From Haloferax sulfurifontis ATCC BAA-897 (lineage in GTDB: Archaea; Halobacteriota; Halobacteria; Halobacteriales; Haloferacaceae): 64,000 nucleotides of DNA. The notes under the pieces were generated by a model. That model did not search any database. It was not told the DNA's origin and saw only the letters and a program-made list of their open reading frames with translations. Below, in pieces: positions 1 through 64,000 of the stretch (position 1 is the stretch's first letter; the number at the start of each line of letters is the position of its first letter). The position numbers and the translations under genes are program-made. The stretch covers positions 1 to 64,000 of the forward strand of contig NZ_AOLM01000023.1 of NCBI RefSeq assembly GCF_000337835.1, given 5' to 3'.

Positions 1-132
1 AGCGACGAAGACGCCGCCGAACTGGTCGAGACGGCCCGCTCGCTCGCCGCCCCGGTCGGGTCCGGCGCGACCGAACCGCTCGATTCGGGCGACGGTACGG
101 ACTCCTCGGAAGCCGTCGGCGCGGTCGAGTAG
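1..132 (+). CDS. C-terminal end of an unrecognised protein (partial)
   Basis: Frame 1 is open from the window edge to a TAG at 130-132 and gives 43 residues. They are rich in Asp, Glu, Ser and Gly, which is typical of a haloarchaeal protein tail. The start lies outside the window. No domain can be recognised in this fragment, so no function is given. The following gene starts 60 bp later on the same strand. Confidence 0.6.
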   Translation, partial: SDEDAAELVETARSLAAPVGSGATEPLDSGDGTDSSEAVGAVE

Positions 133-192
133 CGCCGCCGGAACCCGCGGCTGACAAATGATTTTTGTGTTCGTGTCTCCCACCTCGGGTAG

Positions 193-1200
193 ATGTCGCC
201 GCGCCAAGACTGGCGGTTGTTCCTCCCCGGACCCGTCCGCGACCTCCCGGCCGACCTCGCGGTCGTCGTCGCGGGGGTCGCGCTCACGCTCGTCGCGACG
301 CTCACGCCCGGACTGGCGGGGACGCCGCTTCGGGTCGTCGTCGGTCTGCCGTTCGTGCTTTTCATCCCCGGCTACGCGCTCATCGCGGCGCTGTTCCCCG
401 AGCGCGGCCCGCCGATAGACGCCCCCGAGGACCACGACCGGATATCGGGTATCGACGGCATCGAGCGGGTGGCGCTGTCGTTCGGGACGAGCATCGCTGT
501 CGTCCCGCTTCTCGGCCTCGTCCTCAACTTCACGCCGTGGGGGATACGGCTCGCCCCCATCCTCGTCGTCGTGAGCGGCTTCACGCTCGTCGCGACGGCG
601 TTCGCGGCGAGCCGGCGGTCGGCGCTCCCCGAAGGCGAGCGACTGGTGGTGCCCTATCAGCGGTGGTTCGCCGCCGCGCGCGACGAGCTGTTCGAGCCGG
701 CGTCGCGGACCGACGCGATGCTGAACGTCGTCCTCGTGGTGAGCGTGGTGCTCGCGACCGCCAGCGTCGGCTACGCGGTGGCGGTGCCGAAAGACGGCGA
801 GTCGTTCACCGAACTGTACCTCCTGACCGAAGACGGGAACGACGAACTCACCGCCGACAACTACCCGGAGGAACTCGTCCGTGGCGAGCCGGCGTCGCTC
901 GTCCTCGGCGTCGGCAATCGAGAACACCGGCCGGTGAACTACACCGTCGTCGCGGTGCTCCAGCGCGTCGAGGTGTCGAACAACTCGACGACCGTCCTGG
1001 AGTCCGAGCGGCTCCGGACGTTCACCCCCCGGCTCGAACACAACGAGACGTGGCACGAGCCACACGAGGTCCGCCCGACGATGACGGGCGAGCGCCTGCG
1101 ACTGACGTACCTCCTCTACGAGGGCGCGCCGCCGGCGTCGCCGACGGTCGACAACGCCTACCGCGAGGTCCACCTCTGGGTGACAGTTCGCGAGAGCTGA
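193..1200 (+). CDS. DUF1616 family membrane protein
   Basis: 335 residues. The N-terminal 60 residues hold two hydrophobic helices ending in a motif like LPFVLFIPGYAL, the hallmark of the DUF1616 family. Two or three more helices follow (about residues 100-135 and 175-195). The C-terminal 140 residues form a soluble domain with several N-x-S/T sequons, probably outside the cell. DUF1616 proteins are common in halophilic and methanogenic archaea, often near surface glycan or S-layer genes, but their role is unknown. The ATG at 193 is the first in frame and gives a start close to the membrane helix. The gene stands alone. Confidence 0.8.
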   Translation: MSPRQDWRLFLPGPVRDLPADLAVVVAGVALTLVATLTPGLAGTPLRVVVGLPFVLFIPGYALIAALFPERGPPIDAPEDHDRISGIDGIERVALSFGTSIAVVPLLGLVLNFTPWGIRLAPILVVVSGFTLVATAFAASRRSALPEGERLVVPYQRWFAAARDELFEPASRTDAMLNVVLVVSVVLATASVGYAVAVPKDGESFTELYLLTEDGNDELTADNYPEELVRGEPASLVLGVGNREHRPVNYTVVAVLQRVEVSNNSTTVLESERLRTFTPRLEHNETWHEPHEVRPTMTGERLRLTYLLYEGAPPASPTVDNAYREVHLWVTVRES

Positions 1201-1320
1201 CGGCCGAACCCGACCGCGGTCGGGCGGCGCGTGGCCGACCAGTCCGCTGACGTTTCTCGGAACCTCCCCGGAATCTGTGAGAACCGTCGCGTAGCTCGTG
1301 TAAACCGCTTGTGTTCTAGT

Positions 1321-1372
1321 TTTATCATCTCTGATAAACCATGAGTAACGCTTAGGGTGTTGCACGCTAAGC
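1321..1372. promoter_or_regulatory. Two inverted repeats in the rdfA promoter region
   Basis: An AT-rich palindrome lies at 1321-1338: TTTATCA, 4 bp, TGATAAA, both arms perfect. A second inverted repeat follows: GCTTAG at 1350-1355 and CTAAGC at 1367-1372. They sit 20-70 bp before the rdfA ATG (1392). The first overlaps a plausible TATA element, so it could be an operator. No binding protein can be named from sequence. Confidence 0.45.
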
Positions 1373-1391
1373 TTGCGACAGCGAAGTCACA

Positions 1392-2036
1392 ATGCGAGAC
1401 TCTGGAAGGACGGTATCCCGCCGCGGCGGCCGAGGTCCGAAGATAGAACGCATCGCGGACCGATACGGACTCGACGGCCTCGGCGACGACCTCGTCGCCG
1501 CGTGGCTCGGCGAGGGTCGACCGCGACGGAGCCTCCGCGAACTGGAGGGCGACGTGAACAAGCGACTCATCCGGGCCGCCCTCGACGAGGCCGGCGCGCA
1601 CGTCCTCGATGGCGAGGCGGAGAACTTCCACCGACTCCTGACGAGCGACGACGTGACCGCGGGAAGCCGCACCGACGCGCGGAACACGCTCCGCGAGCGC
1701 GGCGTCGATGTCGAGCAGTTAGAGGCCGACATCATCTCCTACCAGTCGGTGTACAACTACCTCAAGCGACACCGAAACGTCGAGCGCGACGACGACGACG
1801 ACGGGACGGACGCGACCGAGTCGGGACTCGCGACGATTCGAAAGCTCCGGTCCCGACTTCGCACCGTGACCATCGACGTCATCGACCGACTGGTGAAGGC
1901 CGAGGCGGTCTTCATCGGCGCGTACGAGGTCGAAGTCGACATCAGAGTCACCTGCACAGACTGCGACACGCGAATGACCCCGACGGCGCTTCTCTCTTCC
2001 GGGCACTGCGACTGCGACCACGACGGAGACGAGTAG
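1392..2036 (+). CDS. rdfA: RdfA family protein (rod-determining factor A)
   Basis: 214 residues. The N-terminus carries a basic segment and a helical region of the type R-x-L-x-E-L-E-x-x-V-N in haloarchaeal RdfA proteins. The C-terminus has a Cys-rich patch, CTDCDTR and later CDCD, that may bind zinc. In Haloferax volcanii RdfA is needed for the rod cell shape of early growth (recalled from published work). The identity rests on the overall sequence and on the context: an archaea-specific SMC-related gene follows 41 bp downstream and samp3 lies 3 kb away, as in H. volcanii. The ATG at 1392 lies just after a promoter region with two inverted repeats. How it acts is unknown. Confidence 0.8.
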   Translation: MRDSGRTVSRRGGRGPKIERIADRYGLDGLGDDLVAAWLGEGRPRRSLRELEGDVNKRLIRAALDEAGAHVLDGEAENFHRLLTSDDVTAGSRTDARNTLRERGVDVEQLEADIISYQSVYNYLKRHRNVERDDDDDGTDATESGLATIRKLRSRLRTVTIDVIDRLVKAEAVFIGAYEVEVDIRVTCTDCDTRMTPTALLSSGHCDCDHDGDE

Positions 2037-2077
2037 CGGTTCGGGCGCTCTCACACATCCACATCCACATCCGACAC

Positions 2078-4039
2078 ATGAACGATTCAGAGGCACTTCA
2101 GGCGGCGACTGTCCACATACGAAACATCGGCGGCATCGACGAGCGGAGCGTCAGGCTCGACCCCGGCGTCACCGTGCTCACCGGCCGCAACGCGACGAAC
2201 CGAACGTCCTTCTTGCGCGCGCTCATGGGGGCGTGCGGGAGCGACGCGGTCAGTCTCAAGGGCGACGCCGACGAGGGGATCGTCGAACTCGAACTCGACG
2301 GCCGGACGTACACCCGCATCCTCTCGCGCGAGAACGGGACGGTCTCGACCGACGGGACGCCGTACCTCCGAGACACGACGACCGCGGACCGCTTTGCGTT
2401 CCTCCTCGGCTCGAACGAGGCGCGGCGGGCGGTCGTCGCGGAGCGCGACCTCCACGACGTCATCATGGCCCCGGTCGACACCGACGCCATCGAGGCCGAA
2501 ATCGAGCGCCTGCAGAGCCGACGCACGCAGGTCGAGCGCCGACTCGACTCGCTCGACTCGCTCGAAGCCGACCGGCGGTCGTTCGAATCGAAACGCGACG
2601 CCCTCGAAGCCGAAATCGAGGAACTCGAAGCCGAGCGCGACGAACTCGACGCAGAAATCGAGGCCGAAGACCGGACGGTCGAGTCCCAACGCGAGAATCA
2701 GGCGGCGTTAGACGAGGTGCTGTCCGACCTCCAGTCGGCGCGGTCGGACCTCGAAACCGTCCGCTTCCGCCTGCAGAGCGAGCGCGAGAGCGTCGAATCG
2801 CTCCGCGAGGAGCGCGGCGAGCTCCAGTCTGAGCTCGATTCGTTCGACGGCGAGGCCGTCGACCCCGGCGAGGCGAACGACCGCATCGACTCGATTCGGT
2901 CGCGCATCGAATCGCTCAACTCGACGATTTCGGAGCTCCAGACCGTCGTCCAGTACACGGAGGACGTGCTCGACGGGAAGACCGACCTCGTCGAGGACTC
3001 GCTGGGGGCGGTCGGCGGCGACGGCTCGGTGACCGACCGGCTCGTCTCGTCGGAGACGACCACCTGCTGGACCTGCGGCACCGAGGTCGGCCGCGACCAG
3101 ATTCGGGAGACGACCGACCGCCTCCGCGAGGTCAGAGACGAGAAACGCGAGGAGCGCGTCGACCTCCGCCGCGAACTCGACGAGCTCGAACGGTCGATGC
3201 GGGCCGCCGAACGGGCCGAACGCGACCGCCGGAGCCTCCGCGACAAACTCCGGCGACTCGAAGACGAACTCGACCGCCGCACCGGGCAGATAGCGTCGCT
3301 GACCGAGCGCCGCGAGGGGCTCGCCGAGCGGGTCGAAGCGCTCGAAGCCGACGCGTCGGACCTCCGCGGACAGGCCGAAGGGGACCTCATCGAACTCCAC
3401 AAGGAGCTCAACGAGGCCGAGTTCGCGCTCGACCGGAAGCGCGACGAACTCGCGTCCGTCCACGACGACCTCGACGCGCTCGACGCCCGGTTCGACGAGC
3501 GCGAGAAACTCGAAACCGAACGCGCGCAGGTCGAAGAAGAACTCGAAGCCGCGCGGACCCGAATCCGCTCGCTCACGACCGCGGCGGTCGAGGCGTTCAA
3601 CGAGGAGATGGAGACGGTGCTCGGCCTCCTCGGCTACGACAACATCGAGCGCGTCTGGCTGGAGCGGGTCGAACGCCGGGTCCGCGAGGGCCGTCGCAAG
3701 GTCGACAAGACCCAGTTCGAACTCCACATCGTCCGCGCGTCGGACTCCGGCGCGGTGTACGAAGACTCCATCGACCACCTCAGCGAGAGCGAGCGCGAGG
3801 TCGTCGGCCTCGTGTTCGCCCTCGCGGGCTATCTCGTCCACGAGGTGTACGAGACCGTCCCGTTCATGCTCCTCGATTCGGTCGAGGCCATCGACGCCGA
3901 GCGCATCGCCGCGCTCGTCGACCACTTCGAGCAGTACTCGACGTTCCTCGTCGCGGCGCTCCTCCCGGAGGACGCCCAGGCCCTCGACGCGTCGTACCGG
4001 CGCGTCACGTGGGGCACCGACGTGACGCCGACCGCCTGA
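2078..4039 (+). CDS. Archaea-specific SMC-related protein (coiled-coil ATPase)
   Basis: 653 residues from the ATG at 2078; the open frame extends upstream but that part overlaps rdfA. The head begins with a P-loop-like segment, GRNATNRTS (residues 37-45), in which Arg replaces the usual Lys, as is normal for this archaeal family. Two long charged coiled-coil arms surround a CWTCG zinc-hook motif (about residues 328-332). The C-terminal head has a Walker-B-like FMLLDSVEAID. The layout resembles Rad50/SMC but is much shorter. The tight linkage to rdfA, and recalled isolation of cell-shape mutants at this locus in H. volcanii, suggest a role in cell-shape control, not in DNA repair alone. Confidence 0.85.
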   Translation: MNDSEALQAATVHIRNIGGIDERSVRLDPGVTVLTGRNATNRTSFLRALMGACGSDAVSLKGDADEGIVELELDGRTYTRILSRENGTVSTDGTPYLRDTTTADRFAFLLGSNEARRAVVAERDLHDVIMAPVDTDAIEAEIERLQSRRTQVERRLDSLDSLEADRRSFESKRDALEAEIEELEAERDELDAEIEAEDRTVESQRENQAALDEVLSDLQSARSDLETVRFRLQSERESVESLREERGELQSELDSFDGEAVDPGEANDRIDSIRSRIESLNSTISELQTVVQYTEDVLDGKTDLVEDSLGAVGGDGSVTDRLVSSETTTCWTCGTEVGRDQIRETTDRLREVRDEKREERVDLRRELDELERSMRAAERAERDRRSLRDKLRRLEDELDRRTGQIASLTERREGLAERVEALEADASDLRGQAEGDLIELHKELNEAEFALDRKRDELASVHDDLDALDARFDEREKLETERAQVEEELEAARTRIRSLTTAAVEAFNEEMETVLGLLGYDNIERVWLERVERRVREGRRKVDKTQFELHIVRASDSGAVYEDSIDHLSESEREVVGLVFALAGYLVHEVYETVPFMLLDSVEAIDAERIAALVDHFEQYSTFLVAALLPEDAQALDASYRRVTWGTDVTPTA

Positions 4040-4363
4040 CTGCCCCGGCCTACCCTGACCTGCCCGCGTCACTTCGCGACGACAGTCGCCTTCTCGCGTC
4101 TCCGTTTCGTTCGTTCCGGCTGACTCTCGCTCGGCTCCGTCGGACGTTCGGCGTCTCACTCTCCTGTCTGTCGTTTGGACTGTTTCGACTGCCGCCTCGC
4201 TCCGACAGCCCGATGCGTCGCCCCAGCGGACGTTTCACAGCCCATCTCAACCACGATAGTCTTGCATTATTTTGGCACTATCAAAGGCACATACCGATAG
4301 TACGCAAGAAATATAACAGATTGGGACGACATATCGAACGGACGATATCGGGGGGACGAAGCC
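4040..4363. other. Intergenic stretch with promoter elements
   Basis: The first 210 bases after the SMC-related gene are GC-rich, and I see no supportable gene in them. From about 4250 the DNA turns AT-rich. It has a short inverted repeat, GATAGT ... ACTATC (about 4255-4282), and TATA-like tracts (ATTATTTT; AAATATAA near 4309). These are likely the promoter of the HalOD1 gene that follows. Confidence 0.4.
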
Positions 4364-4666
4364 ATCATCACATCTGACACACAGCTCCGAGACGAGTTCG
4401 AACCGACACGGGTCTGGTACGACTGCGAGCGCACCCAGCCCGTCTCTGAAGCGGTCGCCGCGGCCGTGGACAAACACACCCGCCGTGACGCGGACCTGCC
4501 GCCGCTCACAGAGCACGTCGACACCGACGCCCTCGACGCCCTATTCGGCCGCGAAGAGCCCGGTGCGCCGCGCGTATCGGGTGCGTCGCTGGAATTCGAC
4601 TACGCCGACCTCGTCGTCACCGTCGAGTCCGTCGGCCGCATCGAAGTCCGCGACGCGGGTCGGTAA
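4364..4666 (+). CDS. HalOD1 domain protein with an unusual or missing start codon
   Basis: The reading frame ending at TAA 4664-4666 encodes a complete HalOD1 output domain: SEAVAAAVDKHTRRD, then LPPLTEHVDTDALDALF, then a C-terminal beta strand segment with F-D-Y-x-D. The frame is open from 4301, but no ATG, GTG or TTG occurs in it before the GTG at 4466, which would remove the first 35 conserved residues. ATC codons at 4364 and 4367 follow a purine-rich GGGGGGACGAAG. One base change at 4367 (ATC for ATG) would restore a normal start. The coordinates given assume initiation at 4364. HalOD1 proteins are small haloarchaeal domains of unknown biochemical role, linked to regulatory genes. Confidence 0.6.
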   Translation: MITSDTQLRDEFEPTRVWYDCERTQPVSEAVAAAVDKHTRRDADLPPLTEHVDTDALDALFGREEPGAPRVSGASLEFDYADLVVTVESVGRIEVRDAGR

Positions 4667-4749
4667 CCCGCCGAGTCGCTCGGCACGACATCGGGGCGGG
4701 TCGACCGTCGCGGACGGACCACTCGGCCCGCGCCGTACCGACCTGCGAG

Positions 4750-4770
4750 AATCGGTACCGAAAACCGATT
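4750..4770. promoter_or_regulatory. Inverted repeat upstream of samp3
   Basis: AATCGGT (4750-4756) and ACCGATT (4764-4770) form perfect 7-bp arms around 7 bases. An AT-rich island follows at 4810-4875, and a T-rich element (CCTTTTTGTC) lies about 30 bp before the samp3 ATG. The repeat could be an operator or a remnant terminator of the HalOD1 gene. The sequence does not decide. Confidence 0.35.
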
Positions 4771-4942
4771 GGGAGGCTCGGTCGAACGGACTGTCTGGAC
4801 GCTCCATCGACTTAATTGGTTGAGAACGTTCAGACGGTATATTTGCAGTTTATTTGAATTACTGTCCACGATAACGGGGGTCGGACTCCTCTGCGCCCCC
4901 GCCGCGACGTACCTTTTTGTCTCGGGGACGCCGACAAGGGGT

Positions 4943-5221
4943 ATGGAACTCGAATTACGCTTCTTTGCGACGTTTCGAGAGGTGGTCGGCCAGAAGTCCA
5001 TCTCTTGGCGGGTCGACGACGACGCGACGGTCGGCGACGTCCTCCGGTCGCTGGAAGCGGAGTACGACGGCCTCGCCGGGCGACTCATCGAAGACGGCGA
5101 GGTCAAACCGCACGTGAACGTGCTGAGAAACGGGCGCGAGGTGGTTCACCTCGACGGGATGGCCACGACGCTCGACGACGGGGACGCCGTGAGCGTCTTC
5201 CCGCCGGTCGCGGGGGGCTGA
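4943..5221 (+). CDS. samp3: Ubiquitin-like small archaeal modifier protein SAMP3 (MoaD/ThiS family)
   Basis: 92 residues from the ATG at 4943, which is only about 30 bp after the TATA-like element; the longer frame upstream is ignored. The protein is a beta-grasp MoaD/ThiS fold. It starts MELELRFFATFREVVG and ends VSVFPPVAGG, with the C-terminal Gly-Gly that UbaA (E1-like) adenylates. Sequence and context match H. volcanii SAMP3, which is conjugated to lysines of target proteins, including the molybdopterin synthase subunit MoaE (recalled). It heads an operon: the next gene starts 2 bp after its stop, and that gene overlaps a third. Confidence 0.85.
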   Translation: MELELRFFATFREVVGQKSISWRVDDDATVGDVLRSLEAEYDGLAGRLIEDGEVKPHVNVLRNGREVVHLDGMATTLDDGDAVSVFPPVAGG

Positions 5222-5222
5222 C

Positions 5223-5480
5223 GTGGCGCGCCGACAGCGGGCGTTCCGCGGCATCTCGCCCCGCCTCGCGATTCAGTACCTCGAAGGCCTCGGCGGCGAG
5301 GCCGACGGCGACGGCCGCGTGGTCGGTCCCGACTGGACCGTCGACATCGAGACCGAGGAGGTCACGATAACGAGCAGTATCCAACTCACCGAGGTGCAAC
5401 TGTCGTTCGAGGGCGACGAGGCGACGCTCGACGACCTCGTCGAGCGGTTCGCGCGGAAGGCGATGCGCGCGGGGGGATGA
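5223..5480 (+). CDS. Conserved hypothetical protein in the samp3 operon
   Basis: 85 residues, GTG start 1 bp after the samp3 stop, so translation is probably coupled. The N-terminus is basic (MARRQRAFRGISPR). The middle alternates strands and acidic residues (WTVDIETEEVTITSSIQ), followed by a helix ending in FARKAMRAGG. No cysteines, no signal peptide, no membrane helix. I do not recognise a family. Its position suggests a role linked to SAMP3 or molybdopterin work, but this is inference only. Confidence 0.75.
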   Translation: MARRQRAFRGISPRLAIQYLEGLGGEADGDGRVVGPDWTVDIETEEVTITSSIQLTEVQLSFEGDEATLDDLVERFARKAMRAGG

Positions 5481-5917
5481 CCGTGGGGGCAGACGGCGAC
5501 CGGCGACCCGGGCGCGAACGACTCAGCGAGCGCCTCGCGCCGGACGGCGACGACGGCGGGCCCCACGGCGGTGCTATCGACGGCACGGCCATCATGCTCG
5601 CGGCCGCGAAGGCGAGCGTTCCCGCCAGCAGTCTGCCGCGGTTGCTCGACCGGGCGCAGGCGTATCTCGACGGGCGGGCCGGCGAGTACGCACAGGGGTT
5701 CGAGTGCGTCCACGAGGACGACGAGACGGCGGTGTTTCTCGTCCCGCTGGGCCACTGGGACACGAAGGGACTCGACCTCGACTTCTCGCACCGCGAGGTC
5801 GACGCCGTCCGCCGGGCGCACGCCGAACACCTCCGGCGCGTCGGCGCGGACGCCGACCGCCGCGACGAGTTCGAGACGGCGCTCGAAATCCGCGAGGTCG
5901 CCGTCGTCAGTCGGTAG
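5477..5917 (+). CDS. Conserved haloarchaeal hypothetical protein in the samp3 operon
   Basis: 146 residues. The ATG overlaps the stop of the previous gene (ATGA), so the two are translated together. The first 35 residues are low-complexity (Gly, Asp, Arg). The rest is a compact domain with conserved-looking SSLPRLLDRAQAYLDGR and FLVPLGHWD, ending in EIREVAVVSR. It is soluble and has no known catalytic motif that I can see. Third member of the samp3 unit; function unknown. Confidence 0.75.
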   Translation: MTVGADGDRRPGRERLSERLAPDGDDGGPHGGAIDGTAIMLAAAKASVPASSLPRLLDRAQAYLDGRAGEYAQGFECVHEDDETAVFLVPLGHWDTKGLDLDFSHREVDAVRRAHAEHLRRVGADADRRDEFETALEIREVAVVSR

Positions 5918-5983
5918 GGAAAAAGCCGGCAATCCGCCCGACGATAGACGCCTATTTCGGGGGCGACGCCGTGCTACCGACAG

Positions 5984-6679
5984 ATGCCAACCGTTTCCTC
6001 CGACCTCCTCGACGGCGTCCGGGCCGCGGGGCCGCTCCAACTCGGCATCGCGCCGTTCGGCCTCGTCGCCGGAGTCGCGGCCGTCGAACAGGGGCTGTCG
6101 GTCGCGCACGCCCTCGGCTTCTCCAGTCTCGTCTTCGCCGGCGCGTCGCAACTCGCCATGATAGAACTCCTCGGCGCGGACGCGCCGCTTGCCATCGTCG
6201 TCGGCACGGCCGTCGTCATCAACCTCCGGACGATGATGTACTCGGCCTCCATCGCGCCCTACTTCCGCGACCTGACCGCCCGGGCGAAGGCGCTCGCGTC
6301 GTACCTCCTGACCGACCAGGCCTACGCGGTCTCTATCGCCCGCTACGGCCGCGACGGCGAGACCGACCGCTTCGCGTACTACGTCGGCGCGGGCGCGTCG
6401 CTGTGGCTCGTCTGGCAGGTGACGACCGTCGCCGGCGCGCTCCTCGGCTCCGGCCTCCCGCCGGAGTGGGGCTTCGACTTCGCCGCGCCGCTGGTCTTTC
6501 TCGCCCTGCTCGTCCCCACGCTGAAGGACCGCGCGTCCGGCGCGTCGTGTCTGGTCGGCGGCCTCGTCGCCACCGGCGTCGTCGTCGCGGGCGTCCCCTT
6601 CCACCTCGACATCATCGTCGCGGCCGTCGTCGGCGTCCTCGGCGGCCTCGGCGTCGAATCCCTCGGAGGCGACGCCTGA
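5984..6679 (+). CDS. azlC: AzlC family branched-chain amino acid exporter, large subunit
   Basis: 231 residues with about six or seven hydrophobic helices. The N-terminus (LLDGVRAAGPLQLGIAPFG) and the FAGASQLAMIELLG segment are classic AzlC signatures. AzlC forms a two-subunit exporter of branched-chain amino acids with the small membrane protein AzlD, encoded immediately downstream with no spacing. Start at the ATG at 5984, close after a TATA-like CTATTTCG. Confidence 0.88.
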   Translation: MPTVSSDLLDGVRAAGPLQLGIAPFGLVAGVAAVEQGLSVAHALGFSSLVFAGASQLAMIELLGADAPLAIVVGTAVVINLRTMMYSASIAPYFRDLTARAKALASYLLTDQAYAVSIARYGRDGETDRFAYYVGAGASLWLVWQVTTVAGALLGSGLPPEWGFDFAAPLVFLALLVPTLKDRASGASCLVGGLVATGVVVAGVPFHLDIIVAAVVGVLGGLGVESLGGDA

Positions 6680-7018
6680 ATGCCGACCGGCTACGACTCG
6701 GCGACCGTCTGGCTCGTCATCGTCCTCGCGGGCGTCCTCACGTTCGCCATCCGCGGCTCGTTTATCTACCTGTTCGGCCGTATCGACGACGTGCCGCCGG
6801 CGGTCGAGTCGGCGCTGGAGTACGTCCCCGCGGCCGTGTTCGCGGCGCTCGTCTTCCCCGCGCTCCTCGCGCCCGCCGGCGACCTCGCGGTCTCCGTCGG
6901 CAACGAGAAACTCGTCGCCGGCGCGTTGGCCGCGCTCGCCGCGTGGTACACCGAGCGCGTGCTCGCCACCATCCTCGTCGGCATGGGCGCGCTGTGGGTC
7001 CTCCGGTTCGTCGTCTGA
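6680..7018 (+). CDS. azlD: AzlD family branched-chain amino acid exporter, small subunit
   Basis: 112 residues and four predicted membrane helices. The ATG directly follows the azlC stop (TGAATG). Family features include TFAIRGSFIYLFGR near the N-terminus and a final helix ending WVLRFVV. It pairs with AzlC as the small subunit. The arrangement and length are normal for the family. Confidence 0.88.
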   Translation: MPTGYDSATVWLVIVLAGVLTFAIRGSFIYLFGRIDDVPPAVESALEYVPAAVFAALVFPALLAPAGDLAVSVGNEKLVAGALAALAAWYTERVLATILVGMGALWVLRFVV

Positions 7019-7075
7019 CCGGACGACCCCCACGCCCCCAAGCTATTCGGGTCGGCGGCGACCACGACCGCACGC

Positions 7076-7792
7076 ATGCCCTCCCCGCCCCCGCGTCTCT
7101 ACTCGCTCCCCCGCGACGAGGGTCGCGCGCTCCTCCCGACCGGGGTCGCCGCCGGCGTCGCCGCGTTCGTCGTCGGTACGCTCGCGGTCGCAGGCTGGCT
7201 CGCCCTCGCCACCGACGGCTCGTTTTCCACGCTCGACGCCGCGACCGAGATGACCGGCGGAAAGTCCGTGCCGGTCCCCTTCGTGCCCGTCTGGACGTTC
7301 GGCGGCGCGATGGGCCTGCCCGTCCGCCTCGTCGAGACGACCGGCCCCGGCCGCGCGGTCGTCCTCCGGAACCTCGTCGATGGACTCGACGGTCCCGCCG
7401 ACTCGTGGTACTGGCTGGGCGCGCTCCCGCCCGCCTGCGTCTTCCTCGCCGGCTTCGTCACGGCGCGCCTCACGGCGTGGTCACGACGCCCCGCCGAGGG
7501 GTTCGTCACGGGGTCGTCCGTCGCCTTCGGCTTCGCCGCCGGGGTCGCCGTCGCCGCGGTCGTCGCCCGCGTCGGCCTCGGCGACGTTCCCCCGAACGCG
7601 GAGGGGTTCGTCCGCGTCGGTTCGACCGGGTTCCATCCGACCGACCTCGACGGCGACTCGGTCGGCCTCCCGCTTTGGGGCGCGTTCTCCGGGCTCGTGT
7701 TCGGCGTCGTCTTCGGCGGCCTCGGCGGGGCGACGGCGTCGCTCGTCGATAGACTCGTCTCCGCGGTTCGCAATCGGTCGAAAAAAGCGTGA
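7076..7792 (+). CDS. Haloarchaeal integral membrane protein, unknown function
   Basis: 238 residues with at least four long hydrophobic segments (about 22-42, 120-140, 156-178, 206-228) rich in Ala, Gly and Val. Between helices 1 and 2 lies a roughly 75-residue loop with little hydrophobicity. The C-terminus is basic (NRSKKA). No transporter or enzyme motif is visible. It is followed tail to tail by the oxidoreductase gene on the other strand, with 57 bp between. I cannot name the family. Confidence 0.7.
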   Translation: MPSPPPRLYSLPRDEGRALLPTGVAAGVAAFVVGTLAVAGWLALATDGSFSTLDAATEMTGGKSVPVPFVPVWTFGGAMGLPVRLVETTGPGRAVVLRNLVDGLDGPADSWYWLGALPPACVFLAGFVTARLTAWSRRPAEGFVTGSSVAFGFAAGVAVAAVVARVGLGDVPPNAEGFVRVGSTGFHPTDLDGDSVGLPLWGAFSGLVFGVVFGGLGGATASLVDRLVSAVRNRSKKA

Positions 7793-7849
7793 TTCGGATT
7801 CGCGCGGGAGCCGACCGCGACCGAACCGGGAGCCGGCTTGGAGGTCGGC

Positions 7850-9781
7850 TCAGTCGTCGGCGGGTGCCGGCGAGTCGCCGCGGGAGACGCCCGTGCCGGG
7901 GCCGATGTCGATGCCGAGTTCGTCGAGGCGCTCGTCGGGGACGACGCCGTCGACCCACTGGCGGCGGGCGTAGTACTCCTCTTTCATCTCGTCGAGTTCG
8001 CACAGCTGACCCTCGGACGCGCCCTGCCCCGGAATCGCCTCGTCGCCCTCGACGAAGCGTCCCGGAAGCGAGTCGTCGGCGCCGTCGAAGCCGGCGAGGT
8101 TGTTGTAGTACCGCTCTAACGTGTAGATGCGGTCGCCGGTTTCGAGCAGTTCCTCTTCGGTCACGTCGCGGCCGGTCATGCCGTTGTACTGCAGGACGTA
8201 CTCCTCGATGCCCTCCGCGAACGCGTTGAACTTGCAGATGTCGAACGAGTCCGAGATGGCGTGCATGTCCTGGAACAGCGCCACGAGTTCGCCCTTCCCG
8301 CGCCACTCGTGGGGGTCGTGCTTCTCCGGGATGCCGAGAATCTCGGCGGACGGCGTGTAGCCGCGGAGGTGACACGCGCCGCGGTTCGAGGTGGCGTAGC
8401 CGATGCCCATGCCCTTCATACAGCGCGGGTCGTACGCCGCGATGGTCTGGCCCTTGACGGCCAGCGAGTTGTCGTAGGCGTCGAAGCGCTCGGCGAGGCC
8501 GTTTGCGCCCTCCGCGAGGGCGTCGGCGAGGTCGCCGTCGCGGTTGGCGACCTCGGTGATGAGGTCGATCATGCGTTCGGTGTCGCCCCAGTTGAGCTGT
8601 TCACTCAGGTCGTCGAGCTTGCCCTGTTCGGACATCTCCATGGCCATCGCCATCATGTTCCCCATCTCGATGGTGTCGACGCCCATGTCGTTACAGCGGT
8701 CGATCATGACGGCGATTTCGTCGCGCTCGGTGTGTCCGGAGTTCGGGCCCAGCGCGTAGGCGGACTCGTACTCGTAGGACTCGCCGCGGACGTTCAGCTC
8801 CTCGCCTTTGTGCATCACCGACACCTCGACTTCCTTCTTACAGGCGACCGGGCAGGAGTGACACGTCGGCTCGTCGACGAGGATGTTCTCGCGGACGTTC
8901 TCGCCGGAGACGCGCTCGGAGTCGATGTCGACACCCTCGGCGTCTCGCATCGCCGACGTCGAGGTGTACTTCCCGTTTTTCGTCGGGAGGCCGTCGAGCT
9001 CCTCGCCCGCGTTCATCAGGACGTTCGTCCCGTACAGCGACAGGCCGCCTTCGTTGGGCGCGGTGACCTCGGACTCGCGGATGAGTTGCATCGCCTGCTG
9101 GTAGCCCTGTTTGAACGTGTCGGCGTCGGCGGGCTTCGGCATCCGCGTGCCGGACTTCACGACGACTGCCTTGAGGTTCTTCGACCCCATGACCGCCCCC
9201 GTGCCGCCGCGGCCGGACGCGCGGTCGTCCTCGTTGATGATACAGCCGTATCTGACCTCGTTTTCGCCGCCGGGGCCGATGGCCATTATCGAGAGGTTCT
9301 TGCCGAGGCTTCCGTCGACCTCGCCTTCGAGCTCCTCGATGGTCTCGTGGACGCCCTTGCCCCAGAGGTGTTCGGCGTCGTGGAGCGTCAGTTCGCCGTC
9401 CTCGACGACGGCGTAGCTCGGCCGTTCGGCCTTCCCCGTGAACAACAGGCCGTCGAAGCCGGACCACTTGAGTCGCGCGCCGCTCCAGCCGCCGTGGTGC
9501 GAGTCAGTGACGGTCCCCGTGAGCGGGGATTTCGTCACGACCGCGATTCGACCGCTCATCACGGTCTGTGTGCCGGTGAGCGGGCCGGTCATGAACGCGA
9601 GGAGGTTGTCCGGTCCCAGCGGGTCCACGTCCGGTCCCTGGTCGAAGACGTACTTCACGCCGAGGCCGCGGGCCCCGATGTACTTTTTTGCGTCCTCGTC
9701 GTCGATTCCCTCGTACGCGATGTCGCCTGACGACAGGTCCACCCGAGCGACCTTGTCGTGATAACCACCGAGTTCAGTCAT
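7850..9781 (-). CDS. Aldehyde ferredoxin oxidoreductase family protein
   Basis: 643 residues, full length for the family. These enzymes oxidise aldehydes to acids with ferredoxin, using a tungsten or molybdenum bis-pterin and one 4Fe-4S cluster. Visible signatures: KYIGARGLGVKYVF near the N-terminus, GPLTGT, ASGRGGTGAVMGSKNLKAV (pterin-binding region), the cluster motif CHSCPVAC near residue 310, and the distal Cys in DICKFN near residue 520. The start ATG at 9781 is preceded by a short AT-rich promoter (GTTATATACGG in the reading direction gives a TATA-like core). The gene is monocistronic. The substrate cannot be inferred. Confidence 0.9.
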   Translation of the reverse strand: MTELGGYHDKVARVDLSSGDIAYEGIDDEDAKKYIGARGLGVKYVFDQGPDVDPLGPDNLLAFMTGPLTGTQTVMSGRIAVVTKSPLTGTVTDSHHGGWSGARLKWSGFDGLLFTGKAERPSYAVVEDGELTLHDAEHLWGKGVHETIEELEGEVDGSLGKNLSIMAIGPGGENEVRYGCIINEDDRASGRGGTGAVMGSKNLKAVVVKSGTRMPKPADADTFKQGYQQAMQLIRESEVTAPNEGGLSLYGTNVLMNAGEELDGLPTKNGKYTSTSAMRDAEGVDIDSERVSGENVRENILVDEPTCHSCPVACKKEVEVSVMHKGEELNVRGESYEYESAYALGPNSGHTERDEIAVMIDRCNDMGVDTIEMGNMMAMAMEMSEQGKLDDLSEQLNWGDTERMIDLITEVANRDGDLADALAEGANGLAERFDAYDNSLAVKGQTIAAYDPRCMKGMGIGYATSNRGACHLRGYTPSAEILGIPEKHDPHEWRGKGELVALFQDMHAISDSFDICKFNAFAEGIEEYVLQYNGMTGRDVTEEELLETGDRIYTLERYYNNLAGFDGADDSLPGRFVEGDEAIPGQGASEGQLCELDEMKEEYYARRQWVDGVVPDERLDELGIDIGPGTGVSRGDSPAPADD

Positions 9782-9907
9782 TGTAATCCTCGTTAGTTAT
9801 ATACGGTCGCTGTCGGGTTAGTGATTCCCACCTCGGTGTAACCGCTCGCGGTTACGCCGACGCGAACCGACGCCGGACTGTCTCGGGATTGCGGCAATCC
9901 GTGCGAC

Positions 9908-10987
9908 TCATCCCGGTTGCGGACCGGCCGCCAGAAGCGAGACGGCTCCGGTGGCGTCGACGACGACGCTCGCGGGGCCCCGCGGCGGACAGGACCACCA
10001 CGTTCCCGAGGTTGCCGTGCCGGTTTCGAGGCTCGCCGAAACGGCGTGGCCCCCGGAGGTCGTCACGGGGACGAGTTCGCGGACCTCGCCGGGGTCGAGC
10101 GCGAGCACGCGGTCGAACGACTCGCCGCCGCCCGCGGCGTCGACCCGGAGCGAGAGCCGGTGCGGTTCGTCGTCGCGGTTGGCGACCGTGAGCGTCGTGT
10201 TCGCCGGGCCACAGCCGGTCGCCCCGCTCGATACGTCGACGTACGTCGTCGGCTGGTCCGGCACCGACCACGTCGTCTCGACGCGTCGGTCGTCGGTCTC
10301 GACTTCGACGCGGTAGCTCCCGCTTCGGTACGTCACTGGCACCGACAGCCGCGCTCCCGTGGGGACGCGGTACGCCCGGTCGACGAGCCCCGTATCGCCG
10401 AGGTCGATGCGGAGCCGCGCGGTCGTCTCGGGGCCGGAGTTCTCCACGACGACGCCAGCGGGCGCGTACCACCGGGCGGAGCCGTCGCCGACGAGCGGGA
10501 GGTCGATTCGCGGTCCGTCGTCCAGGGTCGCCGCCGCGAGCGAACACTCCCCCCGCGCGTCGCACGAGACGGTCCGCCAGAACGCCGCGCCGTCTCGACC
10601 GAGGACGACCTCCAGCCCCTCGAACGCCGCGTCGACAACCCATCTCGACCGGGCCCGCAGGCCGGAGTCCGTCTCGACGAGCACCGCCGTCTCTCCGGTC
10701 GGCACCGAAACCGACAGTGCGGCGCGCTCACCGGGCAAGAGGTCGCGGTTCTCGAAGAACACGTCGAGGTCCCCGCGGACGCCGACGACGGTCGTGAACA
10801 CGGGGTTCGGCGTCGGGTTCCAGAGCGCCAGCGACCGCTCTACGCGCGCTTCAGGCGTCGGCGTCGCGGTCGGCTCGTCGGTCCCCTCCTCGGGGGTCGG
10901 CGTCTCCGTCTCTCCGTCCGGCGTCCCGCACCCGGCGAGTCCGGCGACGCCGCCCGCGAGAAGCGAGAGGAGCGTGCGGCGCTCCAT
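9908..10987 (-). CDS. Secreted lipoprotein with twin-arginine signal
   Basis: 359 residues from the ATG at 10987; an upstream in-frame ATG at 11011 would add 8 basic residues. The N-terminus MERRTLLSLLAGG ends in the lipobox LAGC (Cys 20) after a twin-arginine pair, so Tat export and lipid attachment at the outer face of the membrane are likely. A Thr/Pro/Glu-rich linker of about 30 residues follows. The rest is beta-rich with repeated clauses of the type V-E-N-S-G-P-E-T, like a row of immunoglobulin-type folds, and has three cysteines. No ligand can be inferred. It has its own promoter and is divergent from the DICT gene. Confidence 0.78.
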   Translation of the reverse strand: MERRTLLSLLAGGVAGLAGCGTPDGETETPTPEEGTDEPTATPTPEARVERSLALWNPTPNPVFTTVVGVRGDLDVFFENRDLLPGERAALSVSVPTGETAVLVETDSGLRARSRWVVDAAFEGLEVVLGRDGAAFWRTVSCDARGECSLAAATLDDGPRIDLPLVGDGSARWYAPAGVVVENSGPETTARLRIDLGDTGLVDRAYRVPTGARLSVPVTYRSGSYRVEVETDDRRVETTWSVPDQPTTYVDVSSGATGCGPANTTLTVANRDDEPHRLSLRVDAAGGGESFDRVLALDPGEVRELVPVTTSGGHAVSASLETGTATSGTWWSCPPRGPASVVVDATGAVSLLAAGPQPG

Positions 10988-11118
10988 ACCGCACCTACGG
11001 GCGCGACGCATATGAACGTCTGTCGCGGCGGCCGCCCCCGCGACCGCGACGTTCCGCCGTCGCGGCTCCGACCTCCAAAACAGCTATTTCGTCGGCGGTC
11101 AGTCGTGTTCACGAACAG

Positions 11119-11967
11119 ATGGGACTCGACAGTTTTCTCGGCGCGATTGACACCGCGAGTCGGTCGCTCTCGGTGGTCAATCGCTCGGCGCCCGACCCCG
11201 TCCTGCGGATGCTCGAAACCACGTTCGTCGACCAGCCGGTCAGCGTCGACGAACTGTCCGACGACGCCCGCGGCGACGACGTGGTCGTGCTCTCCGAGGG
11301 GACGACCGAGGGCCGCGAGGTCGTCGCGACCTCGTCGCTGGAGGACGTGATGAACACCGTCCTCCTCGTGAACTCCGACCTCTACAAGACGGGGCAGACG
11401 AAACTCGACGAGTTCGAGCTTCCGTCGGTGCTCACGCGGCTCGACGACGTGCCGTTCTCCCTCCGCGGCTATCCCGAGTCCGACAAGGAGAAACTGCTCC
11501 TCGTGGCGATTTCGCGGTACATCGAGCGCCACGCGTGGCGCGCCGGCGACGGCAGGCTCCGGTCGTCGTTCCAGCGGCTCTCCCGAATCAAAGACGAGCG
11601 CGGGACGCGGGCGGTTTACCAGAAGGTCGCGTCGACCGACGTGCAGACCCACGTCTACGGGATTCCGGACTGGACGCCGCCGTCGAACTCCGACCTCCTG
11701 ACCCACGGCGGCTACACGGACGAGTTCTACGACTCGTGGTTCGTCGTCTACACGCCGCCGGAGGGCGGTCCGGGCGAATCGATCGAGTCGGACGGTGGGA
11801 CCGACGAGGCGGCCCCGGACGACGGGCGGGGTATCGACGGCGCGACGCCGGGCCAGCCCGTCGCCCTCCTCGCCTTGGAGACCGAACCGAAGCGCTGGGA
11901 GGGCTACTGGACGTTCCGCCCGTCGCTCGTCGCCGACATCGACCGCTACATCTCGCGGAACATGTGA
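11119..11967 (+). CDS. DICT sensory domain protein
   Basis: 282 residues. The middle matches the DICT sensory domain found with diguanylate cyclases and two-component proteins: LLVAISRYIERHAWRA, then TRAVYQKVAST and VHTYGIPD-like VYGIPDWTPP, then FVVYTPP. The C-terminal third has an acidic Gly-rich insert (about 218-245) and ends with a strand-helix unit containing WEGYWTFRPSLVADIDRYI. There is no output domain, so it may act by protein contact. DICT domains are proposed to sense light or ligands, but this is not shown. It is followed closely by RaSEA. Confidence 0.75.
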   Translation: MGLDSFLGAIDTASRSLSVVNRSAPDPVLRMLETTFVDQPVSVDELSDDARGDDVVVLSEGTTEGREVVATSSLEDVMNTVLLVNSDLYKTGQTKLDEFELPSVLTRLDDVPFSLRGYPESDKEKLLLVAISRYIERHAWRAGDGRLRSSFQRLSRIKDERGTRAVYQKVASTDVQTHVYGIPDWTPPSNSDLLTHGGYTDEFYDSWFVVYTPPEGGPGESIESDGGTDEAAPDDGRGIDGATPGQPVALLALETEPKRWEGYWTFRPSLVADIDRYISRNM

Positions 11968-12046
11968 TCGGCGGGACAGGCCGGCGACCGCCGCCAGCCG
12001 AACCCAGACGAAGCCGCTTTACGCACCCGTCCGATACGGGTATCCA

Positions 12047-13129
12047 ATGAGTAAGCCGAGCCCCGAGGTCTACGAGCGGGGACGCGGGATGGACGCGCAC
12101 AACAAGGTGATGCGCGACATCCGTTCGCGGAAGCAGAAGACCTACGACCCCCACGAGCCGACCCGGGTGTGGATAGACGAGGACAACACGCCCGACGGCG
12201 TCTACGACTCGCTGACGATTATCCTCAACACCGGCGGCTGTCGGTGGGCGCGCGCCGGCGGCTGTACGATGTGCGGCTACGTCGCCGAGTCAGTCGAGGG
12301 CGGAACCGTCGCCCACGAGGCGCTGATGGACCAGATTCAGGTCTGTCTCGACCACGAGACAGAGGAGATGGACGACGGCGAGAAAGCCGGTCTCATCAAG
12401 ATTTACACCTCCGGCTCGTTCCTCGACGAGCGCGAGGTGCCCGCCGAGACCCGCGACGCCATCGCCGAGACGTTCGCCGACCGCGACCGCATGGTCGTCG
12501 AGTCGCTTCCGGATTTCGTCACGCGAGAGAAGCTCGCCGACTTCACCGACCGCGGCCTCGAAACCGACGTGGCAGTCGGCCTCGAAACCGCCACCGACCG
12601 CGTCCGCCACGACTGCGTGAACAAGTACTTCGACTTCGCCGACTTCGAGGACGCCTGCGAGGAGGCCGCCGCGGCCGGCGGCGGCGTCAAGGCGTACCTC
12701 CTGATGAAGCCGCCGTTCCTCTCGGAGCCCGAGGCGCTCGACGACATGAAGTCCTCCATCCGCCGGTGTGCGGCGGTCGACAACTGCCACACCGTCTCGA
12801 TGAACCCGACGAACGTCCAGCGCTACACGATGGTCGACGAGCTGTTCTTCAACGGCGGTTATCGCCCGCCGTGGCTCTGGTCGGTCGCCGAGGCGCTCCG
12901 CGAGACCGCCGACGTGGACGCCATCGTCGTCTCCGACCCCGTCGGCGGCGGCCAAGAGCGCGGCGCGCACAACTGCGGCGACTGCGACGAACTGGTGTTC
13001 AAGGCGGTCAAAGACTTCAACCTCCGACAGGACCCGAGCGTCTTCGAGCAGGTGTCCTGCGACTGCGAGGCGACGTGGGAGTTCGTCCTCGACAACGAGA
13101 CGAGCTACAACATGCCGCTCGTGAAGTAA
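12047..13129 (+). CDS. raSEA: Archaeosine biosynthesis radical SAM protein RaSEA
   Basis: 360 residues from the ATG at 12047, placed right after a TATA-like element; the upstream frame overlaps the DICT gene and is ignored. RaSEA works with ArcS to turn the lysine adduct of preQ0 at position 15 of tRNA into archaeosine. Radical SAM cluster motif: CRWARAGGCTMC (residues about 65-76; spacing C-x7-C-x2-C, typical of this Elp3-like group). Other features are GLETATDRVRHDCVNKY and MKPPFLSE. Cysteine pairs near the C-terminus (CGDCDE; CDCE) may bind metal or tRNA. Length is normal. Confidence 0.9.
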   Translation: MSKPSPEVYERGRGMDAHNKVMRDIRSRKQKTYDPHEPTRVWIDEDNTPDGVYDSLTIILNTGGCRWARAGGCTMCGYVAESVEGGTVAHEALMDQIQVCLDHETEEMDDGEKAGLIKIYTSGSFLDEREVPAETRDAIAETFADRDRMVVESLPDFVTREKLADFTDRGLETDVAVGLETATDRVRHDCVNKYFDFADFEDACEEAAAAGGGVKAYLLMKPPFLSEPEALDDMKSSIRRCAAVDNCHTVSMNPTNVQRYTMVDELFFNGGYRPPWLWSVAEALRETADVDAIVVSDPVGGGQERGAHNCGDCDELVFKAVKDFNLRQDPSVFEQVSCDCEATWEFVLDNETSYNMPLVK

Positions 13130-13369
13130 GCGCGCCGAGGCGCGCGACTGAGCGTCACCGCCGATGTCGCCTTCGCGCGGGCGCACACTCGCGCTGAACC
13201 GAGAACCGGAACCGCGGCGTCGCCCGTCCGCATCTCCGACCGTTCGTCCACTATCTCGCGTTGTTTTCCCGTATTCGACCGCGTTAGGGGGTGCTATCCG
13301 AAAGTAACAGGCTCCTAACCGTTGGATAGGATATTCGTATCAAAGAGGGTGTGAGCCGTTGTCATATTC

Positions 13370-13399
13370 GGTGGTTCGGACGTGTCCATCCGAACCGCC
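13370..13399 (+). promoter_or_regulatory. Stem-loop in the leader of a microprotein gene
   Basis: GGTGGTTCGGA (13370-13380) and TCCGAACCGCC (13389-13399) can pair over 11 bp with one G-U pair and an 8-base loop. The stem ends 7 bp before the ATG at 13407, so it would cover the ribosome entry region if the transcript starts upstream. An AT-rich promoter-like GATAGGATATTCGTATC lies at about 13325-13341. Confidence 0.45.
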
Positions 13400-13406
13400 C
13401 GCCATC

Positions 13407-13523
13407 ATGACGAAACACACGTACAAGACCGTCTACTACGCGGATGGGTGGTTCGAGATACGCGAAGAGGAGAACGCCGAGGCGTGGATCGCCACGGACG
13501 CTCCCTGCGGTCTCGCCCCATAG
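13407..13523 (+). CDS. 38-residue haloarchaeal microprotein (DUF7331-like)
   Basis: ATG at 13407, TAG at 13521-13523, 38 residues. The sequence begins MTKHTYKTVYYADGW, continues FEIREEENAEAWIATD and ends in CGLAP. Small haloarchaeal proteins of about 40-60 residues ending in a similar acidic E-N-x-x-A-W-I-x-S/T-D are common and widely conserved, and I believe they fall under DUF7331. The gene has a clear leader and promoter. Function unknown. The antisense open frame over the same bases looks like a shadow. Confidence 0.6.
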   Translation: MTKHTYKTVYYADGWFEIREEENAEAWIATDAPCGLAP

Positions 13524-13640
13524 CACGCGGTACGCGGGCCGAAACCTCGACACTCCAACATCGCTCATCGTGTACGCCGCTACGTTCGCCAACCGGCCCC
13601 GTACCGCCCGCCACCGCGGCGGACGGTCTTTTTTATACCC

Positions 13641-14315
13641 CTATCCCTCGAAGCCCGCCAGCACGCCCCGACCGTCGGTGTTGCCGAGTTGCGGGAGCGA
13701 CGCCCGCTCGGGGTGCGGCATCAGCACCGCGACGGACTCGCTGTCGCCGAGGACGCCCGCGACGTTCCCGAGCGAGCCGTTGGGGTTCGCCTCGTCGGTG
13801 ACGTTGCCGTCCTCGTCGCAGTAGCGGAACAGAATCCGGTCGTCGGCTTCGAGTTCCTCGTAGCGTTCGGCGTCGAGTTCGAAGCGACCCTCGCCGTGGG
13901 CGATGGGGAGTTCGATGACCTCGCCTTCCTCGTACGCCGCGGTCCAGCGCGTGTCGGCGTTCTCGACGCGGAGGTAGACGTGTTCGCACTGGAAGCGGGC
14001 GCTCGCGTTCGTCGTGAACGCGCCGGGGGTGAGCCCGGACTCACAGCCGATCTGTGCGCCGTTGCAGACGCCGAGGACGGGAACGCCATCTTCGGCCGCC
14101 TCGCGGACCGATTTCATGATGGGCGAGCGGGCGGCCATCGCGCCGCCGCGCAGGTAGTCGCCGTACGAGAAGCCGCCGGGGAGGACGATGCCCGTCGTCT
14201 CCTCGGGCAGGGGGTCTTCGTGCCAGACGCGCTCGGCCTCGAAGCCGAGGTCCGACAGCGCGCGCACGGCGTCGCGGTCGCAGTTCGAGCCGCCGAACTG
14301 CACGACTGCGATCAT
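13641..14315 (-). CDS. purQ: Phosphoribosylformylglycinamidine synthase subunit PurQ
   Basis: 224 residues, the glutaminase subunit of FGAM synthase (step 4 of purine synthesis). It starts MIAVVQFGGSNCDRD. It has the class I amidotransferase nucleophile elbow GVCNGAQIG (Cys about 87) and the catalytic His-Glu in MPHPERASLP near the C-terminus. It works with PurL and PurS. The purS stop lies 1 bp before its start, so purS-purQ form an operon. Length and motifs are complete. Confidence 0.95.
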   Translation of the reverse strand: MIAVVQFGGSNCDRDAVRALSDLGFEAERVWHEDPLPEETTGIVLPGGFSYGDYLRGGAMAARSPIMKSVREAAEDGVPVLGVCNGAQIGCESGLTPGAFTTNASARFQCEHVYLRVENADTRWTAAYEEGEVIELPIAHGEGRFELDAERYEELEADDRILFRYCDEDGNVTDEANPNGSLGNVAGVLGDSESVAVLMPHPERASLPQLGNTDGRGVLAGFEG

Positions 14316-14316
14316 C

Positions 14317-14568
14317 TCAGGCCTCGGCGACCGCGACCTCGTAGTCGTGGATGGTCGGGTTCGCCAGCAAGCGTTCTGCCATCTCGTCGGCGCGGGCCTC
14401 GGCCTCGTCGGCGTCGGCCGCGTCGAGGTCCACCTCGTAGCGTTCGGTGAAGCGTAGCGCGTCGAGTTCGAAGCCGAGTCGTTCCAGCGCGCGCTTCGTC
14501 GTCTCCGCCTCCGGGTCGAGTACGCCGCGCTTGAGGCGCACCGTCACCGTCGCGGTGTAAGTGGTCAT
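14317..14568 (-). CDS. purS: Phosphoribosylformylglycinamidine synthase subunit PurS
   Basis: 83 residues from the ATG at 14568; a longer open frame reaches 14679 but adds non-conserved residues from the promoter. PurS is the small bridging subunit between PurQ and PurL. It shows the family pattern TVRLKRGVLDPEAETTKRAL and ends with NPTIHDYEVAV. Upstream on this strand the AT-rich TGTATATCAAAC (about 14619-14630) is a good TATA candidate for the purS-purQ operon. Confidence 0.92.
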   Translation of the reverse strand: MTTYTATVTVRLKRGVLDPEAETTKRALERLGFELDALRFTERYEVDLDAADADEAEARADEMAERLLANPTIHDYEVAVAEA

Positions 14569-14802
14569 CAGGTGGCGATGCGCGGTCATGTGCAAAAACG
14601 GTTTTGGGTCGTGTTTGATATACACAGATGTGCGTATCGGTGCGCCGGTCGGCGACGAAGCCGCCGGAGACCGCGCCACATCGCCGTCGTCGGAGCCTCT
14701 GACGGGCGAGTCTCCGCGTCAGTCCCCCGGCTCGAATTCATATTCTTTGTTATACATACTATACAAATTATTTCGCTCAATTTTTAATATAATAATTACA
14801 TA

Positions 14803-14833
14803 CATGGTATATGATAATCATTTTTATACCATG
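14803..14833. promoter_or_regulatory. Inverted repeats in the AT-rich promoter of the GntP permease gene
   Basis: CATGGTATA (14803-14811) and TATACCATG (14825-14833) are perfect 9-bp arms. Nested between them is ATGATAATCAT (14811-14821), itself a palindrome. The region 14740-14830 is extremely AT-rich for this genome. The palindrome ends 20 bp before the permease ATG, where a repressor would block transcription. Likely an operator, though the regulator is not encoded nearby. Confidence 0.55.
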
Positions 14834-14853
14834 AGTGATACGCAGTCTCACGC

Positions 14854-16275
14854 ATGGCAATCGAATTCGCACAGAGTCCGCTCCTGACGTTCGTCGTCGG
14901 ACTCGCGTTGGTCGTGTTGCTACTGGTCGTGTTAGACCTCCCGGCGTTCGTCGGGTTGGCAATCGCCGCGTTCGCGGTCGGCCTCGTCAACGCGGCGTTC
15001 GTCCCCGACTTCGCCCTCGCTGACGCGGCGACACGGACGGCGAGCGCCTTCGGCGACGGGATGGCCGGTATCGGGATTCCCATCCTGATGGCCGCCATCA
15101 TCGGGAAGTCGATGCTCGAAAGCGGCTCCGCCCAGCGAATCGTTCGTTCCTTCCAGTCGCTCGTCGGGAAGGGTAACAGCGACATCGCGCTGTGGGGGAG
15201 CAGTACGGTGCTCGCCATCCCCGTGTTCTTCGACAGCGTGTTCTACCTCATGGCCCCCCTCGCGCGGTCGATGCGCGCCCGAATGGGCGACAACTACGCG
15301 CTGTACCTCGTCGTCGTCGGGGCCGGCGCGGCGACGGCCCACGTGTTCGTCCCGCCGACGCCCGGCCCGCTTGCGGTCGCCAGCGAAGTCGGGGCGGACA
15401 TCGGCACCACGATGCTCATCGGCGTCACCGTCGCCGTCCCGTCGGCCACCATGGGCGGCCTCGTCTACGGCCGCTGGATTAACCGCCACGTCGACATCCC
15501 CCTCCGCGACGCGATGGGGACGACCACGGAGGAACTGCAGGAGCGCGCCCAGCGCGACGTGTCGTCCCTGCCGAGTTTCCTCGAAGCCACCGCGCCCATC
15601 GTCATCGCCGTCGCGCTCGTCGGGTCGCTCACCGTCGTCAACGCCCTCGAAGGCGTGACGGTGGCCGAACCGCTCCGGCCGTTCGTCGCGTTCGTCGTCG
15701 ACAACCGTCCGTTCGTCGCGTTCATCGGCGACAAGAACGTCGCGCTCACGGTCGCCGCGCTCGCCGCGGCCTACACGTACTACCGCTGGTCCGACCTCTC
15801 GCGGTCCGACTGGGAGGACGAACTCACCGAGGCGCTCAAAAGCGGCGGCAACATCGCGGCCATCACCGCGATGGGCGGCGCGTTCGGCGCGCTCCTCGCG
15901 GCCTCGGGAATCGGCTCCTACCTCGCCAACGGCCTCGAAGGCTTCGGCATCCCGCTTCTCGTGACCGCGTGGCTCATCGCCGCCATCGTCCGCATCGCGC
16001 AGGGCTCCGCGACCGCGGCGATGCTCACGGCCGCCGGCATCATGGCCCCGCTCACCGGCCAGCTTCCGGTCCACACCGCGTATCTGGTGATGGTCATCGG
16101 CGCGGGCGGCAACATCTGCTCGTGGTACAACGACTCCGGCTTCTGGCTCGTCAAGGAAATCGGCGGGCTCACGCAGATGGAGACGCTGAAGACGTGGACC
16201 GCGCTGACGACGATTATCTCCGTGACTGGTCTCGTCGTCGTCCTCATCGTCTCGTCGATACTGCCGCTGGCGTAG
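14854..16275 (+). CDS. GntP family permease (gluconate or related hydroxy acid symporter)
   Basis: 473 residues with about 12-14 membrane helices. GntP family features: GDGMAGIGIPILMAAIIGKS near residue 65 and IPVFFDSVFYLMAPLARSM near 125, then HVFVPPTPGPLA, and late in the protein GSATAAMLTAAGIMAP and CSWYNDSGFWLVKEI. The family imports gluconate, glycerate or similar acids with protons. The substrate cannot be told from sequence. The gene stands alone behind an AT-rich promoter with a palindrome, so it is probably inducible. An ATG at 14831 is in another frame. Confidence 0.9.
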   Translation: MAIEFAQSPLLTFVVGLALVVLLLVVLDLPAFVGLAIAAFAVGLVNAAFVPDFALADAATRTASAFGDGMAGIGIPILMAAIIGKSMLESGSAQRIVRSFQSLVGKGNSDIALWGSSTVLAIPVFFDSVFYLMAPLARSMRARMGDNYALYLVVVGAGAATAHVFVPPTPGPLAVASEVGADIGTTMLIGVTVAVPSATMGGLVYGRWINRHVDIPLRDAMGTTTEELQERAQRDVSSLPSFLEATAPIVIAVALVGSLTVVNALEGVTVAEPLRPFVAFVVDNRPFVAFIGDKNVALTVAALAAAYTYYRWSDLSRSDWEDELTEALKSGGNIAAITAMGGAFGALLAASGIGSYLANGLEGFGIPLLVTAWLIAAIVRIAQGSATAAMLTAAGIMAPLTGQLPVHTAYLVMVIGAGGNICSWYNDSGFWLVKEIGGLTQMETLKTWTALTTIISVTGLVVVLIVSSILPLA

Positions 16276-16419
16276 GCGATTTCACCGTCACGTCGGCTTT
16301 TCCTTTTGACGGTGATTCACGGTCGTTCCCGAGGGATTCGCTTGCGGAGAACGACAGCGGTTTACCGTTCGCCGACGCAGGACGGGTATGTTCAGCTTCG
16401 AACAGCTGGAGGTGACGGT

Positions 16420-17403
16420 ATGACTCGCGAACTCACCGAAATCACGGTCATCGGAGGAGACAAGACCGGACTCATCGCGAACGTGACCACCCTGCTGTTC
16501 GAGCGCGGAATCAACGTCGAGGACTTAGACCAGGCGGTCCGCGAGGGAATCTTCCGGATGACCCTCCACGCCGACACCGCGGAGATGACCTGCTCGCGCG
16601 ACGAGCTTCGGGCGGCGCTGTCCGACCTCGGCGACGACCTCGGCGTCGACGTGCAGGTCCGGTTCCCCTCGGACCGCGAGACCCGCGAAATCGCCGTCCT
16701 CGTCACGAAGGAGTCCCACTGCCTCGAAGCGCTGTTCGAGGCGTGGGCCAACGACGACCTCGGCGCGGACATCTCGGTCGTCATCGGCAACCACGACACG
16801 CTCGAACCGCTGGCGAGCCACTACGACGTCCCCTTCCACGACATCGGCGACCAGAAGGGAACCGCCAACGAAGAGCGCCTCATCGACCTCCTCGAACAGT
16901 ACGACGTGGACCTCATCGTCCTCGCGCGCTACATGCGCATCCTCGGCCCGAACGTCGTCTTCCGCTACGAGGACCGCATCATCAACATCCACCCGTCGTT
17001 GCTCCCGGCGTTCCCCGGCGCGGCCGCCTACCGGCAGGCGAAAGAGGAGGGCGTCCGCATCGCCGGCGTCACCGCCCACTACGTGACGACCGACCTCGAC
17101 CAGGGGCCAATCATCGCCCAGCGCGCCTTCGACGTGCCGGACGACGCCTCGATCGACGAGATAAAAGAGCGCGGCCAGCCGCTCGAGGCCGACGCGCTCC
17201 TCGAAGCCGTGAAGCTCCACCTCAACAACGACGTGTCGGTCCACCGCGGCCGCACCAGCCTCCGCGAGAGCGCCGACCCCGAGCGCTACCAGCTCGGTCT
17301 CACCCGCGAGGCACAAGCGTCGAACCCCGACCGCCCGGTCGACGGTATCATCGACGCCCTCGGCGAGCGCGAGGCGCTCGCGCCCGAACTGTCCGAGGAC
17401 TGA
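16420..17403 (+). CDS. purU: Formyltetrahydrofolate deformylase PurU
   Basis: 327 residues from the ATG at 16420; upstream residues in the frame are not conserved. The N-terminal ACT domain (about 1-80; VIGGDKTGLIANVTTLLFERGINVEDLDQ) is followed by a formyltransferase fold with VIGNHD, YMRILGP, INIHPSLLPAFPGA and the catalytic Asp region TDLDQGPIIAQ. The enzyme releases formate from 10-formyl-THF, feeding purine synthesis through formate-using steps. It is about 40 residues longer than bacterial PurU because of a C-terminal extension (about 273-327) of unknown role. The neighbouring purine genes support the call. Confidence 0.9.
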   Translation: MTRELTEITVIGGDKTGLIANVTTLLFERGINVEDLDQAVREGIFRMTLHADTAEMTCSRDELRAALSDLGDDLGVDVQVRFPSDRETREIAVLVTKESHCLEALFEAWANDDLGADISVVIGNHDTLEPLASHYDVPFHDIGDQKGTANEERLIDLLEQYDVDLIVLARYMRILGPNVVFRYEDRIINIHPSLLPAFPGAAAYRQAKEEGVRIAGVTAHYVTTDLDQGPIIAQRAFDVPDDASIDEIKERGQPLEADALLEAVKLHLNNDVSVHRGRTSLRESADPERYQLGLTREAQASNPDRPVDGIIDALGEREALAPELSED

Positions 17404-17464
17404 GGCGACGACGAACGGGGCGACCCCCACCAGACCTATTTTACCGGCGACGCGATTCGGAGTC

Positions 17465-17680
17465 GTGCCCGTCTCCCGCCGCTATCGCGTCGCGCTCGGC
17501 TGTTACGCGCTGTGGCTCGTGGCGACCGTCCTCCTCGTCGCGCACGAACTCGGAGTTATCCCACTCCTTCCCGGCGTCGAACCGGGCGTCGTGACCGGCG
17601 CGGCGGTGTTTTTCGCGCTCGGCGTCGTCCAACTCCTGCGCCGCGGCCGGCGGTTCCTCGTCGGTGACGACGCGTCGTGA
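17465..17680 (+). CDS. Small two-helix membrane protein
   Basis: 71 residues with a GTG start. Two hydrophobic segments (about 9-26 and 41-58) flank a short loop, and the C-terminus is basic (RRGRRFLVGDD). The GTG follows a TATA-like CCTATTTTACC by about 25 bp, consistent with a leaderless transcript. No family recognised. Convergent with purC. Confidence 0.65.
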   Translation: MPVSRRYRVALGCYALWLVATVLLVAHELGVIPLLPGVEPGVVTGAAVFFALGVVQLLRRGRRFLVGDDAS

Positions 17681-17715
17681 GAACTCGAAAAAGCGGATTC
17701 GCTCGTTTCGACCGA

Positions 17716-18735
17716 CTACAGGTCCCGAACGCGAGCCACGGCGTCCTCGATGGCCGGCGCGTCGAACCAGTCGTGGTCGACGTAGGCGTTGGTGCCGGCG
17801 CAGTAGAGGTCCGAAAGCGCCTCGACGATGTCGGCGGGCAGGTGCTCGGGTTCGACCGCGCAGTTCTCGCGCCAGTTCGGCTCGCCCGACTCGATGGCCT
17901 CGGTCTTCGCGTCTTTCACGGCCGCGACCCACTCGGGCTGGACGCGCTTGTAGTACTGCCGGACGACCTCCTTCGAGACCTGCTGGCCGCCGTAGGAAAA
18001 CCGGTTTTCGTCGAACGTGCCGACCACGTCGCCGACCTTGACGGTGCCGTCGTGGTAGAGACACTCGATTTTGCCGTCCTCGTGGTCGAAGCCGGCCTTC
18101 TCGGCGCGCTCTGTCAGCACGTGGTTCACGGCGAGCGCCAGCTCTTCGAGGCGGTCGAGGTCGACTTTTCCGGCGATGTCGTCGGCTTCCTCCCGGGAGA
18201 GATAGCGGTCCTGTTCTTCGTACTTCGTGGAGAACTCCACGACCGGCTCGGGGAGGGAGACGGCCTCGTCGGGCCACTCGTCGGCGTCGAGGCCGTAGTC
18301 GGCGGGCTCGCCGCGCCGCCGGAGGCTCGACCCCACGGGAACGGTGTTGCGGAAGACGATTTCCAGCGGGATGAGGTAGTTGTCGCCGGCGGCCTCGTGG
18401 TAGGCGTCGTAGTCGTACGCGCCGTCGACGTGCGGGAGGTCGGGCACCTGCGTGAGTTCGATGGCCATCTCCGTCGGCGGCGACTCGCACTCGCCGAGCT
18501 CTTTGACCTCGCCGTCTTCGACGACGCCGAGGTAGTGGGTCGGGACGTGGTTCACGTCGAGCAGTTCGAAGTTGTACGCGCCCATGAGACAGAGGCTCGC
18601 GCCCTTGTTCGGGACGTGGTCGGGCATCTCGCCCCAGTCGAACACGGAGTAGCGGTCCGAGAAGACGAAGCGGCCCCGCCCGAGGTCGGTCGCCGTCGGC
18701 TCCTCCTCGACGCGGAAGTCCTTCACGCTGGTCAT
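17716..18735 (-). CDS. purC: Phosphoribosylaminoimidazole-succinocarboxamide synthase PurC
   Basis: 339 residues, SAICAR synthetase, the ATP-dependent step joining aspartate to CAIR. Typical features are [21 protein letters not shown] near the N-terminus, [19 protein letters not shown] in the centre, and [19 protein letters not shown] plus FDENRFSY in the catalytic core. It is longer than bacterial enzymes (about 240) and has the haloarchaeal C-terminal helical region. It is divergent from sir2. Confidence 0.92.
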
Positions 18736-18873
18736 GGTCGTCCTCTGGACTCATCCCACTAAGAAGCTTCCACTTCCGTGCGTATCTCACTCCGTGTCGA
18801 GACGAATCTATGCACGAATGCGCCCACCGAGCGAATCGTATCGCTTTTTCGCGGCTGTCCCGTCCGTTTGGCT

Positions 18874-19632
18874 ATGGACGCTGCCCTCGAATCAGACGCC
18901 GCGTGGGTCGCCCGGCGACTCCGCGAGGCCGACACCGCCGTCGCCTTCACCGGCGCGGGGATGAGCACCGCCTCGGGCATCCCCGACTTCCGCGGCGACG
19001 ACGGCATCTGGGAGACCGAGTTCGACCCGGCGTCGTTCCACCGCGACCGCTTCGTCAACGACCCCGGCGGCTTCTGGCGCGACCGCGTCCGCCTCCAAGA
19101 GCGCATGTTCCCCGACGGCGTCGAGCCGAACCTCGGCCACGAGGCGCTTTCGGCCCTCGAATCGCGGGGCGTCCTCGACGCGGTCGTGACGCAGAACACC
19201 GACGGCCTCCACCGCGAGGCCGGCTCGGAGCGCGTCGTCGAACTCCACGGCAACGCCGCGGAGGTCGTCTGCGAGGACTGCGGCGCGCGAACCGACGCAG
19301 ACCCCGCGTTCGAGACGGTCCGCGCGGGCGACGCGCCGCCGCGGTGCGAGGACTGCGGCGGCCTGCTCAAACCCGGCGTCGTCCTGTTCGGCGAACGCCT
19401 CCCGCGGGTCGCCTACAGCGAGGCGAACCGCCTCGCCGGCGACGCCGACGTGTTCCTGTCGCTCGGGTCGTCGCTGACGGTCCACCCCGCGGCGGGTCTC
19501 GCCGGCCGGGCCGCCGAGGGCGGCTCGCTCGTCGTCGTCAACTTCGACGCGACGCAGTACGACGACCGCGCCGACCGCGTCGTTCGCGGCGACCTCGCGG
19601 CGTTCCTCCCCGAAGTCGAAAAACGAGTCTGA
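18874..19632 (+). CDS. sir2: NAD-dependent protein deacylase, Sir2 family
   Basis: 252 residues from the ATG at 18874, chosen because the conserved fold begins right after it; 32 upstream residues in the frame are unlike the family. NAD-binding motifs: GAGMSTASGIPDFRG and TQNTDGLH, catalytic His in VELHGNA, zinc site CEDCG ... CEDCGG, then PGVVLFGE and GSSLTVHPA. Sirtuins remove acyl groups from lysines with NAD. The target in this cell cannot be inferred. Confidence 0.93.
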   Translation: MDAALESDAAWVARRLREADTAVAFTGAGMSTASGIPDFRGDDGIWETEFDPASFHRDRFVNDPGGFWRDRVRLQERMFPDGVEPNLGHEALSALESRGVLDAVVTQNTDGLHREAGSERVVELHGNAAEVVCEDCGARTDADPAFETVRAGDAPPRCEDCGGLLKPGVVLFGERLPRVAYSEANRLAGDADVFLSLGSSLTVHPAAGLAGRAAEGGSLVVVNFDATQYDDRADRVVRGDLAAFLPEVEKRV

Positions 19633-19851
19633 GCGCGACCGCGTGACTGCGCGACCGCACGACCGTTCGACCGCGCGACCGCCCCGTCAGGGGTCGGACG
19701 GCTCGGCTTGCGGTCGTCACGTCCGCGTCGGTGTCCGCGGACATCAGACCCCTATCTCACGTCGCTCGCGGAAATAATCATTTATTTACTGTCACGAACT
19801 GCCGGTCGCACTCACCAATCAATTGATACCGGTTCCCAGTCATGTCTGTGC

Positions 19852-21945
19852 ATGACTCGGTCACCCTCGCCGGGGACGTCGGCGGGGACGGCACCGTCCG
19901 TTCTCTTCGTCGCCCCCGACCGCACCCGGGCGGACGCCGTCGCGGCCGCGCTCGACCGCCACGACGTGTCCGTCACCGTCGAATTCGACCTCGGGACGGC
20001 CCTCGGGCACGTCGCCGACCGGACGGTCGACTGCCTCTTGATTCCCGGACAGTTCGGCCAACACACCGCCGCCGACGTGGTCGCGCTGGTCCGCGACCGC
20101 CACCCCGAGGTCCCGGTCGTCCTCCTCGGCCCCGGCGGGGCGGACGGGGGCGACGAGGGTGACGATAGCGACGAGGGCGACGACGACCTGCTCGCGGCCG
20201 ACCCCGCCGTCTATCGCTTCTCCGACGACATCGAATCTATCTCGTACGACCGCCTCGCCGACCGCATCCGGGCGGCGGTCGCCCGCTACCGTAGCTCGCA
20301 GGCCCAGCGCACCGAACGCGACATCGTCACCCGGCTCGAACGCCGCATTCAGCGCACCGAGCGGAAGATTACGTCGCTCCACGGCGTCGCCATGCGGCTC
20401 GCGTCGGCCGCCGACGCCGACGACATCTACGCGGAGACCGTCGAGGCCGCAGAGCGCATCCTGAACCTCGACATCTGTTTCGTCTTCGAGGCCGAGGCGG
20501 ACCGGTTCGTCCCGAAGGCGCAGTCGTCGACGCCGACGGCCCGCGCCCTCCGGCCGGTTCCGAAAGACGCCGGCGCGATGGGCGAGACGTTCCGCACCGG
20601 CGAGTCCCACCGCGCGGTCGACATGGAACTCCACGCGTTCGGCCGCCCCGAGTTCGGCGACTACCGCTCCGGCCTCAGCGTCGCCATCGGTTCGTTCGGC
20701 GTCTTTCAGGCGGTCTCAGAGCAGACCGGCGCGTTCGACGAAATCGACCTCGAACTCGCGGAGCTCCTCGTCGCCCACACGAACGCGGCCCTCCAGCGGC
20801 TCAGCTTCGAGCGCCGGCTTCGGGTCGAACGCGACCAGTACGCCGCCCTGTTCGAGAACAGCGCCGACTGCATCATCGACTCGGAGTTCGTCGACGGCGA
20901 GTCCGTCATCCGCGCGGTGAACCCGGCGTTCGAGGCCACGTTCGGCTACGACGAATCCGAGGTCGTCGGCCGCGCCATCGACGACGTGGTCGCGCCGGAC
21001 GACCGTCTCGACGAGGCCGCGAAGCTCACCGAGATGGTCCGCGCCGGCGACTTCGTCCAGACGGAGGTGCGCAGACGGACCGCCAACGGCGAGCGGGACT
21101 TCCTCCTCCGGTCGGTCCCGGTCGGCGAGAACACGATATACGCGGTGTACACGGACATCACGGCGCGCCGGGACATCGAACGCGAGATGGAAGCCCAGAA
21201 CCGCCGGCTCGACGAGTTCACGAGCGTCGTCTCCCACGACCTGCGCAACCCGCTTTCGGTCGCCACGGGCCACCTCGACCTCGCCCGCGAGAACGTCGAT
21301 AACGACCATCTTGAGGCGGTGGCGCGGGCGCACGACCGGATGAACGCGCTGACGGAGGAACTGCTCGTCCTCGCGCGGCAGGGCACCGACGCGTTCGCCA
21401 CGACGACCGTGTCCCTCGCCGAGACCGCAGAGCGGTGCTGGGAGAACGTCGAGACCGAGGGCGCGACGCTCGTCGTCGCGTCCGACCGGACTATCGTCGC
21501 CGACGCGGGCCGGCTCCACCAACTGTTCGAGAACCTGATGCGGAACTCCGCCGAACACGGTTCTACAGGCAACCAGACCGGGTCCGACAACACCGTCGAG
21601 CACGGCTCGACGGGCCGCCGGGATGCTCCCGACAACGCCGTCGAGCACGGCTCGCCGGAAGCGTCCGAACCGACCGACGGCGGCGACGACACGGGCGGCC
21701 CCCTCACCGTCACCGTCGGCGCGCTCGACGGCGGGTTCTACGTCGAAGACGACGGCGTGGGCGTCCCGCCCGAGCTCCGGTCGCGCATCTTCGACACCGG
21801 CTTTTCGACCGGCACCGCCGGCATCGGCTTCGGGCTGACAATCGTCTCGAACGTCGCCGACGCCCACGGCTGGACGGTCTCGGTCGGGGAGAGCGACGCG
21901 GGCGGCGCTCGCTTCGAGTTCACCGGCGTCGAGTCCGAGCCCTGA
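19852..21945 (+). CDS. Hybrid sensor histidine kinase (degenerate receiver, GAF, PAS, HisKA, HATPase)
   Basis: 697 residues from the ATG at 19852. Order: receiver-like domain (about 14-135) that lacks the phospho-acceptor Asp (DCLLIPG where D-x-x-x-x-D is usual); a coiled linker; a GAF domain (about 185-320); a PAS domain (about 335-435); HisKA with FTSVVSHDLRNPLS (His about 463); HATPase with NLMRNSAEHG, VEDDGVGVP and GIGFGLTIV. There are no membrane helices, so it senses inside the cell. Inside the N-box the unit EHGSTG... is repeated three times (see repeat entry). No response regulator is adjacent. Signal unknown. Confidence 0.9.
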   Translation: MTRSPSPGTSAGTAPSVLFVAPDRTRADAVAAALDRHDVSVTVEFDLGTALGHVADRTVDCLLIPGQFGQHTAADVVALVRDRHPEVPVVLLGPGGADGGDEGDDSDEGDDDLLAADPAVYRFSDDIESISYDRLADRIRAAVARYRSSQAQRTERDIVTRLERRIQRTERKITSLHGVAMRLASAADADDIYAETVEAAERILNLDICFVFEAEADRFVPKAQSSTPTARALRPVPKDAGAMGETFRTGESHRAVDMELHAFGRPEFGDYRSGLSVAIGSFGVFQAVSEQTGAFDEIDLELAELLVAHTNAALQRLSFERRLRVERDQYAALFENSADCIIDSEFVDGESVIRAVNPAFEATFGYDESEVVGRAIDDVVAPDDRLDEAAKLTEMVRAGDFVQTEVRRRTANGERDFLLRSVPVGENTIYAVYTDITARRDIEREMEAQNRRLDEFTSVVSHDLRNPLSVATGHLDLARENVDNDHLEAVARAHDRMNALTEELLVLARQGTDAFATTTVSLAETAERCWENVETEGATLVVASDRTIVADAGRLHQLFENLMRNSAEHGSTGNQTGSDNTVEHGSTGRRDAPDNAVEHGSPEASEPTDGGDDTGGPLTVTVGALDGGFYVEDDGVGVPPELRSRIFDTGFSTGTAGIGFGLTIVSNVADAHGWTVSVGESDAGGARFEFTGVESEP
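21553..21687 (+). repeat. Three 45-bp tandem units inside the kinase ATPase domain
   Basis: The DNA encodes three 15-residue units each starting EHGS (codons starting 21553, 21598 and 21643). The second and third show more divergence. The first copy is the N-box of the ATPase lid; the other two are insertions. Similar N-box expansions are seen in other haloarchaeal kinases (recalled). Confidence 0.85.
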
Positions 21946-21996
21946 GCGCCGGGTCGGCGAGTCGGTAAGCGGGGCGGCGAGTCGGTGGGGGCCCGC

Positions 21997-22413
21997 TCAG
22001 GCGAACTCCTCGTGGAGGTACGCGCCGAGATAGCCGCCGAGCGCGCCGAGGCCGACGGTGTAGACGAGGAGCACGGCGAGGAAGAACAGCGCGACGACGG
22101 CGATGCCGAGGACGCCGAGGCCGAACCCGCGCGGGCCGACGCCGATAGCGAAGACGCTGAAGAAACCGAGGACGACGACGCCGAGGACGACGCCGACGAG
22201 GCTCACGAACAGCCCCGAGACGGCTCCGGACTTCACGCCGAGTTCGCGGTCGCTCCCGGTGAGATAGCCGGCGACCGCGCCGCCCAGAACGGTCGACCCC
22301 GGAAGCGGCGAGAGGACGACGCTGGCGACCGCGCCGACGAGCGCCGAAAACAGCAGGCTTTCGCGGTCGTCGCGGAGAGCGGACTCGGTTTCCGAAGACG
22401 GGGTGTGTTCCAT
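21997..22413 (-). CDS. DUF5518 family membrane protein
   Basis: 138 residues from the ATG at 22413. After a charged N-terminus there is a hydrophobic Gly/Ala/Val-rich pair of helices (about 20-50) containing SPLPGSTVLGGAVAGYL, which is the family signature. Two further helices follow, with a glycine-rich C-terminal one ending LGAYLHEEF. DUF5518 proteins are common in haloarchaea and have no known role. It is divergent from cofH. Confidence 0.8.
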   Translation of the reverse strand: MEHTPSSETESALRDDRESLLFSALVGAVASVVLSPLPGSTVLGGAVAGYLTGSDRELGVKSGAVSGLFVSLVGVVLGVVVLGFFSVFAIGVGPRGFGLGVLGIAVVALFFLAVLLVYTVGLGALGGYLGAYLHEEFA

Positions 22414-22522
22414 GCCCGACACAACACGGCCGGACGGCCTAACGCTTTCTCCGCCGCGGCGTCCCGCGGTCGGAGTTCCGGTACCGCCCCGTTTTTACGA
22501 CCGTGGCGCGTTTCAAACGAGC

Positions 22523-23890
22523 ATGACCGGTGCCGCCCACGACTTCGGGTTCGACCACGTCCCGGAGACAGACCAGTCGTTCGAGAACGCCTTGGCGAAG
22601 GCGCGAGCGGGCGAGCGCCTCACGGTCGACGACGGCGTCGAACTCATCACGACGGGGACCGACCGCGAGGGAATCGACGCCGAACGCAAGGAACTCGTGC
22701 TCGAAGCCGCCGACCGCCGGCGCGCCGAGATGGTCGGCGACGACGTGACGTTCGTCGCCAACCTCAACAACAACGTGACGACGGCCTGCAACACCGGCTG
22801 TCTGTTCTGTAACTTCAAGAACACCGCCCACCTGTTCGAAGCCGACTCCGACGCCGACCACGGCGGGTTCACGAAGACGCCCGCCGAGTCCCGCGACATC
22901 GTCGCCGACGCGGTCGAGATGGGCGTCTACGAGGTCACGTCCGTCTCCGGCCTCCACCCCGCGCTCGTGCTCGACGGGGAACACCGCGAGATTCTCGAAG
23001 CCTACGACAACCCCGCCGCAGAGGTGAACTACAAGCCGCCCGAGGCGTACGACACCGACCCCGCGAGCTACGCCGAACAGCTTTCCGCCATGTCGGTCGA
23101 CGGTGCGCACGTCCACTCGATGACGCCCGAGGAGGCCCACCACGCCAAACGCGGCACCGACTGGAGCTACGAGGAGGTCTACCGTCGCCTCGCCGACGCC
23201 GGCCTCGCCAGCGCGCCCGGCACCGCCGCGGAGATTCTCGTCCCCGAGGTGCGCGAGGTCATCTGCCCCGGCAAAATCGGCACCGACGAGTGGGTCGCCG
23301 GAATGGAGGGCGCGATGCAAGCCGGCCTCGACGTGACGGCGACCATCATGTACGGCCACGTCGAGACCGAGAAACACCGCGTGCTCCACCTCGACGTGAT
23401 TCGCGACCTACAGGACCGATACGGCGGCATCACCGAGTTCGTCCCGCTGTCGTTCATCCACCAGAACACGCCGCTGTACGACCGCGGCCTCGTGACCGGC
23501 GGCGCGTCCGACGACGAGGACGAACTGATGGTCGCCGTCGCGCGGCTCTACCTCGACAACGTCGACCACATCCAGTCGTCGTGGGTGAAGTTCGGGAACG
23601 CGAAGGCGCTGAAGCTCCTCAACTGCGGCGCGGACGACCTGATGGGTACGATTCTCTCCGAGGAGATAACGAAGCGCGCCGGCGGCGGCTTCGGCGAGTT
23701 CCGCTCGTTCGACGACTACGTCGACATGATAACCGCCATCGGCCGCCGGCCGGTCGAGCGTTCGACCGACTACCGGACCCGCCGGCCTCTCGACCCCGAC
23801 GACGGCCCGCACGGCCCGACGCTCGGCCCGCGCGCCGACGGAACGCCGCTCCTCGACGGCCGTCGAGACCCGGCGACCGCCGACGATTGA
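22523..23890 (+). CDS. cofH: F420 biosynthesis: FO synthase subunit CofH
   Basis: 455 residues from the ATG at 22523; the longer frame is promoter sequence. CofH is the radical SAM subunit that joins the tyrosine-derived part to the pyrimidine in making FO, the chromophore of F420. Cluster motif CNTGCLFC (residues about 90-97; C-x3-C-x2-C). Other features are SGLHPAL, GTAAEILVPEVREVICPGK, MYGHVET and LSFIHQNTP. There is a haloarchaeal tail of about 50 acidic residues. The next gene starts 1 bp after its stop. CofG is encoded 1.3 kb away on the other strand. Confidence 0.93.
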   Translation: MTGAAHDFGFDHVPETDQSFENALAKARAGERLTVDDGVELITTGTDREGIDAERKELVLEAADRRRAEMVGDDVTFVANLNNNVTTACNTGCLFCNFKNTAHLFEADSDADHGGFTKTPAESRDIVADAVEMGVYEVTSVSGLHPALVLDGEHREILEAYDNPAAEVNYKPPEAYDTDPASYAEQLSAMSVDGAHVHSMTPEEAHHAKRGTDWSYEEVYRRLADAGLASAPGTAAEILVPEVREVICPGKIGTDEWVAGMEGAMQAGLDVTATIMYGHVETEKHRVLHLDVIRDLQDRYGGITEFVPLSFIHQNTPLYDRGLVTGGASDDEDELMVAVARLYLDNVDHIQSSWVKFGNAKALKLLNCGADDLMGTILSEEITKRAGGGFGEFRSFDDYVDMITAIGRRPVERSTDYRTRRPLDPDDGPHGPTLGPRADGTPLLDGRRDPATADD

Positions 23891-23891
23891 G

Positions 23892-24440
23892 ATGATGGTG
23901 ACCACCCACGCGGCCGTGGGGTTGACCCTCGCCGCCCCGCTGGTCTGGGTCGCACCCGACCTCGCCACCGCCGCGGCCGTCGGCGCGCTCGCCGGCGGCG
24001 TCTTCCCCGACGTGGACCTCTTCGTCGGCGTCCACCGCAAGACGCTCCACTTCCCCGTCTACTACAGCGTCGCCGCCGCGGTGTTCGGGGCCGTCGCCGT
24101 CGCATCCCCCTCGGCGCTCACCGTCGCGACCGCCTTCTTCTTCCTCTCGGCGGGGCTCCACTCCGCGTCCGACTGGCTCGGCGCGGGCGGCGAGCTCCGG
24201 CCGTGGGACCGGACCTCCGACCGCGCGGTGTACGTCCACCCGACGGGGCGGTGGCTCCGCCCCCGCTATCTCGTCCGCTACGACGGCGCGCCCGAGGACC
24301 TCGCGCTGACGCTCCTGTTCGCCGTCCCCGGGTTTCTCGTCTTCTCCGGCGGCGTCCGCGTCGCCGTCGCGGTCGGCGTCGCCGTCGCGCTGTTCTACAC
24401 CGGCTTCAGAAAGCGGATGCCCGAGTGGTTCGGCATCTGA
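23892..24440 (+). CDS. Metal-dependent hydrolase-like membrane protein (YdjM/DUF457 type), copy 1
   Basis: 182 residues. Starts TTHAAVGLTLA and has GGVFPDVDLFVGVHRKTLHF, the D-x-D ... H-R-K-x-x-H pattern of the YdjM (LexA-regulated, DUF457) membrane hydrolase family. A later HSASDWLG and a basic C-terminus RKRMPEWFG follow. About four helices place the metal site at the membrane. Either ATG (23892 or 23895) may serve. It starts 1 bp after the cofH stop, so it is probably translated with cofH. Substrate unknown. Confidence 0.8.
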   Translation: MMVTTHAAVGLTLAAPLVWVAPDLATAAAVGALAGGVFPDVDLFVGVHRKTLHFPVYYSVAAAVFGAVAVASPSALTVATAFFFLSAGLHSASDWLGAGGELRPWDRTSDRAVYVHPTGRWLRPRYLVRYDGAPEDLALTLLFAVPGFLVFSGGVRVAVAVGVAVALFYTGFRKRMPEWFGI

Positions 24441-24572
24441 GGCGCGGCGTCTGCGAGGACGACCGCGCCCGCGGGCGTTCGGCCCGACCACGAAACTCAT
24501 ACGTCTCGGTCGCCGAGTAGGCGAAGCGATGACGACTCGACGGAACCGGCCGACGCTGGCGGTGGTCGACCC

Positions 24573-25178
24573 GTGATGGCCCCGACGCACGTGGCGATGA
24601 GCCTCGCGCTCGCCGCCGCCGTCGCGGTCGTCGCCCCCGCGGCCGCGCCGCTCGTCGTCGCGGCGGCGCTCGTCGGCGGCGTCTTCCCCGACCTCGACAT
24701 GGTCGTCGGCGTCCACCGCAAGACGCTCCATCAGGTCGAGGCGTTCGTCGTCGGTTCGGTCGGAGCGGTCGCAGTCGCGGTCGTCACGGGGGACCCGCTG
24801 GCCGCGGCCGCGGCGACCGGGTTCGTCGCGGCGGCGCTCCACTGCGCGGCCGACTACCTCGGCGGCAGTAGCGAGGCCCGCCCGTGGGAGGCCCGAACCG
24901 ACCGCGGCGTCTACGTCCGCAGTCTCGGCGGCTGGGTCGAACCCCGACGCCTCGCCGCCTACGACGGCTCGCCCGGCGACCTCGCGCTCGCCGCGGCGCT
25001 GTCGGTGCCGGGGTTCCTGACGCTCGGCGACGGCCCGCGGGGGATTCTCCTCGCCAGCCTCGCCGTCGGCGTCGCCTACACGCTCGTCAGAAAGCGCGTG
25101 CCACAGCTCTCGGGGCGCGCGCCCGCCGTGACCGCCGCGGTCGTCGCGCTCTACTCAGTTCTCGTTCGTCGTCGGTAG
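24573..25178 (+). CDS. Metal-dependent hydrolase-like membrane protein (YdjM/DUF457 type), copy 2
   Basis: 201 residues, start GTG 24573 or ATG 24576. It is a clear paralogue of the previous gene: THVAMSLALA, GGVFPDLDMVVGVHRKTLH, HCAADYLGG and a basic C-terminal RKRVPQLSG match in order. A short separate leader (about 130 bp) lies between the two. It is convergent with cofG. A tandem duplication within the F420 group is the likely origin. Confidence 0.8.
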   Translation: MMAPTHVAMSLALAAAVAVVAPAAAPLVVAAALVGGVFPDLDMVVGVHRKTLHQVEAFVVGSVGAVAVAVVTGDPLAAAAATGFVAAALHCAADYLGGSSEARPWEARTDRGVYVRSLGGWVEPRRLAAYDGSPGDLALAAALSVPGFLTLGDGPRGILLASLAVGVAYTLVRKRVPQLSGRAPAVTAAVVALYSVLVRRR

Positions 25179-25215
25179 AAAACGACATCAACGGTCGACC
25201 GACGCGGCGTCGCTC

Positions 25216-26382
25216 TCACCGCGGAATCGACAGCGGGCCGTCGCCGCGGGCGACGTTTCGGAACCGCCGGCCGTGAACGTCGTCGGCTTCCAGCCGGTCG
25301 GTAATCGGGTCGCGGAGCCACTCGCGGTCCGGCGCTGTCGCGAGTCGGTCGCCGGTCTCTCCCCTCGGACCGCCAGCCCCGCTCGGCAGGAACCGCTCGT
25401 AGACCGGCAGTCGCTCGCGGAGCGGGACGCCCGCCTCGTCGGCGATGTCGGCGAGTTCTCGGAGCGCGGGCCACTCGTAGTCGGGGTTGACGTAGTCGTC
25501 CGTGACCGGCGAGACGCCGCCGAGGTCGTCGACGCCGCAGGCCACGAGGTCGGCCGCCGCCGAGAGGTTCGGCGGGACCTGCACCGACACCTCCTCGGGG
25601 AGCGCGACCCGCGCCATCGCGACGACCCGGCGCATCGCGTCGAGCGACGGGCGCTCGTAGTCCGACCGCTCGTTGGGGACGACGTTCTGGACGATGACCT
25701 CCTGTACGTGGCCGTAGCGCTCGTGGAGCGCGCGGATGGCCAGCAGGCTCTCGGCTCGGTCGCGCCACGTCTCGCCGATGCCGACGAGGATGCCCGTCGT
25801 GAAGGGGACGCCAACCTCGCCCGCGGCGCGGATGGTGTTGAGCCGCTGGCCCGGCGTCTTCCGGCGGTTCCCCGAGTGGGCGGGCACGTCGGCGGTCGTC
25901 TCCAGCATCACGCCCATGCTGGCGTTCAGGGGCACGAGGTCGGCGAACTCCTCGCGGGTCAGGTCGCCGGGGTTCGAATGCGGTAGGAGGCCCTCGTCGA
26001 GCGCGACCTCGCACGCCGCCGCGAGATAGTCGAGGATGTCGTCGTAGCCCCACTCGTCGAGTTGGCGATGAATCTCCGTGTAGCGTTCGTCCGGGGCGTC
26101 GCCGAAGGTGAAAAGCGCCTCCGTACAGCCGGCGTCCGCGCCCGTGCGGACCGTCTCGCGGACCTCGTCGAGCGACATGAGCGTCGCCTCGCCGGGCACG
26201 TCGTAGTAGGTGCAGTAGGTGCAGGTGTAACGGCAGGCGGTCGTCAGCGGGACGAAGACGTTCCGCGAGAACGAAAGCGACGCCGGCGCGTCGGCGTCGT
26301 CCGGGGTGACGGCGAGCAGTCGCTCCACGTCGGCGTCGTCGATAGTCAGGTCGACTCCGTACTCGTCGGCACCCGGGAACAT
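25216..26382 (-). CDS. cofG: F420 biosynthesis: FO synthase subunit CofG
   Basis: 388 residues from the ATG at 26382, which lies about 25 bp after a TATA-like CTTTTAGTG, suggesting a leaderless transcript. CofG is the radical SAM partner of CofH. Cluster motif CRYTCTYC (residues about 53-60). Family features are SRNVFVPLTTAC, MGVMLETTADVP, GILVGIGET, VIVQNVVPN and WGGVSPVT-like LGGVSPVTDDYVNP. Same-strand cofC lies 320 bp upstream. Confidence 0.93.
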   Translation of the reverse strand: MFPGADEYGVDLTIDDADVERLLAVTPDDADAPASLSFSRNVFVPLTTACRYTCTYCTYYDVPGEATLMSLDEVRETVRTGADAGCTEALFTFGDAPDERYTEIHRQLDEWGYDDILDYLAAACEVALDEGLLPHSNPGDLTREEFADLVPLNASMGVMLETTADVPAHSGNRRKTPGQRLNTIRAAGEVGVPFTTGILVGIGETWRDRAESLLAIRALHERYGHVQEVIVQNVVPNERSDYERPSLDAMRRVVAMARVALPEEVSVQVPPNLSAAADLVACGVDDLGGVSPVTDDYVNPDYEWPALRELADIADEAGVPLRERLPVYERFLPSGAGGPRGETGDRLATAPDREWLRDPITDRLEADDVHGRRFRNVARGDGPLSIPR

Positions 26383-26705
26383 ACCTCCCGGTGTGTGACG
26401 AGCCACTAAAAGCGTGTCACTCGCGACCGATACGGTTGGTGTTCGAGACTGCGGCGGCAGAACGGAAGTCGAGCTCGGGGCCGGATAGTTGGTGCCAGAC
26501 ACGTCTCCGGCCCGTCCGAGGCGCCGTCAGGCGCTCGCCCCGAGTTAGTTGCGAGTGAGACTCGCGTCGTCGTCGCGACGTTCGGACTCCACTTCGACTC
26601 ACGCGTCGTCTTCGCGACGCGGAGCGCGCGGCGCACGTTGCCTCAGTTCCCGCCGGGCAGACAGACGACCGCGCCAGACACTGTTTATCGCGGACCGTTA
26701 AGGTC
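26383..26705. other. Intergenic stretch between cofC and cofG
   Basis: The 323 bases hold the cofG promoter near 26404-26413 and the end of cofC at the far side. A 17-bp direct repeat with one mismatch (GCGTCGTCGTCGCGACG at 26564-26580; 26603-26619) lies in the middle. I see no gene with convincing composition here. Confidence 0.4.
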
Positions 26706-27326
26706 CTATCGGCGAGCGCGGACGGCCTCGACCCGGCCGGTCCCGCGTTCGAGCCGGACGCCGGCGTCGACCAGCCACTCGCGGGCGCGGCCCTCGCCGT
26801 GGACGAGTACCTCGACGAGGTCGCTCGGCTCGTCCACGTCGACGGCGAGCCGCATCGAATCCACCTCGGCGAACGAACAGCCGGCTTCGCGGGCGATTCG
26901 CCGGTGGTCGAGGATGGACGCGCCGTGGTAGTCCACGGAGAACTTCGGGTCGCGGACGACGAGCGCGTTCGTGCCGCCGCCGAGACCGGGCGCGGCGACC
27001 ACGTCGCCGTCAGTTTCGAACAGCCGCGCGAGCGCCGCGGGCGTCGCGAGCGCGAGGTCGGCCATGACGACCGCGACGGGGTCGCCGCCGAGTCCGTCGA
27101 GTTCGTCGCCGACGACCGCCGTGAGCGGCCGGTCGTCCACGGTAACGGGTGCCCCGACCGAGACGGGCGCGTCCGCGACGACCGCGGGGTCGCCGCCGGC
27201 CGCGCGGACCGCGTCGAGCACGTCCCGGAGCATCGAGACCGCGAACTCGCGTCGCTCGTCGGCGTCGAAAAATGAGGCGAGTCGGGTTTTCGGCTCGCGT
27301 CCCCCGAAGGGAACGACGACTCGCAC
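26706..27326 (-). CDS. cofC: 2-phospho-L-lactate guanylyltransferase CofC
   Basis: 206 residues, a nucleotidyltransferase fold that activates 2-phospholactate (or phosphoenolpyruvate) with GTP for F420 synthesis. Signatures: MRVVVPFGGREPKTRLA at the N-terminus, PVAVVMADLALATPAAL with the active Asp, APGLGGGTNAL, and SFAEVDSMRLAVDVDEPSDL. Length is right for the family. It ends the F420 group; the next gene upstream on the same strand ends 6 bp away. Confidence 0.9.
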   Translation of the reverse strand: MRVVVPFGGREPKTRLASFFDADERREFAVSMLRDVLDAVRAAGGDPAVVADAPVSVGAPVTVDDRPLTAVVGDELDGLGGDPVAVVMADLALATPAALARLFETDGDVVAAPGLGGGTNALVVRDPKFSVDYHGASILDHRRIAREAGCSFAEVDSMRLAVDVDEPSDLVEVLVHGEGRAREWLVDAGVRLERGTGRVEAVRARR

Positions 27327-27332
27327 GGAGAA

Positions 27333-28127
27333 TCAGCCCAGTTTGTCGTAGGTCGACTGCTGGGACCGCCAGTAGAGGAACCCGCCGACGATGAGCGCGA
27401 CGACGAGCAGGCCACCCGCCGCGTAGATGAGCAGTTGGGTCGTCTGACTCGACTGCCGGGCCTGATTCGCGCTCGTCTCCGCCTCGTTGGCGAGGTTCGT
27501 CGCGAGGTTGAACTCCTCGCCGTTGTACGCTTCGACGGCGTTGTTGAACGTCTGCTGGGCTTGTTGCGTGTTGGCCCCACTCGCACGCTGAATCGCGTCC
27601 CGCGCGCTGTCGAGTTCGTCGCGCGCGGCGGCGCTTTCTTCGGTGTAGTGGTGGACCGTCCACGAGTCGATATCGTTACTGGAGCCGCCTTCGCGGGTCT
27701 GGTCGAGCGAGATTATCGTGAACGTCTGTGCGGGGTCGTAGCTGTACGACTCCACCTCGGGAACGATTCCCGTCACGGTGACCTCCACTTCGCTCGTCCC
27801 GTCGGCAGTGGCGATTTCCGCGCCGCTGAAGTTCTGCCCGTCGAAGGACTGCTGGTCGACTCTCGCGCCCGTCTGGTCGTAGTACGCGACGGTCCACGTC
27901 ACGTCCTCCAGGTCGGTCTGGCCCGCGAGCGTCCACGATTCGAGTTGCGGGCTCCGGTACAGCTCTTCGAGGGTGACCGACGCGGTCACCTGCGTACCGA
28001 CCTGCGCCTCGTCGGGGACGTCGTCGGACGCGACGCTCACCGCCCCTGCCTGCCCCGCGAAGGCCGACAGGAGTACGACGAGCGCGAGCGCCAGCTTAGA
28101 AAAGCGACTCCAGTTCGTCCTCGTCAT
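27333..28127 (-). CDS. Signal-anchored membrane protein overlapping cetZ
   Basis: 264 residues. A signal peptide (about 1-29; LALALVVLLSAFAGQAGA) precedes a beta-rich extracellular domain (about 30-165), a Gln/Asn/Ala-rich helical stretch with TPR-like spacing (about 170-225) and one C-terminal membrane helix (LLIYAAGGLLVVALIVGG, about 232-249), leaving a short cytoplasmic tail ending STYDKLG. The ATG lies 32 bp inside the 3' end of cetZ, in another frame, so translation is likely coupled. No family name is known to me. A link to CetZ function at the membrane is inference. Confidence 0.8.
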   Translation of the reverse strand: MTRTNWSRFSKLALALVVLLSAFAGQAGAVSVASDDVPDEAQVGTQVTASVTLEELYRSPQLESWTLAGQTDLEDVTWTVAYYDQTGARVDQQSFDGQNFSGAEIATADGTSEVEVTVTGIVPEVESYSYDPAQTFTIISLDQTREGGSSNDIDSWTVHHYTEESAAARDELDSARDAIQRASGANTQQAQQTFNNAVEAYNGEEFNLATNLANEAETSANQARQSSQTTQLLIYAAGGLLVVALIVGGFLYWRSQQSTYDKLG

Positions 28128-29283
28128 CGTTTATGAGGGTCTCCAGATTCGAATCACTCTCTTGGCGGATCTCTTCGATGTTGTCCTGTGCTTCGATGGC
28201 GACCTGTTGCAGTTCCTTGATGCGCGGGACGTTCGTCACGCCCGACAGGAGGATGACACTCGCCACCTTCTCCGCGCCCGGGATGGGGTAGTCGCCGCCG
28301 CGAACTTCCATGGAACCGGTCTGCTCCTCGATCCACTTCCGCCCGCGCTCTATGCCTTTCCGGTTCAGATGCTCCGGCGGACCAGCGAGAACGAGCAGTG
28401 CGCGCTCCGCGCCTTCGATCTCACACGGGAGCGTGAGTCGACCGAGCGCGGCCTTGCGGACGAGGCTCGTGATTCGATTGGTCGTGTGCGCCGTGTCGAG
28501 GTTGTCATCGGGCTCGTCGCCGCCCGTCAGCCGAGACAGGAGGCCGCCGCCCTTGTTCTTCCGCGGTTCGACGCCCTCGGAGGCGTAGCCGACGGTCGAG
28601 ACGCCGCCGCCGGCCAGCGTGTTGATGATCTCCGAGGAGTCGACGACGGACTCCGCGACTTCCTGTCCGTCCTGGACCTCGCCGGCTCCGAAGAGCACGC
28701 CGAATCGGTTGACGATTTCCGCGTTGATCTCGTCGTATCCCCCCTGGACCGACTCGCCGGTCTTCCGCCAGGCGTCGTTGTCGAACACGAGGAGGTTGTC
28801 GACCTCGCGGACGAACGTCTGGAAGGAGCGCGCGGCGTTGAGCGTGTAGATACCGCCCTCGTCGGACCCCGGCAGGATACCGATCCCGTAGACGGGCTCG
28901 GTGTAGATGCGCTTGAGGTGTTTCGCGAGGACCGGCGCGCCGCCGGAGCCGGTGCCGCCACCGAGCCCGGACACGACGAGGAAGGCGTCGACTTCGTGGA
29001 CGGGGATGCTGTCGATGGCACCCTGTACCTCGTCGATGTCCTCCTCGGCGATTTCGGCACCGAGTTCGTTGTCCGCACCGACGCCGTGTCCCTTCACGCG
29101 GGATTGGCCGATGAGGACGCGCTGGTCCTTCGGGATGTTCTTCAGTCCGAGCAAGTCAGCCTTCGCGGAGTTCACCGCGACCGCCGCGCGGACGATTCCC
29201 GCGTTGCGCTCCCGGTCGTACTCGACAAACTTGTCGACTACTTTTCCCCCGGCTTGCCCGAATCCGATCATTGCGAGCTTCAT
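28096..29283 (-). CDS. cetZ1: Tubulin-like cytoskeletal GTPase CetZ (CetZ1 type)
   Basis: 395 residues. N-terminal nucleotide site MIGFGQAGGKV, the tubulin/FtsZ signature GGGTGSG (residues 108-114), and a T7-loop region GYDEINAEIVNRFG that carries Glu where FtsZ has Asp-type residues. CetZ proteins of haloarchaea control cell shape and motility, not division; CetZ1 of H. volcanii is needed for rod cells and swimming (recalled). The acidic C-terminal tail ends DDEDELESLF. The orthologue choice (CetZ1 among several) rests on sequence and on the nearby rdfA and samp3. Confidence 0.9.
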   Translation of the reverse strand: MKLAMIGFGQAGGKVVDKFVEYDRERNAGIVRAAVAVNSAKADLLGLKNIPKDQRVLIGQSRVKGHGVGADNELGAEIAEEDIDEVQGAIDSIPVHEVDAFLVVSGLGGGTGSGGAPVLAKHLKRIYTEPVYGIGILPGSDEGGIYTLNAARSFQTFVREVDNLLVFDNDAWRKTGESVQGGYDEINAEIVNRFGVLFGAGEVQDGQEVAESVVDSSEIINTLAGGGVSTVGYASEGVEPRKNKGGGLLSRLTGGDEPDDNLDTAHTTNRITSLVRKAALGRLTLPCEIEGAERALLVLAGPPEHLNRKGIERGRKWIEEQTGSMEVRGGDYPIPGAEKVASVILLSGVTNVPRIKELQQVAIEAQDNIEEIRQESDSNLETLINDDEDELESLF

Positions 29284-29494
29284 AGGTTCAGTCCCCTCGC
29301 CATTGCGTGAATTGCAGTACGAACGCGGACATAAGCGTTGTGATGGGGAAGTGTATTTCCAGCATCAGATTATCGGCGAAAAACGGCGACTCGAAACCGG
29401 TGTTAATCGGACGTTATCCCCGGAGAGCGTCTCATACCGGCGAAATGGGGCGCAGTTCACGACCGCTTAACTTCGGAAAACGGTTGGAGAGCCG

Positions 29495-30400
29495 TCAGTT
29501 TCGCTCGGCGAGATACGTGCCGAGCGTCTTCATCGACGACACGTCAACGCCGAAGACGCCCACGTCGTTCCGGTCGGTCGTGTTGTCGAACTGGAGCGAG
29601 CGGTACTGGTCTTTCCCCATCGGGAAGCCGGGGACCGCCCCCAGAACGGTCAGGCCGACGCCCGCGAGACCCATCGGGAGCGGGACGATGGTGATGGACC
29701 TGTTCTCGGCGTCGTACACCATCTCCGTGATCTCGCGGAGCGTGAGCTTTTCCGGCCCGCCGATGCGGTAGGTCTCGCCGACGTGTTCGTCGCCCTCGAC
29801 GGCGTCGGCGAGCATCGGCACGAGGTCGCCGACCCAGATGGGCTGGAACCGCGTCTTCCCGTTGCCGGGAAGCGGGTACAGCGGGACGCCGGGCGCGAAC
29901 ATCCCCTTGAGCCGCTTCGTGAAGGAGACGAACTCGCCGCCGTCGCCGAAGACGACCGAGGGACGGAAGATGACCCAGTCGAGGCCCGACGACTTGACCG
30001 CCCCCTCGGCTTTCCCCTTCGAGCGGATGTAGGCCGTGTCGCCGTCGGTGTCGGCCCCGAGCGCGCTCATCTGGACGAGTCGGGGCACGTCGTGGGCCTC
30101 GGCGGCCTTCACGACGTTTTCGGTCCCCTGCCAGTGGACGATGTCGTGCATCCGGTTGCCGCCGCTCGGCTCGAACAGCGGCGAGAGCGCGACGAGGTTG
30201 ACGACCGCGTCCTTCCCCTCGAACGCGCCCGCGATGGAGTCGTAGTCCGTCACGTCCCCCATCGCCTTCTCGACGCCGTCGGGGAGGTCCTCGCTGTTCG
30301 GACTCCGCGACATCGCGGTCACGCTGTGGCCCCGCGACTGCAGTTCGCGGCAGAGGTGGCTCCCGATGAATCCGCTTCCGCCGACAACAAGGACTTTCAT
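29495..30400 (-). CDS. NAD(P)-binding protein, complex I NDUFA9-like family
   Basis: 301 residues, atypical short-chain dehydrogenase/epimerase fold. N-terminal GGSGFIGSHLCREL binds the nucleotide. YIRSKGKAEGAVKSSGLDWVIFRPSVVFG is typical of the NDUFA9/NmrA-like group, with no classical Y-x-x-x-K catalytic pair. C-terminal helices are more hydrophobic (about 236-262), which may attach it to the membrane. Members are suggested to bind complex I or quinone-related enzymes; the exact reaction is unknown. It lies just upstream of tmk on the other strand. Confidence 0.85.
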   Translation of the reverse strand: MKVLVVGGSGFIGSHLCRELQSRGHSVTAMSRSPNSEDLPDGVEKAMGDVTDYDSIAGAFEGKDAVVNLVALSPLFEPSGGNRMHDIVHWQGTENVVKAAEAHDVPRLVQMSALGADTDGDTAYIRSKGKAEGAVKSSGLDWVIFRPSVVFGDGGEFVSFTKRLKGMFAPGVPLYPLPGNGKTRFQPIWVGDLVPMLADAVEGDEHVGETYRIGGPEKLTLREITEMVYDAENRSITIVPLPMGLAGVGLTVLGAVPGFPMGKDQYRSLQFDNTTDRNDVGVFGVDVSSMKTLGTYLAERN

Positions 30401-30536
30401 GCCGTAATATTCGGCGGAATGAGGGTAAAGCTAACGGGGGAATGAGGTCGATTTCGCCGGCGAACGCTCAGATGCGAAAGACGTTCTCGCGCTCGGCCGC
30501 GGTCCGCATCCGCACCGCCCGCGACTGCGACCGCGC

Positions 30537-30782
30537 TCAGAACAGCACCGAGGGCGCGACCGACCCGTCCGTGCGTTTCACCATCCGACCGATTCGGTCG
30601 TAGACGACGAGCTCCTCGGCCGCCGCGGGGCACTCGTCGGGCGCGTCGTTCGGGTGGTCGACCTCCGACTGCTTCGTCGCGAACGCCGGGTCGGTCGGGG
30701 ACGCCCGCTCGTCGAAGCGGACGACGCTGTACTGTTTGTCCCTCGGTCGGAGGTCGTCCCACCGCTCGCAGGTGGGTGCCAC
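30537..30782 (-). CDS. Small hypothetical protein
   Basis: 81 residues with a GTG start at 30782. Acidic and soluble, with no helices of note. It contains ELVVYDRIGRMVKRTDGSV, which looks like a real strand-loop-strand, and codon use fits the genome. It lies between the NDUFA9-like gene and tmk and has an AT-containing region upstream (GACATTATCG). No family recognised; a shadow ORF cannot be excluded. Confidence 0.5.
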   Translation of the reverse strand: MAPTCERWDDLRPRDKQYSVVRFDERASPTDPAFATKQSEVDHPNDAPDECPAAAEELVVYDRIGRMVKRTDGSVAPSVLF

Positions 30783-30867
30783 TACGGCGTATATCGGTCC
30801 GCGTTGACATTATCGTTGCGGCGGCGCGCTTCGGCGCGCTTTTTCGGGAGCGCCGAGTTGGTAGGGT

Positions 30868-31461
30868 ATGCTCGTCACGCTCGAAGGGCTCGACGGGAGC
30901 GGGAAGACGACCGTCTGGGAGGCGCTCCACGACGCGTACCCCGACGCCGTCTTCACGCGCGAGCCCACGTCGGACTCGTGGTACGGAGAGGCTGTCAACC
31001 GCGCCATCGACGACGACGACGCCGACCCGCTGGCCACGCTGTTCCTCTTTACCGCCGACCACGCCGACCACCTCTCGCGGGTCGTCCGGCCGGCCCTCGC
31101 CGACGGGAACCTCGTCGTCTCCGACCGCTACTCCGACTCGCGGTACGCCTATCAGGCGGCCGCGCTCAGCGACAGCGACCTCCGCCGCCCGATGGAGTAC
31201 ATCATGGGCATCCACGCGGCCTTCACCCGCCCCCCGGACAAGACCATCTACCTCGACGTGGACCCCGAGACGGCCGCCGCGCGGAGCGGCGCGACGAACA
31301 AGTTCGAACAGGCGGCGTACCTCGCGGACGTGCGCGCCAACTACGAGCGACTCATCGATGCCGAGCCGGAGCGGTTCGTCCGCGTCGACGCGACGCAGTC
31401 GCCCGAGGACGTGCTCGAAGCGGTCGAGGCGGCGCTCGAAGAGATTCTCGCAGAACAGTAA
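30868..31461 (+). CDS. tmk: Thymidylate kinase
   Basis: 197 residues. dTMP kinase: P-loop GLDGSGKTT (residues 7-15), [11 protein letters not shown] (the DR-Y motif), and [14 protein letters not shown] with the lid. The family LID region is short here, as in archaeal enzymes. It makes dTDP for DNA synthesis. ATG at 30868 follows a GC-rich leader; the promoter is probably near 30800. Confidence 0.93.
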
Positions 31462-31485
31462 CAGTAACTCCCGACCGCTCGCGGC

Positions 31486-31806
31486 TCACCGCGAGTTCGG
31501 GAGGTTCTCGTACTCCTCCGGCGGCGGAACGTAGAGCGTGTCGATGGTGAAGCCGAGCGCGAGCGGCATCCCTATCATCACGCCGAGCGCCGCCGTCGGA
31601 CTGCCGAGGTCGACGCCGATGCCGAAGACCCCGGAGAACACCAGCGTCGAGACGAAAAGCACGAGCGGGATGAGAAACAGGGCGTACAGGACGGACCCCC
31701 ACCGCGTGTTCAGCCGCAGGCGGAAAAACCGGGTCATGACCGCCGCGATGAGGGTGTGGAGGACGATGAGCGCGCCCATGAGCACGAGGTTGACCACCGA
31801 GACCAT
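31486..31806 (-). CDS. Small membrane protein, haloarchaeal DUF
   Basis: 106 residues with three membrane helices (about 5-25, 42-62, 72-92). The N-terminus is hydrophobic from the start (MVSVVNLVLMGAL), and the C-terminal tail is acidic and ends EYENLPNSR. This short three-helix type is conserved in haloarchaea, possibly DUF7991, though I am not sure of the number. Convergent with tmk. Confidence 0.7.
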   Translation of the reverse strand: MVSVVNLVLMGALIVLHTLIAAVMTRFFRLRLNTRWGSVLYALFLIPLVLFVSTLVFSGVFGIGVDLGSPTAALGVMIGMPLALGFTIDTLYVPPPEEYENLPNSR

Positions 31807-31966
31807 AGCCGACCTAGGGAGGCGGTGGTCTTTGGCCTGTCGCTCTCGGCGACCCGCTCGTCCGGCGTCGCCGTCGGTCGGACCGCCCGACTCGGAGCGC
31901 CTCCGACCGCCCCCGACCGCCCCGCAGACGGGTGACGTTTATCACGAAGGACCGTGACTCACCGCC

Positions 31967-33013
31967 ATGCACCGACTCATCGCAGAGCGCGGGCTGGACG
32001 ACACGGGGTTCACCGCGGACGACGCCCGCGCCGCCCTCCGCGACATGATTCGAGCGCGCCGGTTCGACGAGCGCGCACTCGCCCTCCAGCGGCGCGGGTG
32101 GATGAGCGGCTACCCGCCGTTTCGCGGGCAGGAGGCCTCCCAAATCGGGGCCGCACACGCCATGCGCGACGACGACGTGTTACTGCCGACGTATCGGTCC
32201 AACGCCCTCCAGCTCGCCCGCGGCGTCCCGCCGAGCGACATCTTCCTCTTTCGCCGCGGCCACGCTGAATACAACTCCGACCACGACGTGCCGGTGTTCC
32301 CGCAGGCGGTCCCCATCGGGAGCCAGATTCCCCACGCCGCGGGCGTCGGCATGGCCGCGAACTACCGCGGCGACGACCACGCGGCGCTGGTCTGTTTCGG
32401 CGACGGCGCGACCTCCGAGGGCGACTTCCACGAGGGGCTGAACTTCGCCGGCGTCTTCGACGCGCCGGTCGTCTTCTTCTGTGAGAACAACGGCTGGGCG
32501 ATTTCGCTCCCCCGCGAGCGCCAGACCGCCAGCGAGTCCATCGCGGCCAAGGCCGACGCCTACGGTATCGACGGGATGCAGGTCGACGGCAACGACCCGC
32601 TGGCGGTCAGGGAGGCTGTCGAGCGCGGCTTCGAGAAGGCCCGCGCCGGGGAGCCGGTTCTCATCGAGAGCCTCACATACCGGCAGGGCCCGCACACGAC
32701 CGCCGACGACCCTTCGCGCTACCGCGACGACGAGCCGGACCTCCCCGAGTGGCGGACGCGCGACCCCCTCGACCGCTTCGAGTCGTTCTGCCGCGAGGGG
32801 GGCGTCGTCGACGACGCGGCCGTCGAGGCCATGCATGACGACGCGGACGAGGAACTGCGCGAGGCCGTCGAGCGCGCCGAGACGACGCCCGAGCCGGGGA
32901 CCGACGAGCTGTTCGACAGCGTCTACGCGGAACTGCCGCCGGAGCTCGCCCGCCAGCGCGAGGAACACGTCGCGTTCGTCGAGCGCAACGGCTCGTTCGA
33001 CATCGAGCGCTGA
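31967..33013 (+). CDS. Thiamine-diphosphate dehydrogenase E1 component, alpha subunit
   Basis: 348 residues. E1-alpha of a pyruvate or branched-chain 2-oxoacid dehydrogenase type. Features: QRRGWMSGYPPFRGQEA near the N-terminus, PIGSQIPHAAGVGMA, the ThDP motif GDGATSEGDFHEGLNFAGVF ... CENNGWAIS, and RQGPHTTADDPSRYR (phosphorylation loop region). The usual E1-beta, E2 and E3 partners are not next to it, so it is an orphan alpha subunit here. The substrate is therefore open. The ATG is about 25 bp after a TTTATC element. Confidence 0.85.
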   Translation: MHRLIAERGLDDTGFTADDARAALRDMIRARRFDERALALQRRGWMSGYPPFRGQEASQIGAAHAMRDDDVLLPTYRSNALQLARGVPPSDIFLFRRGHAEYNSDHDVPVFPQAVPIGSQIPHAAGVGMAANYRGDDHAALVCFGDGATSEGDFHEGLNFAGVFDAPVVFFCENNGWAISLPRERQTASESIAAKADAYGIDGMQVDGNDPLAVREAVERGFEKARAGEPVLIESLTYRQGPHTTADDPSRYRDDEPDLPEWRTRDPLDRFESFCREGGVVDDAAVEAMHDDADEELREAVERAETTPEPGTDELFDSVYAELPPELARQREEHVAFVERNGSFDIER

Positions 33014-33060
33014 GTGCGCGGTCGACTCCCGAAGTCGTCCAGGAGGCCGCGTTCGACCCC

Positions 33061-33294
33061 TCAGTCGTCCAAGGAGATGTACGTCTTCGTGTCGGCGACG
33101 CCCTGTAACCCCTGTACGCGGCTCGACGCCGTCTTCAGCACCTCGTAGACCGCGTCGGTGTCCACCTCGGCGATGATGTCGTACGCGCCCGCGACGATGT
33201 GGGCCTCGGCCACCGTCTCGAAGTCGCGGATGGGTCCGAGCAACTGCTCCGACTCGCCGGCTCCGGTCTTCACCATGATGAACGCGTGAACCAT
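33061..33294 (-). CDS. Stand-alone RAM (Lrp/AsnC ligand-binding) domain protein
   Basis: 77 residues, a single RAM domain (regulation of amino acid metabolism): HAFIMVKTGAG, HIVAGAYDIIAEVD, and GVADTKTYISLD. There is no DNA-binding domain. Such proteins form dimers or octamers that bind amino acids. It is divergent from a TrkA gene and is paralogous to the RAM protein that overlaps the end of that gene. Probably a small sensory partner; the ligand is unknown. Confidence 0.85.
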   Translation of the reverse strand: MVHAFIMVKTGAGESEQLLGPIRDFETVAEAHIVAGAYDIIAEVDTDAVYEVLKTASSRVQGLQGVADTKTYISLDD

Positions 33295-33402
33295 GCGTGA
33301 GATATTCTACCACAGTCATCAAAAGCCTTGCTTCGACCGGGGACGGCCCGCTTGCCCCAACCGGGGGAAGGTTATTTGCCTCCGCCGACATACCGTCTTA
33401 TC

Positions 33403-34086
33403 ATGCGGTTCGTTATCATTGGTGCTGGACGGGTTGGGCTGCGCACCGCTCGCGTCCTCCGCGAGGAGGGCCACGACATCGTCCTGGTGGAGTTGGACCG
33501 CGACCGGGTCAAGCGGGCCCGCGAGGCGGACTTCGACGTGGTCGAAGGCGACGGCTCCCGCGAGGAGGTGCTCGTCGACGCCGGTATCGAGGCGGCCGAC
33601 GCCCTCGGCGCGCTCACCGCCGACCTCAACGTGAACTTCGCGGCCTGCATGATTGGCAAGCACTTCGGCTGTCGGACGGTGCTCCGGGTCGACGAGGACT
33701 ACCGCGAGGAGGTGTACCAGAAGTACGCCAAGGAGGTGGACGTAATCGTCTACCCCGAGCGCCTCGGCGCTATCGGCGCGAAGAACGCGCTTCTCGGCGG
33801 CTCCATCCGCGCTATCGCCGACATCGCCCAACACCTGCAGGTCATCCTCGTGACGGTGACCGATGGGTCGCCGATGAACGGCTACAGCATCGAGGAGGTG
33901 GCGCTCCCGGCGAACGCCCGCATCCTCGCGTTCGGGAAGAAAGACGGCCCGATGGGTATCCCGCTTTCGGACGACTCGCTGGAGACGGGTGACCGCGTGG
34001 CCGTCCTCGCGGACTTCGGCGTGCTCGACGACGTGCGACAACTGCTCGTCGGCGACGAGGTCGCCACCGCGGCGGGGGGTGCGTGA
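33403..34086 (+). CDS. trkA: TrkA-type potassium uptake regulatory protein
   Basis: 227 residues from the ATG at 33403; the longer frame is promoter. N-terminal RCK_N Rossmann domain with GAGRVGLRTARVL and the acidic end of strand 2 (VELD) that binds NAD. ALTADLNVNFAACMIGKHFG follows. C-terminal RCK_C domain from about 140 (IEEVALPANARILAFGKK). It gates a Trk/Ktr potassium channel, which is not encoded here. Its stop overlaps the next gene by 4 bp (GTGA). Confidence 0.9.
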   Translation: MRFVIIGAGRVGLRTARVLREEGHDIVLVELDRDRVKRAREADFDVVEGDGSREEVLVDAGIEAADALGALTADLNVNFAACMIGKHFGCRTVLRVDEDYREEVYQKYAKEVDVIVYPERLGAIGAKNALLGGSIRAIADIAQHLQVILVTVTDGSPMNGYSIEEVALPANARILAFGKKDGPMGIPLSDDSLETGDRVAVLADFGVLDDVRQLLVGDEVATAAGGA

Positions 34087-34325
34087 CGATGGTCTACGCC
34101 TACATCATGGTCAAGGCCGCGCCCGTCTCCGGCGGCATCGACCAGCTGAAACAGGACCTCTTGGCCGTCTCCGACGGCATCGTCAGCGCGCACATCGTCG
34201 CCGGCGACGTGGACTTCATCGTGAAAGTCGAGGTGGACTCGCCCACCGAAGTAAAGGACATCGCCGGCGGTATCCAGTCGGTGGCGGGCATCGAAGACAC
34301 CCAGACGTACATCGCGATGGACTGA
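34083..34325 (+). CDS. Stand-alone RAM (Lrp/AsnC ligand-binding) domain protein, coupled to TrkA
   Basis: 80 residues from the GTG at 34083 or 78 from the ATG at 34089. RAM domain: VYAYIMVKAAPV, HIVAGDVDFIVKVEVD, AGIEDTQTYIAMD. It has no helix-turn-helix. The 4-bp overlap with trkA makes co-translation likely. It is a paralogue of the divergently encoded RAM protein on the other side of trkA. A role as an amino-acid-dependent partner of TrkA is inferred from this arrangement. Confidence 0.85.
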   Translation: MTMVYAYIMVKAAPVSGGIDQLKQDLLAVSDGIVSAHIVAGDVDFIVKVEVDSPTEVKDIAGGIQSVAGIEDTQTYIAMD

Positions 34326-34387
34326 GCCCGGACACGGCCAGCCCCACAAGGCCGCCCGAACCGCGCTCGAACCGAACACGCTCGTTT

Positions 34388-34885
34388 TCAGAAGCCCGCG
34401 CCGGCGGCGTCTCTCGCGTTCTGGATGAGGCTCGTCACCGGTTCGCCGTAGTCGTAGCCGGGGATGATGCCCTCGACGAACGTGCCCTCGACGTAGTCGA
34501 TGACCGCGCCGGCGTCGTCGACGCCGCGTCGCTCGTTGATGTCGGCGAAACTCGCCCGAACGACCGCCTCGTCGCCCGCGCGCGTCACGTCGGGGTCGAG
34601 GTCGTGGTCGCCGGCGACGACGCCGCCCACGTCTTCGAGGCGGAGTTCGAACGTCTCGTACCAGCCGTCTTCGACCACGGGGGCCACGTCGTCGGCGACC
34701 GCAGAGAGCATCGGGACGCGCACCTCCACGTCGAACTCGACGCGGCCGCCGTCCTGCGCCGCGACGCCGACGGTGCCGTCGAACGGCGTCGTCACGGACT
34801 CGAAGGTTCGGTCGTCGACCGGTTCGAACGACCCGTGGTCGCCGAACGCGCGGCGGACTCGACCGGGGATGTCGTCTTCGCTCAT
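34388..34885 (-). CDS. DUF5813 family protein
   Basis: 165 residues from the ATG at 34885; residues further upstream in the frame come from the promoter region and are not protein-like. The protein is acidic and soluble. Family features include SFEPVDDRTFESVTTPFDG, VEDGWYETFELRLEDVGG and the C-terminal IPGYDYGEPVTSLI. It is conserved in haloarchaea and has no known function. A TTTTC-type promoter element lies about 25 bp upstream. Confidence 0.8.
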   Translation of the reverse strand: MSEDDIPGRVRRAFGDHGSFEPVDDRTFESVTTPFDGTVGVAAQDGGRVEFDVEVRVPMLSAVADDVAPVVEDGWYETFELRLEDVGGVVAGDHDLDPDVTRAGDEAVVRASFADINERRGVDDAGAVIDYVEGTFVEGIIPGYDYGEPVTSLIQNARDAAGAGF

Positions 34886-35007
34886 ACCCGGACGAACGTC
34901 CCGACGGGAGAAAAGCCCGTTGCGTCGCGAGCGCCCCCGAATCGCCCGCCTGCGGCGGTTTTGGGCGAATGGCGGCACGTTTAAGTATCTCGCGGCACTC
35001 CGTTCAG

Positions 35008-35108
35008 GTGACGCTTCGCTTTGGAGGGCCGAAGCGTCAGCGGGGACCAATCTAGGGCGGCATTTGCCGCGCGGGCCGCTCCCGTGCGGCTGCCTATCCC
35101 TTTCTCAC
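35008..35108 (+). ncRNA. Candidate structured small RNA
   Basis: About 20 bases after the end of the TATA-like TTTAAGTA (34981-34988) lies a perfect 10-bp stem: TGACGCTTCG (35010-35019) with CGAAGCGTCA (35031-35040), loop of 11. A second 10-bp stem with one G-U pair follows: GCCGCGCGGG (35067-35076) with CCCGTGCGGC (35082-35091). A short alternative stem (GCGGC/GCCGC, 35059-35071) competes with it. The pyrimidine tract TATCCCTTTCT after the second stem could end transcription. It is between two minus-strand genes, so it would be its own transcript. I cannot match it to a named RNA family; end points are estimates. Confidence 0.4.
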
Positions 35109-35164
35109 GAAGCTCACATCGGAGAGCGACGGCTCGCGTTTTCCCGCGCGGTCGAACGAACAAC

Positions 35165-35213
35165 CGACCCGAGCGATAGCTGAACAGCATCGACCCGAGC
35201 AACAACTGAACAG
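35165..35213. repeat. Imperfect 23-bp direct repeat, two copies
   Basis: CGACCCGAGCGATAGCTGAA at 35165 onward and CGACCCGAGCAACAACTGAA at 35191 onward, both followed by CAG, with 26-bp spacing. Copies differ at four or fewer positions in the middle. They sit between the candidate RNA and the 3' end of the transducer gene. Role unknown. Confidence 0.7.
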
Positions 35214-35240
35214 TGACACCCCGCCGGCGACGCGGCCGCG

Positions 35241-37613
35241 TCAGTTCTCGCCCGGGCCGTCGCCGGCAGGTTCGCGTTCACCCGAGTCAGCTCCGTCCCC
35301 GACAGACTCGTCTCCGCCCGAGCCGTCAGTGGCGAGGTCGGCCATCGTCGGCGACGACAGCGGTTCGGAACTCGCCCCGTCCGCTGTCGCGGGCCCGTCT
35401 TCGTCGCCGATGCCGTCACGAGCCGCTTTCTCACGCACCTCGAACCGGTCGGCGAGCGCCCGGAGTTCGTCGGTCGCCGACGACAGCTCTTGCATCTGCC
35501 CGGCGACGGTGACCATCGCGTCGTTCTGCTCGTGGGCCGCGCCGGCCACGTCGGCGGCCTCGCCTCGCGTCTCGTCGGCGATGTCGGCCGCCTCGTCCGC
35601 GAGGCGCGCGACCGACTGCGCGGCCGACGCCTGCGAGGTGGTCGCCTCGTCGACGGCGGCGACGCCGTGGTCGACCTCTTCGAGTCTGTCGACCGCCTCG
35701 TCGATTGCGGCGACGCCGGACTCGACCGTCTCGGACCCGTGGGAGACGCGCTCGCGCGCGGTCCTGACGGCGGCGACCGTCTCGTCGGCCGTCGCCTCGA
35801 CGGACTCGATAGACGACGCGATTTCGGTCGTCGCGTCCGCGGTCTCCTCGGCGAGCGCCTTCACCTCGTCGGCGACGACGGCGAAGCCGGCGCCGGCCTC
35901 GCCGGCGCGGGCGGCCTCGATGGAGGCGTTGAGCGCGAGGATGTTCGTCTGGTCGGCGATGTCCTCGATGAGGTCGACCACCTCGCCGATGTCCGCCACC
36001 TCGTCGCGGAGCGCTTCGACGCCCTCGGCCGCGACCGCGACGCGCTCGTCGATGTTCGCCATCTCGTCGTGGACGGCGGCGCTCGCGTCCCGGCCGGCCT
36101 CGCCGCGCTCCGACGCGTCGCCGGCGAGCGCCGCGAGTTCGTCGGCGGAGGCGGCGACCTCCTCGACCGTCGCCGAGAGGTCCTGCATCTCCGAGGAGAC
36201 CTCCGTGAGGAGCGACGCCTGCTCGGCCGCGCCCTCGGAGATGTCGGCCGTCGCCAGCTCGACCCGCTCGGAGGCGGCGCTGACCTCCTCGGTGCCGGCG
36301 GTGACGCGCTCGCCCGCCGCGTCGACGGTCGCCGCGAACGACGCGACCCGTCCGATAGTCGCTTCGAGGTCGGCGAGCATCGCGTCGATACCGTCGCCGA
36401 CGGCCGCCATCGCCTCGTCGGTCGGCTCGACCGACGTCCGAACCGTCAGGTCGCCCGTCGCCGCGGCGTCCATCGTCTCGCGGTAGTCGTCGGCGGCGCT
36501 CGCGAGGTCGCGGCGGGCGTCTTCGGCCGCTTCGATGCGCTCGCGCAACCCGTCGCGCATCTCGGCGAACGCCCGCGTCAGCGCCCCGAACTCGTCGACT
36601 CTCCGGGTTTCGAGGTCCACGTCGAGGTCGCCGCCGGCGAGCGCCGCCGCCTTGACGCGGAGCCGTCGGAGCGACAGCACCGTGTTGCGGCCGATGACGA
36701 CGCCGACCAGCGCGAGGCCGGCGAGGGCCACGCCGATGAGGACGGCGACGTCGCGCTCGACGACCTGCGCGACCGCGTAGGCGTTGGTCTGCGGCGCTTC
36801 CACGAGGACCGCCCAGTTCGCCCCCGAGACGGGCGCGTAAGCGACGACGTCGCCGCCGGCGTCCCCGTCGGTCTCGCGTTCGACGACGCCCGTTTCACCG
36901 CCGAGCGCGGCGTCGAGCGCGGGCGTCTCCGCTCCCTCGCGGTACGTCGTGAGGACGTTCTTTCCGTACTTGTCGAAGGCGATGACGCCCCCCTCGGTCA
37001 CCACGCGCGTCTGGGAGCCTTCGACCGGTTCGCTCAGCAGTTCGGCGTGCTTCGTCGCGTCGACGACCACCATCACCGCCCCGTCCCGCCCCTCGACCGG
37101 ACTGAGGAACGCGAGGCGCTCGCTCCCGCCGTAGCGGTAGACCTCTGAGACGGCCACGGCGTCGGGGTCGTCCATCGCCAACGACCCCGTCGTCCACGAC
37201 AGGCCGAGGTCGGACACCGATTTGGTCTCTATCACCCCGTTGGTGCTTCGGACGATGTCGCCGTCCGACGGCCGCAGGTAGTGAATCGCCATCACCTCGT
37301 CGGGGAGCGTCTCCTTTTCGCGTTCGAGCGCCTCGTCGATGCCGTCGGGGTCGCCCGTCTGGACCGCCTCGTACTCCGAGAGCATCCGGGACGTCCGGGC
37401 GTAGCCGTCCACCCAGTTCGATAGCCCCTCTGCCTCCAGCGTGGCGACCATCTCAAGGTCGCTGTGAGTGCCGGCTCTGACTTCGGTCCCGACCACGTCC
37501 GAGACGTACAGACCGAACCCGCCCATCACCGCGGCCACGAGGAGGATAACGAACAGAAACTTCCGAAGGTAGCTCCGCCTGAGCACCGCCGGAACCAGCG
37601 TGGCGAGCTTCAT
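35241..37613 (-). CDS. Membrane-bound chemotaxis transducer (Htr type)
   Basis: 790 residues from the ATG at 37613. A first membrane helix (about 14-37), an extracellular dCache-like sensory region (about 38-280) with [13 protein letters not shown] and [13 protein letters not shown], a second helix (about 290-313), a HAMP domain (about 315-370), a further helical linker, and the MCP signalling domain with the tip [17 protein letters not shown]. The C-terminal 60 residues are low-complexity and acidic. It would signal to CheA/CheW. The ligand is unknown. It is the first of two transducers within 7 kb. Confidence 0.9.
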
Positions 37614-37730
37614 GTCAGTCGGTAGCAAGCGAATGCGACGTAAAGCGTTGTCCCGCTGACTATCAGCAGTGATACTGTGAGACAAAAGGGCACCCGTCTC
37701 ACGCACCGAGTTACGAGCTCCGAGAACCGG

Positions 37731-37907
37731 CTACAGTTCGCTCGCGGTGACGCCGAGCGCGAGGGCGGCGGCACCGGTCGCGCCGCCGCCCGCGGCCACC
37801 GACGTCGGGAGGGCGGACACGACGCCGACGACGGCCCCCACGAGGAGGCAGACGGCCATGCCGAGGAGCGCGGCGTCGAATCGCGTGATGAGGTGTCCGG
37901 GTGCCAC
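37731..37907 (-). CDS. 58-residue membrane microprotein
   Basis: GTG start at 37907, TAG at 37731-37733. After MAPGHLITRFDAAL come two hydrophobic stretches (about 13-33 and 38-55) rich in Val, Ala, Gly, which would form a helical hairpin. The end is GVTASEL. A promoter-like ACTATTTTGAC lies about 30 bp upstream on this strand (near 37936). I do not know a family name. The reading frame and composition look real. Confidence 0.55.
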   Translation of the reverse strand: MAPGHLITRFDAALLGMAVCLLVGAVVGVVSALPTSVAAGGGATGAAALALGVTASEL

Positions 37908-37958
37908 GGCTAATTACATCTCATTATTCGAACTGTCAAAATAGTTGTGGGTGCGGCC

Positions 37959-38741
37959 CTACTCGCCTCGCTCTCTCACGTCCGGGTCGGCCGCGTCGGC
38001 GGCGGCCTCGTGCGCTTCGGGTTCGTCACCGACGCGGGCGCGTTCCGGAGCCGTGCTGTCCCGCGCTTCGGTCTCGCTCTCGACGGCGTCTTCGAGGAAC
38101 GCGAGGGACCGCTCGCGTTCGCCCCGCACCGAGGCGTCGCGCATCCCGAGGGCGATGGCGGCGTCGAAACAGCGGACGGCCTCCTCGTGGAGGCCGCGCT
38201 CGGCGAGGAAGAAGCCGCGGTTGTACCACGCCTGCGGGAGTCGCGGGTCGAGTTCGACGGCGCGCTCGGCGCGGTCCAGCGGACCCGACGAATCGCCGAG
38301 TTCCCACAGCGCGTACGCGAGGTTCGTCTCCGCGGTCGCGGCGTGTTCGCCGTCGTCGTCGATGCGGAGCGCCTCGCGGTACGCGCCGACCGCCTCGTCG
38401 TACTCGCCGAGTTGGGCGTGGGCGACGCCCCTGTTCACCCACGCCTCGCACGCCGTCGGCGAGTCCTCGTCGGCGTAGGCGACCGCCCGTCCGAAGCTGT
38501 CGACGGCCTGTTCGTACTCCTCGACGGCGACGTAGGCCAGTCCGACCTCGACGAGCGCCGCCGGGTCGACCGCGTCGGGGTCGATTCCCGCCTCGTCCAC
38601 CAGTTCGGCGAGGGCGTGGTCGTCCGCCGGGTCGACCAACCGCCAGTTCAGCCGGTACGTCGGCGGGTCGAGGTCGAAGCCGTCGTAGGGGTCGCCGAAT
38701 CCCTGTCCCTCCGAGTAGCGGTGTCTGCGCGTCGAAGCCAT
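37959..38741 (-). CDS. Tetratricopeptide repeat protein
   Basis: 260 residues. At least four TPR units in the middle (about 75-215), for example AYVAVEEYEQAVDSFGRAV, NRGVAHAQLGEYDEAVGAYREAL and NRGFFLAERGLHEEAVRCFDAAIALG, each with the W/L-G-Y-A-F-A-P spacing. The N-terminal 50 residues (RYSEGQGFGDPYDGFDLDPP) are non-repeat. The C-terminal tail is acidic and Ala-rich. TPR proteins are protein-binding scaffolds. It lies before the tRNA gene; the client is unknown. Confidence 0.85.
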   Translation of the reverse strand: MASTRRHRYSEGQGFGDPYDGFDLDPPTYRLNWRLVDPADDHALAELVDEAGIDPDAVDPAALVEVGLAYVAVEEYEQAVDSFGRAVAYADEDSPTACEAWVNRGVAHAQLGEYDEAVGAYREALRIDDDGEHAATAETNLAYALWELGDSSGPLDRAERAVELDPRLPQAWYNRGFFLAERGLHEEAVRCFDAAIALGMRDASVRGERERSLAFLEDAVESETEARDSTAPERARVGDEPEAHEAAADAADPDVRERGE

Positions 38742-38805
38742 TCGTACCCATTGGCGGGGAGTCGAGATAACGTGGTCGGAGGTCGCCGTCGCTCGGCGAT
38801 GAAAA

Positions 38806-38890
38806 TGCGGGGGACGAGATTCGAACTCGCGAACCCCTACGGGAGCGGATCTTAAGTCCGCCGCTTTTGGCCTGGCTCAGCCACCCCCGC
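38806..38890 (-). tRNA. tRNA-Leu (anticodon TAA)
   Basis: On the minus strand the acceptor GCGGGGG pairs with CCCCCGC, followed by discriminator A; CCA is not encoded. The anticodon arm GCGGA-CTTAAGA-TCCGC gives the anticodon TAA for Leu codons TTA/TTG. The variable arm is long (class II, as Leu requires), and the T arm has GTTCGAATC. Total length 85 with no intron. Confidence 0.95.
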
Positions 38891-38931
38891 GCACTCTCCC
38901 GTTCTTCGAGGGGGAGAAAAGTGCTTTCGCT

Positions 38932-39276
38932 TTACCAGTCGACGGAGAGCGTCCCGTCGCCGTGCGGGTTCGGCGATAGCTCCTCGTCGGTCCGGCGGTC
39001 GATGACGTGGATGACGCCGCGGCCCTTCTTCGCCGGGCAGACCTCCGCCGCCTCGACGTTCTCGTCGAGTTCGTCCTCGCCGACGAAGTACGACTTGGCG
39101 CGGGCGAGACCGGTTTCGAGGTCCATCTCCCAGTTGTCGGCGACCTCCGCACACCGGCCGGCCCCGAAGCACTTGTTCGCCTCGAAGATTATCTTGTAGG
39201 GCTTTTCGTCGACCGGCGGGGCGTTCTCGTCGGTTCCGAAGTCGCTCGGCTTCGGACGGTCGGACTCCTCGCTCAT
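38932..39276 (-). CDS. Ferredoxin of the 3Fe-4S type
   Basis: 114 residues. The cluster motif is NKCFGAGRCAEVAD with C-x5-C, where the middle Cys of a 4Fe-4S cluster is replaced by Ala, and a third Cys in AAEVCPAKK. Three cysteines fit a 3Fe-4S cluster, as in ferredoxins that serve cytochrome P450. An acidic N-terminal extension (about 1-25) is a haloarchaeal feature. No partner oxidoreductase is next to it; the aldehyde oxidoreductase lies 29 kb away. Confidence 0.85.
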   Translation of the reverse strand: MSEESDRPKPSDFGTDENAPPVDEKPYKIIFEANKCFGAGRCAEVADNWEMDLETGLARAKSYFVGEDELDENVEAAEVCPAKKGRGVIHVIDRRTDEELSPNPHGDGTLSVDW

Positions 39277-39566
39277 CGTCGGCCCTTGCCGCGCGGTGGT
39301 CTTTGCGCTGTCGGTCGCGCGGCGACGCCGCGGGCCGGCCCCACGCGACTCCTCGAACTTCTGGTACGTCCGTCGAAGCGCGCTCGTCGCGCTTTATCCC
39401 CGGGCCACGACGAGCGCGCGTACCGTATTCTCCCCGTGGTATCCGGATACGTTGGGTCGCTTCCGTCGAGTGAGTCCCCGACGGATGCACCACCAGTCAC
39501 GAATACGTTCTCATATGTGATACTCGAGGGCGTGGTCTTATCACCGACCAGAGAGATTCCGGACCA

Positions 39567-42119
39567 ATGGACGACGACAGCCACCTCCGGAGCCGAGCGT
39601 CGTCGCTTCGCGCAACCGTCCGGGCCGCGCTCGGGTCGCGCACGACCGACGACTCCGAATCGGACGCTGTGAACGCGCCGGCGCGCGACGACGCGCGGAG
39701 CGACGGCGGGGGACCACCCACGGTCGCCGTCGGGTCTGGGGCCGGGGAGTCTCCTTCCACCGACGACGATGCCACCGCGCCGGCGGCCTCAGACGCCGCC
39801 GCGCTCGACGACCTCTCCGCGGCTATCGAACGCTGTATCGACGGCGACCTGACGGTCCGCGTCGACGTTCCCGACGACCCGGCGCTCGCGCGCCACGCCC
39901 GCGCCCTCAACGAGCTGTTCGAGGAGTGGCAGACCGCCATGCGGACCGTCGACGCCTTCGCCGACCAGGTCTCGGCGTCGACCCGAATCGTGGCCGACGC
40001 CGCCGAGGAGAGCCGCGAGGAAAGCCGGTCTGTCGCGGGCTCCGTCGACGACATCGCCGCGGGCGCGCGCCGGCAAAGCGAGAGCGTCGAGGAGGTCGCA
40101 GACGAGATGCGGAACCTCTCGGCGACCATCGAGGAGGTCGCCGCCTCCGCCGACGAAATCAGGCACGCGACCGACGAGGCCGTCGCGCGCGGCGACCGCG
40201 GCAAGCGCGCCGCCGAGACCGCCATCGACGAGTTGGCGGCCATCGGCGAGCGGACCGACGCGACCGTCGGGCGCGTCGAGGAACTCGACGACCGCATCGA
40301 CGACATCACCGGCATCGCGACCAAGATCTCCGACATCGCGGAGCAGACGAACATCCTCGCGCTCAACGCCTCCATCGAGGCCGCCCGCGCCGGCGAGGCC
40401 GGCGCCGGCTTCGCCGTCGTCGCCGACGAGGTGAAGGCGCTCGCCGAGGAGACGCAGGCGGCGACCGCCGACATCGAATCGACCATCGAGACGGTCCGCG
40501 CGCAGTCGGCCGCGACGGTCGACGACATCACCGACACGAGCGAGCGCCTCGACGAGGGGAGCGAGACGATTCAGGACGCGCTGTCGGCGCTCGACGGCGT
40601 CGTCTCCGACCTCGAAGAGACGAACGGGAGCCTCCACGAGATTTCCGACGCCACGGACTCGCAGGCGGCGACCTCCCAAGAGGTCGTGAGCCAGGCCGAC
40701 GGCGTCGGCGAGATAAGCGACGAGACCGCGGCGCTCGCGGTCGACGCCGCCGGGTCGGCCCGCCGACAGACCGTGTCGCTCTCCGAGGCGGTGACGAAGA
40801 TAGGCGCGCTTTCCGACCAAGCGGACCACCTGCAAGACTCCATCGACGGCTACCGCCTCCACGCCGAGGCGACCGAGTCGAGCCAGACCGTCGTCCAGTT
40901 CTGGCACGGCATGTCCGGCGACAAGGCCGAGGTCCTGGAGTCGCTCGTCGACGAGTTCAACGCCGACCACGACGGCGTCCGCGTCGACACCGCGTCGAAG
41001 GGAAGCTACCGCGGCACGTTCGACGCGACGCTCGCCGCGGCCCGGTCGGGGACGCCGCCGACCATCGCGCAACTGTACGAGGTCGGCACCCAGCGCGCCC
41101 TCGACAGCGGGGCGTTCATCCCCGTCGAGTCGGTGCTCCCCGACGGGGCGTCCGCGGGCGAACTCGTCCCCGAAATCGCCAACTACTACCGCCACGACGG
41201 CGCGCTCTGGTCGATGCCGTTCAACGCCTCGAACCCCGTGTTGTACTACAACGCCGACGCGTTCGAGCGGGCCGGCCTCGACCCCGACGACCCGCCGGCG
41301 ACGTTCGACGAGGTCACCTCGGCCGCGGCGACGCTGAAGACGAGCGGAAACGTCGACTACGGCGCGACGTGGGCGAACTACAGTTGGTTCGTCGAGCAGT
41401 GGTTCGCCGCCGCCGGCGAGTGCCTCTTCGACGCCGACAACGGCCGGAGCGGCACCGCCCGCACCTCGCACCTCGACGGCCCGGTCGGGACGCGCGTGTT
41501 CGAGTGGTGGCGCGACCTCGAACGCAACGACCTGCTTTTCGACCCCGGCGTCGAGGCCCGCCGAGACGCGCGCGAGGCGTTCCTCGACGGCCGTGCCGCG
41601 ATGCTCGTGGACTCCAGTTCGAGCGCCGCGTCGGTCGTTCGGGGAGCCGCAGAACGCGGCTTCACCGCCGAGGTCGGGCGGTTCCCCTCGCCCGGGTCGA
41701 CCCGCGAGGGCGTTGTCGTCGGCGGCGCGTCGCTGTGGGTCGCAGACGGCGTCGAATCCCGGAAACGGGCCGCCGCGGGCGAGTTCATCGCGTGGCTCAC
41801 CCGGCCCGAACAACAGCGTCGCTGGCACCGGCGGACGGGGTACTTCCCGGTCCACCGCCGGACGCGGGACCTCCTCCGCGACGACGGCTGGTTCGACGAG
41901 CACCCCGGCTTCGCGGTCGCGTTCGACCAACTGGCCGAGACCGTCGACACGCCGGCCACCCGCGGCGCTCGCGTCGGCCCCTTCACGACCGTCAGGACCA
42001 TTGTGTCGGAGGGGCTGTCCGAGCTGTTCGACGGCCGCGACCTCGACGCCGTGTTGGCGACGATGGACGAACAGGTGTCGGCCCGCCTGTCGGAGTACGA
42101 GAACTCGGCGAAGCGCTGA
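39567..42119 (+). CDS. Soluble chemotaxis transducer fused to a solute-binding protein domain
   Basis: 850 residues, no signal peptide and no membrane helix. Residues 1-70 are acidic and low-complexity. 70-430 form a cytoplasmic MCP signalling domain with the hairpin tip [19 protein letters not shown] and long flanking coiled coils. From about 441 to the end is a full extracellular solute-binding protein fold of the UgpB/sugar type: [31 protein letters not shown], then [21 protein letters not shown], then [13 protein letters not shown], and C-terminal [19 protein letters not shown]. Binding proteins of this type normally sit outside the cell and serve ABC importers for glycerol-3-phosphate or sugars. 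Here it would be intracellular. The start ATG follows a TATA-like ATATGTGATACTC. Confidence 0.9.
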
Positions 42120-42224
42120 CCGGGTGGGGTCGGGTCAGTCCGAGTCGGAACGGACCGACCGACTGCGACCGCCCCTCAGCGACCCGCCGGTGATTCTTTC
42201 GCCATCGAGCCCTAATTCCGAGCG

Positions 42225-43610
42225 ATGCGGCAGTCCCGTCGCTCGCGCTTCGGCGACCTGATTCGCGCCGCCGGCCCCAGCGACGGCCGCCGATTCCTCG
42301 CCGACCTCTGGACCGCCCGCGGGTGGGAGACGACCGTCGAACGCCGCCTCGTCGTCGCCCGCAGAGGCGACCGAACCGAGCGACTCGCGGTGGGCTCGCG
42401 CTCGCGGTTTTCCCCGTCGCCGTCGATTCCGGCCGAGGCGACGGTCGTCGTCGCCCTCGGCGACCCCGCGCGAACCCGACGCGCGGCCCCCGACGACGCC
42501 CGCGTCCTCTCGGTCGACGACCTCTACGAACTCGTCCGGTACGGCCTCCCCGGCGGCCGCGGCGACGACCTCGTCGCCGACCACTTCGGCGTCCGCCTCG
42601 CCGACCTGCCGGGTGACGGCGGCGTCGGTTCGAGGGGTGCGGACGGTGTGGGCGGCGCAGTCGTCGCTCCGCTTTCTCGCTCGCTCGCGTCGCTTCCGGT
42701 CGCGCCGCTTGTCTTCGTCGCGCTTCTCCTCGCGGCGGTCGTCGTGACCGCCGGCCCGGCCGGCGTGCCGGGGTTCGGGCCGGCGCTCGGCGGGCAACAG
42801 TCACCGGCTCTGACGCCGACTGCGACGACGACCACAGAGCCGACGCCGACTCCCGAACCGCTGTCGGTCGCCCCCGGCGTGACCACCGCGGGCGTCGAGA
42901 ACGCGACGCGCCTCGCGGCGGCCCACCGCCGGGCCGCGTCGAATCGGTCGTACCGCTGGACGCTCGGCTACCGCGAGTCAATCGCCGGCGACGAGACGGG
43001 CCGCGAGGTCGAGGTCGTCCTCGTCGAGGCCCCGAACGTCTACGTCTCCGAGGTGGAGCGGACCGGCCGACTCCGGGCGTTCCCGCGCCCGACCGCCTCC
43101 GAGGACGCCTACGCCGACGGGACCACGCGCTACGCCCGCCGCCCCGCCGAGCCCGACGGCGTCGCCGCCCGCGTCCTCGACTCCGACGTGCGCGACGGGC
43201 CGGGGCGGCAGGCCTCGCGCGCCGCCCGCTACGTCGACTGGTATCTCTCGACCGACGAGACGACCGTGACGCGCATCGAGCGCGCGACGACCGCGGCCGC
43301 CGAAGCCGGACCCGGACGCGCGCGGTACCGAATCGAGGGCCGTGGCACCGACTTCCCGCGGTCGCGCGGCTATCGGGTCGAAGCGGTCGTCGAAGAAGAC
43401 GGGTTCGTCCGCTCGATGCGCGTCACCTACGAGACCCGCGACGGCCTCGGCGTCGAGGTCTGGTTCGCGTACGACGCGGTCGGCGAGACGACGGTCACGC
43501 GACCGGCGTGGCTCGACCGCGCCGACGGGTCGACCGGCGGCCGAACCGTCGTCCCCGCGACCGCGAGCGGGTCGCTTCGGGACGGTGAGCAGTTTCGGGA
43601 CCGAAAGTAG
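42225..43610 (+). CDS. Single-pass membrane protein: endonuclease-fold-like domain plus lipoprotein-like domain
   Basis: 461 residues. The N-terminal 150 residues are cytoplasmic and resemble the restriction-endonuclease (Mrr-like) fold: WTARGWETTVERRLVVAR, then ATVVVALGDPARTRRAAPDD, then LSVDDLYELVRYG, but I see no clear catalytic E-x-K. One membrane helix follows (about 161-178). A Thr/Pro linker leads to an extracellular domain (about 225-440) like haloarchaeal DUF7537 lipoproteins (ATRLAAAHRRAASNRSYRWTL and FVRSMRVTYETRDG). The function of either half is unknown. Confidence 0.7.
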   Translation: MRQSRRSRFGDLIRAAGPSDGRRFLADLWTARGWETTVERRLVVARRGDRTERLAVGSRSRFSPSPSIPAEATVVVALGDPARTRRAAPDDARVLSVDDLYELVRYGLPGGRGDDLVADHFGVRLADLPGDGGVGSRGADGVGGAVVAPLSRSLASLPVAPLVFVALLLAAVVVTAGPAGVPGFGPALGGQQSPALTPTATTTTEPTPTPEPLSVAPGVTTAGVENATRLAAAHRRAASNRSYRWTLGYRESIAGDETGREVEVVLVEAPNVYVSEVERTGRLRAFPRPTASEDAYADGTTRYARRPAEPDGVAARVLDSDVRDGPGRQASRAARYVDWYLSTDETTVTRIERATTAAAEAGPGRARYRIEGRGTDFPRSRGYRVEAVVEEDGFVRSMRVTYETRDGLGVEVWFAYDAVGETTVTRPAWLDRADGSTGGRTVVPATASGSLRDGEQFRDRK

Positions 43611-43622
43611 TGTCCGAGGCGG

Positions 43623-44141
43623 TTACTGCTCGACGTCGACGGATTCGAGGACCACGTCGGACACCGGCTTGTCGTTTCGGTCGGTCGGGACCGAGCCGAT
43701 GTCCTCGACGACGTCCATGCCGTCTGTGACCTTCCCGAAGACGGCGTGCTTGCCGTCGAGGTGGGGCTGGGCGTCGAGCGTGATGAAGAACTGCGAGCCG
43801 TTCGTGTTGGGGCCGCGATTCGCCATCGAGAGCACGCCGGGGCCGTCGTGGCTGAGGTCCGAGTGGAACTCGTCGTCGAAGGTGTAGCCGGGGCCGCCGC
43901 GGCCGGTCCCCGTCGGGTCGCCGCCCTGAATCATGAAGTCAGAGATGATGCGGTGAAAGAGGATGTCCTCGTAGAGCGGTTCGCCTTCCATCGTCTCGTC
44001 CGTCTCGGGGTGGACCCACGTCTTTTCGCCCGTGGCGAGGCCGACGAAGTTCTCGACCGTGTTCGGGACCTTGTCCTCGAAGAGTTCGACCGTGATGTCG
44101 CCCTTGTTCGTGTGGAGCGTGGCCGTTGGGTTGTCGTTCAT
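43623..44141 (-). CDS. Peptidyl-prolyl cis-trans isomerase, cyclophilin type
   Basis: 172 residues from the ATG at 44141; the longer frame above it is not conserved. Cyclophilin core: [30 protein letters not shown] (catalytic Arg in FHRII), [21 protein letters not shown] and [12 protein letters not shown]. Small cytoplasmic folding catalyst. Acidic composition matches the haloarchaeal form. Its promoter sits between it and the divergent transporter gene. Confidence 0.93.
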
Positions 44142-44349
44142 ACTTGACCCGTCGGGCGGGCGAGTGAAAACCGTGCCGCCTCGGGGTCGGTCGCCGGCGA
44201 CACGGTTCTCCGGTTCTCCGTCGGTGACACGACCCCGCTCGGCCCGCGTCTTCCGGTCGGATTCCCGGACTGTCACACCGACAGACGTTTTTCTCCCCCG
44301 CGACCGAGTGGTGTGAGATGACATCACAATTCGACGGAGGGCGGTCGGA

Positions 44350-45327
44350 ATGAACGTCCGCTCGACTCTCGAACGCCTGTCGGAACTCGCCAACACCTAC
44401 TTCGTCGGCCTCGTGCTCCTCGCGTCGGCCGCCGCGTTGGCGCAACCGGACCTGTTCACGTGGATTGCACCGTACATCTCGCCGCTCCTCGGGCTCATCA
44501 TGCTCGGGATGGGACTGACGCTTCAGCCCGTGGACTTCCGCCGACTCGCGGAGCGCCCGCGAGACGTGGCCATCGGCGCGCTCGCCCAGTGGCTCATCAT
44601 GCCGACCGCCGCCTACGCGCTCACGGTCGTCCTGTCTCTCCCGCCGGAACTCGCCGTCGGCGTCATCCTCGTCGGCGCGGCCCCCGGCGGCACCGCCTCG
44701 AACGTCATGGCCTACCTCGGGAAAGGCGACGTGGCGCTGTCGGTCGCCATCACGACCGTCACCACGCTGGCCGCGCCGCTCGTCATGCCCGCGTGGGTCG
44801 TCGCGCTCGCCGGCGAACAGCTTCAGGTCGGCTTCATGGACCTGTTCGTCAACATCATCCAAATCGTCTTCATCCCGGTCGTGCTCGGCTTCGCGCTCCG
44901 CCTCCTGCTCGACCGCAACGCGCCCGAGGTCGCCGAAGTCGGCCTCGACGTGTTCCCGCTCGTCTCGGTCCTGAGCATCGTCGCCATCGTCGCGGCCGTC
45001 GTCGGCCTCAACGTCGACACCATCCTCGGCGCGGGCGCGGCCGCCATCGGGGCCGTCGTCCTCCACAACGCCATCGGCCTCGGTACCGGCTACGGGACCG
45101 GCCGCCTCGCCGGGATGTCCGAGGACCGCGTCCGGACGACGACGTTCGAGGTCGGCCTCCAGAACAGCGGGCTCGCGGCGGCCCTCGCGCTGACGTTCTT
45201 CTCGCCCGCCGCCGCCCTCCCGCCCGCGCTGTTCAGCGTCTGGCACAACATCACCGGCCCGCTCCTCGCCAGCTACTTCTCCCGGACCGCGAGCGACTCG
45301 TCGGGTGGCGCGCCTGCAGACGACTGA
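44350..45327 (+). CDS. Bile acid:sodium symporter (BASS) family transporter
   Basis: 325 residues and about nine or ten helices. Family motifs: [43 protein letters not shown] (the unwound crossover helix), and [19 protein letters not shown] proteins import organic anions with sodium; in archaea the substrate is often a carboxylate such as pyruvate or pantoate, but that cannot be told here. Start ATG at 44350 is just after a GC-rich leader. Confidence 0.9.
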
Positions 45328-45416
45328 GTCGTCAAAAACGACCTTCGATTTTTGAGACCCTCGTCTCCAGAGAACCGACGCCACGTTAATGTATTGCGAT
45401 AGACAAGCACTACTGT

Positions 45417-45656
45417 ATGGTACGAAACGTCGGCACGCTCGACCGGACTGTTCGCCTCGCGCTCGGTGCGCTGTTCGTCATCGGCGGGGTCGGAAGCTAC
45501 GCGGGGCTGTTCTCGCTCGGGTTCGGCCCGGTGCCCGCGGCGCTCGGTGCCGCGTTCGTCGCCGCCGTCGGCGTCATCCTGCTCGTGACCGGGTTCCGCC
45601 GGACGTGTCCCCTGTATCTGCCGTTCGGTATCGACACGTCGGACGACCGGAACTGA
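45417..45656 (+). CDS. YgaP-type two-helix membrane protein (DUF2892)
   Basis: 79 residues. MVRNVGTLDRTVRLALGALFVIGG is the DUF2892 signature, with two helices (about 14-30 and 41-57) and RRTCPLYLPFGID near the end. In E. coli YgaP this domain is joined to a rhodanese domain; here it is alone. The ATG lies about 30 bp after AATGTATTGCG, consistent with a leaderless transcript. Confidence 0.85.
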   Translation: MVRNVGTLDRTVRLALGALFVIGGVGSYAGLFSLGFGPVPAALGAAFVAAVGVILLVTGFRRTCPLYLPFGIDTSDDRN

Positions 45657-45747
45657 CGGTCGCGTCCACCCCCGCCCCGCCGCGCCCCGCGCCGTCTGCT
45701 TTTCTCGCTCCCCTAACTACAAGACACCCCACCGCGATGCGTCGGAT

Positions 45748-46761
45748 ATGCACACCGCGGAGACCGTGACGCTCACCCGCCTCCCCTCCGGCGTCCCGGT
45801 ACAGACGACCGTTCACACCTACGAACCAAAAGACGGGACCGACGGCCCGACGCTCTACGTGCAGGCCGCCCAGCACGGGCGCGAAATCAACGGCACCGAA
45901 GTGCTCCGCCGACTGCACGGCCGCCTCGAACGCGCGGAGCTCTCGGGCCGGGTCGTCGCCGTCCCCGTCGCCGACCCGCTGACGTTCGACCGCGTCTCCT
46001 ACGTCACCCCCGAGGTGCTCGACTCCGTCAACTCCAACATGAACCGCGTCTGGCCGGGCGACGCCGACGGCTCGCTCCACCAGCGCATGGCCGCGAAGCT
46101 CTGGGAGTACATCAGCGAGTCCGACGCCATCGTCGACCTCCACACGGGGAGCCCGGACATGCTCACCCACACCGTCTACCTCCGGGGCGACGAGGCCTCT
46201 CGCGACCTCGCGCGGGCGTTCGGCGTCGACATCCTCCTCGCGGAGGCCGCCGGCGAGGACGCCGACGACGAGTGGACCGAACGGAGCTTCGACGGCAAGC
46301 TCCGCGTCGCGGCGACGAACGCGGGCATCCCCTCTATCACGCCCGAACTCGCCCACAACAAACAGCTCGTCGAGCCGGCCATCGTCGCCGGCGTCGAGGG
46401 CCTCCTCAACGTCTGCCGCGACATGGGCATCCTCTCGGGCGCGGTCGAGCCGTGGGACGGCCGCACCTACCGCAACCACCTCGGCCGCGTGCAGGCCGCC
46501 GCCTCGGGCCTGTTCGTCGCCCGCGAGGACGTGGAACTCGCCCGCGAGGTCCGCCCCGGCGACCACCTCGGCTGGGTGTACGACCCGACCACCTACGAGG
46601 TGCTCCAAGAGGTCGAAGCCGAGCGCGCGGGCATCGTCTACTCCATCGCCCGCGAGGCGACCGTCACGGCCGGCGAGACGCTCGTCGGCATCGCGCTCCC
46701 GCTGGACGACGGCGAGGGGGACGACCCCTTCGACGAGACCGACGGCGACCTCGACATATAG
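45748..46761 (+). CDS. Succinylglutamate desuccinylase / aspartoacylase family hydrolase
   Basis: 337 residues, zinc carboxypeptidase-like fold. Zinc ligands are visible: AQHGREINGTE (His 43, Glu 46) and VDLHTG (His about 132). TPELAHNKQ follows in the C-terminal part of the catalytic domain. The end of the protein is a beta-rich domain with a lipoyl-like look (VRPGDHLGWVY). The substrate is an N-acyl amino acid or similar; it cannot be named. The ATG at 45748 follows a GC-rich leader of about 90 bp. Confidence 0.87.
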   Translation: MHTAETVTLTRLPSGVPVQTTVHTYEPKDGTDGPTLYVQAAQHGREINGTEVLRRLHGRLERAELSGRVVAVPVADPLTFDRVSYVTPEVLDSVNSNMNRVWPGDADGSLHQRMAAKLWEYISESDAIVDLHTGSPDMLTHTVYLRGDEASRDLARAFGVDILLAEAAGEDADDEWTERSFDGKLRVAATNAGIPSITPELAHNKQLVEPAIVAGVEGLLNVCRDMGILSGAVEPWDGRTYRNHLGRVQAAASGLFVAREDVELAREVRPGDHLGWVYDPTTYEVLQEVEAERAGIVYSIAREATVTAGETLVGIALPLDDGEGDDPFDETDGDLDI

Positions 46762-46830
46762 AGAACGGCGGTTCAGTCGAACAAGAGGGACCGACGTGTT
46801 GAACAGAAAGCGTTCGAGTCGGCCGCGAGT

Positions 46831-47913
46831 TCAGAACGCGCGCAGGTCTTCGAGCACCGCTTCCGCGTCGCCGGAGGCGATGGTCTCGCGGGCCAGTTCG
46901 AGTCCCTCGTCGATGCTGTCGACGTCCTCGCGGGCGTAGATGCGGAGCGCCGCGTTGAGGGCGACGGCGTCGGCGAAGCGGTCCTCGCGGTCGCCGGCGA
47001 GCACGGACTCCGTGATTTCGGCGGAGTCGCCGGCCACGTCGTCCTCGTCGACGCCGAGGTCGTCGTACTCGAAGTCCATGCCGTACTCGGCGGTCTCGAT
47101 GTCGAAGTCGTCGAAGGTGGCCTCGCCGTCGTCGCCGGCGGTCCACTCGGCGACCTTCGTGTAGCCGGGGCGGATGTCGTCGTAGCCCTCCATCCCCTGG
47201 AACATGAGCACGCGGTCGAGGTCGTGGTGCTCGCTTTCCTCGAAGGTGTCGACCATCTTCTTGGCGAACGCGAGGTGGTAGAACGACCCGAGGTGGACCG
47301 AGGCGTTCGCGGGGTTGGCGATGGTCTCGATGGTGTTGACGAACGTCCGGACGCCCATGTTGTCGCGGCGCTCCCAGAGGGCGTGGATGGCGGGGTTAAA
47401 TCGCGGCTGGTAGTAGAAGCCGAAGCCGGTGTCGTCGACCATGTCGGCGGACTCCTCGGGGTCGAGTTCCGTGCGGACGCCGAGTTCGTCGAGGACGTGC
47501 TTGTAGGCGTCCTGTTTCTGCGTCGGGACGCGGTCGCCGGAGTGGACGACGACGGGCGTGCCGGCCGCGGCGGCGACGACGCCGGCGGCGACGCCGAGGA
47601 TGGCGGTCTTGCCCTTGCCGTCGTAGTTCGCGCCGCAGTCGACGGGGTCGGCGTCGGGTTCGGCGTACTCGACGCCTTCGGCCATCACGTCGGCGTAGGC
47701 GGCGAGTTCCTCCGCGTTGTTGTGCTTCCAGCGGTTGGCGAGCCAGAACGCCCCGAGCGTCGTGTGGTCCGGTTCGCCGGCGAGAATGCGGCGCATCGCC
47801 TCGGACGCCTGCTCGCGGCTCATGTCCTCGGCGGACTTCGTGCCCGTGCCGACGGCTTCCGTCATCAGACGCTTCAGCGGCCATTCCCCGAACTCGCTTT
47901 CGACTACTGCCAT
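46831..47913 (-). CDS. trpD2: Anthranilate phosphoribosyltransferase-like protein TrpD2
   Basis: 360 residues from the ATG at 47913. Family III phosphoribosyltransferase fold: FWLANRWKHNNAEELAAYAD, DCGANYDGKGKTAILG (the GxGGD-like motif is altered), VVVHSGDR, NPAIHALWERRDNMGVRTF and HLGSFYHLAFAKKM. TrpD2 proteins are nucleic-acid binding relatives of TrpD and do not appear to act in tryptophan synthesis. The sequence lacks the strict TrpD signature, so TrpD2 is preferred. Divergent from the siroheme decarboxylase gene. Confidence 0.8.
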   Translation of the reverse strand: MAVVESEFGEWPLKRLMTEAVGTGTKSAEDMSREQASEAMRRILAGEPDHTTLGAFWLANRWKHNNAEELAAYADVMAEGVEYAEPDADPVDCGANYDGKGKTAILGVAAGVVAAAAGTPVVVHSGDRVPTQKQDAYKHVLDELGVRTELDPEESADMVDDTGFGFYYQPRFNPAIHALWERRDNMGVRTFVNTIETIANPANASVHLGSFYHLAFAKKMVDTFEESEHHDLDRVLMFQGMEGYDDIRPGYTKVAEWTAGDDGEATFDDFDIETAEYGMDFEYDDLGVDEDDVAGDSAEITESVLAGDREDRFADAVALNAALRIYAREDVDSIDEGLELARETIASGDAEAVLEDLRAF

Positions 47914-48021
47914 GCGCCTGTGTTCGCGCGAGCGGTCAAAAAACGTCCCGTTCGGTCCCGTCGCCCGGGAGCGACGCCGCCGTCCGAAAGCGATAGGCTT
48001 CCCGACTCCTAACGCCGGGTA

Positions 48022-49065
48022 ATGAGCGCGTTGTCGGATGATTGGCGGGACGGCATCGACGAGGTCGATGCGGCGCTTATCGACGGCTACCAGAGCGGCT
48101 TCCCGGTCGAGCAACGGCCGTTCCGCGTCGTCGCCGAGGAGTTAGGCATCGACGAGGACGACGCCCTCGACCGCGTCCGTCGGCTCCGCGAAGACGGCAT
48201 CTTCCGACGGTTCGGCCCGGTTCTCAACCCACCCGTCATCGGGAGTTCGACCCTCGCGGCCGTCGCCGCGCCCGAGGAGCGCTTCGACGAGGTCGCCGAA
48301 CTCATCAACGGCTACCGGCAGGTGAACCACAACTACCGCCGCGCCCACGAGTGGAACATGTGGTTCGTCGTCACCGCCGGCTCCCGCGAGACGCGCGACC
48401 GCATCCTCGACGAAATCGAGGAGCGCACCGGCTGTGAGGTGCTGAACCTCCCGATGCTCACCGACTACTACATCGACCTCGAGTTCCCCATCGTCAACGA
48501 CGACCGCTTCGCCCGCGAGAGCCTCGGCGCGACGGACGTGAGCGCCACCCGCATCTCCGAGGACGCGACCGGCGACCTCTCGGCGCTCGAAGCCCGCCTG
48601 CTCGTGGAGATTCAGGGCGGTTTCCCGCTGTCGAAGACGCCCTACCGGGACGTGGCCGACGCCATCGACGCCGAGGTCGACGACGTGCTCGTCGCCGTCG
48701 AGCGCCTGCTCGCGGACGGCTGTATCAAGCGCATCGGCTGTGTCGTCAACCACATCGTCACGGGCTTTCGGAACAACTGCATGGTCGTCTGGAACGTCCC
48801 CGACGACGAACTCGACGCCCGCGGCGAGGCCGTCGGGAGCCTCCCGTACGTCACGCTCTGTTACCACCGGCCGCGCCGCCCCGAGCAGGGCTGGGAGTAC
48901 AACCTCTTTACCATGATCCACGGCCGGGACGCCGACGCCGTCGACGAGAAGATAGACGAACTCGCCGCCGACCACCTGCCGTTCGACCACGAGCGACTCT
49001 ACTCGACGGCGAAACTCAAGCAGACCGGCGCGCAGTACGAGGAACTCGTGGGGTCGGACGACTGA
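48022..49065 (+). CDS. Siroheme decarboxylase, AhbA/AhbB domains in one chain
   Basis: 347 residues with two copies of the Lrp/AsnC-like AhbA/B unit. Copy 1 (about 15-160): winged helix FPVEQRPFRVVAEELGIDEDD, then RRFGPVLNPP and YRRAHEWNMWFVV. Copy 2 (about 185-340): FPLSKTPYRDVADAIDAEVDD, KRIGCVVNH, LCYHRPRRPEQGWEYNLFTMIHG. AhbA/B decarboxylate siroheme to didecarboxysiroheme in the alternative heme route used by archaea. The His-rich Y-x-R and W-x-Y-N segments fit active-site features. The DNA-binding fold is present but is thought not to act in transcription. Confidence 0.87.
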   Translation: MSALSDDWRDGIDEVDAALIDGYQSGFPVEQRPFRVVAEELGIDEDDALDRVRRLREDGIFRRFGPVLNPPVIGSSTLAAVAAPEERFDEVAELINGYRQVNHNYRRAHEWNMWFVVTAGSRETRDRILDEIEERTGCEVLNLPMLTDYYIDLEFPIVNDDRFARESLGATDVSATRISEDATGDLSALEARLLVEIQGGFPLSKTPYRDVADAIDAEVDDVLVAVERLLADGCIKRIGCVVNHIVTGFRNNCMVVWNVPDDELDARGEAVGSLPYVTLCYHRPRRPEQGWEYNLFTMIHGRDADAVDEKIDELAADHLPFDHERLYSTAKLKQTGAQYEELVGSDD

Positions 49066-49166
49066 GAGGGAACGGACCAAACTCGACCGAACAGAACAGA
49101 CCGAACAGAACAGCACTCGTTTTCGACGCCTGCGCCGCCGTCCGCGTCACAGCTCACACCGGGTCG

Positions 49167-50036
49167 CTACCGCGAGAGCGGCGACATCCGGTAGAGCATC
49201 CGCGCGGCCTGCGCGACGCCCGTCTTCGCCAGCGACCCGCTTTTGAGCGCGCCGATTTTCGCGTAGTAGCCGGACTTGAACGCGCCCTTCTTGGCGAGGA
49301 GCGCGCTCCCGAGCGCCCCGCGCTTGGCGTAGTACGCGGACTTCCGACCGGCCGCACCGGCGTAGTGTTTCGTGCTCGTCGGAATCGGCGTCCGGCGACC
49401 CTGCACCTCGGTCGAACCGTTGCGGACGGCGTCCAAGATGTCGTCGGCGGTGAGCGAGGCGCGGGACACGTCGGGGATGTCGATTTCGGTGTAGGCGCGG
49501 CCGACGTACCCGACCTTGTGGGCGTCGCTCCCGGCGACGCCGGGGTACTGGCGCTTCGCCGCGAACCGGCGGGCGCGGCGGTTCTTGTAGCCCGTGAAGA
49601 GCCACGAGTTGTACGTCTCGATGGCGTCGAAGGCGTCGCCGCCCGCGGCGTCGTGATACCGGCCGAGCCGGCGGCGACCGATGCCGTGTCGGCTCCGCTG
49701 GAACGGGTGCGGGACGATGGCGACGCCGCCGCGCTCGCGCACCCAGCGGGCCGTCTCGTCCAGCGGGCGACGCCGCGGGGGAAGCTCCTCCACGCCGAGC
49801 GCGAGAAGGTGGCCGTCGGCCGTCGAGACTTCCACGCCGGGGATGCCGACGAGGCCGTACATCGGTGCGAGTTGCGCCGCTCGGAGCGACTCGTCGATGA
49901 CGTCGTGGTCGGTGATGACGACGGCGTCCAACCCGATTTCGGCGGCCTGTTCCAAGATGAGCTCCACCGGGTCGTGCGCGTCGTACGAGCCTTCCGAGTG
50001 CACGTGGGGGTCGATGCGGACGGTCAGCGCGGACAC
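49167..50036 (-). CDS. PHP domain metal-dependent phosphoesterase with a repetitive C-terminal tail
   Basis: 289 residues. PHP motifs: DPHVHSEGSYD near the N-terminus, VVITDHDVID, GVEVSTADGHLLALG, VIVPHPF-like VAIVPHPFQRSRHG, and GSDAHKVGYVGRAYTEID. PHP enzymes hydrolyse phosphate esters with two or three metals; nucleotide or RNA-end substrates are common. From about residue 233 to 276 the tail is four 11-residue repeats of the type S-A/G-x-x-A-K-x-G-A-L/F-x (see repeat entry), which is not part of the PHP fold. An ATG start at 50036 follows a TTTTTC element. Confidence 0.88.
   Translation of the reverse strand: MSALTVRIDPHVHSEGSYDAHDPVELILEQAAEIGLDAVVITDHDVIDESLRAAQLAPMYGLVGIPGVEVSTADGHLLALGVEELPPRRRPLDETARWVRERGGVAIVPHPFQRSRHGIGRRRLGRYHDAAGGDAFDAIETYNSWLFTGYKNRRARRFAAKRQYPGVAGSDAHKVGYVGRAYTEIDIPDVSRASLTADDILDAVRNGSTEVQGRRTPIPTSTKHYAGAAGRKSAYYAKRGALGSALLAKKGAFKSGYYAKIGALKSGSLAKTGVAQAARMLYRMSPLSR
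49209..49340 (-). repeat. Four 11-residue repeats at the end of the PHP protein
   Basis: Translated units: SAYYAKRGALG, SALLAKKGAFK, SGYYAKIGALK, SGSLAKTGVAQ (residues 233-276). The Lys and Gly positions are constant, and the phase is exactly 33 bp. Eleven-residue repeats can form long amphipathic helices that lie on membranes. The segment is basic, unlike the acidic rest of the protein. Confidence 0.85.
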
Positions 50037-50244
50037 GACTCTTCGTTAGGCCTCGGTGACGAAAAAGACACGCCCGAATCGTGCTAGCTCGAAGCACAGC
50101 GGTCGGGGGAGTCGGTGGCGTCCCGAACTCCACCGGAACCGGCCTCAATAGGCCTCAGATACGGAAGATATGGGAATCCATCACGTCGCGGACGTAAATT
50201 CGTTTCAGCGAATCTTTAGGAATCATCGTGTCGAACGTGTACAC

Positions 50245-51990
50245 ATGGCATCCGAAGACCGCTTTCGCCCCGCCGTCGACCTCGCGGACCTCCGCGAGTC
50301 GGGCCGCGAACAGGTCGCGCTGGACGGGCGCTCTATCGCCCTCTTCGACCACGAGGGCTCCATCAGGGCCGTCGACAACGCTTGCCCGCACATGGGTTTC
50401 CCGCTCGTCCGCGGCTCCGTGGACGAGGGCGTGCTGACTTGCCACTGGCACCACGCCCGGTTCGAACTCTCCTGCGGCGACACGTTCGACCCGTGGGCCG
50501 ACGACGTGCGGACCTACCCCGTTGAGGTGCGCGACGGGACGGTCTACGTCGACCCGGACCCCGACCCGGACGAACCGCCGGCGGTCCGCTGGTCGAACCG
50601 ACTGGGAGACGGCCTCGAACAGAACCTCCGGCTGGTCGTCGCGAAGTCCGTCATCGGCCTCCTCGACGCCGGCGTCGAGCCGACGGAGCCGCTTTCGACC
50701 GGCGTCCGGTTCGGCTGTCGCTACCGGCGCGACGGCTGGGGGTCGGGGCTCACTATCCTGACCGCGATGGCGAACGTCCTCCCCGACCTCGACCCCGACG
50801 ACCGAAAGCGCGCGCTCTATCAGGGGCTCGTCCACGTCGCGGGCGACGCCTCCGGCGAACCGCCGCAGTTCGAACAGGACGCCCTCGGCGCGACCGACAC
50901 CGACTTCGACCGCCTGCGGTCGTGGTTCCGCGAGAACGTCGAGGTTCGCGACCCCGACGGCGCGGAGCGCGTCCTCCGGACCGCAATCGCGGCCGGCCAC
51001 GACGACGCCGAACTCGCCGGCATGGTCGCCGCCGCGGCCACCGACCACCGATACCTCGACACCGGGCACGTCCTCGACTTCGTCAACAAGGCCTGCGAGG
51101 CGCTCGACCACGTGGGCTGGGACCGCGCCGACGAGGTCCTCCCGAGCCTCGTCCGCGGACTCGCCCGCGCCGACCGGGCCGAGGAGTCAGCCGAGTGGCG
51201 GCGACCAATCGACCTCGCGGACACGCTCGACGACGTGTTCGCTGACCTCGACGACCACGTCGCCGCCGGCGCGGGCGAGACGTGGTCCTCCCCGGACGAC
51301 CTGCTCGACACCCTCCTCGGCGACGACCCGCACGTCATCGTCGACGCGCTGACCGAGGCGATTCGAAGCGGCGCGACGCCCGCAGAACTCGCCGACGTCG
51401 TCGCCTTCGCCGCCGGCACGCGGGTCGCGCGGTTCTCGACCACCAACGAGTTCGGCGACTGGAACACGGTCCACCACACCTTTACCTACGCCAACGCGGT
51501 CCACCGGCTCGCCGAGCGGACCGGGGCCGCGGAGCTCTATCGGGGCGTGTTCGACGCCGCAGTCAACGTCTACCTCGACCGGTTCCTGAACACGCCGCCG
51601 GCCCCGCTTCCCGACCCGACCCCCGACGCCGACCCGGCGGCGGCGCTCGAAACACTCTCCGCGGCGTTCGACGCCGAGGGGCGGGTGAACGACGCCGGCC
51701 GGGCGGCCGCGGGGTTCCTCGACGGCGGCGGCGACCCGGCGAGGCTCCGCCGCGAACTCGGGGGCGCTCTCCTCCGCGAGGACGCCGGTTTCCACACCTA
51801 TCAGGCGCTCGAAGCGGGGTTCGAACAGGCGGCGACGCGGCCGCCCGAGGAGGCGCGGACGCTTCTCGTCGGCGTCGCGCGCTACCTCGCGGCGCACTCG
51901 CCGACGCGCCGGGAGCGAGAACAGACGTTCAGCATCGCCGCGCGGCTCCAGCGCGGCGAGTCGGTGTACGGCGAAGACGCAGACCTCTGA
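50245..51990 (+). CDS. Rieske 2Fe-2S protein with a large uncharacterised helical domain
   Basis: 581 residues from the ATG at 50245. Residues 1-105 form a Rieske ferredoxin domain with CPHMGFPL and CHWHHARFEL (ligand pattern C-x-H ... C-x-x-H). The remaining 470 residues are mostly alpha-helical and lack a catalytic non-heme iron 2-His-1-carboxylate that I can identify, so this is not a normal ring-hydroxylating oxygenase. A conserved-looking FGDWNTVHHTFTYANAVHRL and NVYLDRFLNTPPAPLP appear in this part. No partner is obvious; the flavoprotein gene follows on the other strand. Confidence 0.8.
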   Translation: MASEDRFRPAVDLADLRESGREQVALDGRSIALFDHEGSIRAVDNACPHMGFPLVRGSVDEGVLTCHWHHARFELSCGDTFDPWADDVRTYPVEVRDGTVYVDPDPDPDEPPAVRWSNRLGDGLEQNLRLVVAKSVIGLLDAGVEPTEPLSTGVRFGCRYRRDGWGSGLTILTAMANVLPDLDPDDRKRALYQGLVHVAGDASGEPPQFEQDALGATDTDFDRLRSWFRENVEVRDPDGAERVLRTAIAAGHDDAELAGMVAAAATDHRYLDTGHVLDFVNKACEALDHVGWDRADEVLPSLVRGLARADRAEESAEWRRPIDLADTLDDVFADLDDHVAAGAGETWSSPDDLLDTLLGDDPHVIVDALTEAIRSGATPAELADVVAFAAGTRVARFSTTNEFGDWNTVHHTFTYANAVHRLAERTGAAELYRGVFDAAVNVYLDRFLNTPPAPLPDPTPDADPAAALETLSAAFDAEGRVNDAGRAAAGFLDGGGDPARLRRELGGALLREDAGFHTYQALEAGFEQAATRPPEEARTLLVGVARYLAAHSPTRREREQTFSIAARLQRGESVYGEDADL

Positions 51991-52040
51991 CCCCGCACCG
52001 GGGTCGCGCAGGCGCTCGTCGTCGCCGTCATTCTTTTCGC

Positions 52041-53075
52041 CTACTGCTCGGCGATTCGCTCGCCGGCCTCGACGCCGCTCCAGAGCGCGGCGTGGACTCG
52101 GCCCTCGCCGACCGTCCAGTCGCCCGCGAAGTAGAGGCCGTGGGGCTCCCCGCGGCGGAGTATCTCGCGGTCGGCGACGCCGTCGGGGAGCGCGTACCGC
52201 CAGCCCTGGTCGTCCACCCAGTCGGGGTCGCGCAGGCGCTCGTCGTCGAGGAGTTCGGCGACCATCCCGGCGACCTCGTCGGCCGCGTCGTCGAGGGGGT
52301 CGTCGTAGCGCGCCTCGGACCACTCCGGGCTCGGTTGGACGACGAGCAGGCTCTCGCCGTCGGGGACGTGACCCTCCTTGCACTCCTCGCGGGCGACCCA
52401 GCCGACGGGATGGGTCTTGTCGGGGTTGACGAGGGCGTACCACGGCTCCTCGCGCTCGAAGGGGTAGTGGAGGACGACGGTTCGAACCGTCCGGTACTCG
52501 ACGCTCCCGATGGCCTCGCGGAGCGCGACCATACACTGGTCGCCCCAGCCCATCTCCGTGAGAATCGCGGCCGTCTGCGGGGCCGGCGGCGTCAGGAGCA
52601 CCGAATCGAACGGGCCGTGGCGCGTCCCCGCCTCGTCGACGACCGACCAGTAGCCGCTGTCGGGGTTGTGGTCGATGGCGGCGACGCGCGTCTCCCGCTC
52701 GACGGCCGCCTCGGTCTCGGCGAGCATGCGCTTTGCCAGTTGGGTGATGCCCTCGGTCCACGTCCACTTGTGTTGGTCGCGGGCGTCGCCCTCGGAGACG
52801 ACGCCGTCGCCGTCGAACGTCCAGACCGGCTCCTCGATGTCGACCAACCCGTCCGCGCCCAGTCCGCGGACGAGCCGCTCGGTGCGGCGGTCGTAGTCTT
52901 TCACGTAGTTCGCGCCGTGGTCGTACCGACAGCCGTGTCGGCGGCGCGTCGCGGCGCGCCCGCACACCCCGCGGCTCTTTTCGAGAATCGTGACGTTCGC
53001 GTTCGCCTCGCGGAGCGCGTACGCCGCGCCAGCCCCAGCGGCCCCGGCTCCGACGATGCACACGTCGCGAGTCAT
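52041..53075 (-). CDS. FAD-dependent amine oxidase-like protein (renalase type)
   Basis: 344 residues from the ATG at 53075; an in-frame ATG upstream adds 13 residues of promoter. FAD site VGAGAAGAGAAYALREA and ILEKSRGVCGRAATRR, then DHGANYVKDYDRR (the flavin-contacting segment), a central FAD/substrate region, and a C-terminal GLYFAGDWTVGEGRVHAALWSG that closes over the flavin. The size and motifs fit the renalase / FAD-dependent oxidoreductase group. Substrate unknown. It is convergent with the Rieske gene, only 50 bp apart. Confidence 0.83.
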   Translation of the reverse strand: MTRDVCIVGAGAAGAGAAYALREANANVTILEKSRGVCGRAATRRRHGCRYDHGANYVKDYDRRTERLVRGLGADGLVDIEEPVWTFDGDGVVSEGDARDQHKWTWTEGITQLAKRMLAETEAAVERETRVAAIDHNPDSGYWSVVDEAGTRHGPFDSVLLTPPAPQTAAILTEMGWGDQCMVALREAIGSVEYRTVRTVVLHYPFEREEPWYALVNPDKTHPVGWVAREECKEGHVPDGESLLVVQPSPEWSEARYDDPLDDAADEVAGMVAELLDDERLRDPDWVDDQGWRYALPDGVADREILRRGEPHGLYFAGDWTVGEGRVHAALWSGVEAGERIAEQ

Positions 53076-53231
53076 CTCGCCACCCCGCGTGAGAGTCCAG
53101 CCAGCATTGGTCAAACGTGAGGCTTCGAGGCGCTAAAAGACTCGCAACGCGGCGGGAATAGGGACCGCGTTCGCGCCCGCCGCCCCGGCGGGAGGCGAAA
53201 ACGATTCACGTCGCGCCGCCGGAGTCTGTGT

Positions 53232-54680
53232 ATGTACGACTCGGTCATCTTCGACCACGACGGCGTGTTGACCACGCTCGTCGACCTCTCTCCCCTCCGC
53301 GACGCGACGTGGGACGCCTTCGCCGAACTCGGCGTTTCGGACCCCGACCCGGACCACGTCGAACAGGTGGTCATCCACGTGTCGCCCGAGGACGTGCGCG
53401 CCGCCGCCGACCCCTACGACCTCGACCCAGAGACGCTGTTCCGCGTCCGCGACGAACGCCAGTCGGCCGCCCAAAAGCGGGCCATCGCCGACGGGCAGAA
53501 GGTCCCCTACGACGACTTCGACGCGCTCCGCCGCATCGACGCCCCGATGGGCATCGTCTCCAGCAACCAGCAGGCGACCATCGACTTCGTCGTCGACCAC
53601 CTCGACGCCGGCGACCTGTTCGGAACCGCCTACGGCCGCGAGCCCTCGATGACGAGCCTCCACCGCAAGAAGCCCGAACCCTACTACCTCGAACGCGCCA
53701 TGGCCGACCTCGGCGTCGAGTCGCCGCTTTTCGTCGGCGACAGCGACAGCGATATCGCCGCCGCCGAGGCCGCGGGCGTCGACTCCGCGTTCATCCGCCG
53801 GGGCCACCGCGCCGACCACACGCCGACGCCCGACCCGACCCACGAAATCGCCGGCCTCGACGACCTGCTCGAACTCGACGGCGTGCCCGTCGTCGGCGAC
53901 GCGGTGAGCCTTTCGCTCCCCCGTATCGGCCTCGGGACGATGGGCCTCGACGCGGCCGACGAGGCCGCCGCCGTGACGACGGCGCTGGAACTGGGCTACC
54001 GGCACGTCGACACCGCGCAGATTTACGGGAACGAGGCGGTCGTCGGCGACGCGCTCGCGGCGGCGGACGTGCCCCGCGAGGACGTGACGCTCGCCACCAA
54101 GGTCTGGGCGGACAGCCTCGCGCCCGCCGACGTGCGCCGGACGACCCGCGAGAGCCTCGACCGACTGGGCGTCGACTACGTCGACCTCCTGTACGTCCAC
54201 CGCCCCATCGACACCTACGACGCCGAGGCGACGCTGTCCGCCTTCGACGAACTCGTCGACGACGGCCTCGTCCGCGGCGTCGGCGTCAGCAACTTCGCCG
54301 TCGCCGAGGTAGACGAGGCGCTCGACCTGCTCGACGCGCCGCTCGTCGCCCACCAGACGGAGTACCACCCGCTGTTCCAGCGCCCCGCGCTCCTCGACCA
54401 CGCGGCGGAACGCGGCTACGGCGTGGTCGCGTACTCGCCGCTTTCGGGGGGCCGCGTCCGCGAGGTGGACGAGGTCGTCGCGGTCGCGGAGCGTCACGAC
54501 GCGACGCCCGAGGCGGTGAGCCTCGCGTGGCTGGCCGCGAAGGGGTTGTGTCCCATCCCGAAGGCGTCGAGCGAGCGCCACCTCCGGGCGAACCTCGACG
54601 CCGTCTCGCTGGAACTCGACGCGGCCGACGTGGCGACCATCGACAGTATCGAATCTGAAGTCGAACTGTTCCCTCAGTAA
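53232..54680 (+). CDS. Fusion of a HAD hydrolase and an aldo/keto reductase
   Basis: 482 residues in one frame. Residues 1-205 are a HAD-superfamily phosphatase: FDHDGV (nucleophile Asp 8), GIVSSNQQ (motif II), KKPEPYY (Lys motif III) and VGDSDSDIAAAEAAG (motif IV). Residues about 227-482 are a complete aldo/keto reductase: IGLGTMGL, HVDTAQIYGNE (Asp and Tyr), LATKVW (Lys), LLYVHRP (His), GVSNFAVAEVD and IPKASSERHL. A linker of about 20 residues joins them. The fusion suggests a phosphatase step followed by or after an NADPH reduction, perhaps of a sugar phosphate, which is inference. Confidence 0.88.
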   Translation: MYDSVIFDHDGVLTTLVDLSPLRDATWDAFAELGVSDPDPDHVEQVVIHVSPEDVRAAADPYDLDPETLFRVRDERQSAAQKRAIADGQKVPYDDFDALRRIDAPMGIVSSNQQATIDFVVDHLDAGDLFGTAYGREPSMTSLHRKKPEPYYLERAMADLGVESPLFVGDSDSDIAAAEAAGVDSAFIRRGHRADHTPTPDPTHEIAGLDDLLELDGVPVVGDAVSLSLPRIGLGTMGLDAADEAAAVTTALELGYRHVDTAQIYGNEAVVGDALAAADVPREDVTLATKVWADSLAPADVRRTTRESLDRLGVDYVDLLYVHRPIDTYDAEATLSAFDELVDDGLVRGVGVSNFAVAEVDEALDLLDAPLVAHQTEYHPLFQRPALLDHAAERGYGVVAYSPLSGGRVREVDEVVAVAERHDATPEAVSLAWLAAKGLCPIPKASSERHLRANLDAVSLELDAADVATIDSIESEVELFPQ

Positions 54681-54767
54681 CGGGTCGAGCGCCCGACGAC
54701 GCCGAGAAAATCTCAGTTTCGATACCAGTCCCGGAACGATTATAATACGGCGGGCGAGTGTCCGACC

Positions 54768-55472
54768 ATGCGGATTCCGAGTGGGGTAAGCGGGTTCGAC
54801 GAGCTCATCCAGGGTGGCTTCCTTCCGCGCCGACTGTACGTGCTGAGCGGACCGCCGGGGAGCGGGAAGACGACGTTCACGGCGCAGTTCATGGCCGAGG
54901 GACTTCGCAACGGCGAGAAGTGCATGTACATCACCATGCACGAGACCGAGGACGAACTCATAAACGACATGTCGGGGTTCGACTTCGGCTTCGAGACGCT
55001 CGCCGGCTCCGAGGGCTTTCACTTCGTCAACCTCGTGAGCCCGAAGGGGAAACACATCCTCAATCAGTTCTCCCAGAGCGGGGGCTCGTCGAGCGTCCAG
55101 AGCCTCACCGACAAAATCGTCGCGTTCGTCAACTCCCGACAGGTCGACCGGCTCGTCATCGACTCGACGATGTTGCTCCGGCTGTTTTTCGCCAACGGCT
55201 CCGAGGAGATGACGCGGTTTCTGACGGCGCTCAAGCAGGGCGACGCCACGACGCTTCTCATCTCCGAGATGACCGACCCCTCGTCGTACTCCGACGAGCA
55301 CTTCCTCGCCCACGGCGTGGTGTTCTTCCACAACTATCTGGAGGCGACGGGGATGACACGCGGCATTCAGGTCATCAAGATGCGCGGGTCGAACATCGAC
55401 TGCGACATCCGCTCGATCGAGTTCACCGACAACGGGCTGGTCGTCGACCCCCGCTCGAAGGTCGACCTCTGA
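54768..55472 (+). CDS. RecA/RAD55-like ATPase (KaiC/GvpD family)
   Basis: 234 residues, single RecA-fold domain. Starts RIPSGVSGFDELIQGGF. Walker A GPPGSGKTT (residues about 27-35), Walker B VDRLVIDST, and a C-terminal RGIQVIKMRGSNIDCDIRSIEF that is typical of KaiC-like archaeal ATPases. It has no second ATPase domain. Such proteins often regulate taxis, gas vesicles or recombination; this one cannot be assigned. The ATG follows a TTATAATACGG promoter by about 25 bp. The next gene starts 13 bp downstream. Confidence 0.85.
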   Translation: MRIPSGVSGFDELIQGGFLPRRLYVLSGPPGSGKTTFTAQFMAEGLRNGEKCMYITMHETEDELINDMSGFDFGFETLAGSEGFHFVNLVSPKGKHILNQFSQSGGSSSVQSLTDKIVAFVNSRQVDRLVIDSTMLLRLFFANGSEEMTRFLTALKQGDATTLLISEMTDPSSYSDEHFLAHGVVFFHNYLEATGMTRGIQVIKMRGSNIDCDIRSIEFTDNGLVVDPRSKVDL

Positions 55473-55485
55473 GGAACCCACAACC

Positions 55486-55902
55486 ATGTACGAACGGGTC
55501 TACGGGACGGACTGGCAGACGATATCGGACGAGGAGGCCATCCGCCGGATGTACGCGCTCGGCGTCTCCAGCGCGCTCGGCCACCCGAACCGGGGAGAGT
55601 TCGAGCGCATCCGCCGGCAGGCCGGCACCGCCTACGGCCGGAGCGTCCTCCAGCTCGCCTTCGAGGAGGGCAAACAGCGCGTCGCCCGCAACGAGTCGGA
55701 GTACGACTCGAAACAGGACGTCTGGGAGGCGCTCGTCGACGAGGAGACGACGCCCGCCACGACGGGGCGCGCCGACGTGACGATGCAGAAGCCGACGGAC
55801 AAACAGGGCATCCCCGACGCCGTCGGCCGAGCGTCCGCCCTCGACAACCGGCGCGACGACTTCGCTCGGATTCGACTCCCGGAGTTCCTCCGGCGCGGGT
55901 AG
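55486..55902 (+). CDS. Hypothetical protein coupled to the KaiC-like ATPase
   Basis: 138 residues, soluble, with a helical first half containing EEAIRRMYALGVSSALGHP and FERIRRQAGTAYGRSVLQLAFEEGK. The second half is polar and probably flexible, ending LPEFLRRG. It follows the ATPase gene by 13 bp, so they share a transcript. I do not recognise a family. It may be a partner of the ATPase. Confidence 0.75.
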   Translation: MYERVYGTDWQTISDEEAIRRMYALGVSSALGHPNRGEFERIRRQAGTAYGRSVLQLAFEEGKQRVARNESEYDSKQDVWEALVDEETTPATTGRADVTMQKPTDKQGIPDAVGRASALDNRRDDFARIRLPEFLRRG

Positions 55903-55965
55903 CCGGCCACACCGCCGACGCGGGTAGCCGACGGGCCTTTGGGCGTCCGAGCCCTCTTTCGACCC

Positions 55966-56367
55966 ATGAGCGACAGCGAATTCAGTCTCTCTGAGTCCGA
56001 GTGGCGCGAGCGACTTTCGGAAGACGCCTACCGCGTCCTCCGCGAACAGGGGACGGAACCGCGGTTCTCCGGCGAGCACGTCGACCGGAGCGACGACGGC
56101 GTCTACCGGTGTGCCGGCTGTGGGACCGAACTGTTCGACTCGGAGACGAAGTACGACTCCAACTGCGGGTGGCCGAGCTTCTACGCCGCCGAGGACTCGA
56201 ACATCGAGCTTCGGCGCGACCTGAGCCACGGGATGGACCGCACCGAAGTGGTCTGTTCGACCTGCGGCGGCCACCTCGGCCACGTCTTCGACGACGGCCC
56301 GGAGCCGACCGGCAAGCGCTTCTGTATCAACTCGGCCGCGCTCGATTTCGAGGCGGACGAAGAATAA
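55966..56367 (+). CDS. msrB: Peptide-methionine (R)-S-oxide reductase MsrB
   Basis: 133 residues from the ATG at 55966. Repairs R-methionine sulfoxide in proteins. The zinc site has two CxxC pairs (YRCAGCG; VCSTCGG). The catalytic Cys lies in KRFCINSAAL near the C-terminus. CGWPSFY and the GHVFDDGP segment are family marks. A short TTTCGA element precedes the start. Complete and normal. Confidence 0.94.
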   Translation: MSDSEFSLSESEWRERLSEDAYRVLREQGTEPRFSGEHVDRSDDGVYRCAGCGTELFDSETKYDSNCGWPSFYAAEDSNIELRRDLSHGMDRTEVVCSTCGGHLGHVFDDGPEPTGKRFCINSAALDFEADEE

Positions 56368-56412
56368 CGCCGAGAGAGAACGTGACGGCCCGAATCGCCG
56401 TGGGCGACCCGC

Positions 56413-56865
56413 CTACGCCGAACTCTGATACGTGAGGAACGTCACGGCGACGGCCGCAAAGAGGTCGGGCAGGAACGTGAACGGACCCAGCCCGCTCCCT
56501 CTGAACCCGAGGAAGAGCGACGCCAGCGGGTTCGACGTGAGGGCGTACAGGAGCAGTGCCGCCGTAAAGAGGAGCAGGCTCAGGGTAAAGCGGTTCGGAA
56601 GCTCCCGGTAGAGCATCGCGTAGGTGGCCGCGAGGAACCCGAGCACGACGAGGTTGTACGTCGAGACGAACAGTTTCAACTGGACGAACAGGTCCGGGAT
56701 GGGCGGGCCGCCGGGGCCGCCCGGCTTGTGCGGGCCGAACAGGTCGGGGGCGAACCACGCGACGAGCTCGGGGGTGAACCACGTCGCGAGCGCCGCGACG
56801 GCGAGCGAGACGCCCACGACGACGGCGGTTCGTCGCAGGGGGTCTCGGTTGGCCGCGTCGCTCAC
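56413..56865 (-). CDS. Four-helix membrane protein
   Basis: 150 residues with helices at about 13-30, 51-72, 83-105 and 120-145. The loop after helix 1 is Pro/Gly-rich (FGPHKPGGPGGPP). It is co-transcribed with the winged-helix regulator: the regulator stop overlaps its start by 4 bp. No family is recognised; a sensor or effector role under that regulator is inference. Confidence 0.75.
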   Translation of the reverse strand: MSDAANRDPLRRTAVVVGVSLAVAALATWFTPELVAWFAPDLFGPHKPGGPGGPPIPDLFVQLKLFVSTYNLVVLGFLAATYAMLYRELPNRFTLSLLLFTAALLLYALTSNPLASLFLGFRGSGLGPFTFLPDLFAAVAVTFLTYQSSA

Positions 56866-57170
56866 GCGCCGTCACCCCCCGCGGAGACGTCGGTCAAGTT
56901 GGCCTTTCGAGCCACCTCGTCGAGCACGTCGAGGTTGGCTTCCATCCGGTCGGTCAGAAAATACGTCTTTCCGTAGTTGTCGCCCATTGTCATCAACACG
57001 TTGTTCTCAACGAGGAGTTCCAGGTGGTGCTGTGTCGTCTTGTAGTCGAGGTCGAGTTCGTTCGAGAGTTGGTTGGCGTTCATCGGCATGTCGTCGAGCG
57101 CGCGGATGATTCGCAGGCGGTTCCGACCCCCGCGCGATCCGCCGATTAGCCACCACAGCACACGTCGCAT
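56862..57170 (-). CDS. Winged helix-turn-helix regulator
   Basis: 102 residues. Helix-turn-helix NANQLSNELDLDYKTTQHHLELLVENNVL, followed by a wing (TMGDNYGKTYFLTDRM). ArsR-like fold without metal-binding cysteines. Paired by overlap with a membrane protein, a common haloarchaeal layout. An upstream TTTTAATACGT in the reading direction (about 57193-57203) is a good promoter. Target unknown. Confidence 0.85.
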   Translation of the reverse strand: MRRVLWWLIGGSRGGRNRLRIIRALDDMPMNANQLSNELDLDYKTTQHHLELLVENNVLMTMGDNYGKTYFLTDRMEANLDVLDEVARKANLTDVSAGGDGA

Positions 57171-57253
57171 CCGGGTAAACCGTCAAATCCGGACGTATTA
57201 AAACGGCGGGCCTCCCGTCCGCGCCGGCGGAGGCCCGCGGTGATTCGTACGTG

Positions 57254-57330
57254 GTGGGGTGAGGGGGCGTTCAGTGGGTGAGGGGGTGTTTAGCAGGGGG
57301 CGTTTCCTGAGGGGTTCGGGGGAGTGAGAC
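57254..57330. repeat. G-rich imperfect repeats between two minus-strand genes
   Basis: The plus strand carries several G-runs of four or five with short spacers: GGTGAGGGGGCGTTCAGT, then GGTGAGGGGGTGTTTAGC, then GGGGGCGTTTCCTGAGG. These are three imperfect units of about 19 bp. Four or more G-runs close together could form a quadruplex in single-stranded DNA. The block sits downstream of the repeat protein gene and upstream of the regulator gene. Confidence 0.6.
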
Positions 57331-57439
57331 GATTCACGGCGGATGGTTCGACGATGGCGGTCTCGGTGGGTCGTCGCGGGTGAATCGACGTGGGGAGTGG
57401 TGTGCGTTGGGGGAGTCGTCAGCGGGGGGAACGCGGGCG

Positions 57440-58066
57440 TCAGTTACCGCGCGGCCCGAAGCCGCCGCGACCGCCCGCGCGGACTTGGACACCGTCGCGG
57501 TCTCGGTCGCGGTCGCCGACGCCATCGCCGTCACAGGCGAGCGCCGACGTGTCGACGCCGAACTCGTCGAGCGTCTCGTGGACGGCGGTCCGAATCTCTT
57601 CGGTCGTCGCGCCGTCGGCGCGCATGTCGGCGACGAGCGTCCGAATCTCGTCGGCCTGTTCATCGGTCAGGTCGAATCGCTCCGTGGCGTAGAGTGCCGG
57701 GTCGGGAAGCAGGTCGGCTTCGTCGACGCCGAACTCGGTGAGTTTCTCGTGGACGGCGGTCCGAACCTCGTCGGTCGTCGCGCCGTCGGCGCGCATGTCG
57801 GCGACGAGCGTCCGAATCTCGTCGGCCTGTTCGTCGGTCAGGTTGTAGCGGTCTTGCAGGCGGTCGCCCGGCGCGTACCGGGTTTCGTTGGCGGTCCCAG
57901 CGGCGGGGCCGTGCCAGCCGCCGTCGGCTCTGACGGCGGTCCCGTCGGTCGCTTGGACGGCGTCCGACGCGTGCGTCTGGACTGCGAGGCCGGCGGCGGC
58001 CGCCGTCCCCGCGAAGACGAGCGAGGCGACGACGAGCGCAACCCCGAGCGTTGTGAGTCTGGTCAT
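57440..58066 (-). CDS. Secreted protein with two near-identical helical repeats
   Basis: 208 residues. Signal peptide about 1-24 (LVVASLVFAGTAAAAG). Two 40-residue units follow, each starting LTDEQADEIRTLVADMRADG and ending EFGVD, spaced by 57 residues. The C-terminus is Gly/Arg/Asp-rich and basic (GRGGFGPRGN). The units look like paired helices of Spy/CpxP-type periplasmic proteins, but the link is only by shape. It would be outside the membrane. Function unknown. Confidence 0.75.
   Translation of the reverse strand: MTRLTTLGVALVVASLVFAGTAAAAGLAVQTHASDAVQATDGTAVRADGGWHGPAAGTANETRYAPGDRLQDRYNLTDEQADEIRTLVADMRADGATTDEVRTAVHEKLTEFGVDEADLLPDPALYATERFDLTDEQADEIRTLVADMRADGATTEEIRTAVHETLDEFGVDTSALACDGDGVGDRDRDRDGVQVRAGGRGGFGPRGN
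57578..57845 (-). repeat. 171-bp spaced repeat inside the secreted protein gene
   Basis: The stretch beginning at 57578 and the one at 57749 match over about 95 bp with few mismatches, at a spacing of exactly 57 codons. The near identity at DNA level, including silent sites, suggests a recent duplication or gene conversion. Confidence 0.8.
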
Positions 58067-58317
58067 AATCTGTTCCTCCGTCTTATCCGACGCTCAGCGG
58101 CTAAAAGAGGATTTTCCGAACTCGAACACGAGTCCACCGTGAATCCGCCCAGAGTTAGGCCCAAATTACGCCGGAAACCCCCCCGCCAGACGCGGCAGAC
58201 CGCGGGGTGCGCGCGGCGCTCCGAGAACGCCGGTATCGGGGTGGTAGGACGTGTCTAACGGAGGTCTGTGGTGAGTAGCCGACACGTACCAAACTAGGGT
58301 GACGGCGTACGTAGGGT

Positions 58318-58596
58318 ATGTCTCGTAGTTACCCCGTCCACCGTCACTCGGCCCGAACACGGCGGCGACCCGCGCTCACGCCGTACGCGCTTGTCGTCGC
58401 CGGCCTCCTGACGTTCTGCATCGCCGTCGTCGCTCCCGTCGCCGACCTCTCGGCGAGCATATCGGTGATGAACATCGCCGGCGGCGGGTCAGCCCCGGCG
58501 TTCGACGGGGGAACGCTCGTCCTCAGCGGCGGCCTGCTCCTCATCAGCGCCGCCTCGACGTTCTTCGGCGTCCTCCTGTTGCTCCTCCGACTCTGA
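58318..58596 (+). CDS. Two-helix membrane protein
   Basis: 92 residues. A basic N-terminus (RTRRRPALTP) is followed by a helix (about 23-41), a glycine-rich extracellular loop (MNIAGGGSAPAFDG) and a second helix (about 67-91) rich in Leu. The ATG follows a GGGTATG; the promoter is not obvious. No family name known. Intergenic bases on both sides hold no other gene. Confidence 0.65.
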   Translation: MSRSYPVHRHSARTRRRPALTPYALVVAGLLTFCIAVVAPVADLSASISVMNIAGGGSAPAFDGGTLVLSGGLLLISAASTFFGVLLLLLRL

Positions 58597-58634
58597 ATCG
58601 GGCACAACGGCGGGCGACCCCGGACGACCGCGAC

Positions 58635-59063
58635 CTACCGACGCTCGATGGGGGTGGCGAGCACGGGGACCTTCGACTGGACGACGACCGACCGCGAGAC
58701 GCTTCCGAGGATGTTGTCCTCGAACCGGGCGTGGGTCCCCATCGAGATGAGCGCGGCGTCTATCTCCTCGGCGACGGCGAGAATCTCCTCTGCCGGGTCG
58801 CCGCGGCGGAGTTCGGTGGCGGCGTCGACGCCGTACTCGGCCATCGTCTCTGCGGCCTCGACGAGCGCCGCCTCGCCCTGCGACCTGAGTTCCTCGTACA
58901 CCTCGTCGACGCGCTCGTCGGCGAGCGTCAGGAAGGCCCGTTCGTCGACGACGTAGACTAGGGAGACGGCGGCGTCGCGTTCGGCCGCGAACGCCGCGGC
59001 GTCTTCGATGACCGGTTGCATCGAGTCACTGCCGTCGATTGGCACGAGGATTGTGTCGTACAT
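58635..59063 (-). CDS. Universal stress protein (UspA family)
   Basis: 142 residues from the ATG at 59063. USP fold with MYDTILVPIDGSD at the N-terminus, and the ATP-binding motif ISMGTHARFEDNILGSVSRSVV (G-x2-G-x9-G-S/T) near residues 114-132. Found in many copies in haloarchaea; roles in stress and nutrient signalling are diverse. No special neighbour. Confidence 0.92.
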   Translation of the reverse strand: MYDTILVPIDGSDSMQPVIEDAAAFAAERDAAVSLVYVVDERAFLTLADERVDEVYEELRSQGEAALVEAAETMAEYGVDAATELRRGDPAEEILAVAEEIDAALISMGTHARFEDNILGSVSRSVVVQSKVPVLATPIERR

Positions 59064-59192
59064 CAACTGGGAGTTGGGCGGGGAAACTATCACTCTCTTC
59101 GCCGGTTCCCGGACGGTGGGAACTACGTGGGGCGTGGGACGCGGGCCGAGGCTCTCGAGGGACCAACCCGCACAACAGAAGCGACGGGCGGC

Positions 59193-60074
59193 TCACTCGA
59201 CGCCGGTCGCGTCGTCGGCCGCGTCATCGCGGTCCGACGCCGGACGCTCCGCGTACCGCTCGGCCCGTCGCTTCCAGTCTGCGACCCGCCGCGCCGACAC
59301 GTCCGCGGCCGCCGCGAGTTCCTCGTCCGACGCCTCGCGGAGCGCCGACACGGTGTCGATGCCCGCCGCCCGGAGCCGGGTCGCGTACGCCTCGCCGATG
59401 CCGCGGATGTTCCGCGGGTCCTCGGGGTCCCTCGCTTCTTCGGTGACCGCCCCCTCGGCACCGAGGTCGCCCGCCGAGACGACCGCCGCGAGCTGTTCTG
59501 TCATCGCGTCTACCCGCCCGTCGAGGCCGTCCACTCGGCTTTCGACTGCGCCGAGTCGCTCGACGAGGTCGGCGTGGGTGTGTTCTGTCTCCCCGTCGGC
59601 GGCGCCGGTCACGCCGGGGACTCCCGGGTCGACCCCGGCTTCGACGATGGTCTGGGCGGAGCCGTCGCCGTCGGAGTCGGCGACTCCGCCGTCTCCGGCC
59701 TCGTCTCCGCTTTCGTCGGCGTCGACTTCGGTTTCGCTCTCGTCGGCCTCGTTCGCGTCTCCGTTCCCGTTGGCGTCGTTCTCGCCGTTCGCGTCGTCGG
59801 GTCCGCGGGCCTCGTCGTCTGACTCGTCGGGCGCGTCGCCCGTATCGTCGTCTCCGTCTCGGTCTCCGTCTTCGTTTCCGTTTCCGTCGCCCTCGTCGGC
59901 GAGCGAGTCCCCCGGTTCCACGTCGTCGGGGAGGACGTAGACCAGCGCGTCGCCCGGCACGTAGCCGACGACGCGCTTGCGCTTCTTGTCGGCGGTGAGG
60001 ACGACCCCGCCGGAGTCGAGCGCCTTGTAGCCGCCGCACTCGAAGCTCGTCCCGTCCGTGAGATATACTTTCAT
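59193..60074 (-). CDS. Helix-hairpin-helix protein with an acidic linker
   Basis: 293 residues from the ATG at 60074 (a TTG lies just before it). The first 50 residues form a small beta unit (MKVYLTDGTSFECGGYKALDSGG). About 55-165 are an Asp/Glu/Gly/Asn-rich linker. A coiled-coil-like segment (about 172-200) is followed by a C-terminal HhH domain with NIRGIGEAYATRLRAAGIDTVSALREASDEELA, which usually binds DNA or RNA without sequence preference. Divergent from the epimerase gene. Exact role unknown. Confidence 0.8.
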   Translation of the reverse strand: MKVYLTDGTSFECGGYKALDSGGVVLTADKKRKRVVGYVPGDALVYVLPDDVEPGDSLADEGDGNGNEDGDRDGDDDTGDAPDESDDEARGPDDANGENDANGNGDANEADESETEVDADESGDEAGDGGVADSDGDGSAQTIVEAGVDPGVPGVTGAADGETEHTHADLVERLGAVESRVDGLDGRVDAMTEQLAAVVSAGDLGAEGAVTEEARDPEDPRNIRGIGEAYATRLRAAGIDTVSALREASDEELAAAADVSARRVADWKRRAERYAERPASDRDDAADDATGVE

Positions 60075-60158
60075 CAATAATCATGATGTCTCGGAGTGAG
60101 ATGAGTGTTGTCGCTCCGCTGTCCGGGGTTTATCACCGCTCGCCGCGGCGGACCACGC

Positions 60159-61178
60159 ATGGACGTGTTCGTCATCGGCGGCACCGGACTGCTCGGCACG
60201 GGAATCGTTCGGCGACTCGTCGCCGCCGGCCACGACGTGACAAGCCTCCAGCGGGGCGAGACCGACGACGACCTCCCCCCGGCGGTCGAGCGAGTCGCCG
60301 GCGACCGAGGCGACCCGACGGTGCTTCGCGGGGTGATTCGGGACGCGACGCCCGACGTCGTCGTCGACATGGCGTGTTTCGACGCCGACACCGCCCGCGA
60401 CGCGGTCGAAATCTGCCGGGGCGTCGCCGACCGCTACGTCTTCTGTAGCACCATCGACGTGTACCACCGGCCGCCGCCGCGGAACCCCGTCGCCGAATCG
60501 AGCCCGCGGAACCCGCCGGTCAGCGACTACGCGGCCGGGAAAATCGCCGCCGAAGACGCGTTCTTCGACGCGCACGACCCCGGCGAGTTCGAGGTGGTCG
60601 TCCTCCGCCCGTGGAACACCTACGGCGAGGGCGGGACGCTCGTCCACACGCTCGGCACGGACTCGTCGTACATCGGCCGAATCCGCGAGGGGAAGCCCAT
60701 CGTCGTCCACGGCGACGGGACCTCGCTGTGGGGGCCGTGCCACCGCGACGACGTGGCGCGGGCGTTCGTCGGCGCGGTCGAGCGCCCGGGCGTCGGCGGC
60801 CGCGCCTACAACGTCACGAGCGAGGAGACGATGACGTGGAACCAGTACCACGAGCGCGTCGCGGCCGCGCTCGACGCGCCCGCCCCCGACCTCGTCCACG
60901 TGCCGACCGCGGTGCTTCGGGCGGTCGCGCCCGACCGGACGCGGATGCTCCGGGACCACTTCCGGTACAGCACCGTCTTCGACAACAGCCGGGCGAAAGC
61001 CGACCTCGGATTCCGCTACACGGTCGGGTTCGAAGAAGGCGTCCGCAGAGTTGTTTCGTGGCTGGACGCGCACGACGCGGTCGAGCCGTGGGACGCCGAC
61101 CCGCTCTCGGACGACCTCGCGGCCGCGTGGCGGGAGTCGACCGACGCGTTCGTCGCGGGGTTCGAGTCTGGCGAGTGA
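60159..61178 (+). CDS. NAD-dependent epimerase/dehydratase family protein
   Basis: 339 residues from the ATG at 60159. Rossmann motif GGTGLLGTGIVRRL. The catalytic region is STIDVYHR...YAAGKIAAED with Y-x-x-x-K (SDYAAGK), and VLRPWNTYGEGG. A C-terminal domain (about 230-339) binds substrate. It acts on a nucleotide sugar or similar metabolite; not assignable further. The promoter region is shared with the divergent HhH gene. Confidence 0.87.
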   Translation: MDVFVIGGTGLLGTGIVRRLVAAGHDVTSLQRGETDDDLPPAVERVAGDRGDPTVLRGVIRDATPDVVVDMACFDADTARDAVEICRGVADRYVFCSTIDVYHRPPPRNPVAESSPRNPPVSDYAAGKIAAEDAFFDAHDPGEFEVVVLRPWNTYGEGGTLVHTLGTDSSYIGRIREGKPIVVHGDGTSLWGPCHRDDVARAFVGAVERPGVGGRAYNVTSEETMTWNQYHERVAAALDAPAPDLVHVPTAVLRAVAPDRTRMLRDHFRYSTVFDNSRAKADLGFRYTVGFEEGVRRVVSWLDAHDAVEPWDADPLSDDLAAAWRESTDAFVAGFESGE

Positions 61179-61283
61179 CCCCGTCGGTCGTCGCGGCGAC
61201 AGTGCGAGTGTGAGGCGGCCGCTCGCTCCCGTGATGTGGGAACCGTCGGCGGTTTTTCGTCGGTCCTGCCCCGATATTCGGGC

Positions 61284-61505
61284 ATGCTCCGAGCCCTGCT
61301 GGCGGCGTTCGGCCTCGTGGAACTGCTCTTTCCGGACAAACTGGTCGCCGCGATGACGCGACTCGCCTACGAGGACGGCGGCGAGATGACGGCGAAGCCG
61401 TGGGTGACGACCGCGGCGCGCGTCGAGGGAGCAACGCTCCTCCTCATCGCGCTCGTGGGACTCCGCGGTCGGTGCGGCGGTGCCGACGACGACGAAGACG
61501 AGTGA
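61284..61505 (+). CDS. Small membrane protein
   Basis: 73 residues from the ATG at 61284. N-terminal hydrophobic segment MLRALLAAFGLVELLFPDKLV, a central soluble part YEDGGEMTAKPWVTTAARVEG, a second helix (about 45-56), and an acidic C-terminus (DDDEDE). Many haloarchaea carry this small type near translation genes. No name known. Confidence 0.65.
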   Translation: MLRALLAAFGLVELLFPDKLVAAMTRLAYEDGGEMTAKPWVTTAARVEGATLLLIALVGLRGRCGGADDDEDE

Positions 61506-61623
61506 CCGTTCGGTCGCCGGGAGACGACCGCGGTGGGAGAAGAGAAACGCCCGCGGCGAGAGAATATGAGACTGTGCGCGGAAGTCGGTCGCCGAGCGAC
61601 TCGTGTTCCGCCGTGAGACCGAT

Positions 61624-62232
61624 TCAGGCGAGTCGCGCGAACGCGAGCGACCCGCTCGTGTTCTTGATGTAGACGCGGACGGTCTGTCCTTCCTGCGCGC
61701 CGGGCACGAAGATAGTGTACTTCCCGCGCTGGGCGACGCCGTCGCCCTTGCGGCCGGTCCCGGTGATTTCGACCTCGTAGGTCCGACCCTCTTCGACGGC
61801 CTCGCGCTGGCGCTTGTTGCTCACGCTGGAGCGCTTCTGGACCGGGCGGAAGGCACCACAGGCCTCACAGCGGAGCATGTCGACGCCGTCCTCGGTGACG
61901 AGGCGGGTGTCCGGCAGGCCGCACTCCGAGCAGATGACGTACTCCTCGACGTAGCCGTCGATGGCCTCCTCGAAGTCGTTGATGGAAAACGACCCGCTGT
62001 AGCGGGCGCGGTCGCCTTCCAGCTGACCGCTCGTCCCGAGCGTGCGCTGGATGGCGCTGTGGAGGTGCGCGGGCGTCCGCGAGAGCGCGTCCGCGATCTC
62101 CCCGAGGTTGGTGAGGCGGGTGAACGCGCCGTCGGTCTCGCCGGACGGGTCCGGCACCGTGAGACGTTCCTGTTCGACGTTTCGTTCCGGTAGGACGTTG
62201 AGCGCTCGGTCGAGCGCAGTCTGATACTCCAT
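61624..62232 (-). CDS. Translation initiation factor aIF2 subunit beta, with TRAM domain
   Basis: 202 residues from the ATG at 62232. N-terminal helix, aIF2-beta core with SINDFEEAIDGYVEEYVICSECG, zinc site C-x-x-C ... C-x-x-C (CSECG; CEACG), and a C-terminal TRAM domain (about 145-202) with TYEVEITGTGRKGDGVAQRGKYTIFVPGA. Beta-subunits usually end after the zinc ribbon; the TRAM extension is a haloarchaeal variant and may bind RNA. It helps deliver initiator tRNA. Confidence 0.9.
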   Translation of the reverse strand: MEYQTALDRALNVLPERNVEQERLTVPDPSGETDGAFTRLTNLGEIADALSRTPAHLHSAIQRTLGTSGQLEGDRARYSGSFSINDFEEAIDGYVEEYVICSECGLPDTRLVTEDGVDMLRCEACGAFRPVQKRSSVSNKRQREAVEEGRTYEVEITGTGRKGDGVAQRGKYTIFVPGAQEGQTVRVYIKNTSGSLAFARLA

Positions 62233-62370
62233 AGGGGTTCGAGTGTCTGGCGACGTATAGCCGTTCCGTGACCGTCTTTGCCGCGGCACCGGCGCGCCGA
62301 CTTCGTTTCAGTATCTCCGCCGACGGAACCGAGCGCCACGCCTTCGGAGCTAGCTCTCTAACGACTCGTC

Positions 62371-62589
62371 ATGGGCTACACGTGGCAGTACTACGACCTC
62401 GTACTCCTCGGTATCCTCGGGAGCCTCCTCGCCGGCGTCGTCGTCGGTCGAGTCACCCCGATGGAGCCGCAGGCGACGCTCGTCGGCTTCAGCGCCCTCG
62501 CCGCGGTCGTGATGGCGCACGGCCTGTTCGTCAACGGCCCCGTGGACGAGCCGGCCGACCTCGCCGACGAGGTCGAGACGCTGAACTGA
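62371..62589 (+). CDS. Small two-helix membrane protein
   Basis: 72 residues. MGYTWQYYDLVLLGILGSLLAG and a second helix (about 33-52), then an acidic tail (ADLADEVETLN). A short, conserved-looking haloarchaeal type, possibly DUF7470. The ATG is about 25 bp after a CTAACG element. Function unknown. Confidence 0.75.
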   Translation: MGYTWQYYDLVLLGILGSLLAGVVVGRVTPMEPQATLVGFSALAAVVMAHGLFVNGPVDEPADLADEVETLN

Positions 62590-62659
62590 GCCGGGCGACT
62601 CGGCGACCGACTGCCTGCCGTGGCCGCCTCCTCACTCGCCGTCGGTCGCTGTCACTTCC

Positions 62660-63379
62660 TCACTCGCCGTCGACGACGCGGTTCGTGAGCGTGCCGACGC
62701 CCTCGTACCAGATCTCCACGTCGTCGCCGGGTTCGACCAGTCCGGGGTTCGCGGGACTGCCGAACGAAATCACGTCGCCCGGCTGGAAGGTGTAGCGCTC
62801 CGAGAGGAACGAGACCACTTCGGCGGGCGAAAAGAGCATCCGCTCGGTGTTGGCTTCCTGCCGGAGTTCGCCGCCGACGTGGGTCGTCATGTCGATGTTC
62901 GACGGCTCCACGTCGGTCTCTATCCACGGGCCGAGCGGCCCGGAGCCGTCGAACGCTTTTCGAGCCGTTCGGCCGGGCTGGTCGAGCGCGTCGAGGTCGT
63001 TGAGAATCGTGTAGCCGCGGACCACGTCGCCCACGTCGGCCTCGGACACGTCCGAGCACTCGCGGTCAATGACGGCCGCGAGTTCGCCGGCGTAGGTCAG
63101 TTCGTCGGTCCAGTCGGGGTACTCGATGTCCGCGCCGGGCTCGAGCACCGACACCGGCGGCTTGATGAACCAGTCGGGCTGGTCGGGGATGTCGTAGTCC
63201 ATCTGGTCGACCGTCGCCGCGTAGTTCCGGCCCACGCAGTAGAGCGCGGTCGGCTCGCAGGGCGCGAGCAGTTCGGCGTCGACGCCGACTTCGTACTCCT
63301 CGCCGTCGGCCGTCACGACGCCGTCGTCGTACCGGCCCGAGACCGCTCCGTCGTCGGTTCGAATCCGTGCCAGTCGCAT
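62660..63379 (-). CDS. Fumarylacetoacetate hydrolase family protein
   Basis: 239 residues. FAH fold with LYCVGRNYAATVDQ, FIKPPVSVLEPGADIEYP, and ILNDLDALDQP. The metal-binding E-x-E motif reads TYAGELAAVI: the first Glu is Ala, while the second Glu and the later Asp remain. Members act as hydratases, isomerases or decarboxylases on diketo acids. The change may alter metal binding. The start ATG at 63379 is preceded by a short promoter. Confidence 0.87.
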   Translation of the reverse strand: MRLARIRTDDGAVSGRYDDGVVTADGEEYEVGVDAELLAPCEPTALYCVGRNYAATVDQMDYDIPDQPDWFIKPPVSVLEPGADIEYPDWTDELTYAGELAAVIDRECSDVSEADVGDVVRGYTILNDLDALDQPGRTARKAFDGSGPLGPWIETDVEPSNIDMTTHVGGELRQEANTERMLFSPAEVVSFLSERYTFQPGDVISFGSPANPGLVEPGDDVEIWYEGVGTLTNRVVDGE

Positions 63380-63488
63380 TACTCGCCCCTGCGTCGGCCA
63401 CTCACTTCAAGCGACGTGTCTCCGCAAGCGACTGCGGGCAGGAAAGCGAACGCGGAGAGTACGAACACGCGCGGGCCGCCGACGCGAC

Positions 63489-63710
63489 TCAGTCGGACGC
63501 GGACTCCCGGTTCATCCGGGGCATCGACCGGTTCTCGCGGTCGACGAGGTTGTGGATTCGCTCGGTTCGCGTCGATTCGAACTGGCGCTGACACCGGGCG
63601 ACGCCCGACGCGGAGTCGGCGCGGTCGGGGGTGGTGGTCTCGCTGTCGGCGGGCTGTTCACGGGCTGTTCGCAGGGTCGGTTCGTAGGTCGGGGTGGCGT
63701 TTGTGCTCAC
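63489..63710 (-). CDS. Small hypothetical protein
   Basis: 73 residues with a GTG start at 63710. Polar, rich in Thr, Arg, Ser, with RCQRQFESTRTERIHNLVDREN in its second half. An AT-rich promoter (AATATTTATTATAGATT on the reading strand, about 63813-63829) lies roughly 100 bp upstream. No family recognised; it is plausible but weakly supported. Confidence 0.4.
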   Translation of the reverse strand: MSTNATPTYEPTLRTAREQPADSETTTPDRADSASGVARCQRQFESTRTERIHNLVDRENRSMPRMNRESASD

Positions 63711-63893
63711 GATTTCGGGATGAGTTCGGGTCGGTCGGACGGCTGTGCGGCGACGAGAAGAGTTAGCGACGTACGCGTACGACCGACATTGTTGTACCCG
63801 GCAGTACAGGCCAATCTATAATAAATATTCATGTTCGAACAGCGGGCGCGTTCTCACCACTGCGAACCGTCCGACGCGTCCGGAGACGCGCGT

Positions 63894-64000
63894 TCACTCC
63901 CGCGAGTCGTACTCCTGATAGATGATGTGGCCGCAGGACTTGCAGTGGGAGGCGTCGGCGTCGTGGTAGGCCAGCCCGCAGTTCTGGCAGGTGACGTTGA
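63894..64000 (-). CDS. Zinc-ribbon protein, C-terminal part (partial)
   Basis: Stop TGA at 63894-63896 on the minus strand. The frame is open to the window edge. The 34 visible residues hold two CxxC motifs, CQNCGLAYHD and CKSCGH, then IIYQEYDSRE at the end. This is a four-cysteine zinc ribbon. The start lies outside the window. Confidence 0.75.
   Translation of the reverse strand, partial: NVTCQNCGLAYHDADASHCKSCGHIIYQEYDSRE

Follow-up and report, generated by a model that had tools for sequence, protein, structure and literature searches.

A soluble haloarchaeal chemoreceptor with a UgpB-type sensor domain and a predicted role in reading intracellular glycerol-3-phosphate

Closest described receptors and binding proteins

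Halobacterium Car is a cytoplasmic chemoreceptor that senses arginine. The receptor described here resembles such cytoplasmic archaeal chemoreceptors in that a soluble MCP would respond to an internal signal. A census of archaeal chemoreceptors, in the part available, counts SBP_bac among the ligand domains of MCPs and places C-terminal ligand domains in some cytoplasmic receptors; in that part, SBP_bac is pooled with other families, and function, ligand, pocket and gene context are not given (PMC9680633). PacP is a chemoreceptor for phosphorylated C3 compounds, which is also the candidate role of the present fusion; however, PacP senses external glycerol-3-phosphate (G3P) through a periplasmic sCache_2 domain located between two membrane helices (PMC12395807), whereas neither an sCache match (Pfam) nor a membrane helix (hydropathy) was detected in the fusion. 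MtpA is alike in principle, being a cytosolic MCP that responds to an enzyme-made metabolite of the attractant, but it is a bacterial (Methylobacterium) receptor with another sensor, and its ligand is formaldehyde made from methanol, resulting in methylotaxis (PMC10613068). By analogy, we propose that the fusion works like a metabolism-linked taxis receptor.

UgpB, which belongs to the Ugp ABC transporter, has the same fold as the binding domain of the fusion (TM 0.85–0.94 for E. coli 4aq4 and 6x84 and Phaeobacter 9lff) and aligns with it over its full length. The two pockets have in common the phosphate Tyr/Ser set, a Glu, a Gly, an Arg and one Trp. In contrast to UgpB, the domain is fused to an MCP, carries no export signal, has no permease genes in its vicinity, lacks one clamp Trp and scores below the equivalog cut-off; because export signal, permease linkage, clamp Trp and cut-off all fail, the fusion was not classified as UgpB. 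SBP_bac ligand domains in archaeal MCPs (PMC9680633) and the G3P chemoreceptor PacP (PMC12395807) are already known; meanwhile, a literature search covering mostly openly readable papers found no description of the ligand, pocket or glp linkage of the fusion. We hypothesize that it is a soluble haloarchaeal chemoreceptor that reads intracellular G3P, giving metabolism-dependent glycerol taxis, and sequence and modeling make this reading probable.

Domain architecture and cellular location

The window, a stretch of 64,000 nucleotides from Haloferax sulfurifontis ATCC BAA-897 (contig NZ_AOLM01000023.1), contains the complete gene for the MCP-UgpB fusion receptor at 39567..42119 on the + strand, as are all features of the protein given below. 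The gene starts with ATG and encodes 850 amino acids plus a stop codon, with no internal stops; upstream of the ATG, the frame has no other start codon and reaches a stop after 31 codons. Residues 1–74 (39567..39788) form an acidic, disordered N-terminus without signal peptide, Tat motif or lipobox. They are followed by a HAMP-like helix pair at residues 79–127 (39801..39947), for which AF2 predicted helices at 72–91 and from 105 onward; Pfam HAMP matched 10 of 33 orthologues and gave no match in the window copy. The MCP coiled-coil hairpin spans residues 128–431 (39948..40859), with MCPsignal at 215–377 (Pfam, E 1.6e-41) and the tip [19 protein letters not shown] at 256–274. Consensus-like methylation sites occur at residues 186, 291, 347 and 368, as sequence matches that do not imply modification. 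A linker joining the receptor helix and the binding domain occupies residues 427–438 (40845..40880; AF2 pLDDT <50 at 427–437).

The UgpB-type solute-binding domain extends over residues 435–850 (40869..42116) and was recognized by Pfam, NCBIfam, PDB search and AF2 fold match. Pfam placed SBP_bac_8 at 460–762 (E 7.7e-44) and SBP_bac_1 at 453–750; the NCBIfam UgpB model matched residues 435–825 (E 3e-74) with 250 bits, below the equivalog cut-off of 411 bits, and the PDB sequence search aligned E. coli UgpB 4aq4 with residues 441–849 (E 5e-66). The full-length AF2 model, which was used for domain limits and the linker rather than for domain packing owing to its modest confidence (pTM 0.53), showed disorder up to residue 74, a helical region at 105–431, the linker at 427–437 and then the binding domain. 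Pfam, NCBIfam and the PDB search therefore agree with the original prediction that a complete MCP signaling domain is joined to a complete UgpB-type binding protein at the C-terminus. A second MCP of 821 residues, apparently membrane-bound, is encoded 1.9 kb upstream on the opposite strand (35241–37706, – strand).

The window copy has no Tat or Sec signal, no lipobox and no membrane helix. Its highest 19-residue hydropathy mean was 0.88, located within the binding domain; N-terminus and hydropathy thus bear out the earlier claim that signal peptide and membrane helix are absent. The MCP hairpin must be cytoplasmic to contact CheA and CheW, and no membrane helix follows it; the binding domain is therefore predicted to be intracellular, and the topology of the hairpin supports the cytoplasmic location first suggested. 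Orthologues of the Halohasta/Halonotius type (L014, L016, L023 and L027) each contain one N-terminal hydrophobic stretch (mean >1.8) and no equally strong stretch beyond it, and their sequences suggest that they may be a version of the receptor anchored in the membrane with the rest inside.

A pattern scan over 84,980 species genomes, which detects close relatives only, yielded 53 relatives. Single-frame fusions were found in Haloferax, Haloarcula, Halomicrobium, Halohasta, Halonotius, Halobiforma and Halorubrum, and both halves lie in one frame at 43 loci including that of the window; contig ends cut a few of these loci short. In an even sample, 27 of 145 haloarchaeal genomes contained the fusion; none was found outside the haloarchaeal order in a 197-genome sample of the phylum, and the scan for close relatives found none outside the haloarchaea. 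An exported protein, or a frame error joining two genes, is hardly credible as an explanation. The hydrophobic stretches of the four orthologues and a metagenome fragment (L055) with the two halves in different frames could be read in its favor, but the window copy lacks Tat and Sec motifs, and a hairpin outside the cell could not reach CheA. As far as sequence can show, signal-free N-terminus and topology rule out export of the window copy, and the frame error, which the original prediction had named as a result that would count against it, is ruled out by the recurrence of the fusion in a single frame at 43 loci.

MCP-type receptors can feed non-swimming outputs, and the fusion might signal through CheA and CheW to an output such as surface attachment or gene regulation. 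We regard this as very improbable, given the standard tip sequence and, in the same genome, 14 matches to the MCP domain together with three CheW-domain matches over the cut-off.

Fold, pocket and relatives of the binding domain

The AF2 model of residues 435–850 had a pLDDT of 94.7. In the PDB fold search, E. coli UgpB 6x84 was the best match (TM 0.94), followed by G1P-bound Phaeobacter UgpB (9lff) and then substrate-bound E. coli UgpB (4aq4); GPC or dinucleotide binders matched less well (0.78–0.83) than the best match. The search of the C-terminal part against structure and domain databases, proposed earlier as a check, thus returned a UgpB-type solute-binding fold.

In Phaeobacter UgpB, Tyr64, Ser143, Ser266 and Tyr342 contact the phosphate, Glu88, Gly303 and Arg393 contact the hydroxyls, and Trp188 and Trp191 form the clamp (PMC12718374). 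We placed these contacts on the fusion by aligned motifs, and Tyr64, Glu88, Ser143, Trp188 and Trp191 were checked against the 9lff chain, which is numbered 20 ahead. The candidate ligand residues of the window copy are Y481, E505, S555, W607, S683, G720, Y759 and R802. Seven of the nine UgpB contacts (Y64, E88, S143, W191, S266, G303 and Y342, in UgpB numbering) were invariant in 43/43 fusions; among them are all four phosphate-coordinating residues, Y481, S555, S683 and Y759 in the window copy, which also retains all three hydroxyl contacts, E505, G720 and R802. The position of Arg393 is Arg in 29/43 fusions, including the window copy, and Gln in the other 14; the Haloarcula group, which shows the closest glp linkage, has Gln. 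At the position of Trp188, the first clamp Trp, the fusions have Asn or Thr (N604 in the window copy, with W602 nearby), and the second clamp Trp is kept as W607. Asn also occupies the first clamp position in standalone haloarchaeal UgpBs. Loss of this Trp means that affinity or specificity may differ from that of UgpB. On sequence grounds, the pocket points to a glycerol-phosphate-like ligand with an altered clamp geometry.

The haloarchaeal standalone UgpB-like proteins adjoin the fused domains in the tree, where the fused domains lie on one side of a branch with support 83/84, a position compatible with a single origin. The standalone lipoproteins L048, L051, L057 and L063, the last from the same genome as the window, are tree neighbors and show ~43–49% identity to the fused domain. 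Unlike the fusion, they have Tat or lipobox motifs and UgpA, UgpE and UgpC alongside, and carry Leu or Val at the position of the pocket Arg of the window copy. The standalone proteins inspected carry Tat and/or lipobox motifs, and eight named standalone loci adjoin UgpA, UgpE and UgpC, whereas neither UgpA nor UgpE was found near the fusion at any fusion locus examined. In L048, L050, L051, L052 and L057, Leu or Val replaces the hydroxyl-binding Arg that is present in UgpB and most fusions, so the specificity of the transporter paralogue may have shifted. The standalone UgpB of the window's genome (L072) is surrounded by glycosidase-like and transposase-like ORFs, named by eye, with no UgpA or UgpE match around it.

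Pairwise omega was 0.10–0.20 for the HAMP and MCP part, 0.08–0.30 for the binding domain and 0.43–0.86 for the N-terminus, across all pairs except one Halorubrum pair. These values indicate that both halves are under purifying selection, with the binding domain similar to the MCP part, and that residues 1–74 are weakly constrained. Binding-protein folds are reused in other roles, and GlpK lies in the gene neighborhood; the domain might therefore bind no small ligand and act as a structural or protein–protein module, for example by docking the receptor to a glycerol enzyme. However, the pocket is invariant in all 43 fusions even though the domain is often only ~50% identical, and the low omega of the binding domain likewise argues against such a module, which we consider improbable.

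Glycerol gene linkage, candidate ligand and proposed mechanism

In Haloarcula, Halomicrobium, Halohasta, Halonotius and one genome of the genus Haloferax, the fusion lies within a glycerol catabolic cluster (glpA-glpB-glpC / fusion / glpK), whose neighboring products were identified as GlpK, GlpA, GlpB and GlpC by NCBIfam above cut-off. glpK was also present at 16 named fusion loci, and a 17th has glpABC and is cut before glpK. Three arrangements were observed. In the Haloarculaceae, glpC-glpB-glpA in reverse orientation is followed by the fusion, glpK and a membrane protein gene in forward orientation, so that glpA and glpK diverge on either side of the fusion; in Halohasta, Halonotius and two more sampled genomes, it is downstream of glpK and the membrane protein gene; and a single genome of the window's genus has it 2.3 kb from glpK in divergent orientation. 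glpK occurred in 27/27 fusion genomes compared with 118/145 overall (Fisher p 0.002), and fusion and glpK were within 5 kb of each other in 14/27 genomes; in 11 of these, the two genes share a strand and are separated by ~130 bp. The linkage and co-occurrence p-values are naive in that they take no account of shared ancestry; stronger evidence for the glp link comes from the three arrangements. Most fusions of Haloferax and Halorubrum lack the link to glp. So does the window copy: its genome carries the glp cluster on a different contig, and the fusion is not part of that cluster. Permease linkage on one side and glp linkage on the other suggest that the paralogues have split, one serving uptake outside the cell and one associated with glycerol catabolism inside.

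Two further genes were seen in these regions. The ~360-residue membrane protein adjoining glpK (L056:13969-15051 and equivalents; L073:6238-7242 in the window's genome) had no NCBIfam match and is a candidate for glycerol uptake. The other gene, recognized by eye as encoding an AAA-type, Orc1/Cdc6-like ATPase, is conserved in or beside the glpK-fusion cluster, for example at L023:8278-9444, and also occurs at L014-L016, L018-L022, L025-L027, L029, L030, L056 and L074-L076.

The original prediction had left the ligand as glycerol-3-phosphate or a sugar. UgpB is the best match in sequence and structure, the phosphate residues are invariant, and glpABC and glpK are linked to the fusion in relatives; together these favor glycerol phosphate. 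The sugar is less likely, as the phosphate Tyr/Ser set, which UgpB shares with GPC-binding and U3G-binding proteins, is reportedly missing in relatives that bind glucose (PMC12718374); both glp synteny and the phosphate site disfavor it. That the same cytoplasmic receptor has another phosphorylated metabolite as its main ligand (G1P, DHAP, a glycerophosphodiester or a dinucleotide) seems unlikely. In its favor, the phosphate set is not specific to UgpB, the first clamp Trp is missing, and the fusion is not linked to glp in the majority of Haloferax and Halorubrum. Against this, the three arrangements in which the fusion accompanies glpABC and glpK point to G3P, E. coli UgpB fits better than the GPC and dinucleotide binders, and the residues that hold the glycerol moiety (E505, G720 and W607) are retained. 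Archaea make G1P for their lipids. Because UgpB binds G1P and G3P alike (PMC12718374), the sensor may read both.

For a receptor of intracellular G3P, we propose the following mechanism. The sensor domain would descend from UgpB, the exported binding protein for glycerol phosphate, and would now be cytoplasmic. Glycerol would enter the cell and be phosphorylated by glycerol kinase to sn-glycerol-3-phosphate; in Haloferax volcanii, this enzyme makes G3P from intracellular glycerol and is needed for growth on glycerol (PMC12366361). The binding domain would close on sn-glycerol-3-phosphate, and its movement would pass through the short linker to the distal end (base) of the MCP hairpin, which is also the location of the N-terminal HAMP-like helices. 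CheA activity, and with it archaellum switching, would then change, such that the cell would steer by intracellular glycerol phosphate, that is, by the glycerol actually consumed. Glycerol entry and the GlpK step are established for the genus, and the later steps are those that the model would predict; we infer the ligand in vivo, the conformational coupling and the sign of the response. The chances are about even for the wider proposal that a haloarchaeal chemoreceptor acquired, in a single event, the exported binding protein of a transporter, which was moved to the cytoplasm and now senses the initial intermediate of glycerol breakdown; cells would then navigate by internal glycerol flux and not by external glycerol.

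Algae, Dunaliella among them, are regarded as the source of much of the glycerol in brines. Haloferax volcanii uses glycerol in preference to glucose (PMC12366361), and the papers found do not describe how haloarchaea find glycerol; a receptor reading intracellular glycerol phosphate, if confirmed, would explain this. Here, the binding protein of an ABC transporter has apparently been repurposed as an intracellular metabolite sensor. The genus is genetically tractable, allowing separate deletions of the receptor, the kinase and the dehydrogenase. If the proposal is true, it would separate two long-discussed modes of taxis, sensing of the attractant and sensing of its metabolism, and would provide a direct molecular basis for metabolism-dependent taxis.
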